This document shows, in pieces, positions 1 through 64,000 of a DNA stretch of 64,000 nt. Origin of the DNA: Cryoendolithus antarcticus (lineage: Eukaryota; Ascomycota; Dothideomycetes; Cladosporiales; Cladosporiaceae); contig NAJO01000045.1 of assembly GCA_002077065.1 (NCBI GenBank), positions 248,001 to 312,000 of the forward strand, in the 5' to 3' direction. Below the pieces are notes generated by a model. The model was not told the origin of the DNA, made no database searches, and was given only the letters and a program-made list of their open reading frames with translations. The stretch's first letter is position 1, and the number at the start of each line of letters is the position of its first letter. The translations under genes and the position numbers were made by a program.

Positions 1-637
1 ACGCGATGCCATCGACATGATCTGCGGTAAGCGCTGTCAGGCTCCCACATGGAGATTGCGAGCATTGCAGGCATCATACCTGCAAGAAGGAGATCATTCA
101 GTCATCGTCATCTCGTCAAGATGTCTGCAATGATCTGCTAACGACGCCCATGCCTGGTCCTCCAAATGAGATGACATTTACCCGACGACTGCGACAGTCC
201 TTCAGTACTTCAAGAGCCGAGATCACGCCGTAGAGAGTCATTGCCGTGCAGAAATGCAGGCACACACACCATGGCGCAGATCTGCTGATGCGAACACAAT
301 AGCAGCCGCAGGAACCAACCGCAAAAAGTCGCGCACCACCCCATCAGAGCGGCGACGAAGTATTCTCCCGGTCAACGGCCTGTCACTCTGTCGCTCTTCT
401 CCATGGGGCACCCTTCAGCAGCCGTAGCGAAGACCCGCTATATTGCAATACCAAGCCGGCTGAAACGATTTGGCTTCGCTTCTCCGCGATCTCGCAGGCT
501 TGGCTTTACAATGTGGCGTAAACTACACCACATCGAGCCCTGGCCTCGCCTTGGCCATGCGGTGCGGACATGGGGCATAGATGGAGCGGACCATGACCTT
601 GGCAGGTACGACCACATGGCAGCCGAGTCGACTTCGC

Positions 638-644
638 GGCTAAA
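638..644 (+). promoter_or_regulatory. XlnR/Xyr1-like binding site (GGCTAAA)
   Basis: GGCTAAA lies 131 bases before the xylanase ATG. It matches the core bound by the zinc-cluster activator XlnR/Xyr1, which induces xylanase genes in filamentous ascomycetes. A 7-mer also occurs by chance, so its position in front of a GH10 gene is the main support. Confidence 0.45.
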
Positions 645-703
645 GAATCCTGTAGCCCGGTACAATGGAGGCAGGCGTGCCAGGGCATAGCCGACCTGGG
701 AGC

Positions 704-710
704 AATATAA
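704..710 (+). promoter_or_regulatory. TATA-like box of the xylanase gene
   Basis: AATATAA sits 65 bases before the ATG at 775 and is followed by a short pyrimidine-rich leader. This spacing is usual for strongly regulated secreted-enzyme genes in fungi. Confidence 0.45.
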
Positions 711-774
711 GGAGTCTCGCCACGCGCAATGTACGCATTCCTCTTTCCACCATCTCCATACTCGACAAGTCAAG

Positions 775-1954
775 ATGCAGCTCTCTCAGATCGCCGCAAT
801 CCTCGCCTTCACTGCTTCGGCAGTCGCGCAGAATGCGCAAATCGCCAAACGCGATCCCCCCAGAAATGGCGGTGATTGCAACAAGGCCGGATGGAATGGT
901 TGCTACAACCCCGTCGGCCTTGCTGATGCCATGATGCAGCGTGGCCGCGAGTTCGTCGGTTTCGCTTTGACTATCCGCAACGATAGCGCAGAGCTCTCCG
1001 TCCAGAGCAACACCTACGAGGAGGACTTCAACTCGTGAGTTCACCTTGTCAGATTCCCGCAATTGCACAGATACTAACGATGCTTGCAGTGTCACTCCCG
1101 AGAACGACATGAAGTGGGAGGTCACCGAGCCCCAGCGCAACGTCTTCAACTTCAACGGCTCCGACAAGATCGTGCAGTTCGCCACCTCGCGCGGCTACGA
1201 GATCCACTGCCACAACCTCGTCTGGCACTCCCAGCTGCCGCCTTGGATCGCCGCCGGCAACTTCTCCAACGCTACCTTGATCTCCATCATGGAGAACCAC
1301 ATCAAGAACCTCGCCGGCCGCTACGCCGATGTCTGCACTCGCTGGGACGTCGTCAATGAGGCCCTGAACGAGGACGGTACCTACCGCTCCAGCCCGTGGT
1401 TCAACACTATCGGAGAGGCTTTCCTCCCGATCGCCTTCAAGTTCGCTGCCCAGTACTCGCCCAAGTCCAAGCTCTACTACAACGACTACAACCTCGAGTA
1501 CAACGGCAACAAGACCGTCGGTGCCAAGCGCATTGTCGACCTCATCAAGTCCTACGGCGTCCGCATCGACGGTGTTGGTCTCCAGGCCCATCTTACCACC
1601 GAGCCCACGCCATCATCCGGTGGTGGTGTTACCCCGTCGCAGGATACCCTCGAGACTGTACTCAAGGGCTTCACCAAGAAGGGCGTCTCTGTCGTCTACA
1701 CCGAGCTTGACGAGCGCCTTGTCGTTCCCGCCACCAAGGCCAAGCTCGAGATCCAGAAGCAGACCTTCAAGACTGTTGCCGCATCTTGCTTGGCTGTCAA
1801 GGGCTGTGTCGGTATCACCCTTTGGGGTGTGTCGGACAAGTACTCTTGGATCCCGGGAGTCTTTGCTGGTGAGGGTGCCGCGCTTGTCTGGGACGAGAAC
1901 TTCCAGAAGAAGCCTGCGTACTACGGTATGCTCGAGGGTATCCAGAAGGGTTAG
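775..1954 (+). CDS. Secreted endo-1,4-beta-xylanase, family GH10
   Basis: Two exons, 775-1034 and 1090-1954, are joined over a 55-nt intron (GTGAGT...TTGCAG) and give 374 residues. Splicing restores the GH10 motif SVTPENDMKWE across the junction. An N-terminal signal peptide (MQLSQIAAILAFTASAVAQ) and a following KR pair suggest secretion and propeptide processing. The acid/base Glu is about residue 177 in WDVVNEALNED and the nucleophile Glu about residue 292 in VVYTELDER. HNLVWHSQLPPW is the usual substrate-site segment. The enzyme should cleave internal beta-1,4 bonds of xylan outside the cell. No carbohydrate-binding module is present. It faces the CE3-like esterase convergently, and a GGCTAAA site upstream fits XlnR control. 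Confidence 0.97.
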
Positions 1955-2421
1955 AGGAGTCATCAGTACTCTACCTTTGCTGTCCTATCATATGAGAGTT
2001 GGAACATGTGCATATAGTGTTTGATCAATGAAAATATGTACACGCAAATTACTTTCTACTTCTCAACGTCTCACAAATCGCTGTACATCACGAACTGGCT
2101 TCCCCATCATACTGCCATTCCGTCCAGCCACTGCTCTACTGACCTGTGTCGACAGATCTATCATCGTCTCCTGGTCTGATGAAGGACGATACGCGCCTCT
2201 CAATCCTGTCCTCCAACACAAACGCGACGAGTCATGGACCTCTCCGAAGTAAGTCTTCCATAAGCTCTTAAACGTGACAGGCAATGAGCACCAGAACCTT
2301 TACGATTACAGCTTTATGTCACAGCTACATCAAGCAGCTCGGCACATCCACGACTACAACCTCTGCCTTCACGCAAGCAATACCCGTGCCCCCAACCCAT
2401 ACGTCCACTTGAGTGACTTCT
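1955..2421. other. Intergenic, convergent 3' ends
   Basis: This is the shared 3' region between the GH10 gene (plus) and the CE3-like gene (minus). It holds only short frames without motifs and probably carries both polyadenylation regions. Confidence 0.6.
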
Positions 2422-3194
2422 CTAGAACCATCCCTTGCTCGCCGCAGTCTTGATCCCAGCCAACCACAGATTCGCCATCTTCGCATACCCAGCTTGTGTA
2501 GGATGCAACGAGTCCGACAGATCGCTCGTGTTGATCTTGCCTTTACTCATATCCACGACGGCGATATGTTTGCCTTGATTCGCGCGATTGGAGACGAGGG
2601 CTGTTGTCGCAAAGTCAGTAGGGTGCAACAGACTGAACATGCCCAGTGAGAAAGAGACTCACTATTGATCTGCGAGTTCAGGGTGTCGATGTTGCGCTGC
2701 GTATTCGAATTGGTGCTAGGAATAATCCTCGCAACCAGCAACGCAGCATTAGGCCACTGCCCAATAACCTGATCAATCAGCTTTCCCAGATTATTCCCCG
2801 CCTGACTCGGATCCGCACTCCCATTCGCATCATTAGTCCCCGCATGCAACAGAATAACATTCGGCTTATAGCGGCTCTTAATCGCCGACGCCGAGCTCGC
2901 GATTTGAGCGATAGTATAGCCGGGGTGACCCTCGTTGTCGGGGTCCTTCATGGTGCCTGCTTGAACGGAGCCGACGAAGTCTAGAGACTTTGGGGAGAGC
3001 GCGGCGAGGGAGTTGTAGAGGGGAGAGCGGTAGCCGGTTGTGGGGTTTGGGTAGCCCCAGGTTATGCTGTCGCCGAGGGGGAGGAGAGAGATGGTTTTGC
3101 CGCTGATGGAGTTCTGGCGCGCGACGAGGAAGGTCGGGGCGGGGAGGGCGGAGGCCGAGAGCGCCAGGCTCAGGACGAGGCCGGTGAGTTGCAT
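2422..3194 (-). CDS. Secreted SGNH/GDSL esterase, CE3-like (probable acetylxylan esterase)
   Basis: Two exons on the minus strand, 3194-2663 and 2600-2422, are joined over a 62-nt intron (GTGAGT...ACAACAG) and give 236 residues. The start is the ATG heading a signal peptide (MQLTGLVLSLALSASALPAP). The SGNH blocks are in order: LLPLGDSITWG (nucleophile Ser about 43), HPGYTIAQIA, LLHAGTNDAN, and DSLHPTQAGYAKMA with the Asp/His pair. Length and the GDSITWG...GYR pattern resemble fungal family CE3 enzymes, which remove acetyl groups from xylan. The convergent GH10 xylanase supports that role. Substrate specificity is inferred; another short-chain ester cannot be excluded. Confidence 0.9.
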
Positions 3195-3887
3195 GGTGTT
3201 TTGTGAGTAGTTTTCGTCTAGAAAGCGGAACGAGGGCAACGAATAGGAGCAGTAAAGAGCGTGGTTGCCAGATGGGGTAGACTTGTAGAGACGAAGTAGA
3301 CAGTGGGATATACTTACTTCGGACACCAGCTCTCCGTTATACAGTATTGTAGTGATACTTGACGACTAGCTTGTGTGCGATGTTTGATCTCATGACTCTA
3401 GATGGTACTGCTCGTCTACTCAAGACTGCCAAGACGCCATGTGTTTCGTGGAAGTACTTCATCCGGAGGGGGTTCGAAGCGACAACGTGATGAAGTACTC
3501 TTGTCATACTCCCATGCAAGGCGCCCATGAACTCTCCAGCTGTCGTAGCGGAGCTCAGTATTGTGGCAACGGTCTGGCCCAGACTTGCGACAGCAATTGA
3601 CGCTCTTTTCAAGCCCGAGCAATGGAGATGCGCTTCCGGTCGGCTTACGTAACAAAATGTGCCTCGCTTGGTCAATGGCGTTTGGGAGCGTTCGTTCAGC
3701 AGATCTGGCAGCAATTGCTCTTCGCTCCTTGCGGCATATTCAATGTGTATGCTGCTCGACTGCCGAGTGATCTGTCGTCGACGTCTAGTACCGGAGCTCG
3801 GGGCCCAAAATTTCGCGGGAAGAAGGTCGGAGCAGTCAATCTGGGCTTGGATCCCCCAAGATCGCGTCTCTATTCAGGCAAGTACAC
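3195..3887. other. Intergenic between the CE3-like and acyl-CoA ligase genes
   Basis: This holds the promoter of the minus-strand CE3-like gene at its low end and the 3' region of the acyl-CoA ligase gene at its high end. Open frames of 79-125 codons occur on both strands, but they have no motif and no spliceable neighbours. Confidence 0.5.
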
Positions 3888-5777
3888 TCATTCGAGTCCC
3901 TGGCCTTCCTTGAGGAGCTGCACGCCCATCTCCTGCAGCTTGAACTTCTGGATCTTGTTCGAAGCCGTTTTAGGATAGTCATCAACCCAGAAGACGTACT
4001 TCGGCACTGCGAGCATGCAAGTCAGTACACGTACAGTCCTCCCTTCAATGAGACCCTCGAGGCGGCGCTTACCCAGATGCCCACTCAACTTCTCCCTCAC
4101 CCAGTCTCTGATCTGTTGAGCTTTCACAGTACTCCCCTTCGCCTTGATCACGAACGCAGCAACGACTTCGCCATACCGCTCATCTGGCAGTCCTACAACG
4201 CTGACTTCCCGGATCTCGTCCCAAGCTAGTAAGCAATTCTCGACTTCCAGAGGGTGGATGTTCTCTCCGCCTCGAATGATGAGATCCTTGATCCGTCCAG
4301 TAATAGTCACATATCCTTCCTCGTCCATAGAAGCCTCATCGCCAGTCAACATCCACAGCTTCGCCGGATCGTCTTTATCAGGAATCAGAGCCTCGGCAGT
4401 CCGTTTTGCATCGCCCCAGTACTCTTTCATGACATTGTAGCCCGAGACTGCCAGCTCACCTCGTTCGCCAATAGCGAGTACTTTGGTCGGATCCGTAATA
4501 CTGACTACCTTCGCCTCTTGATGAGGCAGAAGACGGCCTACGGTATCCGTCCGCTTATCCAGCGGATCATCGGTGCGCGTCATGCAGCTCACAGGACTGG
4601 TCTCCGTCATTCCGTAGCAGATAGTCAACTCATGCAAGTTCAAAATCTTATGCAGCTTCCGCATTAGCTCTGCAGGCACGGAGCTCCCTGCGGCGATGCC
4701 AGTGCGAAGGTGTTGGAAGCCTTCGTACGGAATAGTCTTATTAGCAAGCAACTCCAGCTCTGCCAAGAACATCGTCGCCACGCCATACAGGCCCGTAGCG
4801 CGATACTCTTGCACCGCCTTCAGCGAGGCCAGTGGATCAAAAGCCTCGGTTGGAAAGACTATGGCTGAGCCGTGGGTCGCGGTGGCCATGTAGCCCAGGA
4901 TGCAGCCGAAGCAGTGGAACAGTGGCGGCGGACAGCAGATCACATCCCGCTCGGTGAGCAGCATCCTGTCACCAATCTGAATGCCGTTATTCAAGATTGA
5001 TCGATGCGACAGACATGCTGCTTTCGGCGTCGAAGTCGTGCCAGAGGTGAATTGAATATTTACCACATCGTCCTTGTGCAGGCCTTGGTCGGGGAGAGTC
5101 CGTGTCGAATCATGTATCAAGTCTTCGAAGGGCGTAGCGCTCTTGAACGCGCTGACGTCGATTCGACCAGAGGAGTTGTCAACGAGAACTATGCTTTCGA
5201 GGCTCGGCAGCTCTTCGCTCTCTACCCCAGCTGCGCTCCCGATTCCAGGATAGATCTCCCTCAACAGATCCCCATTACCCCTAGGCGCCTTCCTCACCAG
5301 GTTCGTCTCCGCGCCGATTACCAGGACTTTAGCATCTAGATGCTTCAACGCTGCCACGATCTGCTTTGAATTGAAACTCGGATTTAGTGGCACTAGGATC
5401 GCTCCAAGCTTGAACAAAGCGTACGTCAAAGCTGCAAACTCCAGATTATTGCCCAGACTGACGGCCACTCGATCGCCCTTACGGACACCTAGGGACTGGA
5501 AGCCCCGCGCCAGAGCATTCGATCGCGAGTCCAGGTCATCATAAGTCAAGATCTTCTGCTGATGTCGCGAGATTACCGCGTTCCGGTCGCCGAACTTGGA
5601 TACAATGCCAGAGAAGTGCGTGGGTATCGTGTCCTCATACAGCGCCGGGTGGGAAGGGCCAATGGCGTGAGCCTGGGTGAGTACAGAAGAGAAGCGGATC
5701 CATGGCGGAGTCCTAGAATTGCTCTGCCTTGTGAGAACCCTCGAGGTGTGTGGCCTAGCCAAAGCCCGTCGGAACAT
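3888..5777 (-). CDS. Mitochondrial-type acyl-CoA synthetase (ACSF2-like)
   Basis: Two exons, 5777-4073 and 4006-3888, flank a 66-nt intron (GTAAGC...CTCGCAG, 4072-4007) that is a multiple of three with no stop. Removing it restores the family sequence SGHLVPKYVFWVDD and gives 607 residues. The N-terminus is rich in Arg and Ser with no acid, as in a mitochondrial presequence. The adenylation motifs are FTSGTTSTPKAACLSH (about residue 243), YGMTETSPVS, LTGDEASMDEEGY and GRIKDLIIRGGENIHP. The catalytic Lys is in PKTASNKIQKFKL near the end. The enzyme should activate fatty acids, probably medium chain, to acyl-CoA with ATP. Chain-length preference is inferred from resemblance to ACSF2. Confidence 0.93.
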   Translation of the reverse strand: MFRRALARPHTSRVLTRQSNSRTPPWIRFSSVLTQAHAIGPSHPALYEDTIPTHFSGIVSKFGDRNAVISRHQQKILTYDDLDSRSNALARGFQSLGVRKGDRVAVSLGNNLEFAALTYALFKLGAILVPLNPSFNSKQIVAALKHLDAKVLVIGAETNLVRKAPRGNGDLLREIYPGIGSAAGVESEELPSLESIVLVDNSSGRIDVSAFKSATPFEDLIHDSTRTLPDQGLHKDDVVNIQFTSGTTSTPKAACLSHRSILNNGIQIGDRMLLTERDVICCPPPLFHCFGCILGYMATATHGSAIVFPTEAFDPLASLKAVQEYRATGLYGVATMFLAELELLANKTIPYEGFQHLRTGIAAGSSVPAELMRKLHKILNLHELTICYGMTETSPVSCMTRTDDPLDKRTDTVGRLLPHQEAKVVSITDPTKVLAIGERGELAVSGYNVMKEYWGDAKRTAEALIPDKDDPAKLWMLTGDEASMDEEGYVTITGRIKDLIIRGGENIHPLEVENCLLAWDEIREVSVVGLPDERYGEVVAAFVIKAKGSTVKAQQIRDWVREKLSGHLGKRRLEGLIEGRTVRVLTCMLAVPKYVFWVDDYPKTASNKIQKFKLQEMGVQLLKEGQGLE

Positions 5778-6245
5778 GGCTCCTGCGCTCCCTCGTCGAC
5801 ATGCGAGAGCTCGCCTTACGAAGTCGTAACTTGATAGTAGGCATTGTAGCTACGGTCAGAAGGGATATTAGCTCAGGTACACCGGCGTTCAAAGGCCGAG
5901 GGAAGTCTGAACCCTGAAGCTCTCACTGTCTCCGCTTCCCCGCATGAGGGGAGGACTGACTCGCTGAGCCGATGCTTTGGCTCGGGATGCACGTGTGATG
6001 AGCCGTAATATGTATACTACATGTATCAAAGGCCTCGTAATCATCTGTAAACGCGATGTGATATGTACTTCACATGATCATGCTATGCTATGCACTATAC
6101 TGTCCAGATCTGCCGCAACCGGGGGAATCGTCTTGAGTCGTGCAGGAAACTCCATGAACGCCAGGCTTACGGTCATGCATGCATCTTTGCCCATCGAGTC
6201 GAAAGGAACGACCAACTCATCTTCGATCAGGTAGTAGCAAGGCCG
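5778..6245. other. Intergenic
   Basis: This is the promoter side of the acyl-CoA ligase gene and the 3' side of the kinase gene. Only short motif-free frames are seen. Confidence 0.5.
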
Positions 6246-7483
6246 CTAGAAATCAGCAAACATCGCTTCGTATTTGTCCTTCATTTCCTGAACCATATCA
6301 AGTTAGCATACATCTCATCCTCATCTTGGGACGCCGAAGCAGGTCTTACCTTCGTATACTGGTCCCGATGCACCGGCTCAGCATCATACTCGTCAAAATT
6401 CCTCGTATCATCCGCGCCCTTCAAATGCGGCACAATCGGCCCCTTCATCTGCCGATGATACAGCTTCTCCCAATCCACGCCCTGAAACCACCTATGCCCT
6501 CGCACGGTCGCCGCGCCGCCCTTGACATTCCCCAATCGCTTGCTCACATCCACTGTGCAGAGCCCGCCGATGATGTCGCGCGCTGCCTCGCTCATGGCAG
6601 ACGGATAGCGAATATGGCCGTCGACGATTTGCTCGTAGATTTTCATCGGGTTCTGGTCCCAAAATGGGGGTTGCCCGACAAGGAACTCGTAGATGAGGAT
6701 GCCGAACGCCCACCAATCTACGGCGGTTGTGTGGCCGGTGTTCTTGATTACTTCGGGGGCGAGGTATTCGGGAGTGCCGCAAAGGGTGTAGGTTTCGCGG
6801 TCTTGAATGCGCTTTGCGAAACCGAAGTCTACCAGCTTCAGATGCCCCTCCCGGTCAATCAGGATATTCTCCGGCTTCAGATCCCGATACGCCACACCCT
6901 CATGCTCATGCAGAAATTCCAAAATCAAACATATCTCGGCTGCGTAGAATTGACTCGTCGCCTCGTTGAATCTCCTGGCTCGTCGCAGGTAGCTGAACAC
7001 CTCTCCACCAGGACAGTAGTCCAGCAGCATATACAGCGTATCCGCGTCCTGGAAACTCGCAACCATCGTCGTGATGAACGGATGCCCAGCCACAGCTGCC
7101 AGCACATTCCGCTCATTCTTAACATGCTCCACCTGCTTCAGCCGAATCACATCCACCTTTCTTAAAATCTTCAGCGCAAACACTTTATTCTCGTCCCCTT
7201 TCTTCCGGTTCGCGAGCTTCACCAACCATACCCGAGCGAACGTCCCTGTGCCGAGCGTTTTTACCAAATCGAAATCTTCCCGGCGGAGCACTTTGGACGA
7301 GTGGCCGACGGGCTTTTGTTGCGGGTCTACTGTGATTTCGGAGGGTTCGAGAGGGCGCTTCGAGTTTTCCCAGGCTGCGAGCTTGGTTTTCTCGTCTTCG
7401 CGCGCGGCGTAGTCTTGCCGATCTGCGGAGGAGGAGGACATGCGATGTAGACGTGAGGCCATCTTGTCCATGATGGCGGGCAT
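6246..7483 (-). CDS. cAMP-dependent protein kinase catalytic subunit (second, PkaC2-like type)
   Basis: Two exons, 7483-6350 and 6287-6246, joined over a 62-nt intron (GTAAGA...GGTTCAG), give 391 residues. The last exon is only 42 nt and encodes the C-terminal MFADF, the hydrophobic F-x-x-F motif of AGC kinases. Without the splice this motif is lost. Kinase landmarks are LGTGTFARV (Gly loop, about 77), the ATP-binding Lys in VFALKIL, YRDLKPEN (about 199), DFGFAKR (about 219), the activation-loop Thr in YTLCGTPEYLAPE, and VDWWAFGILIYE. The Tyr-Arg-Asp form of the catalytic loop is usual for PKA. The short N-terminus without a Q-rich extension suggests the minor catalytic subunit of filamentous fungi. 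The paralogue assignment is an inference. Confidence 0.93.
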
Positions 7484-8387
7484 GGTGGTGGTAGGTCGGT
7501 AGTGGGTAGCGAGAGAGGAACAGTATGTAGAGGAGCAGGGCCAATGGGTATGCGGTATTGTCCCAGTCCTTCACTGCGCGATCACTGTACAATGCTCAAC
7601 ACGACGTTCCTGATCCAGCAGGTCTTCTTCAATGCGATGCGCAACACTGTTGACCGAGTGTACCCAATGGCATGTCCAGCGGTCCGTCTATATGCGCTGC
7701 CTTCACTACCGCGGCATCTTCGTGCGCAGACTGAGACGCACTCAGGCGAGACCGCCGTTCCGTTCCAAATCACCCTCTCGCCGCAGTTTTGTCTCAAAAG
7801 TGCACGAGCGCGACGCAGGTCAGCCCGCAAGGTAGTAGTGTACCAGTGCCGAGGAGTCGGGTTGAGATGGTCTATTTCCGTGCCGAAGTGGAGCGAAAGT
7901 CTCAATGATGGGGTTGTCGCGTGGCAGAGTGGGATATCGCAAAGGTTCGGAATGTGCAACACAGGCAGATGAAGTTCAGGACCATAGCAATGGGTGCTTC
8001 GCTGTTGGAGGGGTGTCTATGATTTGGAGCTGTCACTTTTGCCTGACTGAGATCATGCGGTGTGACATCACTTTATTACTGTACCGAAGACATGGAGAGC
8101 TGTTCCGGACTGCTGGATTGGGAAGGCTAATGATATGGAGGGAAGATTGGAAAATGGGTGTACAAATCGCTCATATGATACATCTGCTCCCTCCCACGCT
8201 GTCTTCGACTTGACCCATGTATCCTCCACCGTCCATTGCCATAGTACTGTCACAGGGCCGGGAAAACAACGTAGTCGGCCAATGCGGAGCGGTGACGATG
8301 AAGCTGCATGTGTCCAGAGTGCGTACAGACGAGAGAGGAACGACCATCGATCGTGACCAAGCCCCTCAGCTCATGCAGAGATCTTGC
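7484..8387. other. Intergenic, no gene seen
   Basis: About 0.9 kb lies between the PKA gene promoter and the 3' end of vma11. Frames up to 156 codons occur on both strands, but they overlap each other and lack motifs, so I do not call them. Confidence 0.5.
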
Positions 8388-9265
8388 TCAGCCAGACGCT
8401 CTCGTGTTCAAGATCAAAGACACGATCAAACTGTCTGATGTTAGCACGGTGCTCTTTGATAGCTTTGCCACCGAATATGCATACCCATATAGCCCCAGCA
8501 CTTCACCGAAGATAAGAATCAGGACCATGCCGACAAAGATCCTGCTCTGCTGCATGTACGCTCGCACGCCCTGTTGTGCACAAGTCAGCTCATAGCCCGT
8601 CTGAACGCGGTGTGTCATCAATCTCCGCCGAATCCGTGTAATTCCTCAACCCTTCGGACCTGTTGATTTTGCCGAAATCCATGATAGAAGCCCTCGAAAA
8701 TTACGCCCCACTCGTTCCCTTCATCTCAATCCACTCCCTGTGCTCTTCTCCAGCTCCAAATCTCAGGGTATGACTCACACTATCCCCAACAACTCCAATA
8801 GCATAGCCCGCAGCCAGCCCCGTCAACCCAACACTAAGACCACAAGCCAAATGCATGAACCCTGTGAACAAACTGTAGTGCTGCTCTGGCGGCGGCTTCA
8901 TATTGCCTGCGATCAAGACTGAAACAACCAAGGCGTAGACTGCGATGATTCCAGACATGACGACGGGGATCAGGGACTTCATGATCAGGTCTGAGCGGAA
9001 GGTTCCCACGCCCGCGATGCCTATGCCGGATTTTGCTGTGCCATATGCGGCGCCGAGGCAGCCAAAGATCATCTGAAGGGTGAGGTGGTCAGGCGGGAGT
9101 GGTGGGGAAAATGGAGGGTGGGGGAAGAAGTACTGCGAATGCTATCCCGGCCTACGTATATCAGTTAGCTGTTACCGTGATGCAGTCTGAGGGCGTTGAG
9201 CTAACCATCCCAAGAAAGGGCGCGAACCGGGGTGTATACTCGGAGTTGCCGCCTGCGGTCGACAT
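8388..9265 (-). CDS. vma11: V-type H+-ATPase proteolipid subunit c' (Vma11)
   Basis: Five exons on the minus strand: 9265-9206, 9151-9134 (18 nt), 9072-8779, 8570-8485 and 8430-8388, giving 166 residues. The joined protein reads RFAPFLGM, then AGIAFA from the microexon, then [18 protein letters not shown], and ends [17 protein letters not shown]. It has four hydrophobic helices. The proton-carrying Glu is in [13 protein letters not shown], and the helix-2 segment [16 protein letters not shown] is typical. The short N-terminus and the ending favour the fungal-specific c' subunit over c (Vma3). It is part of the membrane rotor that acidifies the vacuole. Intron 3 (208 nt) is long for this window. 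The gene is divergent from the Rho GEF gene. Confidence 0.93.
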
Positions 9266-9941
9266 TACGCTCGCTGGGGCGGAGGTATGGAGGTGGAAGG
9301 AAGATTCAATGAAGAATGCCGTGCAGAATCTCAACGCCAGACTTCGAGATGAAGCTCACAAGCAAGTACACATGACGGAGGCGATGGACGTCACGTGCGA
9401 CGGATGTACCCGCGAGTGACGGGATTTACGAAATCAAGCGAGTGCTTCTGAGATGCAGCACGTTTACTGCATGAGATCTATCTTGCCCAAGCTCTGCAGA
9501 CGATCACCAACGCTACCTGGCATCGATCATCTCACCGACGAGTTGAAAGTCCCATAGCAGAATCGCACCAAAAGCACATCATCTTCGCGGATCCGTCTCT
9601 GAAACACCGTGGACGGCAACCTGCAGGTGTCTCAGACTCTGGCCTCCTGTGATAGGCCGAGAGACTGGCACACCAGGGACGAACTTGGATGGCATTCAAG
9701 ACAGGCCATTGAGAACCATTGGGCCTTTGCAACTGCTGTCACTACATATCGCTTTCTACCCTTGCGCTTGACAACCCTCGGTCACTGTCCAGACTCGACT
9801 GTCTTTCCCCTCTCCACCACTGCCGTCGATTCCGCGACCCACACTGGGACCGAGTGGCGGGTCGAAGAAGTGAGAGACATAGCACACAGCACAGACAGCG
9901 CGCGGGGGGTCGGATGTCTGCATTGCTAGTGAGCAGGTAGG
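9266..9941. other. Divergent promoter region between vma11 and the Rho GEF gene
   Basis: The 676 bases between the two start codons hold only short frames without motifs. The pyrimidine-rich 120 bases before 9942 suit the 5' leader of the GEF gene. Confidence 0.55.
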
Positions 9942-12900
9942 ATGGCTCAATATCAGGCACAGCAGGGCCGCGACTATGGCCGCAACCCGAGCTTCGGCAA
10001 CGCTTCCTCGGCGCAGCGCGATGCCGCCTTTTCCAACATCTTCGGCGCTGCACCGCCAGGTGCAGGACGAAGTCAGACCATGAGTGGTGCGCCGCCGCCC
10101 ATACCTCAGGACAGGGCAAATACCATGTCTGGCGCCCCGCCATCTGGGTACCTCCCGCGAGCCCCACCTGTCCGCCCTGGGCAACAAGCAAACGGGTATC
10201 CCCCTCCACGACTAGCGGAGCCATATGGCGGTCAGCAGATGCCAAACGGGCAGAGCTCGCCGCAGAGGAGACCGATGCCTCCGCCGGCGCAGAACATGCC
10301 TCAGCCTATCCGCCCTGATCGCGTCCCGTACGGCCAACCGCAGCGGATGGATCCTCGTGGTCCGCCAGGCGGTGCGCCATACCAGCAACGGTCCTTCACA
10401 CAGCGACCATATGCGCCAGGTGGGCCAGCTCCCACGCCAGCATTGAACAGCGACAGTTATCGGTCCCAGTCCCTGGCTTCCAACCCGCGACCCGCTTACC
10501 AAGCCCCCAGCAGTGGCTACGGCAACGCTCCAGCCAACGCGTTTCGGCAGCAACCATATGTGAATCACTTGGCGCGAACTACTGCACAAGGTAGGATTGT
10601 GCCCGAACGAACTGGGGATGAGCGGACTATGTCAATGTCATCATACACAAGAGACAGTGACTACACGCAGACGATGAGCGGGAGAGTAATACCGAATCGG
10701 CGGCGGACATCAGGAGAGTCTCAGTCATCTGATCTGCCCCAAACACCGCAAACAAACGGCTATCATGTTGCAGAACGACCGCAACAAGACGCGCGTGCGA
10801 CCAGCGGCGGGAGTGTCAACTCTCGAACGATGTCTATGGCCTCCACTGTGGTTTCGCCGAATGACGCCAACTCGCCGCGGCCATCGGTCGCCGGTACAGC
10901 TCGCTCAAACAGTCAGATCACCCAGGCTAGTACGATGGTAGCGCAGAAGCGGCCTTCACTGGTGTATGGTGCGATGCTGTCAAATGTAGCGCAAGCATTT
11001 CGCGAGCGCGTGGCAATGGGCGAGAAAGAGAAGGACGCCTTGGTGTACCAGAATGCCTTTACTGGATTCGAAGCCGTGGAGCTCATCTCGTACATCATTC
11101 GAACATCAGATCGCAATCTTGCTTTGCTGCTCGGTCGATCACTGGACGCGCAGAAGTACTTTCACGAAGTTGCATACGCACATCGATTGCGCGATTCGCC
11201 GAATGAGATCTACCAATTTAAGGAAGCGCTGCATGAAGATCCGCCCGAGGTGAATGGTGTCTTCACGCTGCTCACAGAGTGCTACTCGCCTACATGCAAC
11301 CGCGACAACCTCTGCTACTCGATCGCATGTCCACGCCGACTGGAGCAGCAACAGCGTCTGAATCTCAAGCAGACTGTAGGTCTGAAATCTGAGGTCTCGC
11401 GATCTGATCTCCACGACGAGGAAGGCAGCGAGCAGAAGCTTTGGATTAACACTGTCACTCAAGATGTCGCCAACAGCGTCTCCGACAGCGAGAAGAAGCG
11501 CCAAGAAGTCATCTCCGAGTTGATGTACACTGAGCGCGATTTCGTCAAGGATCTGGAGTATCTGCGAGACTTTTGGATCAAGCCTCTACGATCGCCGACC
11601 GAGTCACCGATCCCTGAGCATCGGAGGGAGAAGTTCATCCGGACCGTCTTCTCCAACTGCCAGGATGTGCATAATGTCAATTCCCGAATGGCGAGTGCTT
11701 TGACCAGACGACAGCAACTTAACCCTGTAGTGCGAAATGTTGGCGACATCTTCTTGGAGTACATACAACAGTTCACGCCGTTCATCAAGTATGGCTCTGC
11801 GCAATTGTACGGTAAATTCGAATTCGAGAAGGAGAAGAACTCGAATCCAGCATTCCAGCGCTTCGTCGATGTCACGGAGAGACTCAAGGAGTCGCGCAAG
11901 CTTGAGCTCAATGGCTATCTCACCAAGCCGACAACGCGTCTTGCGAGGTACCCGCTACTACTGGAGGGGATTCTTAAGGCCACTGCGCCCGACAATCCGG
12001 ATCAGCAAGACATACCGCGCGCTATCATCCAGCTGAAGGAGGTGTTGTCGAGGGTGAACGAAGAGTCTGGCAAGTCAGAAAATCACTTCAACCTCATGAG
12101 CTTGAACCAGCAGCTCAAGTGGGGTGCCGTACCGCCTGTTGACTTGAAATTGACCGAGGAGTCAAGACAGCTGATCTTCAAGGGCAACCTGAAGAAGACA
12201 CCGCAGAGCGAGCAGGCAGACATCACCGCCTACCTGTTCGATCACGCAGTTCTCCTCGTCAGAGCCAAGATGGTCAACAAGAAAGAGGAGATGAAAGTCT
12301 ACCGCAAACCCATCCCTCTCGAGCTCCTGCAGATTAAGGAGATGGATACAGTCCTTCCACGCCGCGGCATCACACGCCCATCCTCGAGCATGATCCCTGG
12401 CGTGGGTCGCAGCGCCGCCGCCCGCGCCAATCCGCTAGAACAAGGCTACCCAGTGACCTTCAAATCGCTCGGCAAAGGCGGCTACGAGCTCACACTATTC
12501 TGCACTACGCAGTCACAGCGTGAGAAGTGGATGGAGCATATTGCGCAGCAGAAGGAGAAGCTCTCCGAACGGCACAAGATCTTCACCATGAGCAAGCTCA
12601 GTGAAGGGTTCTTCACAACTGGCACCAATCGCATCAACTGCTGTCGTCCTATCGATGGCGGGAGGAAGTTGGTCATCGGCACAGACCTTGGCGTGTATGT
12701 CTGTGACCGCCGACCGAAAGATGCGTCACAGAAGCCCAAACGTGTGCTTGATTGCAGATTTGTAACGCAGCTCGAAGTCCTCGAGCAGCACCAGATTCTC
12801 ATCGTCTTGACGGACAAGGTAGTGAACTCCTACTCGCTCGACGCGCTCGACACGGAAGAGTCCGCATCCGCGCCTTCGAAGCGCGGCCGCCGCATCTGTC

Positions 12901-13729
12901 ATGCAAACTACATCAACGCTGGCACGTGCAACGGACAGACCCTCGTCTGCTGCGTGAAGTCCTCTTCCCTTAGCTCCACAGTCAAAGTCTACGAGCCCAT
13001 GGACAGCATGACAAAAGGCAAGAAGAAGTCCGGACTCATGCGCGCTCTCGCCTCGGGCCAAGACGTCCTGAAACCTCACAAGGAATTCTACATCCCCATG
13101 GAGTCCAACAGCATCCACTTCCTGCGCTCCAAGCTCTGCGTCGGCGGCGCCAAGGGCTTCGAGATCGTCTCCCTCGAGACGCTCGAGACGCAATCGCTTC
13201 TCGACCAGGCCGATACATCACTCGACTTCATCACGCGCAAGGAGGGCGTGAAGCCTATCTATATCGAGCGCAATACGGCGGAGTTCTTGCTGTGTTACAC
13301 CGACTTCAGTTTCTACGTCAACAAGAACGGCTGGCGGGCTCGAGGCGACTGGAAGATCTTGTGGGAGGGCAGTCCGCAGAACTTCGCCACATGGGGGGAG
13401 AAGTACATCCTTGCTTTTGAACCGGAGTTTATTGAAGTCCGTGGGAGCGAGACGGGGGGTTTAGTTTGTATACAGACGTTCAAGTCTGTGAGGTTTTTGC
13501 ATAGTAGTTCGAGAGAGGTTGGTCTTCATTCCCCTTGCATCGTTCTTTCTCGCTGGACCAGTCGGCTGACTTTGAGACGCAGATCCTCTTCGCCTACGAA
13601 GATGACATTGGCGAGGACGTTATCGCCAGTTTGGATTTCTGGGGTCGGCCGGGGAGTCCGGCGCAGGCGACACAGGTTGTTGCCGGAGCGAGTCAACAGC
13701 CGCACACGCAAGCGGCGGCGGGTAGATAG
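9942..13729 (+). CDS. rom2: Rho1 guanine nucleotide exchange factor (Rom1/Rom2 type)
   Basis: Two exons, 9942-13517 and 13583-13729, joined over a 65-nt intron (GTTGGT...GACGCAG), give 1240 residues. The domains in order are: a disordered Pro/Gln-rich N-terminus with two TMSGAPP repeats and RTMSM motifs; DEP at about 335-430; RhoGEF (DH) at about 515-710, starting RQEVISELMYTERDFVKDL; PH at about 740-875; and a citron-homology (CNH) domain at about 890-1220. The last exon completes the CNH domain with ILFAYEDDIGEDVIASLDFW. This is the order found in fungal Rom2, which activates Rho1 in cell-wall-integrity signalling at the plasma membrane. Without the splice the frame continues into an Arg-rich nonsense tail. 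The symbol denotes the type; one such gene usually serves in filamentous ascomycetes. Confidence 0.93.
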
Positions 13730-13975
13730 GTGCAGCAGGGCGTTTGGAGGAGCGGAATGGTGATGAAAGTTGGGAAGCTTACCTTATGTATGAGTATGAA
13801 GATATGGAGGGTGATATGTTCATGCCAACGTTGATGGAGTCACCGTGTCTCACAGCGATTGGAACCTTCGGGTGTTGACCATACAGTGCAAGAGTGATGT
13901 TTCATACAAGCTTGACGCCTTTCCGCGTGCCAGATATCAGTTTTGTTTATTTCCCAATGCATTTTCCCATCCCGC

Positions 13976-15967
13976 TTACTTCTCATACACATACCCCACC
14001 GCCCTCCTCCCTGGATGCGCGGGCTTAGCGCCACAGCGGCACTCGAGCACATGCGGCTTCTCCCTGTAGCCGTTGCTTTGCATGTCCCTCGTTCCGTTCG
14101 CCTTTCCAGCTCCTTCTTTCGAGGACGACTTCGAGCCTGGTAGCTTGCTCGACGATGTAGTGCTCTCGGAGCCCAGCGCACTCTTCGCCTGGCCGGCGGA
14201 GGACTTCGAGGCGGGTGCTGGTTTTTGAGTGGCTGCGAGCTGAGCTTCCAGTTTCTCCATCCGCTTCTGCAAGTCACTGAAGCGCGAGTCTTCGGGCACG
14301 TTGCTCGCGCTGTCTGAGGGAGGTGACTTGGCAGAAGGCGTGGCTGGCTTCTGAGCAGGCGTGCGAGACTTGGTGGAGTTGGCTTTGTTCGCTCCGCCTG
14401 ATGAGAGCTTCGGTGGCGGCCTTCTCTCGGGCTTGCTAGCTTGGTCTGCGCTAGAATGAGGTTTGCCAGCGTCGCCGTTAGGGTGAGCCGAGTCCAGTGG
14501 AACGGCCAGCTGCCGCTCCCGCTCTGTCAAGGCCCGCTCGCGAGCATCGAGGTCTTTCGTTTTGGCTTCGTGCTTAGATGGGTGAGCACAGCCTGATCCG
14601 CCGTTGACCTTGGTATTGCGCTTCGTGTCTGCGTCGGTCTTCTCCTGCAGAAGCTTCTCCCGCCTCGCCAGCTCCTTCTCACGTTTCTGCAGGTCTTGAG
14701 CCTTCTTGTCCTGCTCGTCACTCTCTTCTCGAGCCTGTTTATCAAGCTCCTTGCGTCGCTGTGAGATGACTGTGTCGATCTTTTCTTTGGCTTGCTTCTC
14801 GCGCTCGCTGAGAGCTTGCTCACGCTTCTCGAGGTCTTCCTTGTGCTTCTTCAGCTCTTCGCTCGACTGCGAGTCGCCTTTATGGGCATCGTTTTCAAGC
14901 TTCTTCTCACGCTCATCGAGCTCTTTCCCACGTCTCTGTAGGTCCTCGTCTTTTTTCCTCTGCTCACCAGTGGCTTGCGCGTCGGCCTGCTCTTCAAGCT
15001 TCTTTTTTCTCTCATCAAGCTCTTTCTGGCGGTCATCGACGTCTTTCAACTTCTTCTCCAGCTCGGCCTCACGTTCACTGCTCTGGCTGTTCGATTCCTG
15101 ACCTTCCTTATCTTGCTCCGCTGCTTGATTCTTCGTCTTCTCCGCAAGCTCTGCCTCGCGCTTCTCAAGCTCTTCACGCTGTCGCTTAAAGCTGTCGGCA
15201 GTTTCCTTGTCCGACTTAGTCTGGGTAGACTGCTCCTCGGTCTTCTTTGCCAGCTCAGCCTCTCTCTTCTCCAGCTCCTCTCGCTGCTTCTTCACTTCCG
15301 CACTTGCAGACTTGTCAGACTCCGACTTGGCATCATTGTCCTTAGTCTTCTGCGCGAGCGCCGCCTCACGCTCTTCAAGATCCTTCAGCTTTTCAGCGAG
15401 CTCCTCCTTCGACTTACTGCTCTCGCCAGCCCCAGCGCCTGCCCCAATAGCCGTAGGCCCAAACCCAATCTCAGCGTCCATGAAATACCACGTCAGACAG
15501 AATGACCAAGGTTCCTAGCACTTCGCATCAGCATCTATTCAACCCCTTCACCCAGGCCCAGATCAACTCACCTCCCACTGCCACATATGCACCTTCATCC
15601 CCGGATGTCCCTTCGGCACCCTCTGCCCTTGGAAGTGATTGAGATAGACCTTCCCGTATTCCACCGGCTGCAGCGTGCAAGCCCCGGGCGGGGTAACGCG
15701 GTCCTTCGACACCATCCATAGCTGTCTCTCGCCAGTGCCGCAAGTAGCCCAGTTACCACCACCATTCGCGTGAAGATACTTGCTGCTGTAGACGTTTTTC
15801 AGTGCAATGGTATTCTCCTTGTCGCCGGCTTCGACGACCCATTTCTGCTCGCTGTCCTTGTCACCGCGATTCTGGGCCACGACGCCGGAGGGGTTGCCGG
15901 CGGCGCAGTGCGCAAGGACAAGACCATTGGAAACGGAGACAATGTAGATCTGTTTTTCCTCCGCCAT
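13976..15967 (-). CDS. Beta-trefoil (ricin-B-lectin-like) domain fused to a long charged coiled coil
   Basis: Exon 1 (15967-15572) encodes 132 residues with a trefoil-like pattern: QIYIVSVSNGLVLAHC, SEQKWVV, YSSKYLHA, GERQLWMV and a final MWQWE. Exon 2 (15469-13976) encodes 497 residues, mainly a Glu/Lys/Arg heptad-like coiled coil with repeats such as LEKREAELAKK, followed by a Ser/Pro/Lys-rich part and a Cys-containing end (VLECRCGAKPAHPG). The joined protein is about 629 residues. An alternative acceptor at 15515 gives a typical 57-nt intron and adds 15 residues; both keep the frame. A cytosolic scaffold that binds a glycan or protein through the trefoil is conceivable, but the function is unknown. 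The start MAEEKQ has a good context; an upstream in-frame ATG at 16057 would add 30 hydrophobic residues. Confidence 0.75.
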
Positions 15968-16758
15968 CTTAGGGGGCTCAACCAAGAAGTCGGATGACAG
16001 TGTGATGAAGAGGAGAAGAAGAGGAATACCTACGAGATGGTCTACCATCATACTCACTGCACTTTGACTTTGCCATCACGCTATGTTGTGCCACGCGTAT
16101 GCACGTCTGGCGCAGGAGGCACGAATGTTGACCACTTTATGCTGCGGCATGGACCCCGAGAGGTGCAACTCAAAGCAACTCAAAGAAGTGGAGTTGGACT
16201 TGTCCGGACGAGGCACTTGGACACCTGCAGGGCCGATGTAGATCGACAAATCGATAGATCGACGACGGAGACCCAGTTTCACATCCCCATGAGCGGCATA
16301 TTCGAAGTGTAAGTTGTTCGCGACCGACTGTACGTTCAAAGCAGTGGTGCTGACAATGTCCCTTCTCTAATGTCGGATGCTGTATGTTCGTGCGTCTATC
16401 AGTGCGCTGTGAGCTCAGTTGTAGAGGCATTGATGTTATTGAAAGGCGCATGAAGCTGCAGCAAGCTGTGAACCGGAATCAGTCGTGCGTTGCAATCACT
16501 AAGCAGCACATATGGAATACTCTCGCCCTGACGGAAGTAGTTCGAGTCGCACGAACGAGGAGTTGATCAGCGGCCATCCGACCGGGTGTCGACAATCTGG
16601 CCACCAGCTGCTCGGTAGTTTTAGATCGCGGGGCAGTCTGACAATGACGATGGTAACATCTTGGATAATATAAGCTATGTAGCTCGCATCATCTGCACGT
16701 ATCCATCGATCCATCTACCAATAACACCACTTCCTCGATACCGTCTCCCTACTCAATC
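15968..16758. other. Divergent intergenic region
   Basis: This is promoter sequence for the trefoil/coiled-coil gene (minus) and the isochorismatase-family gene (plus). No coding potential is recognised. TATATTATCC-like AT-rich sequence lies near 16660-16680, before the plus-strand gene. Confidence 0.5.
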
Positions 16759-17396
16759 ATGGCACCCTCAAGCATGCGCGAGATGCTCGGCGCTCAGCCA
16801 TCCACCGCCTCCCCCTCAGACTCCACCCTCATCATCATCGACGCCCAGAACGAGTACGCCTCCGGCAAGCTCAAGGTTACCGACGCTCCATCGACCCGCA
16901 AAGCCATTTCCGGACTCCTGGAGAAGTACCGCGAAGGCAAGGGACAAGTCATCCATGTCGTGCACGAAGTGCCCGACGGCGCGCCAGTGTTCACGCCGAA
17001 GACCGAGCTGGCGGAGGAGTTCGATGAGTTGAAGCCGAAGAACGGAGAGAAGGTCATTAGGAAGAACCATCCGAGTGCCTTTGCCGACACGGAGTTGCAT
17101 GAGTTGCTTGGTGGAGGGAAGAAGAAGGTCGTGTTGACGGGTTATATGGTGCGTAGTCCTGATGCTGTTTGGGATATCATGCGTCGGACTGAATACTAAT
17201 AAGCTGACAGGCGCATGTATGCGTGTCGACTACCGCTCGCGACGCTGACAGGTTTGGATATGATGTGCTGGTTGCTGAGGATGCTGTTGGTGATCGCGAT
17301 ATTCCGGGCTCATCTGGAGCGGACCTGACGAAGATTGTGATGCATGAGCTTGGGGATGCGTTTGCGACTATTGTCCAGAGCAAGGATATCAAATAG
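16759..17396 (+). CDS. Isochorismatase-family cysteine hydrolase
   Basis: Two exons, 16759-17148 and 17211-17396, joined over a 62-nt intron (GTGCGT...CTGACAG), give 191 residues. The family triad is visible: Asp in [10 protein letters not shown] (about 28), a Lys in the [11 protein letters not shown] stretch, and the nucleophile Cys in [12 protein letters not shown] (about 134), which is created by the splice (TGYM|AHVC). Related enzymes hydrolyse small amides or vinyl ethers such as nicotinamide, N-carbamoyl compounds or isochorismate. The fungal group is mostly uncharacterised, so I name no substrate. No signal peptide is present, so it is probably cytosolic. Confidence 0.92.
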
Positions 17397-17402
17397 GCGA
17401 CT

Positions 17403-18188
17403 TCAGTCAGACTCCTCGTCGTCCTCTCGTGGCTTCGGTCCGAGAACGTACAGTCCTTCGACAGTGTGCGGGTCTTCGCTGAAGTGCGGGAACTTGAAAG
17501 CATTGTACTTGTTGTCCATCAAGTCTCTGAATGCAGCCTGCTTCTCCTTCGTGAAATCTTTCACTTTCAGCACGTAGCACGTGTCTACCCACATACGCGC
17601 AGTGGAGATGACAAGCTTGTTGGCCCTATTCACCAGCGCGGTCACAGTCTCGACGCTGTGCTCGAGGAAGAGATCACAGGCGAACGTTTGCGGTCCGAAA
17701 TGCTCCCCAGCTGGCCCGATCTTGTCATCAAAGTTTTCCTTCTCTATCAGCTCCACGCCCAGCGATGCGAGAAACGTTTTGTCGACGTCCAAGACGGCTT
17801 TAACCTCCTGCGCATATACCTCGATCTTGACCTCCCCTTGCCCCTCCAGGTGCTTCACTATGTCCATGAAGATGGCCCATTGTGTCATGGTTCGGCGGCT
17901 ATTACTTTGATTCTCCTCGGAGAAGCTCCCGAAGCCCAGACACACTGCCTTTGAGATTGCCCAGCCAGCAAGTGGTTTCGAGAATGCGAGAGTGCGGCAG
18001 AGCGAGTTGCGGGCCTCGCTGCGCCGCCAAATCAGTTGCCGCTCATTGAATTGCTTGATTAGGGTCTCGGCGGCGACGCCAGGTGCAGGGCGGTATGCTC
18101 GCCGTCCGTCCACTTTGGTGCTTTTGGGTGGATCTAGCTTCTTCGTTCTCGGGACGGTAGTCCAGGAAGTGTCGTCGTCGTCGGCCAT
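17403..18188 (-). CDS. SRR1-like domain protein
   Basis: A single exon of 261 residues starts at MADDDDTSW; an upstream in-frame ATG exists but its translation is low-complexity. It shows the SRR1-like pattern: CLGFGSFSEENQSNSRRTMTQ, a run KIEVYAQEVKAVLDVDKTFLASLG, and FACDLFLEHSVETV. The family is named after Arabidopsis SRR1 (circadian/light response) and its yeast relative Ber1. Its biochemical role is not settled. The gene ends six bases after the convergent isochorismatase-family stop codon, so the transcripts probably overlap at their 3' ends. Confidence 0.85.
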   Translation of the reverse strand: MADDDDTSWTTVPRTKKLDPPKSTKVDGRRAYRPAPGVAAETLIKQFNERQLIWRRSEARNSLCRTLAFSKPLAGWAISKAVCLGFGSFSEENQSNSRRTMTQWAIFMDIVKHLEGQGEVKIEVYAQEVKAVLDVDKTFLASLGVELIEKENFDDKIGPAGEHFGPQTFACDLFLEHSVETVTALVNRANKLVISTARMWVDTCYVLKVKDFTKEKQAAFRDLMDNKYNAFKFPHFSEDPHTVEGLYVLGPKPREDDEESD

Positions 18189-18835
18189 GCTATGGTGATG
18201 TGCTGCTGTGTTGTGGTTGGTGGAGCTGAGGGATTTTTGGTAAAGCGAGTTGATTGCTAGAAGGAGATACCCGAGCAAGGAAAGTGCGATGAAAGGGTGA
18301 CTGAGAGTGACTCTTGATACTGACCGCTTCTCATCTCTCGCGTTGATGCGTTTGTACCCATCAGCACTGCGCTGACGGGTGGCAGCATGACGGATGAAGA
18401 AATGAAACTCTAGTGCTTCGAAAAGTGACAGGTTCGTCGTAGCGGGATCGTCCGCACGAACCTCATCTCCCTCTCTGCCTTTACGCGTCTAACAACGACG
18501 CGGACACTCACTGATCGCCGACATCGTTGTAGACCATGCGGAAGGGCCATCCTTCTTTGTGGTACTATCAAGACAGCGACTTCTCTAGCTGCGGTCCTTC
18601 GAGCCTCGGGCTGCTTAGCATGAGGGGCATGCTTCCAGCTGATTGTGCCATGGGGTTGCTGCGATTCAAGTCCTTTACTACGATAAGTACCTTTCTTCCA
18701 CTTCTTGTTCTTGCCTATCTGCAGAGATATGAGAGCTAGTCTTTTGCTACTTCACTCCCAACTTGGATCTCGCGGATTATCTTGTACCTGCTCTGAGTAC
18801 CGCAACACATCTTGTCACTGCCCTCGTCAGACAGC
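18189..18835. other. Divergent intergenic region
   Basis: This lies between the SRR1-like gene (minus) and the cupin gene (plus), 647 bases with no supported coding region. Confidence 0.5.
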
Positions 18836-19394
18836 ATGGCAGATCATGAAGCAATACCGCCGCCGCCAGCAGATGGCTGGAAGCACGAAGGCGTTCGTGT
18901 AGTCAAAGCGGATTCGCTCGACAGCAACACCGCTCAGACACCTGGCATGAATCGAGCAGCCGCCATCAACCTAGCTAGGACTGGTGCACAAAAGCTATGG
19001 GCTGGAACAGTGCATGTAAGACTCACCGGCAGTGGATCGGACGCCTCTCCCTACAAGTCCTGCGACTAACATACACCAGATCCACCCTGACGCCAAGACC
19101 GGCGCCCACCACCATGGCCATCTGGAGTCAGTGATCTACATCGTCAAAGGGAAGGCACGCATGCGCTGGGGCGAGAAATTGGAGTTCACTGCTGAAGCTG
19201 GACCTGGAGATTTCATTTTCGTCCCACCTTACGTCCCGCATCAGGAGATCAATGCCATGAAGGACGAGACCCTCGAGTGCGTGCTGGTGAGGAGCGATAA
19301 TGAGGCGATCGCGATCAACTTGCCGGATGTGGAGCCCGTGGAGAAGCCAGAGGATGTGAGGTGGATAGACCCGACGCATCCGACAGGAGGCTGA
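18836..19394 (+). CDS. Small single-domain cupin protein
   Basis: Two exons, 18836-19015 and 19080-19394, joined over a 64-nt intron (GTAAGA...CACCAG), give 164 residues. Both cupin motifs are in exon 2: GAHHHGHLESVIYIVKGKAR carries metal-ligand His and Glu residues, and PGDFIFVPPYVPHQEINA carries the second His. The protein is cytosolic by appearance. Such small fungal cupins resemble bacterial proteins with no fixed substrate; an oxygenase, isomerase or sugar-binding role is possible. The ATG chosen is the first in frame. Confidence 0.88.
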
Positions 19395-19658
19395 GAGGAC
19401 GTCGGGAAAGCGTGCGAGGAGTCATGCATGTAAACTGTGCCTCCATCTGCGCGTCGCTATCTACACTCGCCATTCAGCCAGCATAGGCAATCTTCAAGAG
19501 CTGTTTGCATTTCCCAAACTCTCTGCAAACTCGTGCACTTTGACCCGACAATACCGCTCTGCTGTGAATAGGTATTGCATCACGCGGGCACCATACTGTA
19601 ACCAGATGCCCCTGCACTGTAACCAGCAGCAGAAAACCAGGGCAGCGAAGATAGTCAG

Positions 19659-20060
19659 TCAGCAAAGGACCGCACAGAAGAGGTAGATGATCAAGATGAC
19701 TCTCATGTGCAAAGGCAACTCCTTCGAAAGTCGCACATCCTCGTAGTCGTCCAATTCACTCAGCATCCTTGCATCATCCGTCGCCTTATGCAGGTTCTCG
19801 CTTGAGCAGTGAAGCTCTTCCGCATCGCGTTCAACCCTGCGGGACACCTCGTTGTCGCAAAATGCTTGGACAAGTAGCAGCGACCTGTCTCGTTGTATGA
19901 TCGTTTGTAGCAACATGTGCTTACTTCGCGTCTTTCCAGCCAACAGAGCAGCATTGTCAGCTTGCAAGGCCCTGCATTTCGTCGCGAGACGATCGCGATC
20001 TTCGGTCAGTGTCTTGATGTGTTCAGCTTGCTTTCGTTTCTGCGCTCCCTTCTTGGGCAT
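19659..20060 (-). CDS. Hypothetical small coiled-coil protein
   Basis: An open frame of 133 residues starts MPKKGAQKRKQAEH. A helical charged stretch (about residues 10-50) has heptad-like Leu/Ala spacing, and the C-terminus is hydrophobic (MRVILIIYLFCAVLC), as in a tail anchor. I do not recognise a family, and there is no splice evidence. It could be a chance frame. A homologue in a related genome would settle it. Confidence 0.35.
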   Translation of the reverse strand: MPKKGAQKRKQAEHIKTLTEDRDRLATKCRALQADNAALLAGKTRSKHMLLQTIIQRDRSLLLVQAFCDNEVSRRVERDAEELHCSSENLHKATDDARMLSELDDYEDVRLSKELPLHMRVILIIYLFCAVLC

Positions 20061-20465
20061 GTTGATGGCGTCAGAATTAGATATCAAGAGGAAGACACAT
20101 GGAAGCTGGCCATGATGGTGATACGCACAGGATATAGACGGGATGCGAAGGGAGTGAAAGGTTCTACCGCGCGTAGTCTCCAGTGAACGGAAGACACGAT
20201 CATCGATGAGAGGTGACTAGATTGTACTGGCTGCATTGCGTAGTTTACTGTAACAGTAAGATACTGAAAGCCGGAACTTTACCTCAGTTGTGGCGCACGC
20301 AGAGTTGTTTTAAATCGCTTGCCCGCAGCCACTCGGAGAGATCGACTTGCCTCTGTAAAGTGGCTTGCAAACCTACATGTTGGCATCCGGCCATCATCCA
20401 GCCAACTGATGCCCACTCTGCCGTCATTTCAGCTCATCTTCAATTGCGACCAATTCGCAGACCCA
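20061..20465. other. Intergenic, no gene seen
   Basis: The 405 bases hold only short overlapping frames. A stop-free stretch on the plus strand (20213-20500) has no motif. Confidence 0.45.
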
Positions 20466-20849
20466 TCACTCCGCAAAGCCGACCACCAGCGTACCAATAG
20501 CCAGCGCAGTGACTGGAAGCCACGCCGCCTCAACCGTCCTACGCATCGTCATTGACACGATGTAGAGGCTATTCATCGCGATGAACGCCTGCACAACCAC
20601 AGCGGCAATGCAGAACGTGTTGAAAGTGCGGGTTAGCCACGACGCATCAGACGGCAAGCCCTTACCGGCGAGCATGATCACCCCCGCTGTGGCAACAGCC
20701 ATACTAATTTCTAGATGCGAGTGCATTATGAGCGTCTGAGCGCGAGACAGTCTCTTGGTCGAGGGGGAGCGATGGAATTGTACGAGGTGCCAATCGCAAA
20801 AGCGGCGCCTCTCTTGCGAACAATGGAGCCGGTGCTTACTCTTCTCCAT
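20466..20849 (-). CDS. Hypothetical small membrane protein
   Basis: A 127-residue frame starts at MEKSKHR. Three hydrophobic segments are visible: SMAVATAGVIMLAG, CIAAVVVQAFIAMNSLYIVS and WLPVTALAIGTLVVGFA. This is more order than expected by chance, but the N-terminal 45 residues are Arg/His/Cys-rich and may be a leader. The true start could be MHSHLEIS further in. No family is recognised. Confidence 0.35.
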   Translation of the reverse strand: MEKSKHRLHCSQERRRFCDWHLVQFHRSPSTKRLSRAQTLIMHSHLEISMAVATAGVIMLAGKGLPSDASWLTRTFNTFCIAAVVVQAFIAMNSLYIVSMTMRRTVEAAWLPVTALAIGTLVVGFAE

Positions 20850-22619
20850 GGTGCAGTCACAGATAACAGACCTCGTGAGGCCGACGTGTTCTGATAACCT
20901 GGGTCGAGATGATTTGAGAGCCTGGAGTGATGGGTTCCGGTGCAAGGTCAGCCGATCGAGTGCGCACAATTCCAGGTCTGCATTTGAGTAGCTTTGCTTT
21001 CGGAAGTCTTAGGACGAGAGCTTGAGAAGGTCAGAAGCTGGAACAGAAGCTGGAACAGAAACCGTGGGCGAAGTCATGGCGGAAGGACATGCCACGGTCG
21101 AAGCAGCTATGATTTCATCGAGTACATGGGACACCACAATTCCTCGCCTGAGGGAGCACTGCCATCGCGATCCCATGCAGTCGGCTGATCTCGCAATGGG
21201 GCGAGAGCTATGGGTGATGCCGGTCCAGCACGGCAGCAGCATGCAAGTGCTCGTATCAGTCCGCGGCCGCGTGAAGTCAGCAAGTTGCGGCTCCCCAACG
21301 TCAACAGGTGGACGAAGTCCTGAGTCACTGATACGCTGTCTTTGACGTCTGGTGTACGTTCTGGTGTACGTCCTGGTACCAGCACTGGTAGACAGACAAT
21401 CAGTCATGAACAGCGGCGCTGTCCAATCGAGGTCGGTTCAAAGAGTAAGTGTTCTTCACGAGCGACTTGCACATGTCCATGACATCGACATCGTGATTGA
21501 CGCGTGGCTAGCATGCGCCGGCGCCGGGGAGCTCTCTGTGCCGTTGAGGCTTGGTGATGGCGTTATCGATCCCGAAGCTAAAACGGCGATCCGGCAGAAG
21601 GATTTGGCGAGGAGTACGGAAAGGATGCGAGCCCTCGTACGCGTGATTTTGTTGACGTGGGCGTCCAGCAGTGATGGCGCCTACGCAGCCGGACTATCAA
21701 CTCCAGATTATTCCAGACGATAGGTCCGAAGATAAGGACGAATGGTAACCTATGTTCGGGTTCGATACCAGAACAAGCCGGGTGGTATGAGACCGGGTAG
21801 CTCGGTGGTGGCTGGCAGCTGTGATCGCTGACTTCGCATCGCTGCCATGCACATATCGCATGAGCAGACAAGCATTGGTCTCACAGCCCTCACCTATCAG
21901 AAGCATGACGCGAAGCACGCAAATCCGGCAAAAATCATTCCTGCCTTGACCAAACGTTTATACTCACATGCAGATGGGCCCTTCCGTCTGTGATCTCATC
22001 CGTTGTCAATGTGAAACGCCTCAAACTGCTAACGTCCGGCTCCTCAACCGTCGGGAACGCAACTTCTCTAGTCATTCATCATTGTTCCGCACACGCCTCT
22101 TTGAGTGATCGCTGCCTTGCCCACACAGCCTCAAAGGCTTTCGCATCATTGCCTCTCACCACCGCAATCCTCTGAGCTTGCCAGCCAGCCAGGTCAGCCT
22201 CATGCGGTCCTAAATAAAGCTCGCTATCGCAGAAGGTATGTGCTCTTTCCGTGTATGCTGCCTCCGGGTCCACCTGTGATCCACTCCCACAATACTGCAG
22301 TGATCAAAGTTACACTTGATCTCACCACTTCGCGTTATCCTTCCGTCTCCGTTATACTTCACAATGCTGTCGCATTGCGTTCAGGCACGGCGTGACAATG
22401 AGCCTTGAAGTAACACTTTCCTAGCCCTGCCGCCAATTCCCTCAATATCTCCTGTGGTGACACGGAGGCCCCACGTACGACCAAACGGAAACGTCAAACC
22501 CCTGGCTAGATGCTGGTGGATACACAACCTCAAGACCCTCGAGCGACCCGCAGTGAAAGCAGCTCTTGGCTGCGTTCCTCCACATCATTCTCGCGACAAT
22601 CATTGACTGCTGAGCAGCA
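20850..22619. other. Gene-poor region
   Basis: About 1.8 kb has no supported gene. Frames of 60-132 codons occur on both strands but are motif-free and mutually overlapping. A 12-bp direct repeat (agaagctggaac twice) lies near 21033-21056, and a tacgt(t/c)ctggt repeat near 21350-21385. No transposon ends or target-site duplications were seen. Confidence 0.45.
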
Positions 22620-23853
22620 ATGCTCACACCCCGACGGGCTCTCGCAGTAGCCTGTGTGATCTTGACGCTCTTCCTCCTTCTACGGAACACCCACACCAGC
22701 GAACCTGCTGTTGTGCCTATCAACGCCAACTCTCCGAAGCCGACTGGTAGCTATTCCGATAACAAGCGGATACAAGAGACCGCGCCTGAGTCAGCGACAG
22801 GCGCAGAGGCACCGAAGGCTGTATCATCAGGCATAGCGTCTGCGATTGATCATGACGGACACGTCGCGCTGGCGAAGAAGCTGAAGCCGCAGATCCCTAT
22901 CGGAGATCTCAAGGCTCAGCCATTGCGCAAGGCATTGCAATACACATTCCCCTACGATTCAGAAGGGAAGTTCCCAGCATACATCTGGCAGACGTGGAAG
23001 TACACACCGGCAGAGGGAGAATTTGGAGAAGACTTCAGACCAGCAGAGGCATCATGGTCAGACTTACATCCTTCATTCATTCACGAAGTCATCACCGACT
23101 CTGTCGCTTCGCATCTCATCCGCCTCTTCTACGCTGCTCTTCCGGAGATCCAAGAAGCATATGAGGCGCTGCCAGAGCCGGTCCTGAAGGCCAACTTCTT
23201 CCGCTACCTGATTCTGCTAGCGCGAGGAGGCATCTACACGGACATCGACACGACCGCACTCAAGTCAGCAGTCGAGTGGGTCCCAGCCGAAGTACCGCGC
23301 AACACTTACGGCCTTGTCATTGGTATCGAAGCCGATCCCGACCGTCCAGACTGGCACGACTGGTACTCCCGCCGCATCCAATTCTGCCAATGGACCATAC
23401 AATCCAAGCCTGGACATCCCGTCCTCGTCGACATCGTCGCCAGTATCACCGAGGAGACCCTACGCCGCAAACGCGCAGGTATACTGAACAAGAAGGCTAT
23501 CAAGAGTATCGTCGAGTTCACCGGCCCAGCAATCTGGACAGACGCCGTCTTTAAGTTCTTCAATAACCCAGAGTTCTTTGATATGGCCACTAGCAAGGGC
23601 AATATCACTTGGCAGCAGTTCACGGGTATCAAGCAGGCGAAGAAGGTGGGGGATGTGATTGTGTTGCCCATAACAGCATTCTCGCCGGGCGTTGGCCAAA
23701 TGGGTGCTGGCGAGGTCGATGATCCGCAGGCCATGGTGCAGCATGCTTTCGAAGGCAAGTACTGCTCGAATAGATCTCGGTTTTAATAGAATTGTGACTG
23801 ACTGAGGCGCAGGTTCATGGAAGCCCGAGAGCGAGCGACACATTGGTGGCTGA
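22620..23853 (+). CDS. GT32-family glycosyltransferase, Och1-like type II membrane protein
   Basis: Exons 22620-23754 and 23813-23853 give 391 residues. The intron is GC-AG: the donor AG|GCAAGT matches the strong consensus for GC donors, and the acceptor is GGCGCAG. Only this choice restores the family ending FEGSWKPESERHIGG. A short cytosolic N-terminus precedes a signal-anchor helix (ALAVACVILTLFLLL), a Ser/Pro stem, then YIWQTWKYTPAEGEF and the nucleotide-sugar-binding DxD in ARGGIYTDIDTTAL. VEFTGPAIWTDAVF is also typical of Och1/Sur1-type enzymes. It should transfer mannose or another hexose in the Golgi. The exact linkage is not readable. Confidence 0.9.
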
Positions 23854-24880
23854 GTTACGCCAGACTGCTACCGCTGCGATGACAGTGTTGAACGGACTAC
23901 ACCCTTCCCACCATCGACTCGCGCTGCGAAGCCTCGAAGGCGTTTACACCGCGTTCCACAATGACTACCAAGTCACCCATGGCTTCGTTGTCTGCTCCTC
24001 GGCCGCCGACAATCCGCCATGACGGCCGCTCCTCGGCGTCCATCTCTTACCATCCGCATTACACCACCAACGCGCACCGCCAGTCAAGTGCTGACGGCGG
24101 TCTGCCAGTCGTTGGGACAGAAACATAGACCAATTGCTTTCCTTTGACGCGAGCGTGCAGCAGCGTAGCTAGCTGTGCTTGAGCGTATCTGTATGACTGG
24201 GTTGCTCGGGGTTACGGAGTATGGGATCCAATAGAAGTATAGACAGGCAGTTACTTACCAACGGTATAGATATGTGCAGGTTCGATATGATCAACACGTC
24301 ATCTCAATTCTTCATCATGTTCGCCGTACTCGTTTGCTATCAATTGCCGGTACAGGGAAGGCACGTTCTAGAGTATCGCGTGGCATAATAAGGTTTCAAC
24401 AAGCGCGTCCCTGACCTCACGTCTTCACTCACCCATCTCCTCCACCATTCCGATCTGCGCCCATACAGTTCATGCTGTATCATATACCGACGAACCGCTC
24501 ACGGTCGGTAGCGCGACCAGCGATCATGCTCATACTTGCTCGCGCTCATGTTACTGGCTCTCTTAAAGCCATGTCCGCCGCGACCGAGGCAAGACATTTC
24601 GGCGCCACAGCCGTTTTGTGGCGAGCTGTCACTGCTAGTCGAGATCTAGATCAGGAGAAGTAAGAGTGGGCGGTGGTGCGATGAATATAGTCCTGACATC
24701 AGCCTGTGAGGTGAGCATAGGTTTGATGCTGCTTACCACAGCGCATATCATGGTGTCAGATACGCGCCCATGCATCCATGTGGCACGCATCTGAACACCA
24801 CCTGACCTGGAAAGAGGACCTTTGTAGTGCCAGTCGCTCATGCCCAGTCTTGAACTCGAAAGCCCACAGACATTTTGTTC
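23854..24880. other. Intergenic, no gene seen
   Basis: About 1 kb lies between the GT32 and GT25 genes. It contains short frames only, and the last 150 bases are the likely promoter and leader of the GT25 gene. Confidence 0.5.
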
Positions 24881-26230
24881 ATGATGGGCGTGGAGCAATT
24901 GGCGCCACGATGGAGCCAACATCGCAGAATCTGGCCTCTGCTCGCATGCGTGGTCTTTGTGATTTTCACCTTACGGTCTCTTGGAGGAGGCTTCGGAGTC
25001 ACTGGAGGTTCTTACGCTCCGCAGTCTCAAAGCAGCGATGGAAACATTGATCACATCGCGAACGGGACGCTAGGTGTAAGTTCTCGAGTCGAAGCACTCG
25101 CAAAATTTACTGACGGGTGATCAGTTCCAGAAGATCTTCGTGATCGGTTTGACGTCCAGAAGCGACAGACGAGACTCTATGGCACTTGCCGCGGCCTTCA
25201 CTGGACTCGACATCGAGTACATTGATGGAGCCACCTCGATCGACGACAAAGCTATACCACCGGAGGGACTTCAAAATGGCGTCAATCGAGGGAGTCTGCT
25301 TGGCTGGCGAGCACACATGAACGTGTTGAGAACGTGAGTATGCAAGTGGCGTTGCAGCTCAAGCAAGCACCCCGTGGCTGACCAGCAAACAGCATTGTGG
25401 AGCAAAACATCACCTCGGCTCTTGTGATGGAGGACGATGTCGACTGGGACATTCGCATCAAGTCACAGATGGCGACTTTCGCAAATGCATCGCGTCTGCT
25501 CGTCCAGCCTGTAAAGGGCACTCTGGATCAGCACCTCGACCCCACATTCCCAGCGCCTATGGAGAACCAAACGTTTCAAAACTTCTATGTAGGCGACGAC
25601 CTCACGAGTCTGCCGATCACTTCTCCATACGGCGATCTGGATCGATGGGACCTCCTGTGGCTAGGTCACTGTGGCACAAGGTTTCCCTGGCTAAGTGATG
25701 GGAACGCGCCTCTCGGTCGCGTCGTTATCGCGAACGATACTACTGTTCCCGAAAAGCAGCACGTGAATCAGGAACTCGGCAGCTCTGAGCTTATTCTCGA
25801 GTATCCTGAGCACACACGCGTAGTGGCTCGTGCACGAGTCAGCACCTGTACTCTTGCCTACGGCATCACACAAGCAGGCGCTCGACGGTTCCTGTACGAG
25901 CTCGGCATCCATAAGCTGACTAACACATGCGATATGATGTTCAGGTTTGTCTGTGATGGCGTTGATGGCCGTCAGCTTGCGACTTGCTTGACGGTACAGC
26001 CGCAGCTCTTCCAGCACCATCGTCCAGCGGGCTCGACGGCGGGGTATAGCGATATCAACGATCATAGTGGCGAGTACCACGAAAAGGGATCGACTGCGAA
26101 TGTCAGGTGGAGTGTGAGGCTGAACTTTCAGGTATTGGTGAATGGAAGCACCGAATACATCGATCAGTTTCCGGATGCTCCGCCAGTGGGTCGAGAAGCT
26201 TTGGAGATGCCGCAGAGTCCGCTTGACTGA
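24881..26230 (+). CDS. GT25-family glycosyltransferase, type II membrane protein
   Basis: Three exons, 24881-25075, 25125-25333 and 25393-26230, join over introns of 49 nt (GTAAGT...GATCAG) and 59 nt (GTGAGT...AAACAG) to give 413 residues. A signal-anchor helix (WPLLACVVFVIFTL) follows a short basic N-terminus. The GT25 pattern is clear: IFVIGLTSRSDRRDSM, then a GWRAHMNVLRTIVEQN run across the second junction, then ALVMEDDVDWD with the acidic catalytic or metal site. SRVSTCTLAYGITQAGARR-like sequence is the usual downstream block. Fungal members are mostly uncharacterised; bacterial relatives add galactose in lipopolysaccharide. Its location near the GT32 gene may be coincidence. Confidence 0.9.
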
Positions 26231-27039
26231 ATTTCGCACAAACCTCCTGCACGCTTCCTACGCGGACTAACAAAACGCTTGCAATTAGTGCATTGCCTGA
26301 CCGATGCACCATGGACCTGGCGGCTCACCATGCGAGGTTGCGCCAGAGTCCTTCTTGGAGACATCATGGAGTTGACATGGCTTTCATGCGGATGATCAGT
26401 CACATTATGGGCCATTCCCTACGCTTATCTGTCCGCCGCTAATAAGCATGCCGCAGTTCGCGCATAACGGGCATTCTGTTGAAGCAGCAGCGCTGATATA
26501 TTGCGGACCTGCGTTGCCCGAGGTCTGAGACGCATAGCTTGCGACGGGCTGGACTCGATCAGCATGGACGTGCAGCCTTCCAGACTGATCGCACGCTCGC
26601 CCAGTGGAAGGCTCATGACTGGTGGGACACGGCTGGAGCTTGTTGGGTGGATATAGGCTTCGCGAACCCATCGCCATACATAGAGGCAGTGGGCTCGGAC
26701 TGTAGTCGCCACTTAGTCACGTGGTGCTGCAGCGGCTAAACCCGTTTACGGCTAATTTGACAGCCTTTCATCCACCTCTTTCCAGCTACCACGCACGCCC
26801 CGCAAAATGATGGCGATGACAGTCGCCAAGCACACCAAGATACTAGATGTGTGCATCTTGTATGCACGACCAAGGAACCTTCATATGCAGGTCCCACATG
26901 ATGTCGCCTTTACCCCAATGCCGGGGACATCTTTCTCCAATGCGGGGATCGCAGGTCAGAGACACCAGATGGTATAGATACTTGAGCATCAGCCTTGAGC
27001 AACAGAAAGGTGACACTGGTAAGTACGACTGCGTTCAGT
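26231..27039. other. Intergenic, no gene seen
   Basis: About 0.8 kb lies between the GT25 and carboxylesterase genes. Several short frames lack motifs. GTCACGTGG near 26716 is an E-box-like word. The promoter of the esterase should lie in the last few hundred bases. Confidence 0.5.
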
Positions 27040-29343
27040 ATGTTATCTCTCCCTTTCCTGCTGGCAAGCCAGCTGGCGATCTCGGCGTACGCAGCGCCCT
27101 CATCAAGCTCAGTCGGCAGAACAAGTCTTTCAAACAAAGACTCATCATTGACGATCCTGTACCAAAACAATCTCAATGGCAGTGATGACGCGAACCACAT
27201 CTCGGCTATCCTTCTCGACGCCACATCGCCACGACAAGCAGCTGCGGCTTGCGCAAGCCTGAGCGAGACTTTGCTGTCAAAGGCCGCTATTCAGGCACAC
27301 TCGGACGACTTCTACAATCAGCTATCCTACCTTGCATACAACCGTAGAGCAAATCGTCGTCAGCAGTACCATATTAGTGGTGGTCTGGTCTCACTGGACT
27401 CCCGCAAAGGTCGTCTTGACTTTCAGGGTGCCCCACGAGGCTATGCGTCGTTTCCAGTGCTGTGCACGCAGTCTACGAGTTCAAGCCAACCCACGAACTC
27501 ATCTGCGACCGCTGCCAATGAGATCACGATCGCGGCTGCCGGGAATACCTATCTCGGCTACCGCAATAAGAAGTCCTGGCGCTTCAGCGGATTGCGATAT
27601 GCCAACACTCCAGCTCGATGGCAGTACTCGAGCGTGTATTCCGGCGTTGGCCTGAATCTCAACGCCACTGCATTCGGCTCGCAATGTGTCCAGGTCAGTG
27701 GGCAAGGCTCGGAAGACTGTCTGTTTCTGAATGTGCAGACTCCTTACATCCCGAAGTCTGGATCGAAGAAGAATCTGAAGCCTGTGCTTTTCTGGATCCA
27801 CGGCGGTGGCTTCAATGGCGGGACTGGTTCCGACCCTGGGAGTGATGGTGGCAATTTGGCGAGTAGAGAGGATGTCGTTGTTGTGACGATCAACTACAGA
27901 TTGGCCACGCTTGGATTCTTCAATGTTCCAGGGACGAACATCACTGGCAATTATGGCATTGCTGACCAGATCACGGCTCTGCAGGTAAATCCTCAGCATC
28001 GCTGTTCATGGAATCACAGCTAATAACATCTCACAGTGGACGATCAACAACATCGCATCGTTCGGCGGTGACGCAAGTCAGATCGTCATTGCAGGCTCAT
28101 CCGCAGGTGGTGGCAGTGTCCGTGTCCTTCTCGGCTCGCCTCCTGCTATCGGCAAGTTCCAAGGCGGTATCGCACAGAGCAATCTCGGCGGTGGTGTCGG
28201 ACTCGGCCAAACGGGCAACTATGCTACCGCGTACAGCTCGTACATCACGCCCCAACAGGGCTACTCGTTGGCCGGACAGCAGATCTTCACAGCTGTTGGC
28301 TGTAATCAGACGAGCGTGGCAGCTCAGATTGCTTGCCTGGCGCAAGTCAACTACACGCGCATTGCGACGCTACCTACAAGGGCGGAGAAGGTGGTGCAAG
28401 ATGGGAAGATCGTCAATACTGAGCAGCTCATTGTGAACACGAAGAACGCCAGCACGGCTCATGTTCCGGTGATCTTTGGTACGCTGGGCCTGATTTGACA
28501 TCTTGGAGACCCAACTGACATCTCGCAGGCATCAATGCAAACGATGGCTCTTCATTCAGCACCGTGAGTATCCACTAGCTGCCTTAGCTGTAGTCCTAAT
28601 ATTGATCATACGCAGTACCCGAAGAAAGCCAACGTGACCAGCGAGCTGCAAGGTATCGAGCTGTCGCTCGGCATCACCGAGCCCTACGCCCAGGGAATCA
28701 TTGACTCTGGACTGTTCCCATACTACGATTCTGGCAATTTGACGCTCGACTCATTCAATGTCAGCCAGCGTGTGGCAACCGACAACCAGTTCCGATGCGT
28801 CGATGAAGCTACGGTCTACGCTGGAGCCACGACAGGTGCCTTCCCGCGAGCATACTATTACGAGTCTGATCGCACGTTGGGAGGTTATGATCCGAATGGT
28901 CTAGGTGGTCCGCCAGTGACGCCTGGCTACCCACGAGGTACGTCGTGATTGGTACCTCCTTGATAAGGTGTAGGCTAACAACACCAGGCAATCCGAACCT
29001 CCCATACTTCCGCGTCCACGGAGCCGACCAAGGCTGGCTGTTCGGGAACCTGCCATACCTCCGCGACGGACCAGACCTATACTCACTCCAACTTGAGTCG
29101 AATTGGTATGCCGGTTTCATGAAGCGCGGAGACCCGAACCAGCCGCTCGCGTACCTCGAAGCTCGTGGCTACACCCGGACGATCGAGGGCGTGCAATTGA
29201 GCGGTTCGTGGGATCCGATTGTCGGTGCGACTGGGCCGATCAAGCACCTAGACTGGCCGTCATACTCGGCCGGCTTTGTGGACGTGCCGCAGTGCGCGTA
29301 TTTGAACTACAGCTTGTCGTACTACCTGGAGGGTGGGATATAG
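27040..29343 (+). CDS. Secreted type-B carboxylesterase/lipase with N-terminal extension
   Basis: Five exons, 27040-27984, 28037-28478, 28529-28563 (35 nt), 28616-28937 and 28988-29343, have consistent phases and give 699 residues. The start heads a signal peptide (MLSLPFLLASQLAISAYAAP). About 150 residues precede the alpha/beta-hydrolase fold, unlike most type-B enzymes. Visible motifs are SEDCLFLNVQTP, the oxyanion segment PVLFWIHGGGFNGG and the nucleophile elbow IAGSSAGGGSV. The tiny exon 3 carries GINANDGSSFS, where Asp takes the usual acid (Glu) position. The His is in RVHGADQGWLFG. Several N-x-S/T sites fit secretion. The substrate is unknown. Confidence 0.9.
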
Positions 29344-29692
29344 GCGCAAACTTATGGAGTTACTCCTTGAAGGCCGTGCATAGTATAGCCTCTGCATGCA
29401 GTAGACCGCTCGGGTATCGTATGCACAGCCATCAGAGTGCCACAAGATTTCAACTGGAGGTCCGCCTTCCCAGCGCCTTCTATTCAGTCCCCACGCCGTC
29501 ATCTCGCTCTCGTAAGGGACTCGTTTTCAGTCACGGCGGACAAAAGAAAGCCCGGTACCACATGCAACGGTTGTTGGCACTTCCATGTTCCTCGCCTTGC
29601 CGTGAACAGCTCGGAAACCTCTAAGTCGCTCCTGGTCATCTCTATTAACCAAAAAGAACTGTCATTCCCTATCAGGGACGACGATCACGTGA
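29344..29692. other. Intergenic between the carboxylesterase gene and the tRNA
   Basis: This is 3' flank of the carboxylesterase gene and downstream flank of the minus-strand tRNA-Gly, including a T5 terminator. No gene is seen. Confidence 0.55.
29651..29655 (-). terminator. RNA polymerase III terminator (T5)
   Basis: A run of five T on the minus strand lies 37 bases beyond the 3' end of the tRNA-Gly gene. This is a usual Pol III stop signal. Confidence 0.55.
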
Positions 29693-29764
29693 TGAGTCAG
29701 CCGGGAATTGAACCCGAACCTGCTGCTTGGAAGGCAGCAATCCTAACCATTAGACCACTGGCCC
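29693..29764 (-). tRNA. tRNA-Gly (anticodon UCC), intronless
   Basis: This is a 72-nt cloverleaf on the minus strand. The anticodon stem GCTGC/GCAGC encloses the loop CTTCCAA, giving anticodon TCC. The T arm is CGGG-TTCAATT-CCCG, the internal B box being GGGTTCAATTCC. The acceptor GGGCCAG pairs with CTGACTC with one C-A mismatch and one G-T wobble, and the discriminator is A. The D arm is TGGTCTAATGGTTAGGA. The acceptor mismatch is the only oddity. Confidence 0.93.
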
Positions 29765-30044
29765 ATGGCGAAGTTCTTCTCTGTCATAATATATGTACAA
29801 CTTCTGTAATTGAACCGCTGCGCGTATATGGCGAAATATCTGCAATGACCTGTGAGAAAAGTATAACATCGTCATATTATCAGCAGAAACCCATGCTGTC
29901 TTCCTGCCTAACTGGTCGTGGTTAAAGTACGCGTCACATCGCAAGCCACCGAGCGGGTCGCGCAGTGATCATGACTCGCAACTTTCAGACTCCGTATCGC
30001 CACTCCGTCGAGGTGCCCTGTACTCTTCTCTTGAGATACATGGT

Positions 30045-30863
30045 TCATTCGCCGTGCACAGGCTCCCTGATCAACGTCTCCTGCGACGACGTGTGCGGGA
30101 ACCCAGGATATTGCGGGTCTGCACCCGATTCCGAGTGTGACGACATGGACGACAAGGACGATGCGGTGCTATCCAGACGACTTCGCTGACGACGCAAACC
30201 CTCGTCGAGAATATGTGCCCGATAGCTCGGCAGTCCAGTAGTGGTCTCGAACATCGGCTGCTCGAAGCTGTCCCGCGAGGAGGCAAGCGACGACGGCTCG
30301 CTCGAGACAGCGATCGGACTTGTTGCCCTCGTCTCGATGGTGGACGAAATGGTAGGACAGCTACTGTCCATAAGAGGCCTCTCTAGCCCAACGCTATCAC
30401 TGTGAGCGTCTGCGAGCCCTGCAATATCCGCGTAGGGGACGATGAGCTCGTTGCCGTTGGTTCGAGGCCCATTCAGGATCCTCCATGGCTCAGTCTGCGT
30501 CAATTCATTAAAGCCTTCCCCGTGGGTCTCGCTGTGGCGATCCTGGGATCCATCGTGCTCGGTCGTTGACGGCGCAGATGGAACAGGGATGAAGCGGAAC
30601 TGTGATCGATCGTATCTCCGTACTACGCCAGGGACCGGCGCAAGGACACTGTGCGAAGCATCGAGGAGGTCAAGGAAGGCCCTTATTTCAGCACGCTCGT
30701 CTTCATTATATTGAGCAGCTTCATCATCGCCTAGCTTGATTCGAGATGGACTGCCCGGCGCCGGACTGTTGGGTGGCTGGGTACCTTGCGGTGTGTCGAG
30801 GTCGTTGTCGACGAATGGAACTTCGCTAGCTAGGCTTGGCGTAGGTGAGTTGCGTGGCGGCAT
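30045..30863 (-). CDS. Hypothetical Ser/Pro-rich, probably disordered protein
   Basis: A 272-residue frame starts MPPRNSPTPSLAS. It is rich in Ser, Pro, Glu and Asp, and the C-terminal part is Ser-rich (SLSSMSSHSES). A more ordered segment, EDERAEIRAFLDLLDASH, is followed by YDRSQFRFIPVPS. No family is recognised. Sustained coding-like composition over 270 codons supports it as a gene. Upstream in-frame sequence continues without an ATG, so a spliced 5' exon is possible. Confidence 0.5.
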   Translation of the reverse strand: MPPRNSPTPSLASEVPFVDNDLDTPQGTQPPNSPAPGSPSRIKLGDDEAAQYNEDERAEIRAFLDLLDASHSVLAPVPGVVRRYDRSQFRFIPVPSAPSTTEHDGSQDRHSETHGEGFNELTQTEPWRILNGPRTNGNELIVPYADIAGLADAHSDSVGLERPLMDSSCPTISSTIETRATSPIAVSSEPSSLASSRDSFEQPMFETTTGLPSYRAHILDEGLRRQRSRLDSTASSLSSMSSHSESGADPQYPGFPHTSSQETLIREPVHGE

Positions 30864-31304
30864 TGGTCTTTGCGATCTTGATGGCGAAGGCCCGGGTTCG
30901 ATGCTCTGGAAATGTGACGGTCGCTCAAGATGGGTTCGTAGTAAGGTGACGGAGTAGTGATGTGAAAGTGGTAACAAGAATGTTTATGGAGATAGTTGAG
31001 TACCTGTGATCAGTGACGGTGGCCATTCGTTAGGTCATGCAGATGCAAATGTATATGTGAAGTAGTCGTGAATGGAGGTTCTAGGGCAATGGACTCTGAA
31101 AATCCATCAACGTGAACGTATAGAGACAAGGAGAGTAAGACTTACCAACACTGTCATACCTTTTCTTTGCCAGCCCTACAAACGATTACAAGCCAAGATG
31201 AACTCATACCTCCAATCGCCCATGCGCACCGCAAACGCATCAAGATGCTTGCTCGTCGCTTTCTTTTCCTCGCTCGGCAGCTCCTTCTGATACAACTGGC
31301 TGTC
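30864..31304. other. Intergenic
   Basis: This lies between two hypothetical minus-strand genes: promoter of the lower one and 3' flank of the upper one. No further gene is seen. Confidence 0.45.
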
Positions 31305-32207
31305 TCACTTCTTATTGCGCATCTCACCGACCAGCTTCACAGCGTCCCGTAGCTCCGCGAGCGAAATGTTGAACTTGGCAAGCTCGACGCGCGCTTCGCT
31401 GACATCGGCGAAAGCGCTCTCGACATCGTCAACGGTCTTGGCGATGTTGAGGCGGATCTGTGCATCGCCGGTCAGGCGATAGAGTCTCATCAGTGGCGCA
31501 AAGAACGTATCAACTCGTCGGGGCGTGGCGGAGAGCCAAAACTGTTGATGGGCTATGTCCGATCCTGGGAAGTCTGTAGTCGCTGCTTTCATCGAATAGT
31601 CGTGGGAGAGGTACCGTGCAGCCTGCCGCAGGTAGGTCGTCTTGCAGTCTTCGTGTGCATTATCGAGCAGATTGATGGAATCTTGAGCGCGCTGCTTATA
31701 AGGATCGAATTTAGGCAGAGCGGCGATGCAGTCGGGACAGCGCTCGGCCAATGTCATGTGCCTGGATGGGGTTGCAGTTGCTAGATGAGCGTCAGCGGTT
31801 CTGCTGATGTAGCGGTAGATTGGCCACACATCAGTGAGATGCCTAGAAATCTCATCATCCCGCAACACTTGGGTCGGCTCGAAGAAGACAAAGTGGCCAC
31901 AGGTCCAGTCGACTAGGGTTGAAGCTATGATTGTGAGTGTGAAAAATGGACCAGTGTTCGGGTACTTCTGGGATCGTCTGAGTGATCTACCGTCGAAAGT
32001 CGGATTCCTACAAGGGGTATACGGCTCAGCAGGGCCAGTCGCTGCACAAAGACCGAGGGACAAAGCATCGTAAAGGCACAGAGTAACAAGACGATACTGC
32101 CTTGTCCCCGCTTTGTCGCCTGTCAAGAATGCAGGCTTTGTCCACACAGACAATGTCGCTGTTCTTGACGACAACTCGCAAATCGAGCGTCGAGTATGAA
32201 GCACCAT
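31305..32207 (-). CDS. Hypothetical protein with a CPDC motif
   Basis: A 300-residue frame starts MVLHTRRSICEL. The first 80 residues look poorly conserved in style and may be partly intronic or leader. From about residue 85 the sequence is protein-like, with TLTIIASTLVDWTCGHFVFF, AERCPDCIAALPKFDP and a helical C-terminus (SEARVELAKFNISLAELRDA). There is no family match that I can name. Only 73 bases separate its start from the divergent ORF at 32281, so one of the two starts may be wrong. Confidence 0.45.
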   Translation of the reverse strand: MVLHTRRSICELSSRTATLSVWTKPAFLTGDKAGTRQYRLVTLCLYDALSLGLCAATGPAEPYTPCRNPTFDGRSLRRSQKYPNTGPFFTLTIIASTLVDWTCGHFVFFEPTQVLRDDEISRHLTDVWPIYRYISRTADAHLATATPSRHMTLAERCPDCIAALPKFDPYKQRAQDSINLLDNAHEDCKTTYLRQAARYLSHDYSMKAATTDFPGSDIAHQQFWLSATPRRVDTFFAPLMRLYRLTGDAQIRLNIAKTVDDVESAFADVSEARVELAKFNISLAELRDAVKLVGEMRNKK

Positions 32208-32280
32208 CCGTCATCTCGACATCCACGCAACATTATCCACAGGTAAGCCGCGAAGCGTTGATCGCATCACAGCCGCAGAC

Positions 32281-32841
32281 ATGAGCTCAGACAGACGGGA
32301 CTCTTCCGAAAGGACCTTCACCCCAGAGCAACGCCGCTCGATGAGCCTACGCTCCCTCTATCGCCCAGACAGCCAGGCACGCGATATCCTCATGATCAAC
32401 CACTGGCAGCAGCAGACTGACGAGTCCATAGCCGACGAAGTTTCCCGAGCGATTGACAGCACATTGACGGACATGGCGCTAAATGGCTACGTCGAGACTC
32501 CAGAGGAGTCTAAGATCGCGTGGGATCTACAGCGCATCTCGAGACGGCATCAGCTCCCAGCACAAGAGGGCTTGCACGGATTCCCGCCACTGAAGATTAC
32601 GTGCAGTCTGCCTGCCGTACTTGGCGTAAGCCCGAGGCCATTGGCGAGGCGGTCGAAGGTGTTGCCTGAGCTTCCGGTCGAGCAGGCCAGGCGTGAAGGT
32701 GACGAGCGGGTGTCGAGGAAGGTTCAACAGGCGCCAGGTGCGCCCAAGGTGCCTGAGAGGTGTGATTCAACTGGTTCCCAGGTTTCACGTGGTCGACGGT
32801 CAGCTGCTGGACAGGATCTACGGAACAGGTATAGAGAGTGA
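32281..32841 (+). CDS. Hypothetical charged protein
   Basis: A 186-residue frame starts MSSDRRDSSERTFTPEQRRS. It is Arg/Ser/Glu-rich with helical stretches (ESIADEVSRAIDSTLTDM) and a Pro-rich middle. There is no signal peptide, membrane segment or known domain. A 3'-terminal intron is possible. Confidence 0.4.
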   Translation: MSSDRRDSSERTFTPEQRRSMSLRSLYRPDSQARDILMINHWQQQTDESIADEVSRAIDSTLTDMALNGYVETPEESKIAWDLQRISRRHQLPAQEGLHGFPPLKITCSLPAVLGVSPRPLARRSKVLPELPVEQARREGDERVSRKVQQAPGAPKVPERCDSTGSQVSRGRRSAAGQDLRNRYRE

Positions 32842-33047
32842 CCGTGCAGCTCACCCAGTGTATAGCCGTGCTGCCACAAACCATTATTTGAGCGCCTTAC
32901 TGCATCAGGTTCATAGAGATTCCTATTGTCTCATCAGTCCATATATTACACATGCCTTCAATAGCTCGTGCGTGAGGTCCTTCGAGTAACACCCCCTTCA
33001 TGAACATCGGATCACTTCGCTAAACATATTCACGTCCATCTCTTACC

Positions 33048-33907
33048 ATGACTACAGCAGTAGTCCTACCAAGTTCCGCAATATCATCAGATGTACCCTA
33101 CAAGACATTCATCATACCTGATCAACCAGGGGCGCCTTTTCGACCTACATCGATCAGCTCGATGGCCGCCATCAGCTTACCAACATCGATCGACACTGCA
33201 CATCCTGAGTCGCCGATACTGCCCATGACCACCGTCACGACGCCGACTGTCGCCACTTCGACTTCCGTCGCTGCCTATCAAGCGCCAGATACCACAATAG
33301 CGACCACCATCAAGATCACGACCACATGGTGGACGACGCAGAGCATCACAGTCTTGCCGGCCTCAAGTGTCAGCAGCGGTACCAGTACCAGAACGACCAC
33401 AATTTTGCCGATATCCAGCTCCAGTACCAGTAGCAGCATCGACACTACTTCCAGCACGAGCTCGATCTCGAGCTTCCCACACTTCATCTACGATCCAACG
33501 ACGTCAAGTCTGACGACCTCGACATCAACAGCATCAGGTGAGTGCCCTCAGCTCGATGTCACCGGGATCACTCGGTGGGTGAACCTTTCATCGTTGTCCA
33601 CTCATGTCGCTGTCCCTGCATACGTTATTGGCAGTTCGACGAACACGTCCAGCAGCCAGAGTAACAGGAGAACAGTATCCGGTGAGGGGTGTAGACTAGA
33701 TGGCCTATGATCAAACACTGACATTACTGCCCAGGCACCCCGTCCAGTAAGACTACAAGTACAGCGACATCGACGAGTAAGGGCGCTGCAGATATTGCTG
33801 CAGGCTCGACGCCGCACTCGTCAAATGGAGCCAAAGTGAGGTCGCGTAAGATGGTGCTGTCCTTGGTAGCATTGGGACTGCTGGCCGTTGGATTCACAGG
33901 GGTGTAA
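33048..33907 (+). CDS. Ser/Thr-rich protein with a GPI-anchor-like C-terminus
   Basis: Exons 33048-33681 and 33735-33907 join over a 53-nt intron (GTGAGG...TGCCCAG) to give 268 residues. Thr and Ser dominate (ITTTWWTTQSITVLP and long TS runs), as in heavily O-mannosylated wall proteins. The second exon ends in a small-residue region and the hydrophobic tail MVLSLVALGLLAVGFTGV, typical of GPI-attachment signals. No N-terminal signal peptide is visible from this ATG, so a 5' exon is probably missing. A second GTGAGT at 33540 has no in-phase acceptor nearby, so I read through it. Confidence 0.6.
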
Positions 33908-34140
33908 ATCATCACTGGAGGATACAAAGCTGCACATCAAGAAACGATATGAGACACCTGAAGATGGAGTCGGGAATCTTCTAGAATCGAGCAATGTGGT
34001 GTAGTAGAGACAAAGAAGAGATGCATTGGTCGAGTGAGGTCCAAAGTCCGCAGCACTCCCGATGCCAAGACATTTGGATCCATTGACAGAAAGTCCCGTC
34101 GTTCCTTAACACTGTACGTCAATCCCCCACATATCACAAC

Positions 34141-35530
34141 ATGCCTCCCCGACTCCAGTCCCCCGCAGTACCAGTCTGCCAATGCTTCCGCACCAGACCA
34201 TGTCCCTCCGCTGACGCGGCGGCGCTCCGCCGCTCCTTCCATGCCTCCTCCCCCGACACCCAACGGCACCTCGCCCGAAGGACGACAATGCTCCGCCGCA
34301 ATATGTGGGCATGGTTCAACGGACCCGGTAAAGCCTTCCGCGAGCCTCTAGCAGGCAGCACGAACTATCTCACAGCCTATGATAAGACCGGCAATCTCAG
34401 ACGAGCCAAAGGTCAAGGGCGAGACGGGCCCAGACCAGTACGGCAGGAGAAGCCGATGCCCGATGAGGAAGAGGTTCTGCAGCAAGAGGAAGAGGATGGA
34501 ATCGATGAGGCTGAGCGGGCGGAGCGAGCGCAAGTCAGGGCTACTGAGCGACAGGAACGGGCTGCACGAGAAAGTGCTACTCCTAAAGAACGGGCTTCGG
34601 ATTTACAGCCTTACCCACTCAACCCAAACTTCAAGTCGCAACCTGTGCTGTCTGAGGAGCTGCGAGAGAAAGTGTACGAGCAGATCGTTCTGAATAAGAT
34701 GGACTTGCAGAGTGTGAGCGCTGCATGGGGCATCGACATGAGGCGAGTTGCGGCTGTTGTGAGACTGAAGACGATCGAGAAGCAGTGGGAAGACGAGGTA
34801 TGTTCGACTGTGATTATTCTTTCCCTACCTTCGCTCCAATGATGATATCATTCAAATTCGATTAGTCTTGAAGACATCTACATGGTTACAAACGATAGCA
34901 TTGCGAGCCTCTCTGACTGCAGCCCCTGACTACACGAACACATTACAATTTTTTCGTGAGTTCACACACTGACACGAACAACAGGGTTGGAAACTTGCAA
35001 AGCCGTACAGCAAAGCAGTACTCGAGATGCTTCCCAAGACGCCAGTGGCGCGTAAGGGCGAGAAAGTAATACCGCACGAAAGCATCAACGACCTACCTGT
35101 CCATCCAGCAACCCGGCAGCAGCTCTTCTACCCAGCCTCCGAGTCCCGCGCCTTCACGCGAGAAGACGCAGCCAGAGCCTTCTCGCCCACACTCCTCCCG
35201 GCAGACAAGCGGATTCCGCACACGCAACTGCTACAGCTCGAGAAATGGAGCGTCGAGGGTGTGCCACGCGAAGAGCGTATAAATCGCTTCGTCGAGCTCG
35301 AGCGAGGGCAGTCTGCCGAGAAAGCTGAGAAGGAACGGAAGAAAGCTGCGTGGGAGGAGAGGACGCAGAAAGTCGTGGCTGGACGGCGATGGGACTTCAA
35401 ATTCCAGGATGTGAGCGTCGAGAGTGTTGGCCGCGATGGGAGGAGTCCCAAGGGAGTTGGGTTTCGCTATGGCATTCCACATACTGATCGGAAGAGCGGG
35501 GAGGTGAAGATACCCACGAGTGTTGAGTGA
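34141..35530 (+). CDS. Mitochondrial small-subunit ribosomal protein mS45 (Mrps35/Bot1 family)
   Basis: Exons 34141-34797 and 34985-35530 join over a 187-nt intron (GTATGT...CAACAG) to give 400 residues. An Arg/Ser-rich, acid-free N-terminus suggests mitochondrial import. The family block NMWAWFNGPGKAFREPL is followed by GSTNYLTAYDK. A charged linker precedes the helical LSEELREKVYEQIVLNKMDLQSVSAAWGIDMRRVAAVVRLK, and a C-terminal region ends WDFKFQDVSVESVGRDG. It belongs to the fungal mitoribosome 37S subunit. The family assignment comes from the tryptophan block and overall layout. Confidence 0.82.
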
Positions 35531-35784
35531 TCGCATCGCTCTGTAGCATATTGTACCTGTACGATACTAGCGGTGTATCCATATTGCCGCCACTGCTGCG
35601 ACTCTCTCTGACATGTGATTGACACCCCACATGTCCAGAACCCCACTCGTCAAAATATACATACTTTAGCTTCTTTCAATTCCATGACCGACAAGCGTTC
35701 CAGCTACTGTGAGAGTAGGGCAGGTCCCGAGGCTGCCTCATCCACTGTCACTACAGTACTACACTCGTTGACGCGCCCTTTTGC

Positions 35785-36853
35785 ATGAACCACGACCTCG
35801 TCCTGGCCATCATGTCCTGGTTCTCCGCCCTCACTTACGCCGTCCTCGGCTTCCTCTCGGTCGTCTTCGTGACCTCCCACCTCACCACCCTCCTCGTTTC
35901 CTTCTCCCTTGCGGCCCCTCAACTATCTTACTACCCCCGCCTTCTCGCCTCTTTCACGGCCCTCTTCCTCTGCGCAATCTACGGTACCTGCGCCTCAGGG
36001 GCCCTCTCGCTGTTCGGCCACGGCGAGCTAGGCCAATATACCACTGCGCGCGCGTTCAAATGGACGATGCTAGTGTTCACAGGTGTGTGGATGGTGGTTG
36101 AGGATCCGGGGGTCGGGAAAGAGGGGTATGGAGAGAGGGGATGGCTTGGGACAAGGCCGGCGGTGTTTGTGGGGAATCATCAGAGCGAGTTGGATGTGCT
36201 GGTTGTGGGACATGTGTTTATGCCAGGGACGGTTGTGACGGCGAAGAGTAGCTTGAAGTATGTGCCGGTTTTGGGGTGGTTCAGTGAGTCTCTCCTTGCG
36301 AGTGAGGGTGTGGAAATAGATTACTGATCAGGGAACAGTGCTACTTTCGAAAACGGTGTTCCTCGATCGCAAGAACGCTACGCAGGCTTCTGGTGCGTTA
36401 GGGAGTGCTGGACAGCAGATGAAGAAGAATCGCCAATCAGTCTTCATGTTCGCTGAAGGCACGCGCTCCTACTTCGATCACCCCGACCTGCTCCCCTTCA
36501 AATCCGGCGCATTTAGACTAGCGGTCCAAGCTGGAGTGCCAGTTGTTCCTGTGGTAGTGGAGCCTTACAGCAATCTGCTGAACTCTAAGAAGAAGATCTT
36601 CAGAGCTGGGACGATCAAAATCAGGGTTCTACAGCCCATCGAGACAGTGAGCATGTCTAGTGAATTCGAGGCTGTGAGGAAGTTCACGGATGAGACGAGA
36701 GAAATTATGCTCAGAGAGCTGAAGGGGATCGCTCAGGCTGCGGAAAAGAGAGGGGTGGCGTTGAAGCCGCATGAGGCGAAGGGCATGAATGGAACGACGG
36801 GAAAGAGCAGTGGATTGGATGTTGGAGTTGCTGGACTGGAGCAGCGCTCGTAA
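35785..36853 (+). CDS. 1-acyl-sn-glycerol-3-phosphate acyltransferase (Slc1-like)
   Basis: Exons 35785-36283 and 36339-36853 join over a 55-nt intron (GTGAGT...GGAACAG) to give 337 residues. Hydrophobic helices at the N-terminus anchor it in the ER membrane. The PlsC motifs are FVGNHQSELDVLV (NHx4D), KTVFLDRKN, FAEGTRSYF (EGTR) and VPVVPVVVEPY. The splice joins GWF|MLLSKTVFLDR. It makes phosphatidic acid from lysophosphatidic acid and acyl-CoA. The start at MNHDLVL is the first ATG; MSWFSALTYA nine residues later would also work. Confidence 0.93.
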
Positions 36854-37142
36854 CAGGGCTGAAGGCCTCGCAATAAGCCTTGTTGGCAGTGTGATGGATC
36901 ACACGATATATGTATGTCCATGACACCAAAAGTAGCGTTGATACCCTAGGAAGCTCGACCGAAGTCGACCTACATGCTATGTCTATCCTACGATCGTACA
37001 TCCCAACCCAGATGTCCTTCTTTCTGATCATCGAACCTCCTCGGCTGATCTCGAGCAGTGGACGGTGACGTCAGCGAGCTCTGCATGAGCTCTACAGTCG
37101 GAATCTGTACGCTTCAATTCGTGAGCTGGGTACAGCATCGAA

Positions 37143-37964
37143 ATGGCAGAGCCAGCGCAAAAGAAACAGCTCGTGCTCATAACCGGTGCCACTGGAGGAA
37201 TTGGCAAGGCTACCGCCCTCGCCTTCGCAAAGACAGGCCTATACAATGTCGCGTTGCATTACCACTCGGCCAGCACAGAGACAAGATCGCAGCTTGCCGA
37301 CGAGATCAAAGCCGCGAGCCCGACGGACACAGCCATTGAGACGACCTTCTTCCAAGCCGACCTGGGCTCTTTTGATGAGGTCCGCCGGCTCCATGAGCAA
37401 GTCACGAAGCAGTCTGGGGATGTAGATATCCTGTTCAATAACGCGGGCTCCACCCTGGCCCATTCCGGTATCAAATCTCTCTCCGACGTTCCAATAGACG
37501 TCTTCGAGCAGTCCTGGCGCGTCAACACCGGTAGCGGCATCTTACTAACTCAGCTCTGTCTCCCTCACATGGAGCGCACGGGCTGGGGCCGCGTGATCTT
37601 CTGCTCGAGCGTCGCGGGCCTTACAGGTGGCGTCGTGGGACCTCATTATGCTTCTTCGAAATCTGCGATCCATGGCTTTGTGCATTGGCTGGCGGGCAAT
37701 GTGGCGAAGAAGGGGATTGCGGTGAATGCTATCGCGCCGGCGTTGATTGAGGAGACTGCTATGTTGCCTGGTGGGAACGCGGAGCTAGCTGCTAGTAAGT
37801 ATGTGGGAGTGCAAGATGTGCGTGGGGCTGACTGGTGTGTAGGAATACCTGTTGGGCGGCTTGGCAAGCCGGATGAGATCGCTGATACGGTGATGTGGAT
37901 GGTAAGAAATGGATATGTTACTAATAAGGTCATTGCAGTTGATGGTGGTATGTATCCACACTAA
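37143..37964 (+). CDS. Short-chain dehydrogenase/reductase, 3-oxoacyl-ACP-reductase-like
   Basis: Exons 37143-37794 and 37843-37964 flank a 48-nt intron (GTAAGT...GTGTAG). The intron is a multiple of three without a stop, so a naive reading inserts 16 residues. Removing it restores the family run LAARIPVGRLGKPDEIADTV and gives 257 residues. Motifs are the nucleotide-binding TGATGGIG, NNAG, the catalytic Ser in CSSVAG, Tyr/Lys in YASSK, and a C-terminal VDGGMYPH. It is a classical SDR with an NAD(P)H cofactor. The substrate cannot be read, and a mitochondrial or cytosolic oxoacyl reductase is one option. Confidence 0.92.
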   Translation: MAEPAQKKQLVLITGATGGIGKATALAFAKTGLYNVALHYHSASTETRSQLADEIKAASPTDTAIETTFFQADLGSFDEVRRLHEQVTKQSGDVDILFNNAGSTLAHSGIKSLSDVPIDVFEQSWRVNTGSGILLTQLCLPHMERTGWGRVIFCSSVAGLTGGVVGPHYASSKSAIHGFVHWLAGNVAKKGIAVNAIAPALIEETAMLPGGNAELAASKYVGVQDVRGADWCVGIPVGRLGKPDEIADTVMWMVRNGYVTNKVIAVDGGMYPH

Positions 37965-38102
37965 GGCGATTTCTTCCACCACCTGCGCCTTGCCTATTGC
38001 ATGAAGGCTGAGCTGGAACAAGAGATCGCGTTCATCCTGAGCACTCTTGTTCAGTGGGACACTCACCCGCATCCAGCAGATCAGAACCTGCTGTATCGCA
38101 CA

Positions 38103-39447
38103 TCATTCCTCCGCACTGGAAGTCTCGTCGTCAAGCGATTCTTGATCTAGGACTCCACCACAAGACTCCCAAGGACAGCGTATCCTATGGAGATACATGT
38201 CTTTCGGCAGATCGATCCCGGCTCCGTAGGACGAACAGAGTTTGCTCATGTTGGAAGGACAGAATTTGTCGTCACACTTGTAGCGCACTACAGTTGCAGT
38301 GCGCTCCGTCGCATATTCGAGCGTGATCTTGTACGCTAGCATCGGCTTCTTGGCCAACGCTTGGTGGACCATCCTGAATTTGTCTGGGATGCTGAAAGCT
38401 TTCGGGAATTTGGCAGGAACACAATTGATCAGCATGGCATGCAGACTGTCCAGTTCGTCGCTACTCGCATCCTCGACCTCATCAATCATGAGCGGAATAC
38501 CAAGGTCGATGTTCGCACCTTCCATGGTGATGCGGAACCGTTTCTCTGCAAGAGCCTTGAGAGAATGCATAAGATATTTGTCGGCCAGACGGTAGACCGC
38601 CACGAGCAGCTTGGTATCTTGCGTGAATCCGTCTGCACCTGTGCGATCGGCGGGGCGGATGAATTCGCGACCGTATAGATACTCGAGAAGCGCGTTGACA
38701 GCTGTCGGATCATCGTCCGGTAATTTGATAACGTTGGACGTCGCCTCCTAGTAAGCATGTTAGCGACACTTGGATCAAGACGCTGTACAATCATGCGAGT
38801 GGCAATAAGAGCGGACCGCTCAGCGATTGTCTGTGCCGGAGAATGCTAATATATGCAACCTCGTGACAGCGCAAACAGCACCGTCTGGTGGACAAGAGTC
38901 GAGCTTGCGTTCTCAGGACCTCTCCTGGGCTAAACGAGGCGGATTCGTTATCGCGGTGCGATATGTCATAGCAGTGTCGGTAGAGATGACCCCTCGAGTG
39001 GTCCGCTTCGCTTGACAGGGTTCACATACCTCAAAGCCGCCATCACAGGCCTTCGCGAAGAAATCGCATCCAGCACATACGACTATCTTATGAACCTTCC
39101 ACTTGCGCTCGCCTACTACGACAGTCAGATCCGCACATCTGCCATCGGCGAAGCGACTATTGCCAGTCAGTGGATATCCGCAACGATGAACGTAAGCAAT
39201 TTGGCACCCATACCGCTTGAGCCCTTAACGGGCCACAGTCAGAGGCGCATCGGATGCTTCGCAAGTCTCGTCGGTGTGTGACATCGTGACATTTCGCCGG
39301 GTGAAATATGATAGTGTCAGAAGTGTATGAGGAAGTTGGAGAGGGGGAGGTGGCACGAATCGACGCTGCATGTGCTACGGTCGATTGAGATCCGCATGTG
39401 ATGGTGATGTTGGCATGTGATACTGACAGGCGTATATGAGTCTTCAC
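38103..39447 (-). CDS. BTB/POZ domain protein, tandem copy 1
   Basis: The model has exons 39447-39230, 39156-39030 (127 nt) and 38747-38103, totalling 329 residues, with introns of 73 and 282 nt. The core exon encodes FADGRCADLTVVVGERKWKV and HKIVVCAGCDFFAKACDGGF, the BTB N-half. The third exon continues EATSNVIKLPDDDPTAVNAL and LEYLYGREF, then VAVYRLADKYLM. The C-terminus has two C-x4-C pairs (CDDKFC and CPWESC) that could bind zinc. Exon 1 is uncertain: the phase-compatible frame is low-information, whereas a nicer start (MSHTDETCEASDAPLTVA) is one base out of phase and hits TAA. Related BTB proteins dimerise or link Cullin-3 to targets; the function here is unknown. Confidence 0.72.
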
Positions 39448-39585
39448 TCTGCGGCATTCCCAAGCTGCACTTGATCGCCATTACGGAAGCCGGATTGCCT
39501 AGGTCTTGGATGTACTGGTGCCTTACAGGGAAACGCCTGCCTTGCTTAACGCAGGCTGTATCGTCACGAGGCCATCGCTCCTAGT

Positions 39586-40492
39586 TTAGTGCGTAGCATT
39601 GGATTTAGCCCATGTCGCCTTCGTCTTACAAACCATACCACTGAGACAGGTGATCACGGTGTGCTCTTCCACACCGTCTCCGACTTCGAGGACGAGGTGC
39701 TTGGGACCGCAAGTTGCGCAGGTGCAGCGAAACCTCGAGACCTTGGGACGGCTTGACGCCCAGTTCGATGCAGCCTTCGCAGCGAATCCAGGATTCGCAG
39801 CAGCAGCGACGCGGAACTCTGGATATCTCTCGGGTTCTCCGAAGAGCTTCAGAAAGTTGTCCCGCACGAGCGCGTCCAGTATGTCCTGAAAGGCTGGGAC
39901 CGGCTCAATAGAATGGCCATATAGGACATCTATAGCGATGGCAAGGTCCGCATCGTTCGTATCGAGCATCTTTCCGGCGATGGTTTTCTTTGCAATAACG
40001 CCGAGCCGCTTGACTAGGTACTTGTCGGCAAGCTGGTATACGCTGACACAGAGCTCGAGTGTACCTCTGAAGTCAGCGGGACACTCGAACCCGCACTTGT
40101 AGAGAAATTGCAGCCAGGCATTCACGGCGCCAGGCAGGTCATCGTGCAGTCGGATCGTGTCAGACTTCGCCTCCTGTAGCATGGTCAGATCTAGATGACA
40201 GCAGAGGTTGCTATGGGGTCTAGTGTACCTTGAATGAACCTTCGCACGCCTTCTGAAAGTAGTCGCAGCTTGCGCAGACAATGATCATGTGGACCTTCCA
40301 CTTCCTGTCGCCTGCCTCGATGGTGAGATCTGCGTGCTTACCACTTGCGAAGGCACTGCAGTATGGATCAGCGCCGGAACCACAACGCCAGCTTGTGGGC
40401 GAGACTAACCCGTTTACGCCTCGCAACAGGTCTCTGACGGCTACATCGCTGTCGCTGTCCTCAGAGTCAGACAGATAGGCGTTGGGAGTCAT
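39586..40492 (-). CDS. BTB/POZ domain protein, tandem copy 2
   Basis: Exons 40492-40410, 40355-40229 (127 nt) and 40173-39586 give 265 residues. The first intron (GTTAGT...CTGCAG, 54 nt) is in frame without a stop. It is inferred because it reproduces the phase and the 127-nt core exon of copies 1, 3 and 4. The N-terminus is acidic (MTPNAYLSDSEDSDSD). The BTB core is SGKHADLTIEAGDRKWKVH through CDYFQKACEGSFK, then EAKSDTIRLHDDLPGAVNAW, LQFLYKCGF and VYQLADKYLVKRL. The C-terminus carries CTCATC and later CLSGMVC, a possible metal site different from copy 1. Confidence 0.85.
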
Positions 40493-40919
40493 GCTGTGAG
40501 TCTTGCTTCTGTAGTGCCCTCTCGCTCGTGTATGAAATGAGTGTATGTAATGGATTCTTGTAATGAAAGTGCTGATCGCTTGCATGGGAAGGAACGACCG
40601 CGAGAACCGTAGTCACATCTTCACTCGTGCGTGGCTCAATCCACGTGTTACTGCAGACTCCATGACTCCTCACGATACAGAAGCACTGCTCGTCGCTCTG
40701 CATGGGTGATTGTTTCTTGATCAAGAGCATAAGCCGGCACGAGGCGGTAGCTGGTGACCATCTGCCTATCGAAAGGTTTTCGTCACAGCGAGTGTGAACT
40801 GTCTGTAGGCTGGCCCTGGCCCACACACGCCTCTGTAGTATGGTCATCATCTCCTCGGACTCGCTCTACCTTTCCTCATCCACTTCTCCTCGTCATGAAA
40901 CGCAACTTTGCACGCACGC
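40493..40919. other. Spacer between BTB copies 2 and 3
   Basis: This is the promoter of copy 2 and the 3' flank of copy 3. No other gene or repeat is seen. Confidence 0.5.
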
Positions 40920-41817
40920 CTATGCTTCGCGTTTGTGATCTGCCCAAACAGTAGCCAATCTCTGAGATCCACAACTTGGACAGTATAGATTGCGAGGCTC
41001 CGTTCGGGAGATGTCAATAGCAAAAGTATAGCCACACCCCTTGTACGGACAGACGACCGCAGTAAGGTCGATCGTGTTGTTGAAGAGAGACATGCCAGTG
41101 CACAAGTCGGCAAGGAAACCTGGAACGCGGCGGACGACTTCGTGGAAGTCGGGGTGCGTCTCCGGTTCGCGCAGGAGGACAGCCATATGCTTACGGCCGA
41201 TGTCCAGTAGTGTAGTCTTCAGTCTGCTCATGCTGTCCGGGCCATGTGCGTAAATCAGGTCAACAGCGACGGCGAAGTCAGGCTGATCCCAGCGCCTCCA
41301 CATGCATGCTTCAAATTTTTTCGCAGCGAGGTCGCAGAGGAGCGAAAGCATGTATTGCTCGGCAAGCTTGATGACATGGATGTGGCAGGACACAACATCA
41401 TTGCCATCGGCGGAGTAGATGCCGGTGTAAAGAAATTGAAGCATTGCGTGCACGGCGGCTGGATCGACATCTTTGAATGTGTATGCGTTGTCCGTGTCCT
41501 CCTGTGAACATGTCAGTGCTGAATCATGTGGCACTTGACTGAATAGCGCGTACCTTGAATCCGCCTTCGAATGCTTTCGCGACGACCTCGATCTGTGGGA
41601 GGACGATCGCCTTGTGGACCTTCCACTCCCGGCTACCGCACTTGACCACGAGGTCGGAGCACTGGGCATTGATGAACAGACTGGCAAGATCGTCAGTCAA
41701 GCTGTCTGATCTCAGCCGCGCAGGCAATATTGTTTACCTCCTCATGGCAGCCAACAGAGAGCTGTACACAGCTGGCACGTCGATCTCGTCGGCCGTTGAT
41801 GTGGTGTTCCCATCCAT
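40920..41817 (-). CDS. BTB/POZ domain protein, tandem copy 3, with zinc-ribbon-like tail
   Basis: Exons 41817-41738, 41680-41554 (127 nt) and 41501-40920 give 262 residues, with introns of 57 and 52 nt. The short first exon is MDGNTTSTADEIDVPAVYSS plus a few residues and ends in phase 2. The core encodes CSDLVVKCGSREWKVHKAIV and EVVAKAFEGGFK. The third exon begins EDTDNAYTFKDVDPAAVHAM and includes LQFLYTGIYSADG and IKLAEQYMLSLLCDLAAKKF. The C-terminus has CPYKGC, then 18 residues later CPSC, a C-x4-C...C-x2-C arrangement suggesting a small zinc-binding fold. It is the clearest full-length copy of the array. Confidence 0.88.
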
Positions 41818-42084
41818 AGCAAGTGAAGTCGAGAAAAGTCCGGCGATGGCAGTGTAATGTGAGCGAAGTTAGAGGCAAACATACCTGTTGCGGCAATAAT
41901 TTGCTAGGCTGAGGTGCTAGACTGATGTCCCAGTCTGATGTGGACGTGACTGGAAAGAGCGATGTGTACTGGGCGAGGCTTCCGTGCACAGCCTGACTTG
42001 CTTCAGTCGCGATTTCCCGCGGACCGGAGGTTCTCATGAGGCAGAACACAAGGGTTGTAGTCGTTCGTCGTTGATTATCGAGTG

Positions 42085-43024
42085 CTATAGAATCCTCGAC
42101 AGACCTCCAGTGCGAGCGCAGTTTTGGCCACTTGTGCCATATCGCGACAATGCTGTAAAGCTAATGGTCCGCAAGAAGGTCACCCTAATCAAACAGTCCA
42201 TAGTGCGCTGTAGTTGACGAGTCGGACATGTCAGACCCGGAGTCAGTGATTGATGGTATCCCTGGCCCTGCTTCTGAGCGACTTTTAGCGCCACCGCTGC
42301 CGCAAGCCCACCATCGATCTCGACGAGAGCGGTGAATTGCTCGGCGTTCCGACCCCGTGTCACAGCATGCGCCGCATCTTCGGCGAGAACACGCACGACC
42401 ATCTCCCTCATAAGGTCGTCCCTGCCAACGGTCGAGTTGTAGATGCTGATGACGATCTCTCGAAACTCGTCGGTATCCCACTTGGTCTCGGCGAGACATC
42501 TGAGCTCTGTCGCAGATAATGTCTGGAGGCCTTCGACGAAGCAGCGTTGCGCAATGGAGTAAACCTTGAGGTGGAAGTGCATGTCCCAGGTTCTAGTCTT
42601 GGGCTTCTTCTCCTTCCCCTTTCCCTTTCCGACTTCATTCTTCTCAAGCTTGGTCGTGCTGGGCCGTTCGTAGCTGGGATAGTTGATCAAGACCTCAACC
42701 ACTTCCACATCATCTTCTGAGAGGTCGATCTTGTTCTCTTGCGACTCCTGTTGTGTGTCAGCGTCATCTCATACTTTGTCGTCCAATTAGAGTATGCCTA
42801 CTCTAAATCTGCCCTCCACAGCCGCTTCGAAGAACGCCGACTGCGAGCACACCACGGCTTTGTGAACGTTGAACGTCCTGTCGTGGCAGATCACCTTGAA
42901 ATCGGTCCACTTCCCGCTAGTGAGTAAACTGCGTGATATCAGCAGTTGTCCATGAGAAGAGGACTGCGTCTCGGCGGACGTACCTTCCCACGCCTGCGGC
43001 AAGCCCTTCGTATCTGTCTGTCAT
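42085..43024 (-). CDS. BTB/POZ domain protein, tandem copy 4
   Basis: Exons 43024-42984, 42928-42802 (127 nt) and 42747-42085 give about 276 residues, with introns of 55 and 54 nt. The first exon is only 13 codons (MTDRYEGLAAGVG). The core is TSGKWTDFKVICHDRTFNVH, then KAVVCSQSAFFEAAVEGRFR. The third exon begins ESQENKIDLSEDDVEVVEVL and contains a Lys-rich insert (KGKGKEKKPK) in place of the usual loop, then KVYSIAQRCFVEGLQTLS. No Cys pairs follow. The last 45 residues look unlike protein, so a 3' intron leading to a frame ending MSDSSTTAHYGLFD is possible. Confidence 0.78.
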
Positions 43025-43383
43025 GGCCCTGTCGATGTCGAAATGTGTTGTGGAGGTATGAGATGTCGATTACCTCAGATTTGAGGTTTCAGCATCGATG
43101 TTGTGGCACTTTGGTGGTCAAGAGTGCTAGTGAAATGTAATGAAACACAATCGTCGAGTGAATTGCATGGAAAGTACGACCCGCTTCCACTTCACTCCAC
43201 CCCTTGTGTGCGCCTTATCTCCACACAGGTAGACCGTCCAAGTTGACTGGTAGTCTTCCCCGCGGCATGGCAAATGCTCACACTACCTGACCCATCTACC
43301 CGTAGATGGTGGTGCTGTTGCGCGGATCGAGCCTGATGTCGTGAATTCCTCACTTGCTAACATTGCCGCAAAGGAAGTCCCCT
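43025..43383. other. Spacer between BTB copies 4 and 5
   Basis: This is the promoter of copy 4 and the 3' flank of copy 5. No other feature is seen. Confidence 0.5.
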
Positions 43384-44206
43384 TCAAGTTGCAGCCAGTT
43401 TGGCGAGGCTTGACGGCTTCATGCGCAATATCACCTTCAGCTTCTTGGTGGGTGGCGAATCACTGCCGTCATGCTTGACCTCCGCTTTATCGTCCCTCAT
43501 CGAATCAGCGTCTCTCTTGATGCCAGCAGCTTTGTTCCTCGTCGTTGTGAACTCACCCTCCGCTGCCTTTGCCTCTACCTCCACTGGCAATGAGAGCAGC
43601 CTCCTGACCTTCTTCACAAGCGCCGCGTTGAGGTCGGCAGCGAAGGTCCCGTATTTCTGCACCGTTGCAACGAACTCTCGCGAATGGTTTGCCGTGTCAT
43701 AAAGCTCAACGGCACAATCTGCTACGACTTGTACCAGCTTCTTCCTGATCGCGACTGTAGCATCATCCTTATCCTCATACGCACGTTGGATTGCATGAAC
43801 AAACCCGACGTGATCCCAGGACACGGCGGCGCTCCGTCCAAACTTGAACAGAGCAGTCGCCATGACTTGCGTGAGGTCATAGTCGAAGGCCAATGCGTAG
43901 ACGTTGGCATGGTAGCGTGCACTGAATCCCCGTTTGGGCTGGGGGACTAGAGCGTAATTGCCAGTGTATAGACACTGTAACAGGGCCTTCACCACCAATG
44001 CATCATGCTGAATGGTGAGCTCACCGGTAGTGCATGCCTTAGTAGGGAGTCAGCTTCGGATCACCGCGATGTTGGCTGCGAGCACTCACTTCGATCGCAG
44101 CGCGAAGTTTGCAAGAGTGCGAAGAAAGTACCGATCTGTGAACCGGAAAGGACTCGGTCTGCGAACACCAGGCCGACGTGATACTGAAATCGGCGAATTG
44201 GTCCAT
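43384..44206 (-). CDS. BTB/POZ domain protein, tandem copy 5, with a basic NLS-like tail
   Basis: Exons 44206-44090 and 44037-43384 join over a 52-nt intron (GTGAGT...CTACTAAG) to give 256 residues. The BTB N-half is the most diverged (MDQFADFSITSAWCSQTESF, PVHRSVLSSHSCKLRAAIE). It continues after the splice with TIQHDALVVKALLQCLYTGN and VYALAFDYDLTQVMAT. An acceptor at the homologous place (CAG before 44218) would give a 130-nt core exon, one codon longer than the sister copies, but I found no ATG-bearing first exon. The tail is Lys-rich with PPTKKLKVI, a monopartite nuclear-localisation pattern, and has no Cys pairs. Confidence 0.8.
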
Positions 44207-45526
44207 TGTGATGAAAGTACTGTGAGTGATCAATCGCAATACTCATATCGTGAATCAAGAGGAATCTTACCTCTCACCAAAATCAGAACTTGCCGTGACG
44301 TCGCGGTCGAAGTAGCAAAATGTCTCGGTCAGTCTGTGGGTGAGCTCAGAGGGATCGAAGGAAACCGTTCACCAGCGTGCTACGAATTCAAAGAGCGTAA
44401 GGTATTGATGACTTCCAAGGACAACATTTGCAGGGGACGACGGAGACTTCACTGTGACTTTTCAGTGCAGCTTCACTCACTACTCGTACTCACGTTCACT
44501 TCAGCAGCATCAGAAAGCCCTTCGACACTTGGCAGCACGAGACAGAAGTCTTTCCGCCGTCGTGCGCGCTCAATGGCTACGCTCCCAACACGATGCATAA
44601 CGTCCAGGTTTGTCACGGCAGGGCACGCGAAGAATGAGCCCGCAAGCCGACGTCGAGGAACAGTACGCGCACCGAACTCTCTCCGATTCTTCTTGTTGGA
44701 CCCGGTCACCATGGCTCGGAGGCAGACTCGTTGCCTGTGCAGTGGAGGGACCACGCGCTGACGTTATCGCTCTGTGTTGGCCACACGGGCAATAGACTGG
44801 AAATGTGGGATCGCGCGAAGCATCAGCCAATGTGACTGGACGGCACGAAGGTGCGCAATGTCATCACGAGCCAGAAGAACCGTAGAGGAGTCTCGATCTT
44901 GCAGTACGGTACAGTAATAAAACGTGGAGGCGCATGGATAGTCAGCTGGGAGATTAAATGTGCTTCGAACGACTACGGGTCCTCCCGAACGAAGACCCTT
45001 GGAACTGTGAAACGCCCTTCCACTCCACGCGCCTTGTCTCATCTCTGCCGTGTCTCCCTGATCTCCACCACAAACGATCTTTCCGCACCCGTCCGAGACC
45101 GTACTGTAGCAACTACAGACAAGCACGCCATTGTGTGTTGCGCGCTTTGGTCGTTGAAGTTGAGCAAGCATCGGGCTGGAAGCAACGACCCCTTTGGCTC
45201 CTCCCCTCCACGCGACCCGCGCAAGCCTTTCCCGGAACTTCGTGCGACACACAGCCAGGCGCTGCAAATACAGTACACAGCACGAGCACACAGTGCATAC
45301 CTACTCCTGAACGCGGCATCTGACAGTCACGAGCCATTGCGCGCATTACCTGGACCTTCATCGCTCATCACCACCACACTCGTTTGACGCGCTCCTACAC
45401 TAGACCGGACGACCACATTCGCTGCGACTCCACGACAAGTCACCCTCGATCCTCACACACTTCCTGGACTGGCCACATTGATTCATGCCCACGTACGGAA
45501 GTCTTAGCTCACCCTCACTGCACAAG
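44207..45526. other. Intergenic between the BTB array and SHO1
   Basis: About 1.3 kb contains no supported gene. Frames on both strands up to 175 codons are basic and low-information. I searched for another BTB copy and saw only donor- and acceptor-like sites just upstream of copy 5 (about 44218-44270) without a start codon. The C-rich last 300 bases suit the SHO1 leader. Confidence 0.5.
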
Positions 45527-46568
45527 ATGGACAACTACAATAGCCGGTATGGTGGCGGCAGCGGAGCGAAGAAGTTCAGCCTTGGGCACATATTTGGAGA
45601 TGCGTTTGCATTGGCCACTATAGGCATAGCGACGGTAAGACTTGCCAGCTGTAGTCTCAAGGCGATGGGCAGACACTGACAACATGCGCAGTGCGGATGG
45701 CTCATTGCCTTCGTGAGCTCGATCATCGCCGCTATTGGCGACAGCTTCCCAAACTACTCCTGGTGGGCGCTTGTCTACATGTTCTTCGTGATCATTGGCG
45801 TGATAGTCAGCGTTGCGAGCGACTCCGTGTACACATATCACGTGGCAATTGTCGGCTTCATGGCAGCTGGACTTGTCTTTACGACATCGTCGGTGAACTC
45901 GCTGATCTACAATTCGCAACCGGCGAAAGAGGCAGCAGCAGCAGGTTTCATCTTGCTGTCCATGGTGTCGGTGAGTTGATTTCATCGTTCGAGCTGTCTG
46001 ACAGGCCACTGACAATGCGCAGATCGTCTGGATCTTCTATTACGGCTCCCAACCCACAGCCTCGCACCGCCAAACCCTCGACTCCTTCGCCCTCCACAAG
46101 GACCGCGCTCCCTCCCGCAACAGCCGCCACATGACCCAGTCCTACCGCCCTGACACAATTCACTCCTCCGCCGCAAACCAGCAACAACAAGCCCAACCTC
46201 AAATGTACAACTCTAATCAACTCGCTGGCTTCGAGACCGCCTCGCCCGTCACAGGTTTCCCCGGCGGCGCCGCAGGCGCACAAAACCGCGCATCGGCTTC
46301 AGCATTCCCAGCTCCAGTATCGCAGACCGCACCTACGACTGCACCACCTACGGGCGTCGCGGATAGTACCATGACGCAGCCGGCGGAGTACCCGTACAGG
46401 GCGAAGGCGATTTACAGCTATGAGGCGAACCCGGATGATGCGAATGAGATTTCGTTCACGAAGCATGAAATATTGGAGGTTAGTGATGTTAGTGGACGGT
46501 GGTGGCAGGCGAAGAAGGAAAATGGGGAGACGGGGATCGCGCCGAGTAACTATCTCATTCTGCTCTAA
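45527..46568 (+). CDS. sho1: Sho1 osmosensor of the HOG MAP kinase pathway
   Basis: Exons 45527-45634, 45692-45970 and 46023-46568 join over introns of 57 and 52 nt to give 310 residues. Four closely spaced membrane helices fill residues 25-145 ([49 protein letters not shown] and [17 protein letters not shown]). A Gln/Ala/Pro-rich linker follows. A C-terminal SH3 domain has [39 protein letters not shown] and ends YLILL. This layout is unique to Sho1, which binds Pbs2 through the SH3 domain at the plasma membrane. The start has good context (AAGATGG). Confidence 0.96.
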
Positions 46569-47157
46569 AGGGGCAGGCGCGATCAGTGAATGGGCAAGAT
46601 GGGAGTGGAGAAACCGGGTGTATATGCTCAGGCAGTGGCTGGACGACCAGGCTCTGCTAATGGGTACGGTGTTGGGAAAGCTTTGCGCTCCCGCCGTAAA
46701 GGCCTGCTGCTCAGCAAGGCGTTCTTTGGGTGCTTTGGCGATTGGTAGCGACTGCTGCGGTAGTGCGAAAACATCTCCGCGCTTTGTTTCTTCTGTGTAG
46801 CTTTGACCGCGATACGATACCATGCAGCCTACTTCCCTTCCCCTCTGGCAACACGATATTTTCGCTCTCTCGTATCGCTCTTGGGTTGCACCCTCGGCAT
46901 CGTTCCTCAGGCACCAAGTCTCGGCAACGTCCAAGACGCCACTCATCTCAGCTCCATCCTCTCTTGGACATCAACGACCGCCACGCGCAAAGTAGTTCCC
47001 GCCATGACCATTCGCGATGCGTGTCACACCGGTGGTCTAGCCCACGGCGAAGCATAGACTAAAGCGTCAGCGAGTGCGCTCGAATGCAGGAATCCTCACG
47101 ATGTCCTAGCATCTCTTCCTCTTCATGTCCACGAAGTCCTTTTCATTTCAGAGCAAA
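46569..47157. other. Intergenic
   Basis: This is the SHO1 3' flank and the promoter of the next gene. Short frames lack motifs. Confidence 0.5.
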
Positions 47158-47964
47158 ATGGTCCCTTTCCTATCATACTTCGGTTTCTGCCGTTCGCTGA
47201 TACTTCTCCTCGTCTTTCACGTCATTCCAGTCCTCTCCACCTGCACTCCAGCACCCCTCGGCTCCGGCCCAATTTCAAGTCCTGATACCCTTCAATCCTT
47301 CCTCACAGACCCCCAGTTCACCTCCCTCGCCCTCTCCGCTCCCTCCGCCTCAGCCTACGCCCAAGTTTTCAGCGACCTCAACGCCTCCAACTCCAACGCC
47401 AACGGCGGCTCCCTTGGCTACACGCTCCTTCCCTCTTACTCCCCACCCACTTGCGCGTCGGCCTGCGACGCGAGAACGGGATGTGTAGCATTCAATTTGT
47501 ACTTCCAGCGGGAGCCGAGTGTACTTATTGGGGATGGGTGTGAGAGTCAGGGAGTGGCGAGTACCACGTGGATTGTATGCGCGCTTTGGAGTGGGGCGGT
47601 GAGTAGGGAGGGGGCGGTGAATGAGGGCGAGATGCAGGGAGGGTTTGGGGTGGGAGTCAGGGGAAGTGGAGGCTGGGTGAGGGATGATATGGCCAGTACG
47701 ATGTCGACTGCGCCTTCGGCTGTAGTGGATGCTTCGACGACTTCAGCTCCGACTGCTGGTGCTACCGGGGCTACGACCACTACAGCTACAGCAACTGCTT
47801 CTGGAGCTGTAAGCGGCACGACAACGACGGCTGTGCCAACTGCCACCGGAACTGCTGCATCGGGATCTGCGAACGCTGTGACTAGGGCATCGGGTATCGG
47901 AATTTCATTGTTATGGTGTCTATGTACTATATTCACTGCGTTGGTGTGGTCTTCTGGAACTTGA
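47158..47964 (+). CDS. Secreted, probably GPI-anchored Thr/Ala-rich surface protein with a Cys domain
   Basis: A single exon of 268 residues. The N-terminal signal peptide (SLILLLVFHVIPVLS) precedes a domain of about 120 residues with YTLLPSYSPPTCASACDART, GCVAFNLYFQREPSV, a CES and a VCALWSG. This Cys pattern recurs in fungal surface proteins and resembles PAN/apple-like folds. A Thr/Ala/Gly-rich stalk follows, and a hydrophobic end (ISLLWCLCTIFTALVW) suits GPI attachment. The ATG at 47158 has A at -3 and G at +4; an in-frame ATG at 47125 would add 11 residues. The role is probably at the cell wall, but the ligand is unknown. Confidence 0.8.
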   Translation: MVPFLSYFGFCRSLILLLVFHVIPVLSTCTPAPLGSGPISSPDTLQSFLTDPQFTSLALSAPSASAYAQVFSDLNASNSNANGGSLGYTLLPSYSPPTCASACDARTGCVAFNLYFQREPSVLIGDGCESQGVASTTWIVCALWSGAVSREGAVNEGEMQGGFGVGVRGSGGWVRDDMASTMSTAPSAVVDASTTSAPTAGATGATTTTATATASGAVSGTTTTAVPTATGTAASGSANAVTRASGIGISLLWCLCTIFTALVWSSGT

Positions 47965-48037
47965 CAAGCTGGGATCTCTATCCTTTGAATTCAGGACTGC
48001 TCGCGATTTCAGCTATTACGGCCGAACTCGACATCTT

Positions 48038-49333
48038 TCAGCTGCCCAGGAGCTCGTTAGCTACCTGCGATATCAGCAACGCCGCAGCGTTCGCCTCCGG
48101 CGGCAGATTCGCCAAAGTTCTCGCCGTCTTATCGGGATGCCATCGCGCGGCTTCTTTGCGCATCCTGCTAATGAATGCAGGTCTGTTGCTCGCAAATAGA
48201 TTGCCAGGCATGCGCCGGAAGAAGTCTCGCACAGCATCTGCAGTGACCGAAGCCCTGATCCCTTGCCTTGTAGGCCACATCGGCAACTTCCGAAGTTCCT
48301 CAGCAGTAAGCTGCGTTTCAGCATACTGGATGTGGTCGAATGCCGCTATGTAGCGAGTCCAAGGGTCCTGTGAAGTCCGAGCCTTCCGCTCACGGGCCTC
48401 GCGCGTCTTCCTCTCGCGCTCGCTGCGAAGCTGCTCTGCCTTCTCTTTCGCCGTCCGCTCGGCCTCGCGCTCTGCACGCGCTCTGGCCTTTGCTTCACAC
48501 TCTGCTCGCTCGCGCGCTGCCTGCCGAAGAGCCTCCTTACGACGAGATTCTGCCGCTGAACGAGTCACCTCCGCGAGACGAGCGACCTCTGAAAGAGCAC
48601 GTGCTTCTGCTTCCCGCTCCGCACGCTCACGGGCAGCTTGTCGTAACGCCTCTCGCCGACGTTCATCGGCTGCCGCGCGTGCAGCCTCCGCAAGCCGAGC
48701 AGCGGCGGCCACGCGAGCACATTCGGCACGGCGTCGGTCGCGCAGAATGCGTGCCTGCTGTGGGGATTGCGCTTCATCTTGCCAAGCTTGAGCTCCTTCG
48801 TAGGTCGTTGAGGTACGCGGTTCGTACTTGTTGCGCAGGGCGATGAGGCCAGCGAGTTGTTGACGCAAGACAAGAATGTCGGCGCTGTCGTTGTCGGTCC
48901 AGTCATTCGTCGGAGCGGCATCGCTGCTGTTGTCCCAGCCGTGTGCAGAGTTGATGTCGTCGTCATCGTCATCGCTGCTGTAGTACTCTCCGCTCTGATC
49001 ACCATTCCATTTGGCATACGGAGCGAGGCGCTGGAACCACTGCTCAGCCACCTGCTTTGCTTGATCCTGGTGCCATCGTCGACACAGTGTGTATCCAGCC
49101 AAGGACAGGAGAAGGCGCTTGATCTCGAACCACTGTAGGCCGGGCTGAGAGAGCTCGTCGACGACGCTCTGCGCCGAAGCAAGATTGTGTCTTGCTATAG
49201 CCACGCGGCAGCGTCGATGCTTCGATGGAGCGTGGCCGACGCAGGAACTAGTCTTGGTGTCGGGATTAATGAGGCCGAGGACATCGCTGAGGTTTCGAGC
49301 GCGGGCAGAGGGAGTAGACACGAGAAGAGACAT
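48038..49333 (-). CDS. Coiled-coil protein with a degenerate J-domain-like C-terminus
   Basis: A single exon of 431 residues. The N-terminal 115 residues are helical, followed by an acidic stretch (SSDDDDDDIN). Residues about 190-330 are a Glu/Arg/Ala coiled coil holding a 39-residue repeat present twice (REALRQAARERAEREAEARA and KEALRQAARERAECEAKARA). The end, FISRMRKEAARWHPDKTART, followed by LLISQVANELLG, resembles helix II, the HPD loop and helix III of a J domain but has an insertion and no clear helix I. Similar tails occur in NFKBIL1-like proteins. An Hsp70 partner role is possible but unproven. Confidence 0.72.
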   Translation of the reverse strand: MSLLVSTPSARARNLSDVLGLINPDTKTSSCVGHAPSKHRRCRVAIARHNLASAQSVVDELSQPGLQWFEIKRLLLSLAGYTLCRRWHQDQAKQVAEQWFQRLAPYAKWNGDQSGEYYSSDDDDDDINSAHGWDNSSDAAPTNDWTDNDSADILVLRQQLAGLIALRNKYEPRTSTTYEGAQAWQDEAQSPQQARILRDRRRAECARVAAAARLAEAARAAADERRREALRQAARERAEREAEARALSEVARLAEVTRSAAESRRKEALRQAARERAECEAKARARAEREAERTAKEKAEQLRSERERKTREARERKARTSQDPWTRYIAAFDHIQYAETQLTAEELRKLPMWPTRQGIRASVTADAVRDFFRRMPGNLFASNRPAFISRMRKEAARWHPDKTARTLANLPPEANAAALLISQVANELLGS

Positions 49334-50272
49334 TGTAAGGGGAAGGATTTTGAATAGACTTACATCAACAGTTCAGGAGACGATGCGTTCGAGAGAAGCT
49401 ATATACCCTTCACTTCATCTCAGGGAACGAGGCTGAGCGCCCTTGCTGCGACACAGCTATTGCTAGCGCCCGGGCAGAAGTCAGGCAGCTTGCTGAGACC
49501 CAGCAATAGTTCACAGTGCAGTTGGCAGAGTCTAGTAGCTGCCAGCTGCCAGATCCAAACCATAGTCGTGTGCGCCTCAGGTCGGGTAGTGGCCACGTTG
49601 TGTGTCCCCACAGCATCAGAGTTGGGTGAAGCACACGTCTGCCAGCACTTTCCACACCTTCCTCCAAAAGTGTGAGTGGCTATGGTGAGACGATAGATGA
49701 GGTCTGAGGCATGGCATGCGCCGAAACGCGCCAGGGGGAAGCTGTGCCGTGCGTCTACCGCGAGCACTGCCCGTCTTGACCACGAGTGTGAGGGGCTGCC
49801 ACTGGCCGAGAGTCGAGCCTACGGGTCTGAGTGAGACGAGGAAGCATGAAGTAGCTTCAACGACAGAATATGCTTGAGTATGATAAGCGGAGGACAGATC
49901 CGCGTCAACCATCGCGAGTTCCTGCTTCACAGTCAACCTTACGATCTAACGGCAGTTCATATGACTGAGTCCGGATCGAGGAATGATAGGTGTGGCGCGG
50001 AGGGGACTCGCGTAGATTGCATACTGCAAGATGTAGAGTAGTCGTGCATCGAGAAGCGCCAGGGGTGAGATTGCTGTGCCGCACGCATGCATGCAGCTTC
50101 GCCTTTCTCAGTCTTTCGTTTTGGGGTTCCTCGGACAGGGCGAGTGACTTGCAACAGCTTGGAAGCTTCGTGCATGCAGAATGTAATGGGGAGATCTCGG
50201 TGGAGCAAGAGCATAGGAGACGGTGTGAGGGTGACGGATTGAGGTGGTAGAGTAATACATGTACCTCTTCTT
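49334..50272. other. Intergenic, no gene seen
   Basis: About 0.9 kb lies between the coiled-coil gene promoter and the Nup82-like 3' end. Frames up to 115 codons lack motifs. Confidence 0.5.
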
Positions 50273-53011
50273 TTACAAACCTCCCAGAGCACCGAGCCTT
50301 CCGACTACAGCTTCAATCAACGCTTCCTCCCTCTCCATCAGCGCCATCACCCGATTCATCTCCCTCTTCTTCCACTCGCTCGCCATGCCACTCCTGCTCG
50401 CTCCCCCACTGTCCTCACTAGCGCTCTGTAAACGCTGCAGTGCATCCTCAACCTCCTTGTCCAGACGTTCGCGCAAATCTTCGACAGCCGACATTCTTGC
50501 CGTGAGACTCTGGCCTTCACCTTCGGCTTCCGGCTGAGAAGGCGGAGCCGGTGTCTCTTCCCGCTCAGCCAGCTCCCCAGGACTATTCGGCAACCTTAAC
50601 AACGCCCCCGGCTTGACCGGTGGCGTCACAGCCCCGTCCCCTCCCTCCTCCCCTTCGCCACTTCCCCTTCCTTTCTCCCCACCAATCATACCCTCCAACC
50701 TCCTCACCTCCTTCCCAAACATCTCCTCCCGTCTCGACAACTTCCCCCCACCCCCACCCAACTTCCCAATCTTCCTCCTCACCTCTTCAACCCGCTCCTC
50801 GAGCCCTTTGTTAGCGCCCACAGCAGCCAGAACGCGTTGTTCGATGCGCTCGCTGCCGACGACTTTCGCGTCTTCGACAATCCCATCGCCGCCATCTTCG
50901 GCTGGGCCGATGGAGCGACTGAAATCCGCGCTATCGTCCGCGCCAGTGAGTGTGTCGATTCGATTTGACAGATTGCGGACAGAGGAGACCTGGTCGATGA
51001 GTTCGGAGCGCAGGCGCTCGATGCGGCGGAAGAGGTCTGCGGCGGAGAGCGCGAGATTGTGCGTCTCGTGGGAGAGAATCCGGTGGGCTTCTGTGAGGGT
51101 TTGGAGGGTCGAGGGCGTGAATTGCAGACGTTGCTTTAGCGCCGCGGGGTTGGACTTGAGTAGTTGCGGGAGGGTTGAGGGGTTGTAGAATGCGGCTGGT
51201 AGTTGGTAGGGTTCGCGTGGTGTTGGGGCGGGTAGGGCGAGAAGGGTGGGAGAATAGGGATTCTGAGGGGTGTGGGGGAGGTCGAGGGTTGCTGCTACAG
51301 GACCGGAAGGGTTGGAAGTCAGGAGAAAGAAGCCTAGTGTCGAGTCGAGGAGGGCAATTGCGGAGGTTGCTGGTGGTGAAGAGAGGGCAAGCGGATGGTC
51401 CACCAGTGTTGAAGTGGAGTCCAGCAGGTTTTCGAGCCGAAGCGCGCTGCCTTCGTCGTGAGGGTACGTGAGTTCGGCTTCAAGGCCGGAGATCCAGGGG
51501 TTGAAGTCTAGGGTGTGCACCCCAGTGGGAGATGTGACGAAGACTTCGTAGCGGTCGCTCGGCGACGCTGTGAACGCACAGTGAGCTGTATCGACATCTG
51601 CAGCCACCAAGTCGATCGTCTCGAAGAGTAGCAGATCCTTATCATCATCCACGTCGTCGAGAGCGAATGATCTGCCGCGCTTAGCAGGCAGCCACTCGGC
51701 TTCAACGCCGTCTAGGTCGAGACAGATGTGCACCTTGCCGGTGTTGGTGGCGAGACAGACGATGGACACGCTCAGACCCTCGTTTTCGATCTCATCTTCA
51801 TCTCCGAATTCTTCGTACAGCTCGCTCTGATCGATCAACGGCGCGACGACGTGTATGTCGGTAATCTCGCCAAAGTCGGGTTCGGGCGAGAGTCTAAACG
51901 GTCCCTGCAGCTTCGGTATAGACGCAAACTTCGTTGGCCTAGAGTAGACGTCGCTTCTCTCGAATGTTGTGTCGTCGATCAAGGTGGTGGCTCCCTGCTC
52001 ATCCAAGTCTGCCAGCCACTTCGTCTGGGAGTCCGCCCTCTTCTTCTCGCTCTCAGTCGCTTCCGCATCGCTCGTCAACGCACGCGTCTTCGCAACTACA
52101 GCAGTCGTCAAGCCAGGTAATGCTGACTCTTGCAATGTGAACTGGCTAGGCAGGAAAGGACACAGCGCATACACATCACCTTCAGTCATCGCCACCCAGA
52201 GCGCCATACCAGACCAAGCGTGCTCGTCCGCAGCTCCCGAACCGCCGAAGCAAGCCGAAGCAACCTCCATCTCGACTTCATCGGGCGAGAAGCCCTGCCT
52301 AGCACCATACTTGCTGGCACTTAGATCCGTTGCCGTAGAAGTCGCGTTTCCAAGCTTCTTCAGGTCCACGGCAATGCTTGGCTCATCGAAGGAGTGGCGA
52401 TTCTCGATATCCAGCTCCCAGAGGCGGACACATGCATCCTTTGTCACAGTCAATAGGCTGGGAACACCCGGTCTCGAAAGCGGATGCCAGAGTGCGGTCG
52501 TGATGGGTGCTTGCTCGAGTACATGAGCTGTGGGCCCAACTTGGAAAGCGCGGAGGCGGAGAGATGTAGTCTCGCCGCTACGGAGGTGTGCTGAGGTTGG
52601 GAGAATGCCGACGTGGCAAGTGTGTGCCGTGACGATGGCGATTAGTGAGCCGTCCGGTGAGACTGAGAGTGTCGTGATGTCGAAAGCTGCAGGCGTCTTG
52701 AGGATCTATTCGCACCTGTCAGCTCTAGTCCACGACTACGCCACGACATGAGTGTTCACCCTGTGTCCGTTGCCCTGGTGTCCATCATTCGACTCATGTG
52801 CATCTTTCAATGAGCGCAACTCGGCCCATCTGACATCCTTGCCCACTGCTACGAAGACCTCCGTCCCTCGATGCGCGATCGTCCGTCTCGATCTGTCGCC
52901 GTCTCCTCCTGTCTTTTGGCCTCTGCTCTCTTTCTTGAACAAATCGAATCCAGCTTGGGAGCCTTCGCCGCGCGACAGCCAGGCTGGCGTGTACTCCAGC
53001 ACTTTAGGCAT
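50273..53011 (-). CDS. Nup82/Nup88-like nucleoporin
   Basis: Exons 53011-52760 and 52705-50273 join over a 54-nt intron (GTGAAC...GAATAG) to give 894 residues. The N-terminal half looks like a beta-propeller: TPAWLSRGEG, ILKTPAAFDITTLSVSPDGS, ITTALWHPLSR and LLTVTKDACVRLWELD. The C-terminal third (from about residue 590) is coiled coil, with LQTLTEAHRILSHETHNLAL and VEEVRRKIGKLGGGGGKLSR. This is the layout of Nup82, which sits at the cytoplasmic face of the pore and supports mRNA export with Nup159. Sequence conservation in this family is low, so the call rests on architecture and a few propeller motifs. The start MPKVLEYTPAW is the first convincing ATG. Confidence 0.78.
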
Positions 53012-53259
53012 CCTGTCCTGAGCCTTTGGTGCGACTTTCTCACAAGTCCTCAATGTCTGTCAGTCTTCCAAAGTACTATGGCACGGCCCCAAACATCGTG
53101 TAGTCTTCGTGAAGGTCACTTTCTCAAGAAACGCGTCAAAGCTTCTGCCACGCGATCTTAGCGGCATAACCCTAATCACCATCACCTTCACATCGATCAC
53201 CTCTCACTTCCGCACTCCTCCAGTACCAGCCCATTGATAGCTCGGGACCAATCGCCACA
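53012..53259. promoter_or_regulatory. Bidirectional promoter between the Nup82-like and cap-binding genes
   Basis: Only 248 bases separate the two start codons of these divergent genes, so the core promoters must overlap or share elements. CT- and CA-rich tracts lie toward the plus-strand gene. No TATA box is obvious. Confidence 0.6.
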
Positions 53260-53845
53260 ATGCCCAAATTCACAATGCAAAACACAGTCGAGCGCCTCGA
53301 CAAGCCAAGCTCCTACGCAATGTCAAAAGTACATGACCCCCTCCCACCTCATCACTCCCAAGCTTACATCGAGACAGTACAAAAAGCGCCGCCGCAACCC
53401 CGCCGAAGAAGCCCTGCGCCAAACCCGCGGCGAATCCCCCGACCTCGCCACAAAACTCTCCTCCGCCTGCACCCTCTACATAGGCAACCTGTCATTCTAC
53501 ACAACTGAAGAGCAAATCCACGAGCTCTTCTCCAAATGCGGCTCCATCAAGCGCCTAATCATGGGCCTCGACCGAAACCTCAAAACCCCCTGCGGGTTCT
53601 GTTTTGTTGAATATTATCTGCCTGAGGATGCGCGGGACGCGCTGAAGTATGTGGGCGGGACGAAGCTGGATGAGCGGGTTATAAGGTGTGATTTGGATGA
53701 GGGGTTTGTGGAGGGACGGCAGTATGGGAGGGGGAGGAGTGGGGGGCAGGTCAGGGATGAGTATCGGGAGGAGTTTGATCCGGGACGGGGCGGGTTTGGC
53801 AGGGGGAGGGATCAGATTGGGGAGGAGTATGGGCAGGGGCAGTGA
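53260..53845 (+). CDS. cbc2: Nuclear cap-binding protein subunit 2 (CBP20)
   Basis: Exons 53260-53328 and 53378-53845 join over a 49-nt intron (GTACAT...CTTAC...GACAG) to give 178 residues. The N-terminus has [16 protein letters not shown]. The single RRM shows [20 protein letters not shown] (RNP2) and [14 protein letters not shown] (RNP1), and the family tail is [20 protein letters not shown] with FDPGRGGFG. It binds the m7G cap of nuclear transcripts together with CBP80. An alternative acceptor 15 nt upstream is also in phase and would add LTSRQ but leave a 34-nt intron, which is unusually short. Confidence 0.95.
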
Positions 53846-54384
53846 TCTGATTGATGTGCGCGGCGTTTGGGTCGTGAGAGTACGCGCAGCCTACGGGCTC
53901 GAGAGGTGGTTCTTTGGAAAGCTAAGCATGGGAGGTTTCAGCCCTTTCGCACAGCTGCGCGCGTCGAGCGAAAGAGACAGGCGCGCTCGGGGGAGCCTCT
54001 GCGATAATGTGCGCTTCGTCTGGGGTGCGAAGCAAGCCCTCGGACGATCTAGCTGCGGCAGTAGGCACGTGCAGCTACGCGTGGAAGTCGATCAATTGTA
54101 CAACCTTGGGGGAGAAGGGTCAAGAGCTCGTCACCCCTCGGCAAAGTTCAAAGTAAGGCATGCCATGCGTCAATCAGCTGGTTCAGGCCGGGAACACCAC
54201 AAACATAGAGGGGAGCGTAGGGGGGAGCGGAAGCAGCTCAGCTACGGTAGCTTGGTACGTGGAAAGCTGCGAATTATCGGCAGTCCATCTACGCTGTACA
54301 GAATCTATACCCACAAACCCGCTAGATCGCAAGCAAATTGCACTCACCACGACGTCTCTCGTCAACTCCAACCGAAGCGATCGC
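53846..54384. other. Intergenic, convergent 3' ends
   Basis: This is the 3' flank of the cap-binding gene and of the minus-strand PDX2 gene. A long plus-strand frame continues across this stretch but starts inside the cap-binding gene in another frame and has no domain. Confidence 0.5.
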
Positions 54385-55191
54385 TTACGCAGCAGCCACC
54401 TCACTCGATGCCTCCTTCTCTAAAGTTACCGCTTCAGCTTCACCACCTCTCTCCCTCCCCTCGACCCACCTCCCCACCTCCCCTAACCACCATCCATGAA
54501 TCCTCCCATCGCCAGTCAGTTCCGGGTGAAAAGCCGTCCCAAACACATTTCCCTGCCTCACAGCAACAATATCGCCCTCCTCTCCCAGCTCGCCAGCTGA
54601 CTTGCCCGCGCCTGGGCCAGTCACAGCCTTAGCTTTCGCAGGAAGCCGTGCGAGAATCTCGACGGCAGGCCGGTCAGGGGCGGTGGAAGATGTGTCTGGC
54701 GATGAGGAGAGGAGCGAGGAGACTACAGGCGCGCGGATGAAGATCGTGTGGAACGATTTCGCAGCGTCCTTACCACTCGCCAGGAATGGGAGGTCAAGGT
54801 CTGCTTCAAACGACTCTACCTGCCGGCCGAAGTAGTTTCTTCGTACCTCTACTGCCAGTCCACCGAAGCCCTCTAGCTTTGGACCGCCGCCGCTCACGAC
54901 ATCCGCTAGGAGGATCAGGCCAGCACAAGTCCCCCAGACCGGTTTCCGCGCTGCTTTGATGAAGTCGCGCAGCGGCTCGAGAAGTTCTGTCCGTGAAGCT
55001 ATGAGACTTATCGCCGTCGACTCGCCGCCGGGGATGATGAGGGCATCACAAGATGCCAGCTCAGACGGCGTGCGAACCAAACAGAACGTCCAGCCATGCT
55101 TGTTATGCTCTAGAGAAGCACCGTTCAAGATAGGAACATGTTCCGCAAAAGCACCTTGCAGAGCCAGTACGCCCACCGCAATGGGGGCCAT
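54385..55191 (-). CDS. pdx2: Pyridoxal 5'-phosphate synthase glutaminase subunit (Pdx2/SNO type)
   Basis: A single exon of 268 residues starts MAPIAVGVLALQGAFAEHV. The class-I glutamine amidotransferase landmarks are IIPGGEST, the nucleophile Cys in GTCAGLILL (about 89), GGLAVEVRRNYFGRQ, FHTIFIRAP, and His/Glu in AFHPELTGDGRIHGWWL. It is longer than bacterial PdxT by an inserted Ser/Pro segment (about residues 165-185) and a Glu/Ala-rich tail, as is common in fungi. It supplies ammonia to the Pdx1 synthase for vitamin B6 synthesis. No pdx1 gene lies in this window. Confidence 0.96.
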   Translation of the reverse strand: MAPIAVGVLALQGAFAEHVPILNGASLEHNKHGWTFCLVRTPSELASCDALIIPGGESTAISLIASRTELLEPLRDFIKAARKPVWGTCAGLILLADVVSGGGPKLEGFGGLAVEVRRNYFGRQVESFEADLDLPFLASGKDAAKSFHTIFIRAPVVSSLLSSSPDTSSTAPDRPAVEILARLPAKAKAVTGPGAGKSAGELGEEGDIVAVRQGNVFGTAFHPELTGDGRIHGWWLGEVGRWVEGRERGGEAEAVTLEKEASSEVAAA

Positions 55192-56693
55192 AGTAGAGGA
55201 CAACAGAGACGCCGGAGATACGTTGGTGGCGTGCGTGCGTGCCCAAGTCCCGGGGTGGAGGCACTGGAGGGTCGCTCACTGGCGGGGTCGTGCGCGGGGT
55301 GCAGTTCTTGGGTGCGGTAACGAAACGCTTGGAAGGTGCTCTGATTCAGGTCTTGCACGTGAGAAGTTTCGTTTCGCTTGCTGGGACAGAGGGTCGGTGC
55401 GTGTTTCCGGTTGGGTGTCTCGTGGTCTGGTACTGACTCACGTGCGTCGGGTTGGATGGTGTATCTCCGGGGTTCAGTCTCCTTACAAGTCCTACCACAG
55501 AGAGTTCATCGCCGTTATCAGACCTCACTACTGTAAGACCGCTCAATCTTCAATGCTGAGTCACGTCTACACTCGGAGTCAGCTCCAACTGCATGAAATC
55601 ATTCCCATCACGAGTCAGAGAAGTCCGAAATATGACGTACTGGCGTCTGACTTTTCGCTTGTTGAAGCGGACCCTGCACCGTGGCTCCGGAACTAAAACG
55701 CTCTTGGCTGTGATTTCAGAAAGCTACTATTTGTGGCGTTGCGGGATTGTGTCTCCACTGCGGAGCCTCATCTCATCATTGAAATCCTGATTCCTGCGCG
55801 ATCCTCTGCCAGCCTCTCATCCTGTGAGCCGCATTGTTGCGAAAACACGAGAAATGTAGTGATGCAATGCATGTTCGATGCATGTAAGATGATGTGATCA
55901 CCGTCATGCGTACCACTGCATTGTTGCATCGGTCAGAAGTGCATGCGACAATGATGAGACAGAAAGTCCGTGGTCACGATCGCAACGCCCGTGTCATCCA
56001 AATTCGATAGCGTCCGTTCTTCGGATCTCCGCCTGGCGATCTCCAGAGTGCGATTGTGGACATGACTGTATATGTACAGGGGCCGCTGTGCAGCCTGCCG
56101 TGCCATGCCTTGCTGCGAGCAAACCATGCATTCGCGCAAGGCTGCGCCATGAGCTGAGCAGCATGAATCACAACGAGAACTGCGCTTCCTTGACCTAAGG
56201 CCAACACGATATCAAAGCGTAGCGGTCGTGAATCCTTCCCGGGCAGCGCAATTAAGGTTCCCCCAGGCGGTCACCCAAATCGGGACCTTGACACGCGAAT
56301 TGCAACGGGCGAAGCTTTGCCAATCTGTGGTTACGGCCAGTGGGGTACTGCCTTTCTAGCTATATCCGTACCCGAGAAATCGATCGAACGCAGATACCAC
56401 TTGCAGCAAGGCAGGCGTAGCTGTGGGTAACGGCACGCCTCGGTCGCGCTGCGGGTGGATATGAATACCATGACATCGTCAGTCAGCCGTCTCTGCCTTG
56501 TACCTCTCCACCATTTCATGCGCTCACCACTGTGTGCAGGTTGTTATTGTCGCTGCGAAGTGGTGGTGGTGCTGCTCTGACGAATTCCCGACACAAAGGC
56601 CAACTCTCCCCTCATCCACGAGCCTGGTCACACGGGCGAACTTTAGCTGCTGACCTGTGTCGCACGCCGCGAACGACCCAATACGCCGGTACG
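55192..56693. other. Divergent intergenic region, no gene seen
   Basis: About 1.5 kb lies between PDX2 (minus) and the PPTase gene (plus). Frames are short and motif-free. Two ATGCATG-type palindromes lie near 55868-55885. One or both promoters are here. Confidence 0.5.
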
Positions 56694-57866
56694 ATGTACT
56701 TGACTCTGGATATGCAGAGGCTTCAGGAAACTGGCCTCCTCACCCCTCCTGATAGCTTCGATGGCCTTTCTCCCATAGGCGGCGGTTCGGTGACCACATG
56801 GCTCATCGACACGCGGTCGCTATGGCCGGGCAACAGCATATTGTATGCACCGGGTGCCGCACACGCAATGTCGCTCATCAGCGAGGAGGAGCGCAAAATA
56901 ATAATGGGCAAGATGTTCATAGCCGACGCGCGCATGAGCTTAGCTTCAGCTCTGATGAAGCGACTATTCATCTCACAAGCACTTGGCATTGCATGGAATG
57001 AAGTCCGATTAGCAAGAAAAGGCGATCCCAAGCATGGCAAGCCTTGCGCTGTTGATGCAGTGGGTCGAGTCATCGAAGGCATTGACTTTAACATCTCGCA
57101 CCAAAACGGCCTCGTCGCGCTCATCGGCTGGGACGGCCAGGTCCCACACTCGTACAACTCGGACGACACGATCAATGGCCTCATCTCACCTTCAGCAGAC
57201 CTTCGCGATGGTGTCACAGTAGGCATCGACATTGTCTGCGTGAACGAGCGTGATGACTACCGTACCATCGACACCGAGGGTCTAGACGGCTGGGTTGACA
57301 TCTACGAGTTTATCTTCTCGGACGAAGAGCGCTGGAGCATGAAATACGACATCGACTACGTGACTCTTCTGGACGGCTCTTTCCTCACGCGACATGAGAT
57401 TGGCCGACACGACCGATGCATTGCCCGCAATCGCGACATCTCCTGCAAGCTGCCCTCCGGCAACCACGTGGATTTCTCATCTGAACGCCTCATCGAAGCC
57501 AAGCTACGCAGATTCTACACATACTTCTGCTACAAGGAGTCTTACATCAAGCTCTCCGGCGAGGCACTTCTTGCTCCATGGATTCGCGACCTCGAGTTCT
57601 TTGACGTGCGGAGCCCGAAGCCCGGGAACCCGGCAAGGTGCTCGACACACGGCATGTGGGGCGAGGAGGTCGACGATGTGGAAGTTTACATGAATGGCAA
57701 GGAGGTCAGCGATGTGAAGATGAAGATCCAGTCTTTCGAGGAGGGCTTCATGATCTCAACTGCAATGCAGGGTGATGTGCAGGGGTTGAAGGTGCCTGGG
57801 TTCACGACGCTGGACCTCAACGCTGATGTGCTTGACTATGCGGCTGCTCACCTCGACCATCCTTGA
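56694..57866 (+). CDS. npgA: 4'-phosphopantetheinyl transferase (NpgA/CfwA type)
   Basis: A single exon of 390 residues from MYLTLDMQRLQET. Sfp-type motifs are FNISHQNGLVALIG, the metal-binding VGIDIVCVNERDDYRT, EFIFSDEERWSM, and FCYKESYIKLSGEALLAPWI with the catalytic Lys-Glu pair. This enzyme moves the phosphopantetheine arm from CoA to carrier domains of polyketide synthases, nonribosomal peptide synthetases and alpha-aminoadipate reductase (lysine synthesis). Frame is open upstream of the ATG, but the extra sequence is Arg/Ser-rich and unlike the family. No biosynthetic cluster lies next to it. It is slightly longer than the Aspergillus enzyme. Confidence 0.93.
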   Translation: MYLTLDMQRLQETGLLTPPDSFDGLSPIGGGSVTTWLIDTRSLWPGNSILYAPGAAHAMSLISEEERKIIMGKMFIADARMSLASALMKRLFISQALGIAWNEVRLARKGDPKHGKPCAVDAVGRVIEGIDFNISHQNGLVALIGWDGQVPHSYNSDDTINGLISPSADLRDGVTVGIDIVCVNERDDYRTIDTEGLDGWVDIYEFIFSDEERWSMKYDIDYVTLLDGSFLTRHEIGRHDRCIARNRDISCKLPSGNHVDFSSERLIEAKLRRFYTYFCYKESYIKLSGEALLAPWIRDLEFFDVRSPKPGNPARCSTHGMWGEEVDDVEVYMNGKEVSDVKMKIQSFEEGFMISTAMQGDVQGLKVPGFTTLDLNADVLDYAAAHLDHP

Positions 57867-58165
57867 ACTGCTACTGGGTTGTAATGGAAGCAAAGTACAG
57901 GCTGCATGCCTGATTACAAGCCTTGAAGATCTTTGTCGCTGGCCTGCTGCATCTGCGATTTCTGGTGTGTGCCTGGATGTCTGAGACATTTGCACGAGCG
58001 ACAACGGCAGCTGCGATGTGAGATGCGACATCATCGCATGCCTGTTGCGACACGCGCAAATCATGGCTGGGTACAAGACGGCATCGCCGGCCTGCTTACC
58101 TCCTCAGCCCTGCTGTCGCCACGCAGCACATCTACCTTCCAACTCATCGCCGTCTCGCTACAGGC

Positions 58166-58879
58166 ATGGCACGAACAAAGTCACTACCGGACGATCTGAT
58201 CCACCGAACCATACAGAACATAGAGCAAGCTAAGGGCATCAAGCGGGTGTCTGTTGACCGTGCTGCCATACGCAGCCGATGTCGTCCGCCTTGCAACGCG
58301 AAGCAACCACGCGACTATCACGACACCATCTCGCTACCGTCGTCGATCGTGGCTTCTCAAGGCTCGCAAACAGGCAACCGCGTTGAAGTCCCTGGCACCG
58401 CCGATCACCCTGAGGATCTGTTCATGCCGGATACGCAAGTTGATGACGACGATGGTATGGAGAACAGCAGCGAGACTCTTCGCATCCCCGACACCCAGGC
58501 TACCGCGCCTGCGCCTCCTGTTATGGTCCGCAAAGACTCCACAGTCGCGCGTCTGACAGCGTCTCTCAACGCCTCTACTGCCTTGCTCAATTCGCTTCGC
58601 ACACGCAACGAGATCTACGCCGCGGACTTGGAGCGATTGAATAGTCTCTACCACCTTCAGCCGCGCCCAGCATCGACAAGGTCTGCTAGACTGTGCGGCA
58701 AACGTCGCGCTGTCTGCATTGCACGATTGCGTCGGCAGAGTAGAGGCAAGAGAGGCTGGATGTGGGCTGCCCTCGGTAGCCTGGCAGTCTGGGGCGCAGG
58801 TGCAATGTGGGTTCTGGGCAACGGAGTTGAGATGGAGTATGTGCGACGGAGAAGAAGGGTGATGTACGGACTCATTTGA
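58166..58879 (+). CDS. Hypothetical basic protein with one C-terminal membrane helix
   Basis: A 237-residue frame starts MARTKSLPDDLIHRTIQNIE. The middle is acidic and disordered (DTQVDDDDGMENSSE). A helical stretch follows (VARLTASLNASTALLNSLRT), then Arg-rich sequence and a hydrophobic segment (MWAALGSLAVWGAGAMWVLG) ending in basic residues. It could be a membrane-anchored protein. No family is recognised. Confidence 0.5.
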   Translation: MARTKSLPDDLIHRTIQNIEQAKGIKRVSVDRAAIRSRCRPPCNAKQPRDYHDTISLPSSIVASQGSQTGNRVEVPGTADHPEDLFMPDTQVDDDDGMENSSETLRIPDTQATAPAPPVMVRKDSTVARLTASLNASTALLNSLRTRNEIYAADLERLNSLYHLQPRPASTRSARLCGKRRAVCIARLRRQSRGKRGWMWAALGSLAVWGAGAMWVLGNGVEMEYVRRRRRVMYGLI

Positions 58880-59378
58880 GAATTGGATTTACTGGAGCAA
58901 CAAAGCAAGGCGTTTGGGGTGGGATTACTGGGACTAATGGACGACTTGGTTGTGGGTTTGCGAAGGAGTTCTTGAGCGACGCGTATACCAGTCCAGTCGA
59001 CAGCATCTCGTATATGACATAGTAATGAATAATCTAATTCACTACTACACTCTCACGAACAGACTGCTTCATCATCAGACCTCGTCGTCGCTGTCGTGAG
59101 GCCACGTGATTGCATGACTTCATGAATGCAGGGACGAGGGACATTCACCCCACATTTTGACAGGTGGTATTTCCACAGCCATTTCCACAGCCATTGTCTT
59201 TATTTTCGAGCTGAGCACACGACACCACCCTCTCCTCTTACTCCCTTACGCAAAAGTACATATAACGGCCGCATAGATCTTGCATTACCCTCTACGAGAA
59301 TTAGTCCTCTGCGTCCACCCTCATTCCCAATTCGATCCCCACACCGCCCACTCAAATCCCCCCTCCACTACAGCAACC
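58880..59378. other. Intergenic, promoter of the Tudor-SN gene
   Basis: There is no gene. A 12-bp direct repeat (ttccacagccat) occurs twice at 59170-59194. GGCCACGTGATT, an E-box-like word, lies near 59100. The last 100 bases are pyrimidine-rich leader. Confidence 0.5.
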
Positions 59379-62075
59379 ATGGCCCTCCCCTCGCCCCAGC
59401 TCCAAGCCCGCGTCAAGTCCGTCCTTTCAGGCGATACCCTCGTCCTCCTCGCTCCTACTGGCAAATCCACCCGTACACTTTCGCTAGCCGCTATCTCCGC
59501 GCCGCGAATGTCCAGCGCAACGACATCCGCCGAACCGCACGCTTTCGCCTCGCGGGAGTACCTCCGCAAGTTGGTTGTAGGGAAGACAGTGAGGTTCAGT
59601 GTCCTGTATGCTGTGCCTGGAAAGGCAGGCAACCGGGAGTATGGCGTTGTTATGCTGGCTGATGGGAGTGTACTGCCGGATGCCATTGTGGCTGAGGGAA
59701 TGGCGAAGCTGCGAGATGGAGCGGAGAAGAGGAGTGAGGCTGGAGTTGGGGAGTTAGTGGAACGGCTCGAGGGCGTAGAGGCCAGGGCTAAGAGTCAGGG
59801 CAAGGGGGTCTGGGAAACAGGCGGAGAGGAGGAGGCGAGCTGCGAGAGGGATTTAGGCACGGATCCGAAGGCTTTCGTGGAGGAGTGGAAGGGTAAGGCG
59901 GTCGAGAGCGTGGTTGAGAGGGTCATCAGTGGGGATCGGGTTGTTGTGAGGATGTTTCTGGAGAAGAGCAGGCATGTGCAGGTTACGGTTCTGCTTGCGG
60001 GAATTAGGGCGCCGGGCACGGCGAGGACGAATCAGAGTGATGGCGCTACCGTGGCGGGGGAGCCACTGGGGGAGGAAAGCCAGGCGTTTGTTGAGGAGAG
60101 GCTACTCCAGCGCGGTGTCACCGTCAGGGTGCTTGGGCTGAGTCCACAAGGGGTGTTGGTGGGTGAGTTACGGCATCCGGTGGGCAATATTGCGGAGTTT
60201 TTGCTGCAGCAGGGATTGGCAAGATGCGTGGACCATCATTCGACTATGCTCGGCGCCGAGATGGGGAAGCTGAGGCAGGCTGAGCGGACGGCGAAGGAGA
60301 AGAAGTTGGGACTGTACAAGGCGCATGAGGAGAAGAGGAGTAATGGTGCTGAGAGCGAGGCTGTAGTGTCGAGAGTCTTCTCAGCCGACACGCTGTTCAT
60401 TCGCAATAAGAATGGAGTTGAGAAGCGGGTCAATCTGTCAAGCGTTAGGCAGCCGAAGCCAACGGATCCTAAGCAGAGCCCTTTTGGACCTGAGGCGAAG
60501 GAGTTCTTGCGGAAGAAGCTAATTGGTAAGCATGTCAAGGTTAACATTGATGGCAAGCGACCGGGCACAGAAGGTTACGAAGAGCGGGAGATGGCTACGG
60601 TGTCGCAAAACGGGAAGAACGTCGCCCTCACACTGGTTGAATCTGGCTATGCTTCCGTCATCCGCCATCGCATGGACGACACAGACCGCAGTGCTATCTA
60701 CGATGAACTTCTGGCTGCCGAAGAGACTGCCCAGAGTGAAGGCAAGGGCATGTGGAGTCCAAAGCCGCCTAAACAGCAAGTCTACGTCGACTACTCCGAA
60801 TCGCTCGAGAAAGCCAAACGCCAGATGACGCTCCTCTCAAGACAAAAGCGCGTCCCAGCCATTGTCGACTTTGTCAAATCCGGCTCGCGCTTCACCGTCC
60901 TCATCCCCCGCGAGAACGCCAAACTTACATTCGTCCTCGGCGGCATCCGCGCACCACGTTCTGCACGCGGTCCTACCGATACCGCCGAGCCCTTTGGTCA
61001 AGAATGTCACGACTTCGCCAACAAGCGCTGCCAGCAACGGGACGTCGAGATTGATGTAGAGGATAATGACAAAGTCGGCGGCTTCATCGGCACAATGTAC
61101 GTCAACCGCGAAAGCGTCGCCAAACTCCTCGTCGAGGAAGGTCTAGCGAGTGTACACGCCTACAGCGCCGAGAAAAGCGGCAACGCCAATGAACTCTTCG
61201 CTGCCGAAGCCAAGGCAAAGGAAGGCCGCAAGGGCATGTGGCACGACTGGTCCGCCGAGAAAGAAGCAGCCGAGAACGGCGCCGACCATGAACCCGACAC
61301 CACCTCCGGCGCAAACGGCAACGGGACCTCTAACGGCGACGCTGCCCTCTCCCCAAGAAAACCAGATTACAAAGACATCACGGTAACGCACATCGACTCT
61401 GCCTCCGGGAGGTTGAAGATCCAGCTCCTCGGCTCCGGCACCTCGAATCTCACCTCCCTGATGAAGGACTTCGCGTCCTTCCACCTCTCCCCACAGAACT
61501 CCTTGCCGCTTTCCGGAGCTCCGAAGGCCGGCGACGTGGTGTCCGCCAAGTTCTCCGCTGATGGAACGTGGTATCGCGCTAAGATCCGCCGGAATGATCG
61601 CGAGGCTAAGACGGCCGAGGTAGTCTATATCGATTACGGCAACTCTGAGACGCAGCCGTGGAGCGCGCTGAGGCAGCTGCCGGCTGAAAAGTTTGGGGCA
61701 CAGAAGCTGAAACCGCAGGCTGTTGATGCGGCGTTGAGCTTTTTGCAGTTCCCGGCGCCTACGACCTCCTACCTCGCAGATTCTGTTGCGTTTCTGCAGG
61801 ACGTCGCGCTCGATCGCCCATTAGTCGCTAACGTCGACTTCAACGATACACGCGATAACTTGCTCTGGGTCACTTTACTGGACCCCGGCGCAAAGAGTCT
61901 GGAGAGCAGTCTCAACGCTGAAGTCGTGAGCGAGGGGCTGGCTATGGTTGCTAAGAAGCTGCGGCCTTTCGAGCGCGCTGCTGGGAAGCTTGTCACTGAT
62001 CTACAAGAAAGGGAGCGGGAGGCAAAGGACGCGAGGCGGGGGCAGTGGGAGTATGGCGATTTGACTGAGGACTAG
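59379..62075 (+). CDS. Tudor staphylococcal nuclease (SND1/Tudor-SN)
   Basis: One uninterrupted exon of 898 residues from MALPSPQLQARVKSVLSGDT. Four nuclease-like (SN) domains start about residues 8, 165, 330 and 490, each with a VxxVxSGDxxV- or GxRAPxxAR-type block (VERVISGDRVVVRM, LAGIRAPGTAR, LGGIRAPRSAR). A Tudor domain follows near 700-760 with SADGTWYRAKIRRNDRE and VVYIDYGNSETQPWSALRQL, and a fifth split SN domain wraps it. This is the complete eukaryotic layout. The protein acts in RNA metabolism, including spliceosome, stress-granule and RNA-decay roles. The lack of introns over 2.7 kb stands out from its neighbours. Confidence 0.95.
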   Translation: MALPSPQLQARVKSVLSGDTLVLLAPTGKSTRTLSLAAISAPRMSSATTSAEPHAFASREYLRKLVVGKTVRFSVLYAVPGKAGNREYGVVMLADGSVLPDAIVAEGMAKLRDGAEKRSEAGVGELVERLEGVEARAKSQGKGVWETGGEEEASCERDLGTDPKAFVEEWKGKAVESVVERVISGDRVVVRMFLEKSRHVQVTVLLAGIRAPGTARTNQSDGATVAGEPLGEESQAFVEERLLQRGVTVRVLGLSPQGVLVGELRHPVGNIAEFLLQQGLARCVDHHSTMLGAEMGKLRQAERTAKEKKLGLYKAHEEKRSNGAESEAVVSRVFSADTLFIRNKNGVEKRVNLSSVRQPKPTDPKQSPFGPEAKEFLRKKLIGKHVKVNIDGKRPGTEGYEEREMATVSQNGKNVALTLVESGYASVIRHRMDDTDRSAIYDELLAAEETAQSEGKGMWSPKPPKQQVYVDYSESLEKAKRQMTLLSRQKRVPAIVDFVKSGSRFTVLIPRENAKLTFVLGGIRAPRSARGPTDTAEPFGQECHDFANKRCQQRDVEIDVEDNDKVGGFIGTMYVNRESVAKLLVEEGLASVHAYSAEKSGNANELFAAEAKAKEGRKGMWHDWSAEKEAAENGADHEPDTTSGANGNGTSNGDAALSPRKPDYKDITVTHIDSASGRLKIQLLGSGTSNLTSLMKDFASFHLSPQNSLPLSGAPKAGDVVSAKFSADGTWYRAKIRRNDREAKTAEVVYIDYGNSETQPWSALRQLPAEKFGAQKLKPQAVDAALSFLQFPAPTTSYLADSVAFLQDVALDRPLVANVDFNDTRDNLLWVTLLDPGAKSLESSLNAEVVSEGLAMVAKKLRPFERAAGKLVTDLQEREREAKDARRGQWEYGDLTED

Positions 62076-62295
62076 GCGAAGAACATAAGACTTGTAGGGG
62101 AGACGATCACGTGACGACTGGGGCATTGGACCTTGGATAATGTTAAGTGGCACGCAAAGTCGGGAAAATGCTTGTGCATAGCGACCAGAGAGTCTTGGCT
62201 GTACATAGCTGCATAGCCCTTGTAAAAGCATGTCATTGGTCTTCAACATTGTTCCACGTCTCTTTTCGACGGAGGTCCGACATAAGTACCCAAGA

Positions 62296-63177
62296 TCAGA
62301 AGTCCTGCACGCCCGTCTCCCCTTCCACCCTTCCCTTGTCACCCAGCACAAATTCGGCGCTCTCGTCGCCGAACCAGTCATCCTCAGCGATCTGCCGCTG
62401 AGCATCAAGATCATCGTAAGCGTCGTTGGTGTCGACTGAGGTGTAGTCGAAGTCTTCGTCTTTCCCGTCGAGAAAGCGGTGGCGTATGAAAGCCTGCCAG
62501 CGTCGAAGGCCGTCGGCTTTGCTGCTGACTTCGCTGCTGGAGTCTAAGTCGTCCTCGAAGTCTGCGTCTGCGTCTAGTAGCTCGGCGTCGTTGTCGTCGC
62601 TCTCGTCGGGCTGATGTCCAGTCACATCACCTCTCCCACGGCCTCCATCCGCCCTCGAGTCCTCGTCCCCCGCACCACATGATCCTCCCCGCGCTGCTTC
62701 ACGATCGTGACGATTGCTCGGGACCTTAGCCCCAGGGTCTACTCTTTGCGCGGCTCTTAGGCTATGACCACCTCCCTCTGCTTGCTTCGCAGCCTTGTTT
62801 CTTCCCTCTCGTGCGGCAGCAGCAGCCTCTCCCCTCGCAACTCCCCTTTCCAATGCGCCTACGACGCCTCTACTCTGACCTTCCCGTTGCCGCTCATCGG
62901 CACTCTGCCATCGTCTCACCCATTTGTCGTAGAGTATTGGATCTGGAAGGCATGTTGGCTAGTGCTCTTGCTTCGTCTGGCTTGCCTGTTTCCTCGATGT
63001 AAAGAGGTCCAGGAGACGGGACTGTCAAGGAGGCGTACGGCTAATCTCGAGTTCTTCGGAAGCTGATATGAGGTAGGATGGATGCTGGGTCAGGAAGCGG
63101 CGACGATGGGTGCGGACTATGGATTGGCTTGAGGCTTGTGGCGGGGGCGAGTGAGGCATCTTTCTTTGGGACAGCAT
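62296..63177 (-). CDS. CCDC97-like (DUF2052) protein
   Basis: Exons 63177-63039 and 62942-62296 join over a 96-nt intron (GTACGC...CCTTCCAG) to give 261 residues. The join creates ELEIS|HPILYDKWVRRWQ, which lines up with the family's LELADPLLYDRLIRRF; THRRRFLTQHPSYL lies before it. The C-terminal family block is WQAFIRHRFLDGKDEDFDY then TSVDTNDAYDDLDAQRQIAE and DDWFGDESAEF. An acidic and Arg-rich disordered region lies between. Human CCDC97 associates with the SF3B spliceosomal complex; a similar role here is inferred. In-frame ATGs at 63216 and 63159 are alternative starts. Confidence 0.75.
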
Positions 63178-63429
63178 GCTGGAAGCTGAAGGAGAGTAGG
63201 AAGGGAAGAGAGGCATGATCAGATTGTGGTCGGAGTATGAGCAAGGGTACCCGCAACAACAATGTAGGCTAGAGATATACTTCACAATGAGAACACCCAT
63301 GATGACGATACCACAAACAGCTCCACCGGAAGCAATTGCAGACTACAGAATGACATTGCTAACGATCTGCTTTGCTCTATATGACCATGTATCCTGGGTA
63401 TAGTGATCCTACGCGCAACCCTCCCCCCA

Positions 63430-64000
63430 TCAAGCCGCCGAGCCCACGGGCCCAATAACCCTGGCCATCTCACACTTGTGCCCAACCCCTTTCTTCTTCG
63501 GCGAGCAAGGTATAGCAACACCGCCCTGATCCTCAAGTCGAAGCCTCGCAACTGCCTCTTCAAACCCACTATCGGCACGAACATCGATCACCGTTGCTGT
63601 GCATCTGGCTTTCTCATCGGCTCCTTCAACCGGCAGGCCGACAGTCCCAGCCCCAAGCGTAGCCTTTATATCCTCGAACATCAGCTCCATCGGGCAGATA
63701 TACGTCCTGCCTGCACGCTCAGCGAGCACATGGCCGCAGACTTTGCCCTCGCTGCTAATGACCCATGCGCCGCTATCGCCGCCTACGCCGAAGCCGCCGA
63801 GCACAGTCCAGCTAGCGGCGAAGGTGCTCCGGCCGTGGAGCTTGAGGAGTTCCATTGCGGAGGAGATGGTACCAGAAGCTAGTCCGGACGTCCGACCAAG
63901 GCAGTGGACCTTTGTATTCGGCAGTCGGGATGTGGGGTGGATGGAGACTGGGAAGCAGTCGTTGCCACGGGTAGTGGACGTTGAGGAGCTGTCGCAGTAC
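63430..64000 (-). CDS. Partial GDSG-motif protein, chymotrypsin-fold-like (5' end outside the window)
   Basis: The frame is open from the window edge (reading from 63999) to a stop at 63430, giving 190 visible residues and no start. It shows TKVHCLGRTSGLASGTIS, FGVGGDSGAWVISSEGKVCG and HVLAERAGRTYICPMELMFE. GDSG with the following hydrophobic residue is the Ser-nucleophile motif of chymotrypsin-fold peptidases, and the GRTSG...G pattern precedes it as in many fungal S1-like proteins. The catalytic His and Asp would lie upstream, beyond the window. The last 55 residues look unordered. Activity cannot be judged from this fragment. Confidence 0.65.
   Translation of the reverse strand, partial: YCDSSSTSTTRGNDCFPVSIHPTSRLPNTKVHCLGRTSGLASGTISSAMELLKLHGRSTFAASWTVLGGFGVGGDSGAWVISSEGKVCGHVLAERAGRTYICPMELMFEDIKATLGAGTVGLPVEGADEKARCTATVIDVRADSGFEEAVARLRLEDQGGVAIPCSPKKKGVGHKCEMARVIGPVGSAA

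Follow-up and report, generated by a model that had tools for sequence, protein, structure and literature searches.

The described systems closest to the locus analysed here are, on the one hand, the human BTB protein SPOP, a CUL3 adaptor, the BTB-BACK-Kelch proteins KLHL11 and KBTBD2, and BTB1 of Neurospora crassa (NCU04838), which has been shown to bind Cul3 (PMC2996332), and, on the other hand, the het genes of Aspergillus fumigatus, whose trans-species alleles leave a footprint spanning a few hundred bases (PMC11138114). Expansions of BTB genes are also on record: the BTB orthogroup OG0005782 is listed among the groups expanded in psychrophilic Dothideomycetes, including Cryoendolithus antarcticus (PMC11412873), and BTB/POZ among the expanded families of Ochroconis mirabilis (PMC4738786). 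A literature search of titles and abstracts yielded no description of the BTB gene type considered below.

Positions 38103 to 44206 of the window (the whole analysed stretch of C. antarcticus DNA, 64,000 nucleotides) are filled by five consecutive minus-strand BTB genes and constitute a real array. This had been proposed from the sequence alone and is borne out by the gene models and by the Pfam scores for BTB/POZ (PF00651), which in all five proteins lie above the cut-off of 20.5 bits (24.4–51.0 bits; copy 1 was scored as a protein without exon 1). The genome is duplicated, and contig C124 carries a homeologous array with different copy numbers and broken copies; C90 denotes the array's own contig type. 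We propose, with a probability of roughly 0.55, that CUL3-adaptor-like BTB genes form a local cluster here which evolves by birth and death, and whose counterparts for the most part antedate the separation of the subgenomes. Its features are as follows.

44220..44270, minus strand: candidate 5′UTR intron of copy 5 (GT..AG, 51 nt), putatively occupying the family's first-intron position.
43384..44206, minus strand: copy 5 (c5), exons 44206-44090 and 44037-43384; BTB score 24.4 bits; 17/55 fourfold sites differ from the C124 counterpart.
42085..43024, minus strand: copy 4 (c4), exons 43024-42984, 42928-42802 (127 nt) and 42747-42085.
40920..41817, minus strand: copy 3 (c3), exons 41817-41738, 41680-41554 (127 nt) and 41501-40920; C-terminal paired cysteines.
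39586..40492, minus strand: copy 2 (c2), exons 40492-40410, 40355-40229 (127 nt) and 40173-39586.
38103..39284, minus strand: copy 1 (c1), exons 39284-39214 (with an in-frame TAA), 39156-39030 (127 nt) and 38747-38103.
38001..44900, strandless: island of divergence from the homeologous contig C124, with 500-bp bins unalignable or 68-76% identical and flanking bins mostly 78-95%.

In copies 1–4 the first exon ends in phase 2, the core exon, preceded by AG and followed by GT, is exactly 127 nt long, the next intron is of phase 0, and exon 3 opens with Glu (EAT, EAK, EDT and ESQ); intron 2 measures 282 nt in copy 1 versus 52–55 nt in copies 2–4. The architecture claimed to be common to these four copies holds in these respects, the exception being copy 1, whose best-fitting first exon (71 nt, the same length as in an intact C124 relative) contains the in-frame stop. 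A limited donor scan (GTA and GTG donors only, 35–260 nt upstream) brought up two other ATG-led first exons, whose introns would measure 200 and 222 nt, and copy 1 is, as judged from these gene models, probably broken, i.e., a pseudogene. Copy 5 retains its phase-0 intron (44089-44038), as had been recognized before; to be corrected is that a candidate first intron appears to be kept as well, since a GT...AG stretch, 51 nt long in copy 5 and 52 nt in its homeolog, sits where the first intron is expected and stops 13 nt upstream of the ATG, and intron 1 of copy 5 may thus persist as a 5′UTR intron.

When the exons of tandem genes are equally long, it is tempting to see in this the mark of local duplication, as the sequence-only reading did. 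Here, this inference has to be corrected, because BTB genes on other contigs carry the 127-nt exon as well, so that the exon is ruled out as a hallmark of the array. The 127-nt-exon BTB gene type is a grouping defined in this analysis (AG, 127 nt, GT in phase 0, then an exon opening with Glu), to which four of the five array copies belong. The same exon is present in 9 of the 17 best-scoring BTB loci elsewhere in the genome and in 10 of 38 other BTB loci, the next exon opening with Glu in 7 of these 10. Near the profile boundaries, AG/127 nt/GT was registered at 7 of the 10 loci on the array and C124, where the 255 other combinations of dinucleotides turn up at 0.13 loci on average and at 2 at most; this chance control is weaker at the 38 other loci (10/38 for AG/GT versus 8/38 for CT/GC), where the CT/GC background probably comes from conserved codons. 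The shared gene layout predates the cluster and is not special to it.

A single local origin of copies 1–4 is likewise ruled out, since one clade of copies 1–4 is rejected by the AU test (p = 0.0037), as is a clade of copies 1+2+3 (p = 0.0028). A local clade of copies 1+2+4 is compatible with the data (AU test, p = 0.288), and copy 3 groups with BTB genes of contigs C75 and C128. Of the 'old or fast-evolving local duplication' suggested earlier there remain old, strongly diverged tandem BTB genes with turnover of copies, while the common origin of copies 1–4 does not; a descent from separate old families, which was to speak against local duplication, applies in part, as copies 1+2+4 may still form one group.

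Comparison with the homeologous array on C124 reveals the copy turnover, and over most of the cluster the divergence between the two genome halves is far greater than in the surrounding genes. For copies 1, 2 and 4, 79 of 142 fourfold sites differ, as against 803 of 2465 in 15 flanking ORFs; copy 5 is flank-like and probably represents the true homeolog of the broken C124 copy from C124:67924 onwards. Other pairs of the 127-nt type are also in excess: C79/C85 (36/59 and 28/54) as well as C79/C97 (30/57 and 10/14) and C75/C128 (33/57 and 31/41), the homeology of the latter two pairs being only presumed. The idea that the excess is exclusive to this gene type was dropped: nine of 11 other BTB pairs differ at 0.10–0.45 of fourfold sites, and excess is evident in the remaining two, C57/C113 (16/26) and C81/C83 (23/41; 39% identical and perhaps not homeologs), and in the unrelated frame 48041-49372 (57/94).

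Pairwise dN/dS amounts to 0.25–0.49 in the four pairs that gave a ratio (c1/c1a and c1a/c1c are saturated) and is above that of most flanking ORFs. Pervasive positive selection is ruled out as no pair reached 1, and the diversifying pressure invoked in the sequence-only reading is not apparent from these ratios. Repeat-induced point mutation as a source of the divergence left no sign in TA/AT (array 0.59 versus 0.60–0.64 in the flanks; C124 array 0.69 versus 0.68–0.70) or in the share of transitions among fourfold differences (30/79 versus 393/803). A hypermutable region is not favoured either, because copy 5 lies in the same region and shows flank-like fourfold divergence.

As regards the label 'lineage-specific', Rachicladosporium sp. 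CCFEE 5018 and Oleoguttula sp. CCFEE 5521 were the sole sources of close orthologs among the matches listed in searches with copy 2, copy 3 and an alignment of nine proteins; the wider family extends to Septoria, Gaeumannomyces, Ophiocordyceps and Penicillium as well. Gene B0A51_01482 of CCFEE 5018 is ~95% identical to the C124 form, and its consecutive genes 01997 and 01998 are 85% and 81% identical to C124 versus 51% and 48% to C90. The CCFEE 5018 matches of copies 1, 2 and 4 are C124-like; copy 3 cannot be typed.

A Pfam scan of the five proteins (E ≤10, the HMMER filters dropping most matches >0.1) detected no MATH domain and no Kelch repeats, nor any HET, NACHT or other incompatibility domain or DNA-binding domain; apart from BTB, its output is confined to other families scoring below the cut-off. 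The modelled fold of an array-protein ortholog suggests a BTB fold followed by 3-box/BACK-like helices. C-terminal paired cysteines, which may bind zinc, occur in three of the five copies and are absent from copies 4 and 5 and from P0001, the ortholog of copy 2; the cysteine-rich tail is of low confidence in both structure models. A cullin encoded on C72, with a 97% identical partner on C106, has its nearest solved structures in Cullin-3 chains (E 1e-107), ahead of Cullin-4A (4e-79), which indicates that the genome holds a CUL3-type gene. Together with the ortholog fold, this gene renders the substrate-adaptor role suggested earlier plausible, and the array proteins are probably SPOP-like CUL3 adaptors. 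It is possible, but unlikely, that they are BTB scaffolds of another kind, such as oligomerising transcription or chromatin cofactors: the absence of a DNA-binding domain by Pfam argues against this, as does the SPOP match, which continues through the helical extension (178 residues), a continuation that the ZBTB chains among the matches, being BTB-only pieces, could not show.

The excess fourfold divergence suggests that genes at corresponding positions of the homeologous contigs mostly predate the split of the genome halves, and survival of different old duplicates on each side would be the simplest cause. Such differential loss would have removed neighbouring genes in parallel with their order kept, for which replacement of the whole block is simpler, and the C124-type genes 01997-01998 in CCFEE 5018 would need further losses. 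Introgression of the C90 block through hybridisation with a more distant relative, replacing a C124-like array, would fit the contiguous divergence of copies 1–4 next to an unaffected copy 5 (at fourfold sites) and unaffected flanks on both sides, and also the C124-like matches in CCFEE 5018. It is improbable nonetheless, as the same excess in the unlinked clusters C79/C85 and C79/C97 would demand several introgressions; moreover, 01996-01998 are known as CCFEE 5018 genes without their genomic position. We consider it quite improbable that the arrays are balanced recognition haplotypes, that is, a non-self recognition locus with alleles that antedate both the species and the parting of the subgenomes, like fungal het genes. 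Several copies are broken, none of the four dN/dS ratios obtained reaches 0.5, Pfam finds no het-type domain, excess also marks two of 11 other BTB pairs and the unrelated frame, BTB domain and heterokaryon incompatibility co-occur a single time in the literature search, and in one genome paralogs and alleles are not separable. These points outweigh an island of excess neutral divergence bordered on either side by flanks that align, the recurrence of the excess in every other 127-nt-type pair counted, the proximity of B0A51_01482 and 01997/01998 to C124, and the precedent in A. fumigatus. The self/non-self role suggested earlier may likewise draw on this excess. Very doubtful, finally, is a mere rate effect, with decaying or hypermutated genes having diverged highly without great age: broken copies on both contigs and the elevated dN/dS are in its favour, yet fourfold sites are raised too, except in copy 5 with its broken partner, and repeat-induced point mutation has left no sign.

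We thus prefer a birth-and-death cluster of adaptor-like genes, with counterparts mostly older than the subgenome split. The array would be one local grouping within a large BTB gene type of the ascomycetes. Copies in it are gained, fused and broken, and several old BTB lineages, at least two, went into its assembly, as shown for copy 3. Its proteins would combine a variable N-terminus with a BTB domain whose coding sequence is interrupted by two old introns, and with a helical extension resembling the 3-box/BACK region of SPOP and of KLHL proteins; most likely, they would dimerise via BTB and dock on CUL3, and their fast-changing C-terminal part could select substrates for ubiquitylation.

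When compared with known systems, the array is akin, as a BTB expansion, to those reported in OG0005782 and O. mirabilis, to which its genes may belong. With the A. fumigatus het genes it has in common a narrow region of very old divergence; no BTB gene is named in the accessible part of that source (PMC11138114), and the array is known from one genome. It is a long shot that 127-nt-exon BTB clusters are fungal recognition loci, with ubiquitin-ligase adaptors as deeply diverged trans-species haplotypes, two of them locked side by side per cluster through hybridisation or duplication and so visible in a single genome; if true, i.e., if old haplotypes and not differential loss are at work, BTB adaptors would count among the few fungal gene types for which evolution as recognition loci is known. 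N. crassa BTB1 is likened to the array proteins as a fungal BTB protein that binds Cul3. KLHL11, the best sequence match of P0004 among solved structures (E 0.0005), and KBTBD2 share BTB and the start of the helical region with the array proteins, which are ~260 residues long and devoid of Pfam Kelch repeats. SPOP differs from the array proteins, which lack a Pfam MATH domain and possess the cysteine-rich tail in three of five copies, but shares with them, at 15% identity, both BTB and the helical extension.

The minus-strand gene models of the array, copies 1 to 5 of which are here called c1 to c5, are as follows.

Gene models of the five array copies
c5, 44206-43384, minus strand, two exons
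c4, 43024-42085, minus strand, three exons, end placed at the in-frame stop
c3, 41817-40920, minus strand, three exons
c2, 40492-39586, minus strand, three exons
c1, 39284-38103, minus strand, three exons

All five proteins score above the Pfam BTB cut-off (c1 scored without exon 1), and the models bear out what the sequence-only reading had described for c1-c4, that is, first exons ending in phase 2, a core exon of exactly 127 nt, a second intron in phase 0 and a third exon opening with Glu. For c1 a fitting first exon is indeed present, but it carries an in-frame TAA which had been overlooked. Since this 71-nt exon and the 57-nt intron that follows are identical in length to those of the intact relative on contig C124, c1 is most plausibly a broken gene. 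Its intron 2 (39029-38748) measures 282 nt, ∼225 nt beyond that of the other copies. Copy c5 retains the second intron, as had been noted; a previously unmentioned GT...AG, 51 nt long in c5 and 52 nt in its homeolog, also sits immediately before the ATG, where the first intron would fall.

The shared layout had been taken as a mark of local duplication, which fails because the layout is family-wide. BTB loci were gathered by Pfam and core-exon query and then scanned with the core profile; only the best candidates were scored in the genome search, so that the layout counts are lower bounds. A 127-nt core exon between AG and GT is found in 7 of the 10 array and C124 loci and in at least 10 of 38 other BTB loci (score at least 13), while the 255 other dinucleotide pairs, serving as control, yield a mean of 0.69 of the 38 loci and 8 at best. 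Of the 17 non-array loci with a score of 40 or more, 9 have an exon of 127 nt, 2 of 130 nt and 3 of other lengths, and 3 have none. In the ten other loci with 127 nt, the second intron measures 51-62 nt in 8 cases (automatic model) and the next exon opens with Glu in 7 (acceptor picked by profile fit).

A single local origin stands only in part. The tree comprises 42 rows, 28 of them from the 33 modelled loci and 14 from the 17 fetched proteins (left out: C124_67915, C97_237863, C103_15818, C59_352145, C65_640578, P0005, P0013 and P0014). It joins c1 with c2 (support 100/99), groups c3 with genes of contigs C75 and C128 (100/98), clusters c4 and its orthologs (100/98) and sets c5 on a very long branch. 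One clade of c1-c4 with their orthologs, as claimed earlier, is rejected (AU p 0.0037); of two groups chosen post hoc from the tree, c1+c2+c3 is likewise rejected (p 0.0028) and c1+c2+c4 is not (p 0.288). The fetched protein P0006 (Pleomassaria siparia, 470 aa) shows, by eye, two BTB-like units in one chain.

We take Rachicladosporium antarcticum and Cryoendolithus antarcticus to be one species; the latter is placed in Cladosporiaceae (taxonomy look-up), and the window's genome amounts to 47.0 Mb in 149 contigs. For R. antarcticum CCFEE 5527, 47.4 Mb and 18,781 genes are given in an excerpt of PMC5502844, and a genome duplication is suggested in an excerpt of PMC12560822; the collinear contig pairs of the present genome are consistent with that duplication. 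In the window, 22.95 to 62.5 kb is collinear with C124 (compared over 50001-90000). In 500-bp bins, flank identity is mostly 78-95%, except for bin 33001 (64%) and 48.0-50.0 kb (largely unaligned), and 38.0-44.9 kb is unalignable or 68-76% identical. C124 carries a homeologous array of six units, three broken or truncated, versus five with one broken in the window.

Units of the homeologous array on C124
Unit 1, c5', 117-nt first exon with a premature stop after it
Unit 2, c4', open
Unit 3, remnant, c3-like first exon continuing into a c2-like gene tail
Unit 4, c1a, open
Unit 5, c1b, two in-frame stops
Unit 6, c1c, open, core exon 124 nt

The C. antarcticus protein B0A48_17758 (P0005) matches c1a (98% over 68% of the query) and joins it to part of the broken c1b (positions 1283-3033 of the C124 stretch, L021); hence two units of this array are fused in the public annotation.

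Most of the array homeologs are more diverged than their surroundings. NG86 dS is 1.57 for c4, 1.75 for c1/c1c, 1.42 for the c2 tail and 0.51 for the c5 tail; of the 21 flanking ORFs, all but 48041-49372 (2.34) lie at 0.29-0.81. At fourfold sites, limited to those with the first two codon bases agreeing, which avoids path averaging, c1, c2 and c4 differ at 79/142 and 15 flanking ORFs (five further ORFs of the dS set left out) at 803/2465 (Fisher p 4.7e-8), or 860/2559 with 48041-49372 restored; c5 differs from its homeolog at 17/55, and cullin homeologs at 82/297, 91/290 and 107/262. The diversifying pressure proposed earlier is not borne out, as dN/dS between array homeologs spans 0.25-0.49 (c4 0.31, c1/c1c 0.25, c2 tail 0.36, c5 tail 0.49). 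In the flanking ORFs it is at most 0.15 in 15 of 21 and 0.22-0.43 in the other six, some of which may be non-genic.

The 444-aa open frame at 48041-49372 (minus strand), 4 kb away from the array, is a second island of divergence: its C124 homeolog is 43% identical (fourfold 57/94), a genome search at E 0.001 matches no sequence but these two, and the frame has no Pfam match. Between both islands lies an SH3-domain gene (46002-46565, plus strand) which is 99.4% identical to its homeolog and, we presume, resembles the SHO1 osmosensor.

Clusters of same-type BTB genes on other contigs are also highly diverged (C79:179-182 kb/C85:364-367 kb; C79:255-273 kb/C97:237-250 kb). Six other pairs of the 127-nt type differ at 36/59 and 28/54 fourfold sites for C79/C85 and, in pairs not established as homeologs, at 30/57 and 10/14 for C79/C97 and 33/57 and 31/41 for C75 against two C128 loci; in the 28/54, 30/57 and 33/57 pairs, one partner each is without the exact 127-nt exon (automatic models). 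For C79/C85, dS is 1.34 and 1.46 in the BTB frames and 0.2 and 0.52 in the adjoining 849- and 452-aa ORFs. Nine of 11 other BTB pairs are normal (17/90, 6/62, 14/80, 98/289, 116/256, 107/240, 39/99, 35/188 and 26/101), and two lie outside this range, C81/C83 (23/41) and C57/C113 (16/26). The latter (C57:966.8 kb/C113:144.4 kb) is of another type and shares a 184-bp flank that is 88% identical, so that the excess is not limited to the 127-nt type.

In Rachicladosporium sp. CCFEE 5018, B0A51_01996, 01997 and 01998, adjacent by locus tag, are relatives of c3, c2 and c1a in array order. B0A51_01996 is 53% identical to c3 of the window (contig handle C90), B0A51_01997 is 85% identical to C124 (119-residue tail) and 51% to C90, and B0A51_01998 is 81% and 48% identical, respectively. 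If these three represent the counterpart of the C90 array, it would be the latter that is the odd one. B0A51_01482 combines c4'-like and c1a-like parts, each ∼95% identical to C124, and may be another annotation fusion. The array genes are real and ordinary in kind, and their evolutionary setting is unusual; the point worth following is the age excess between homeologs.
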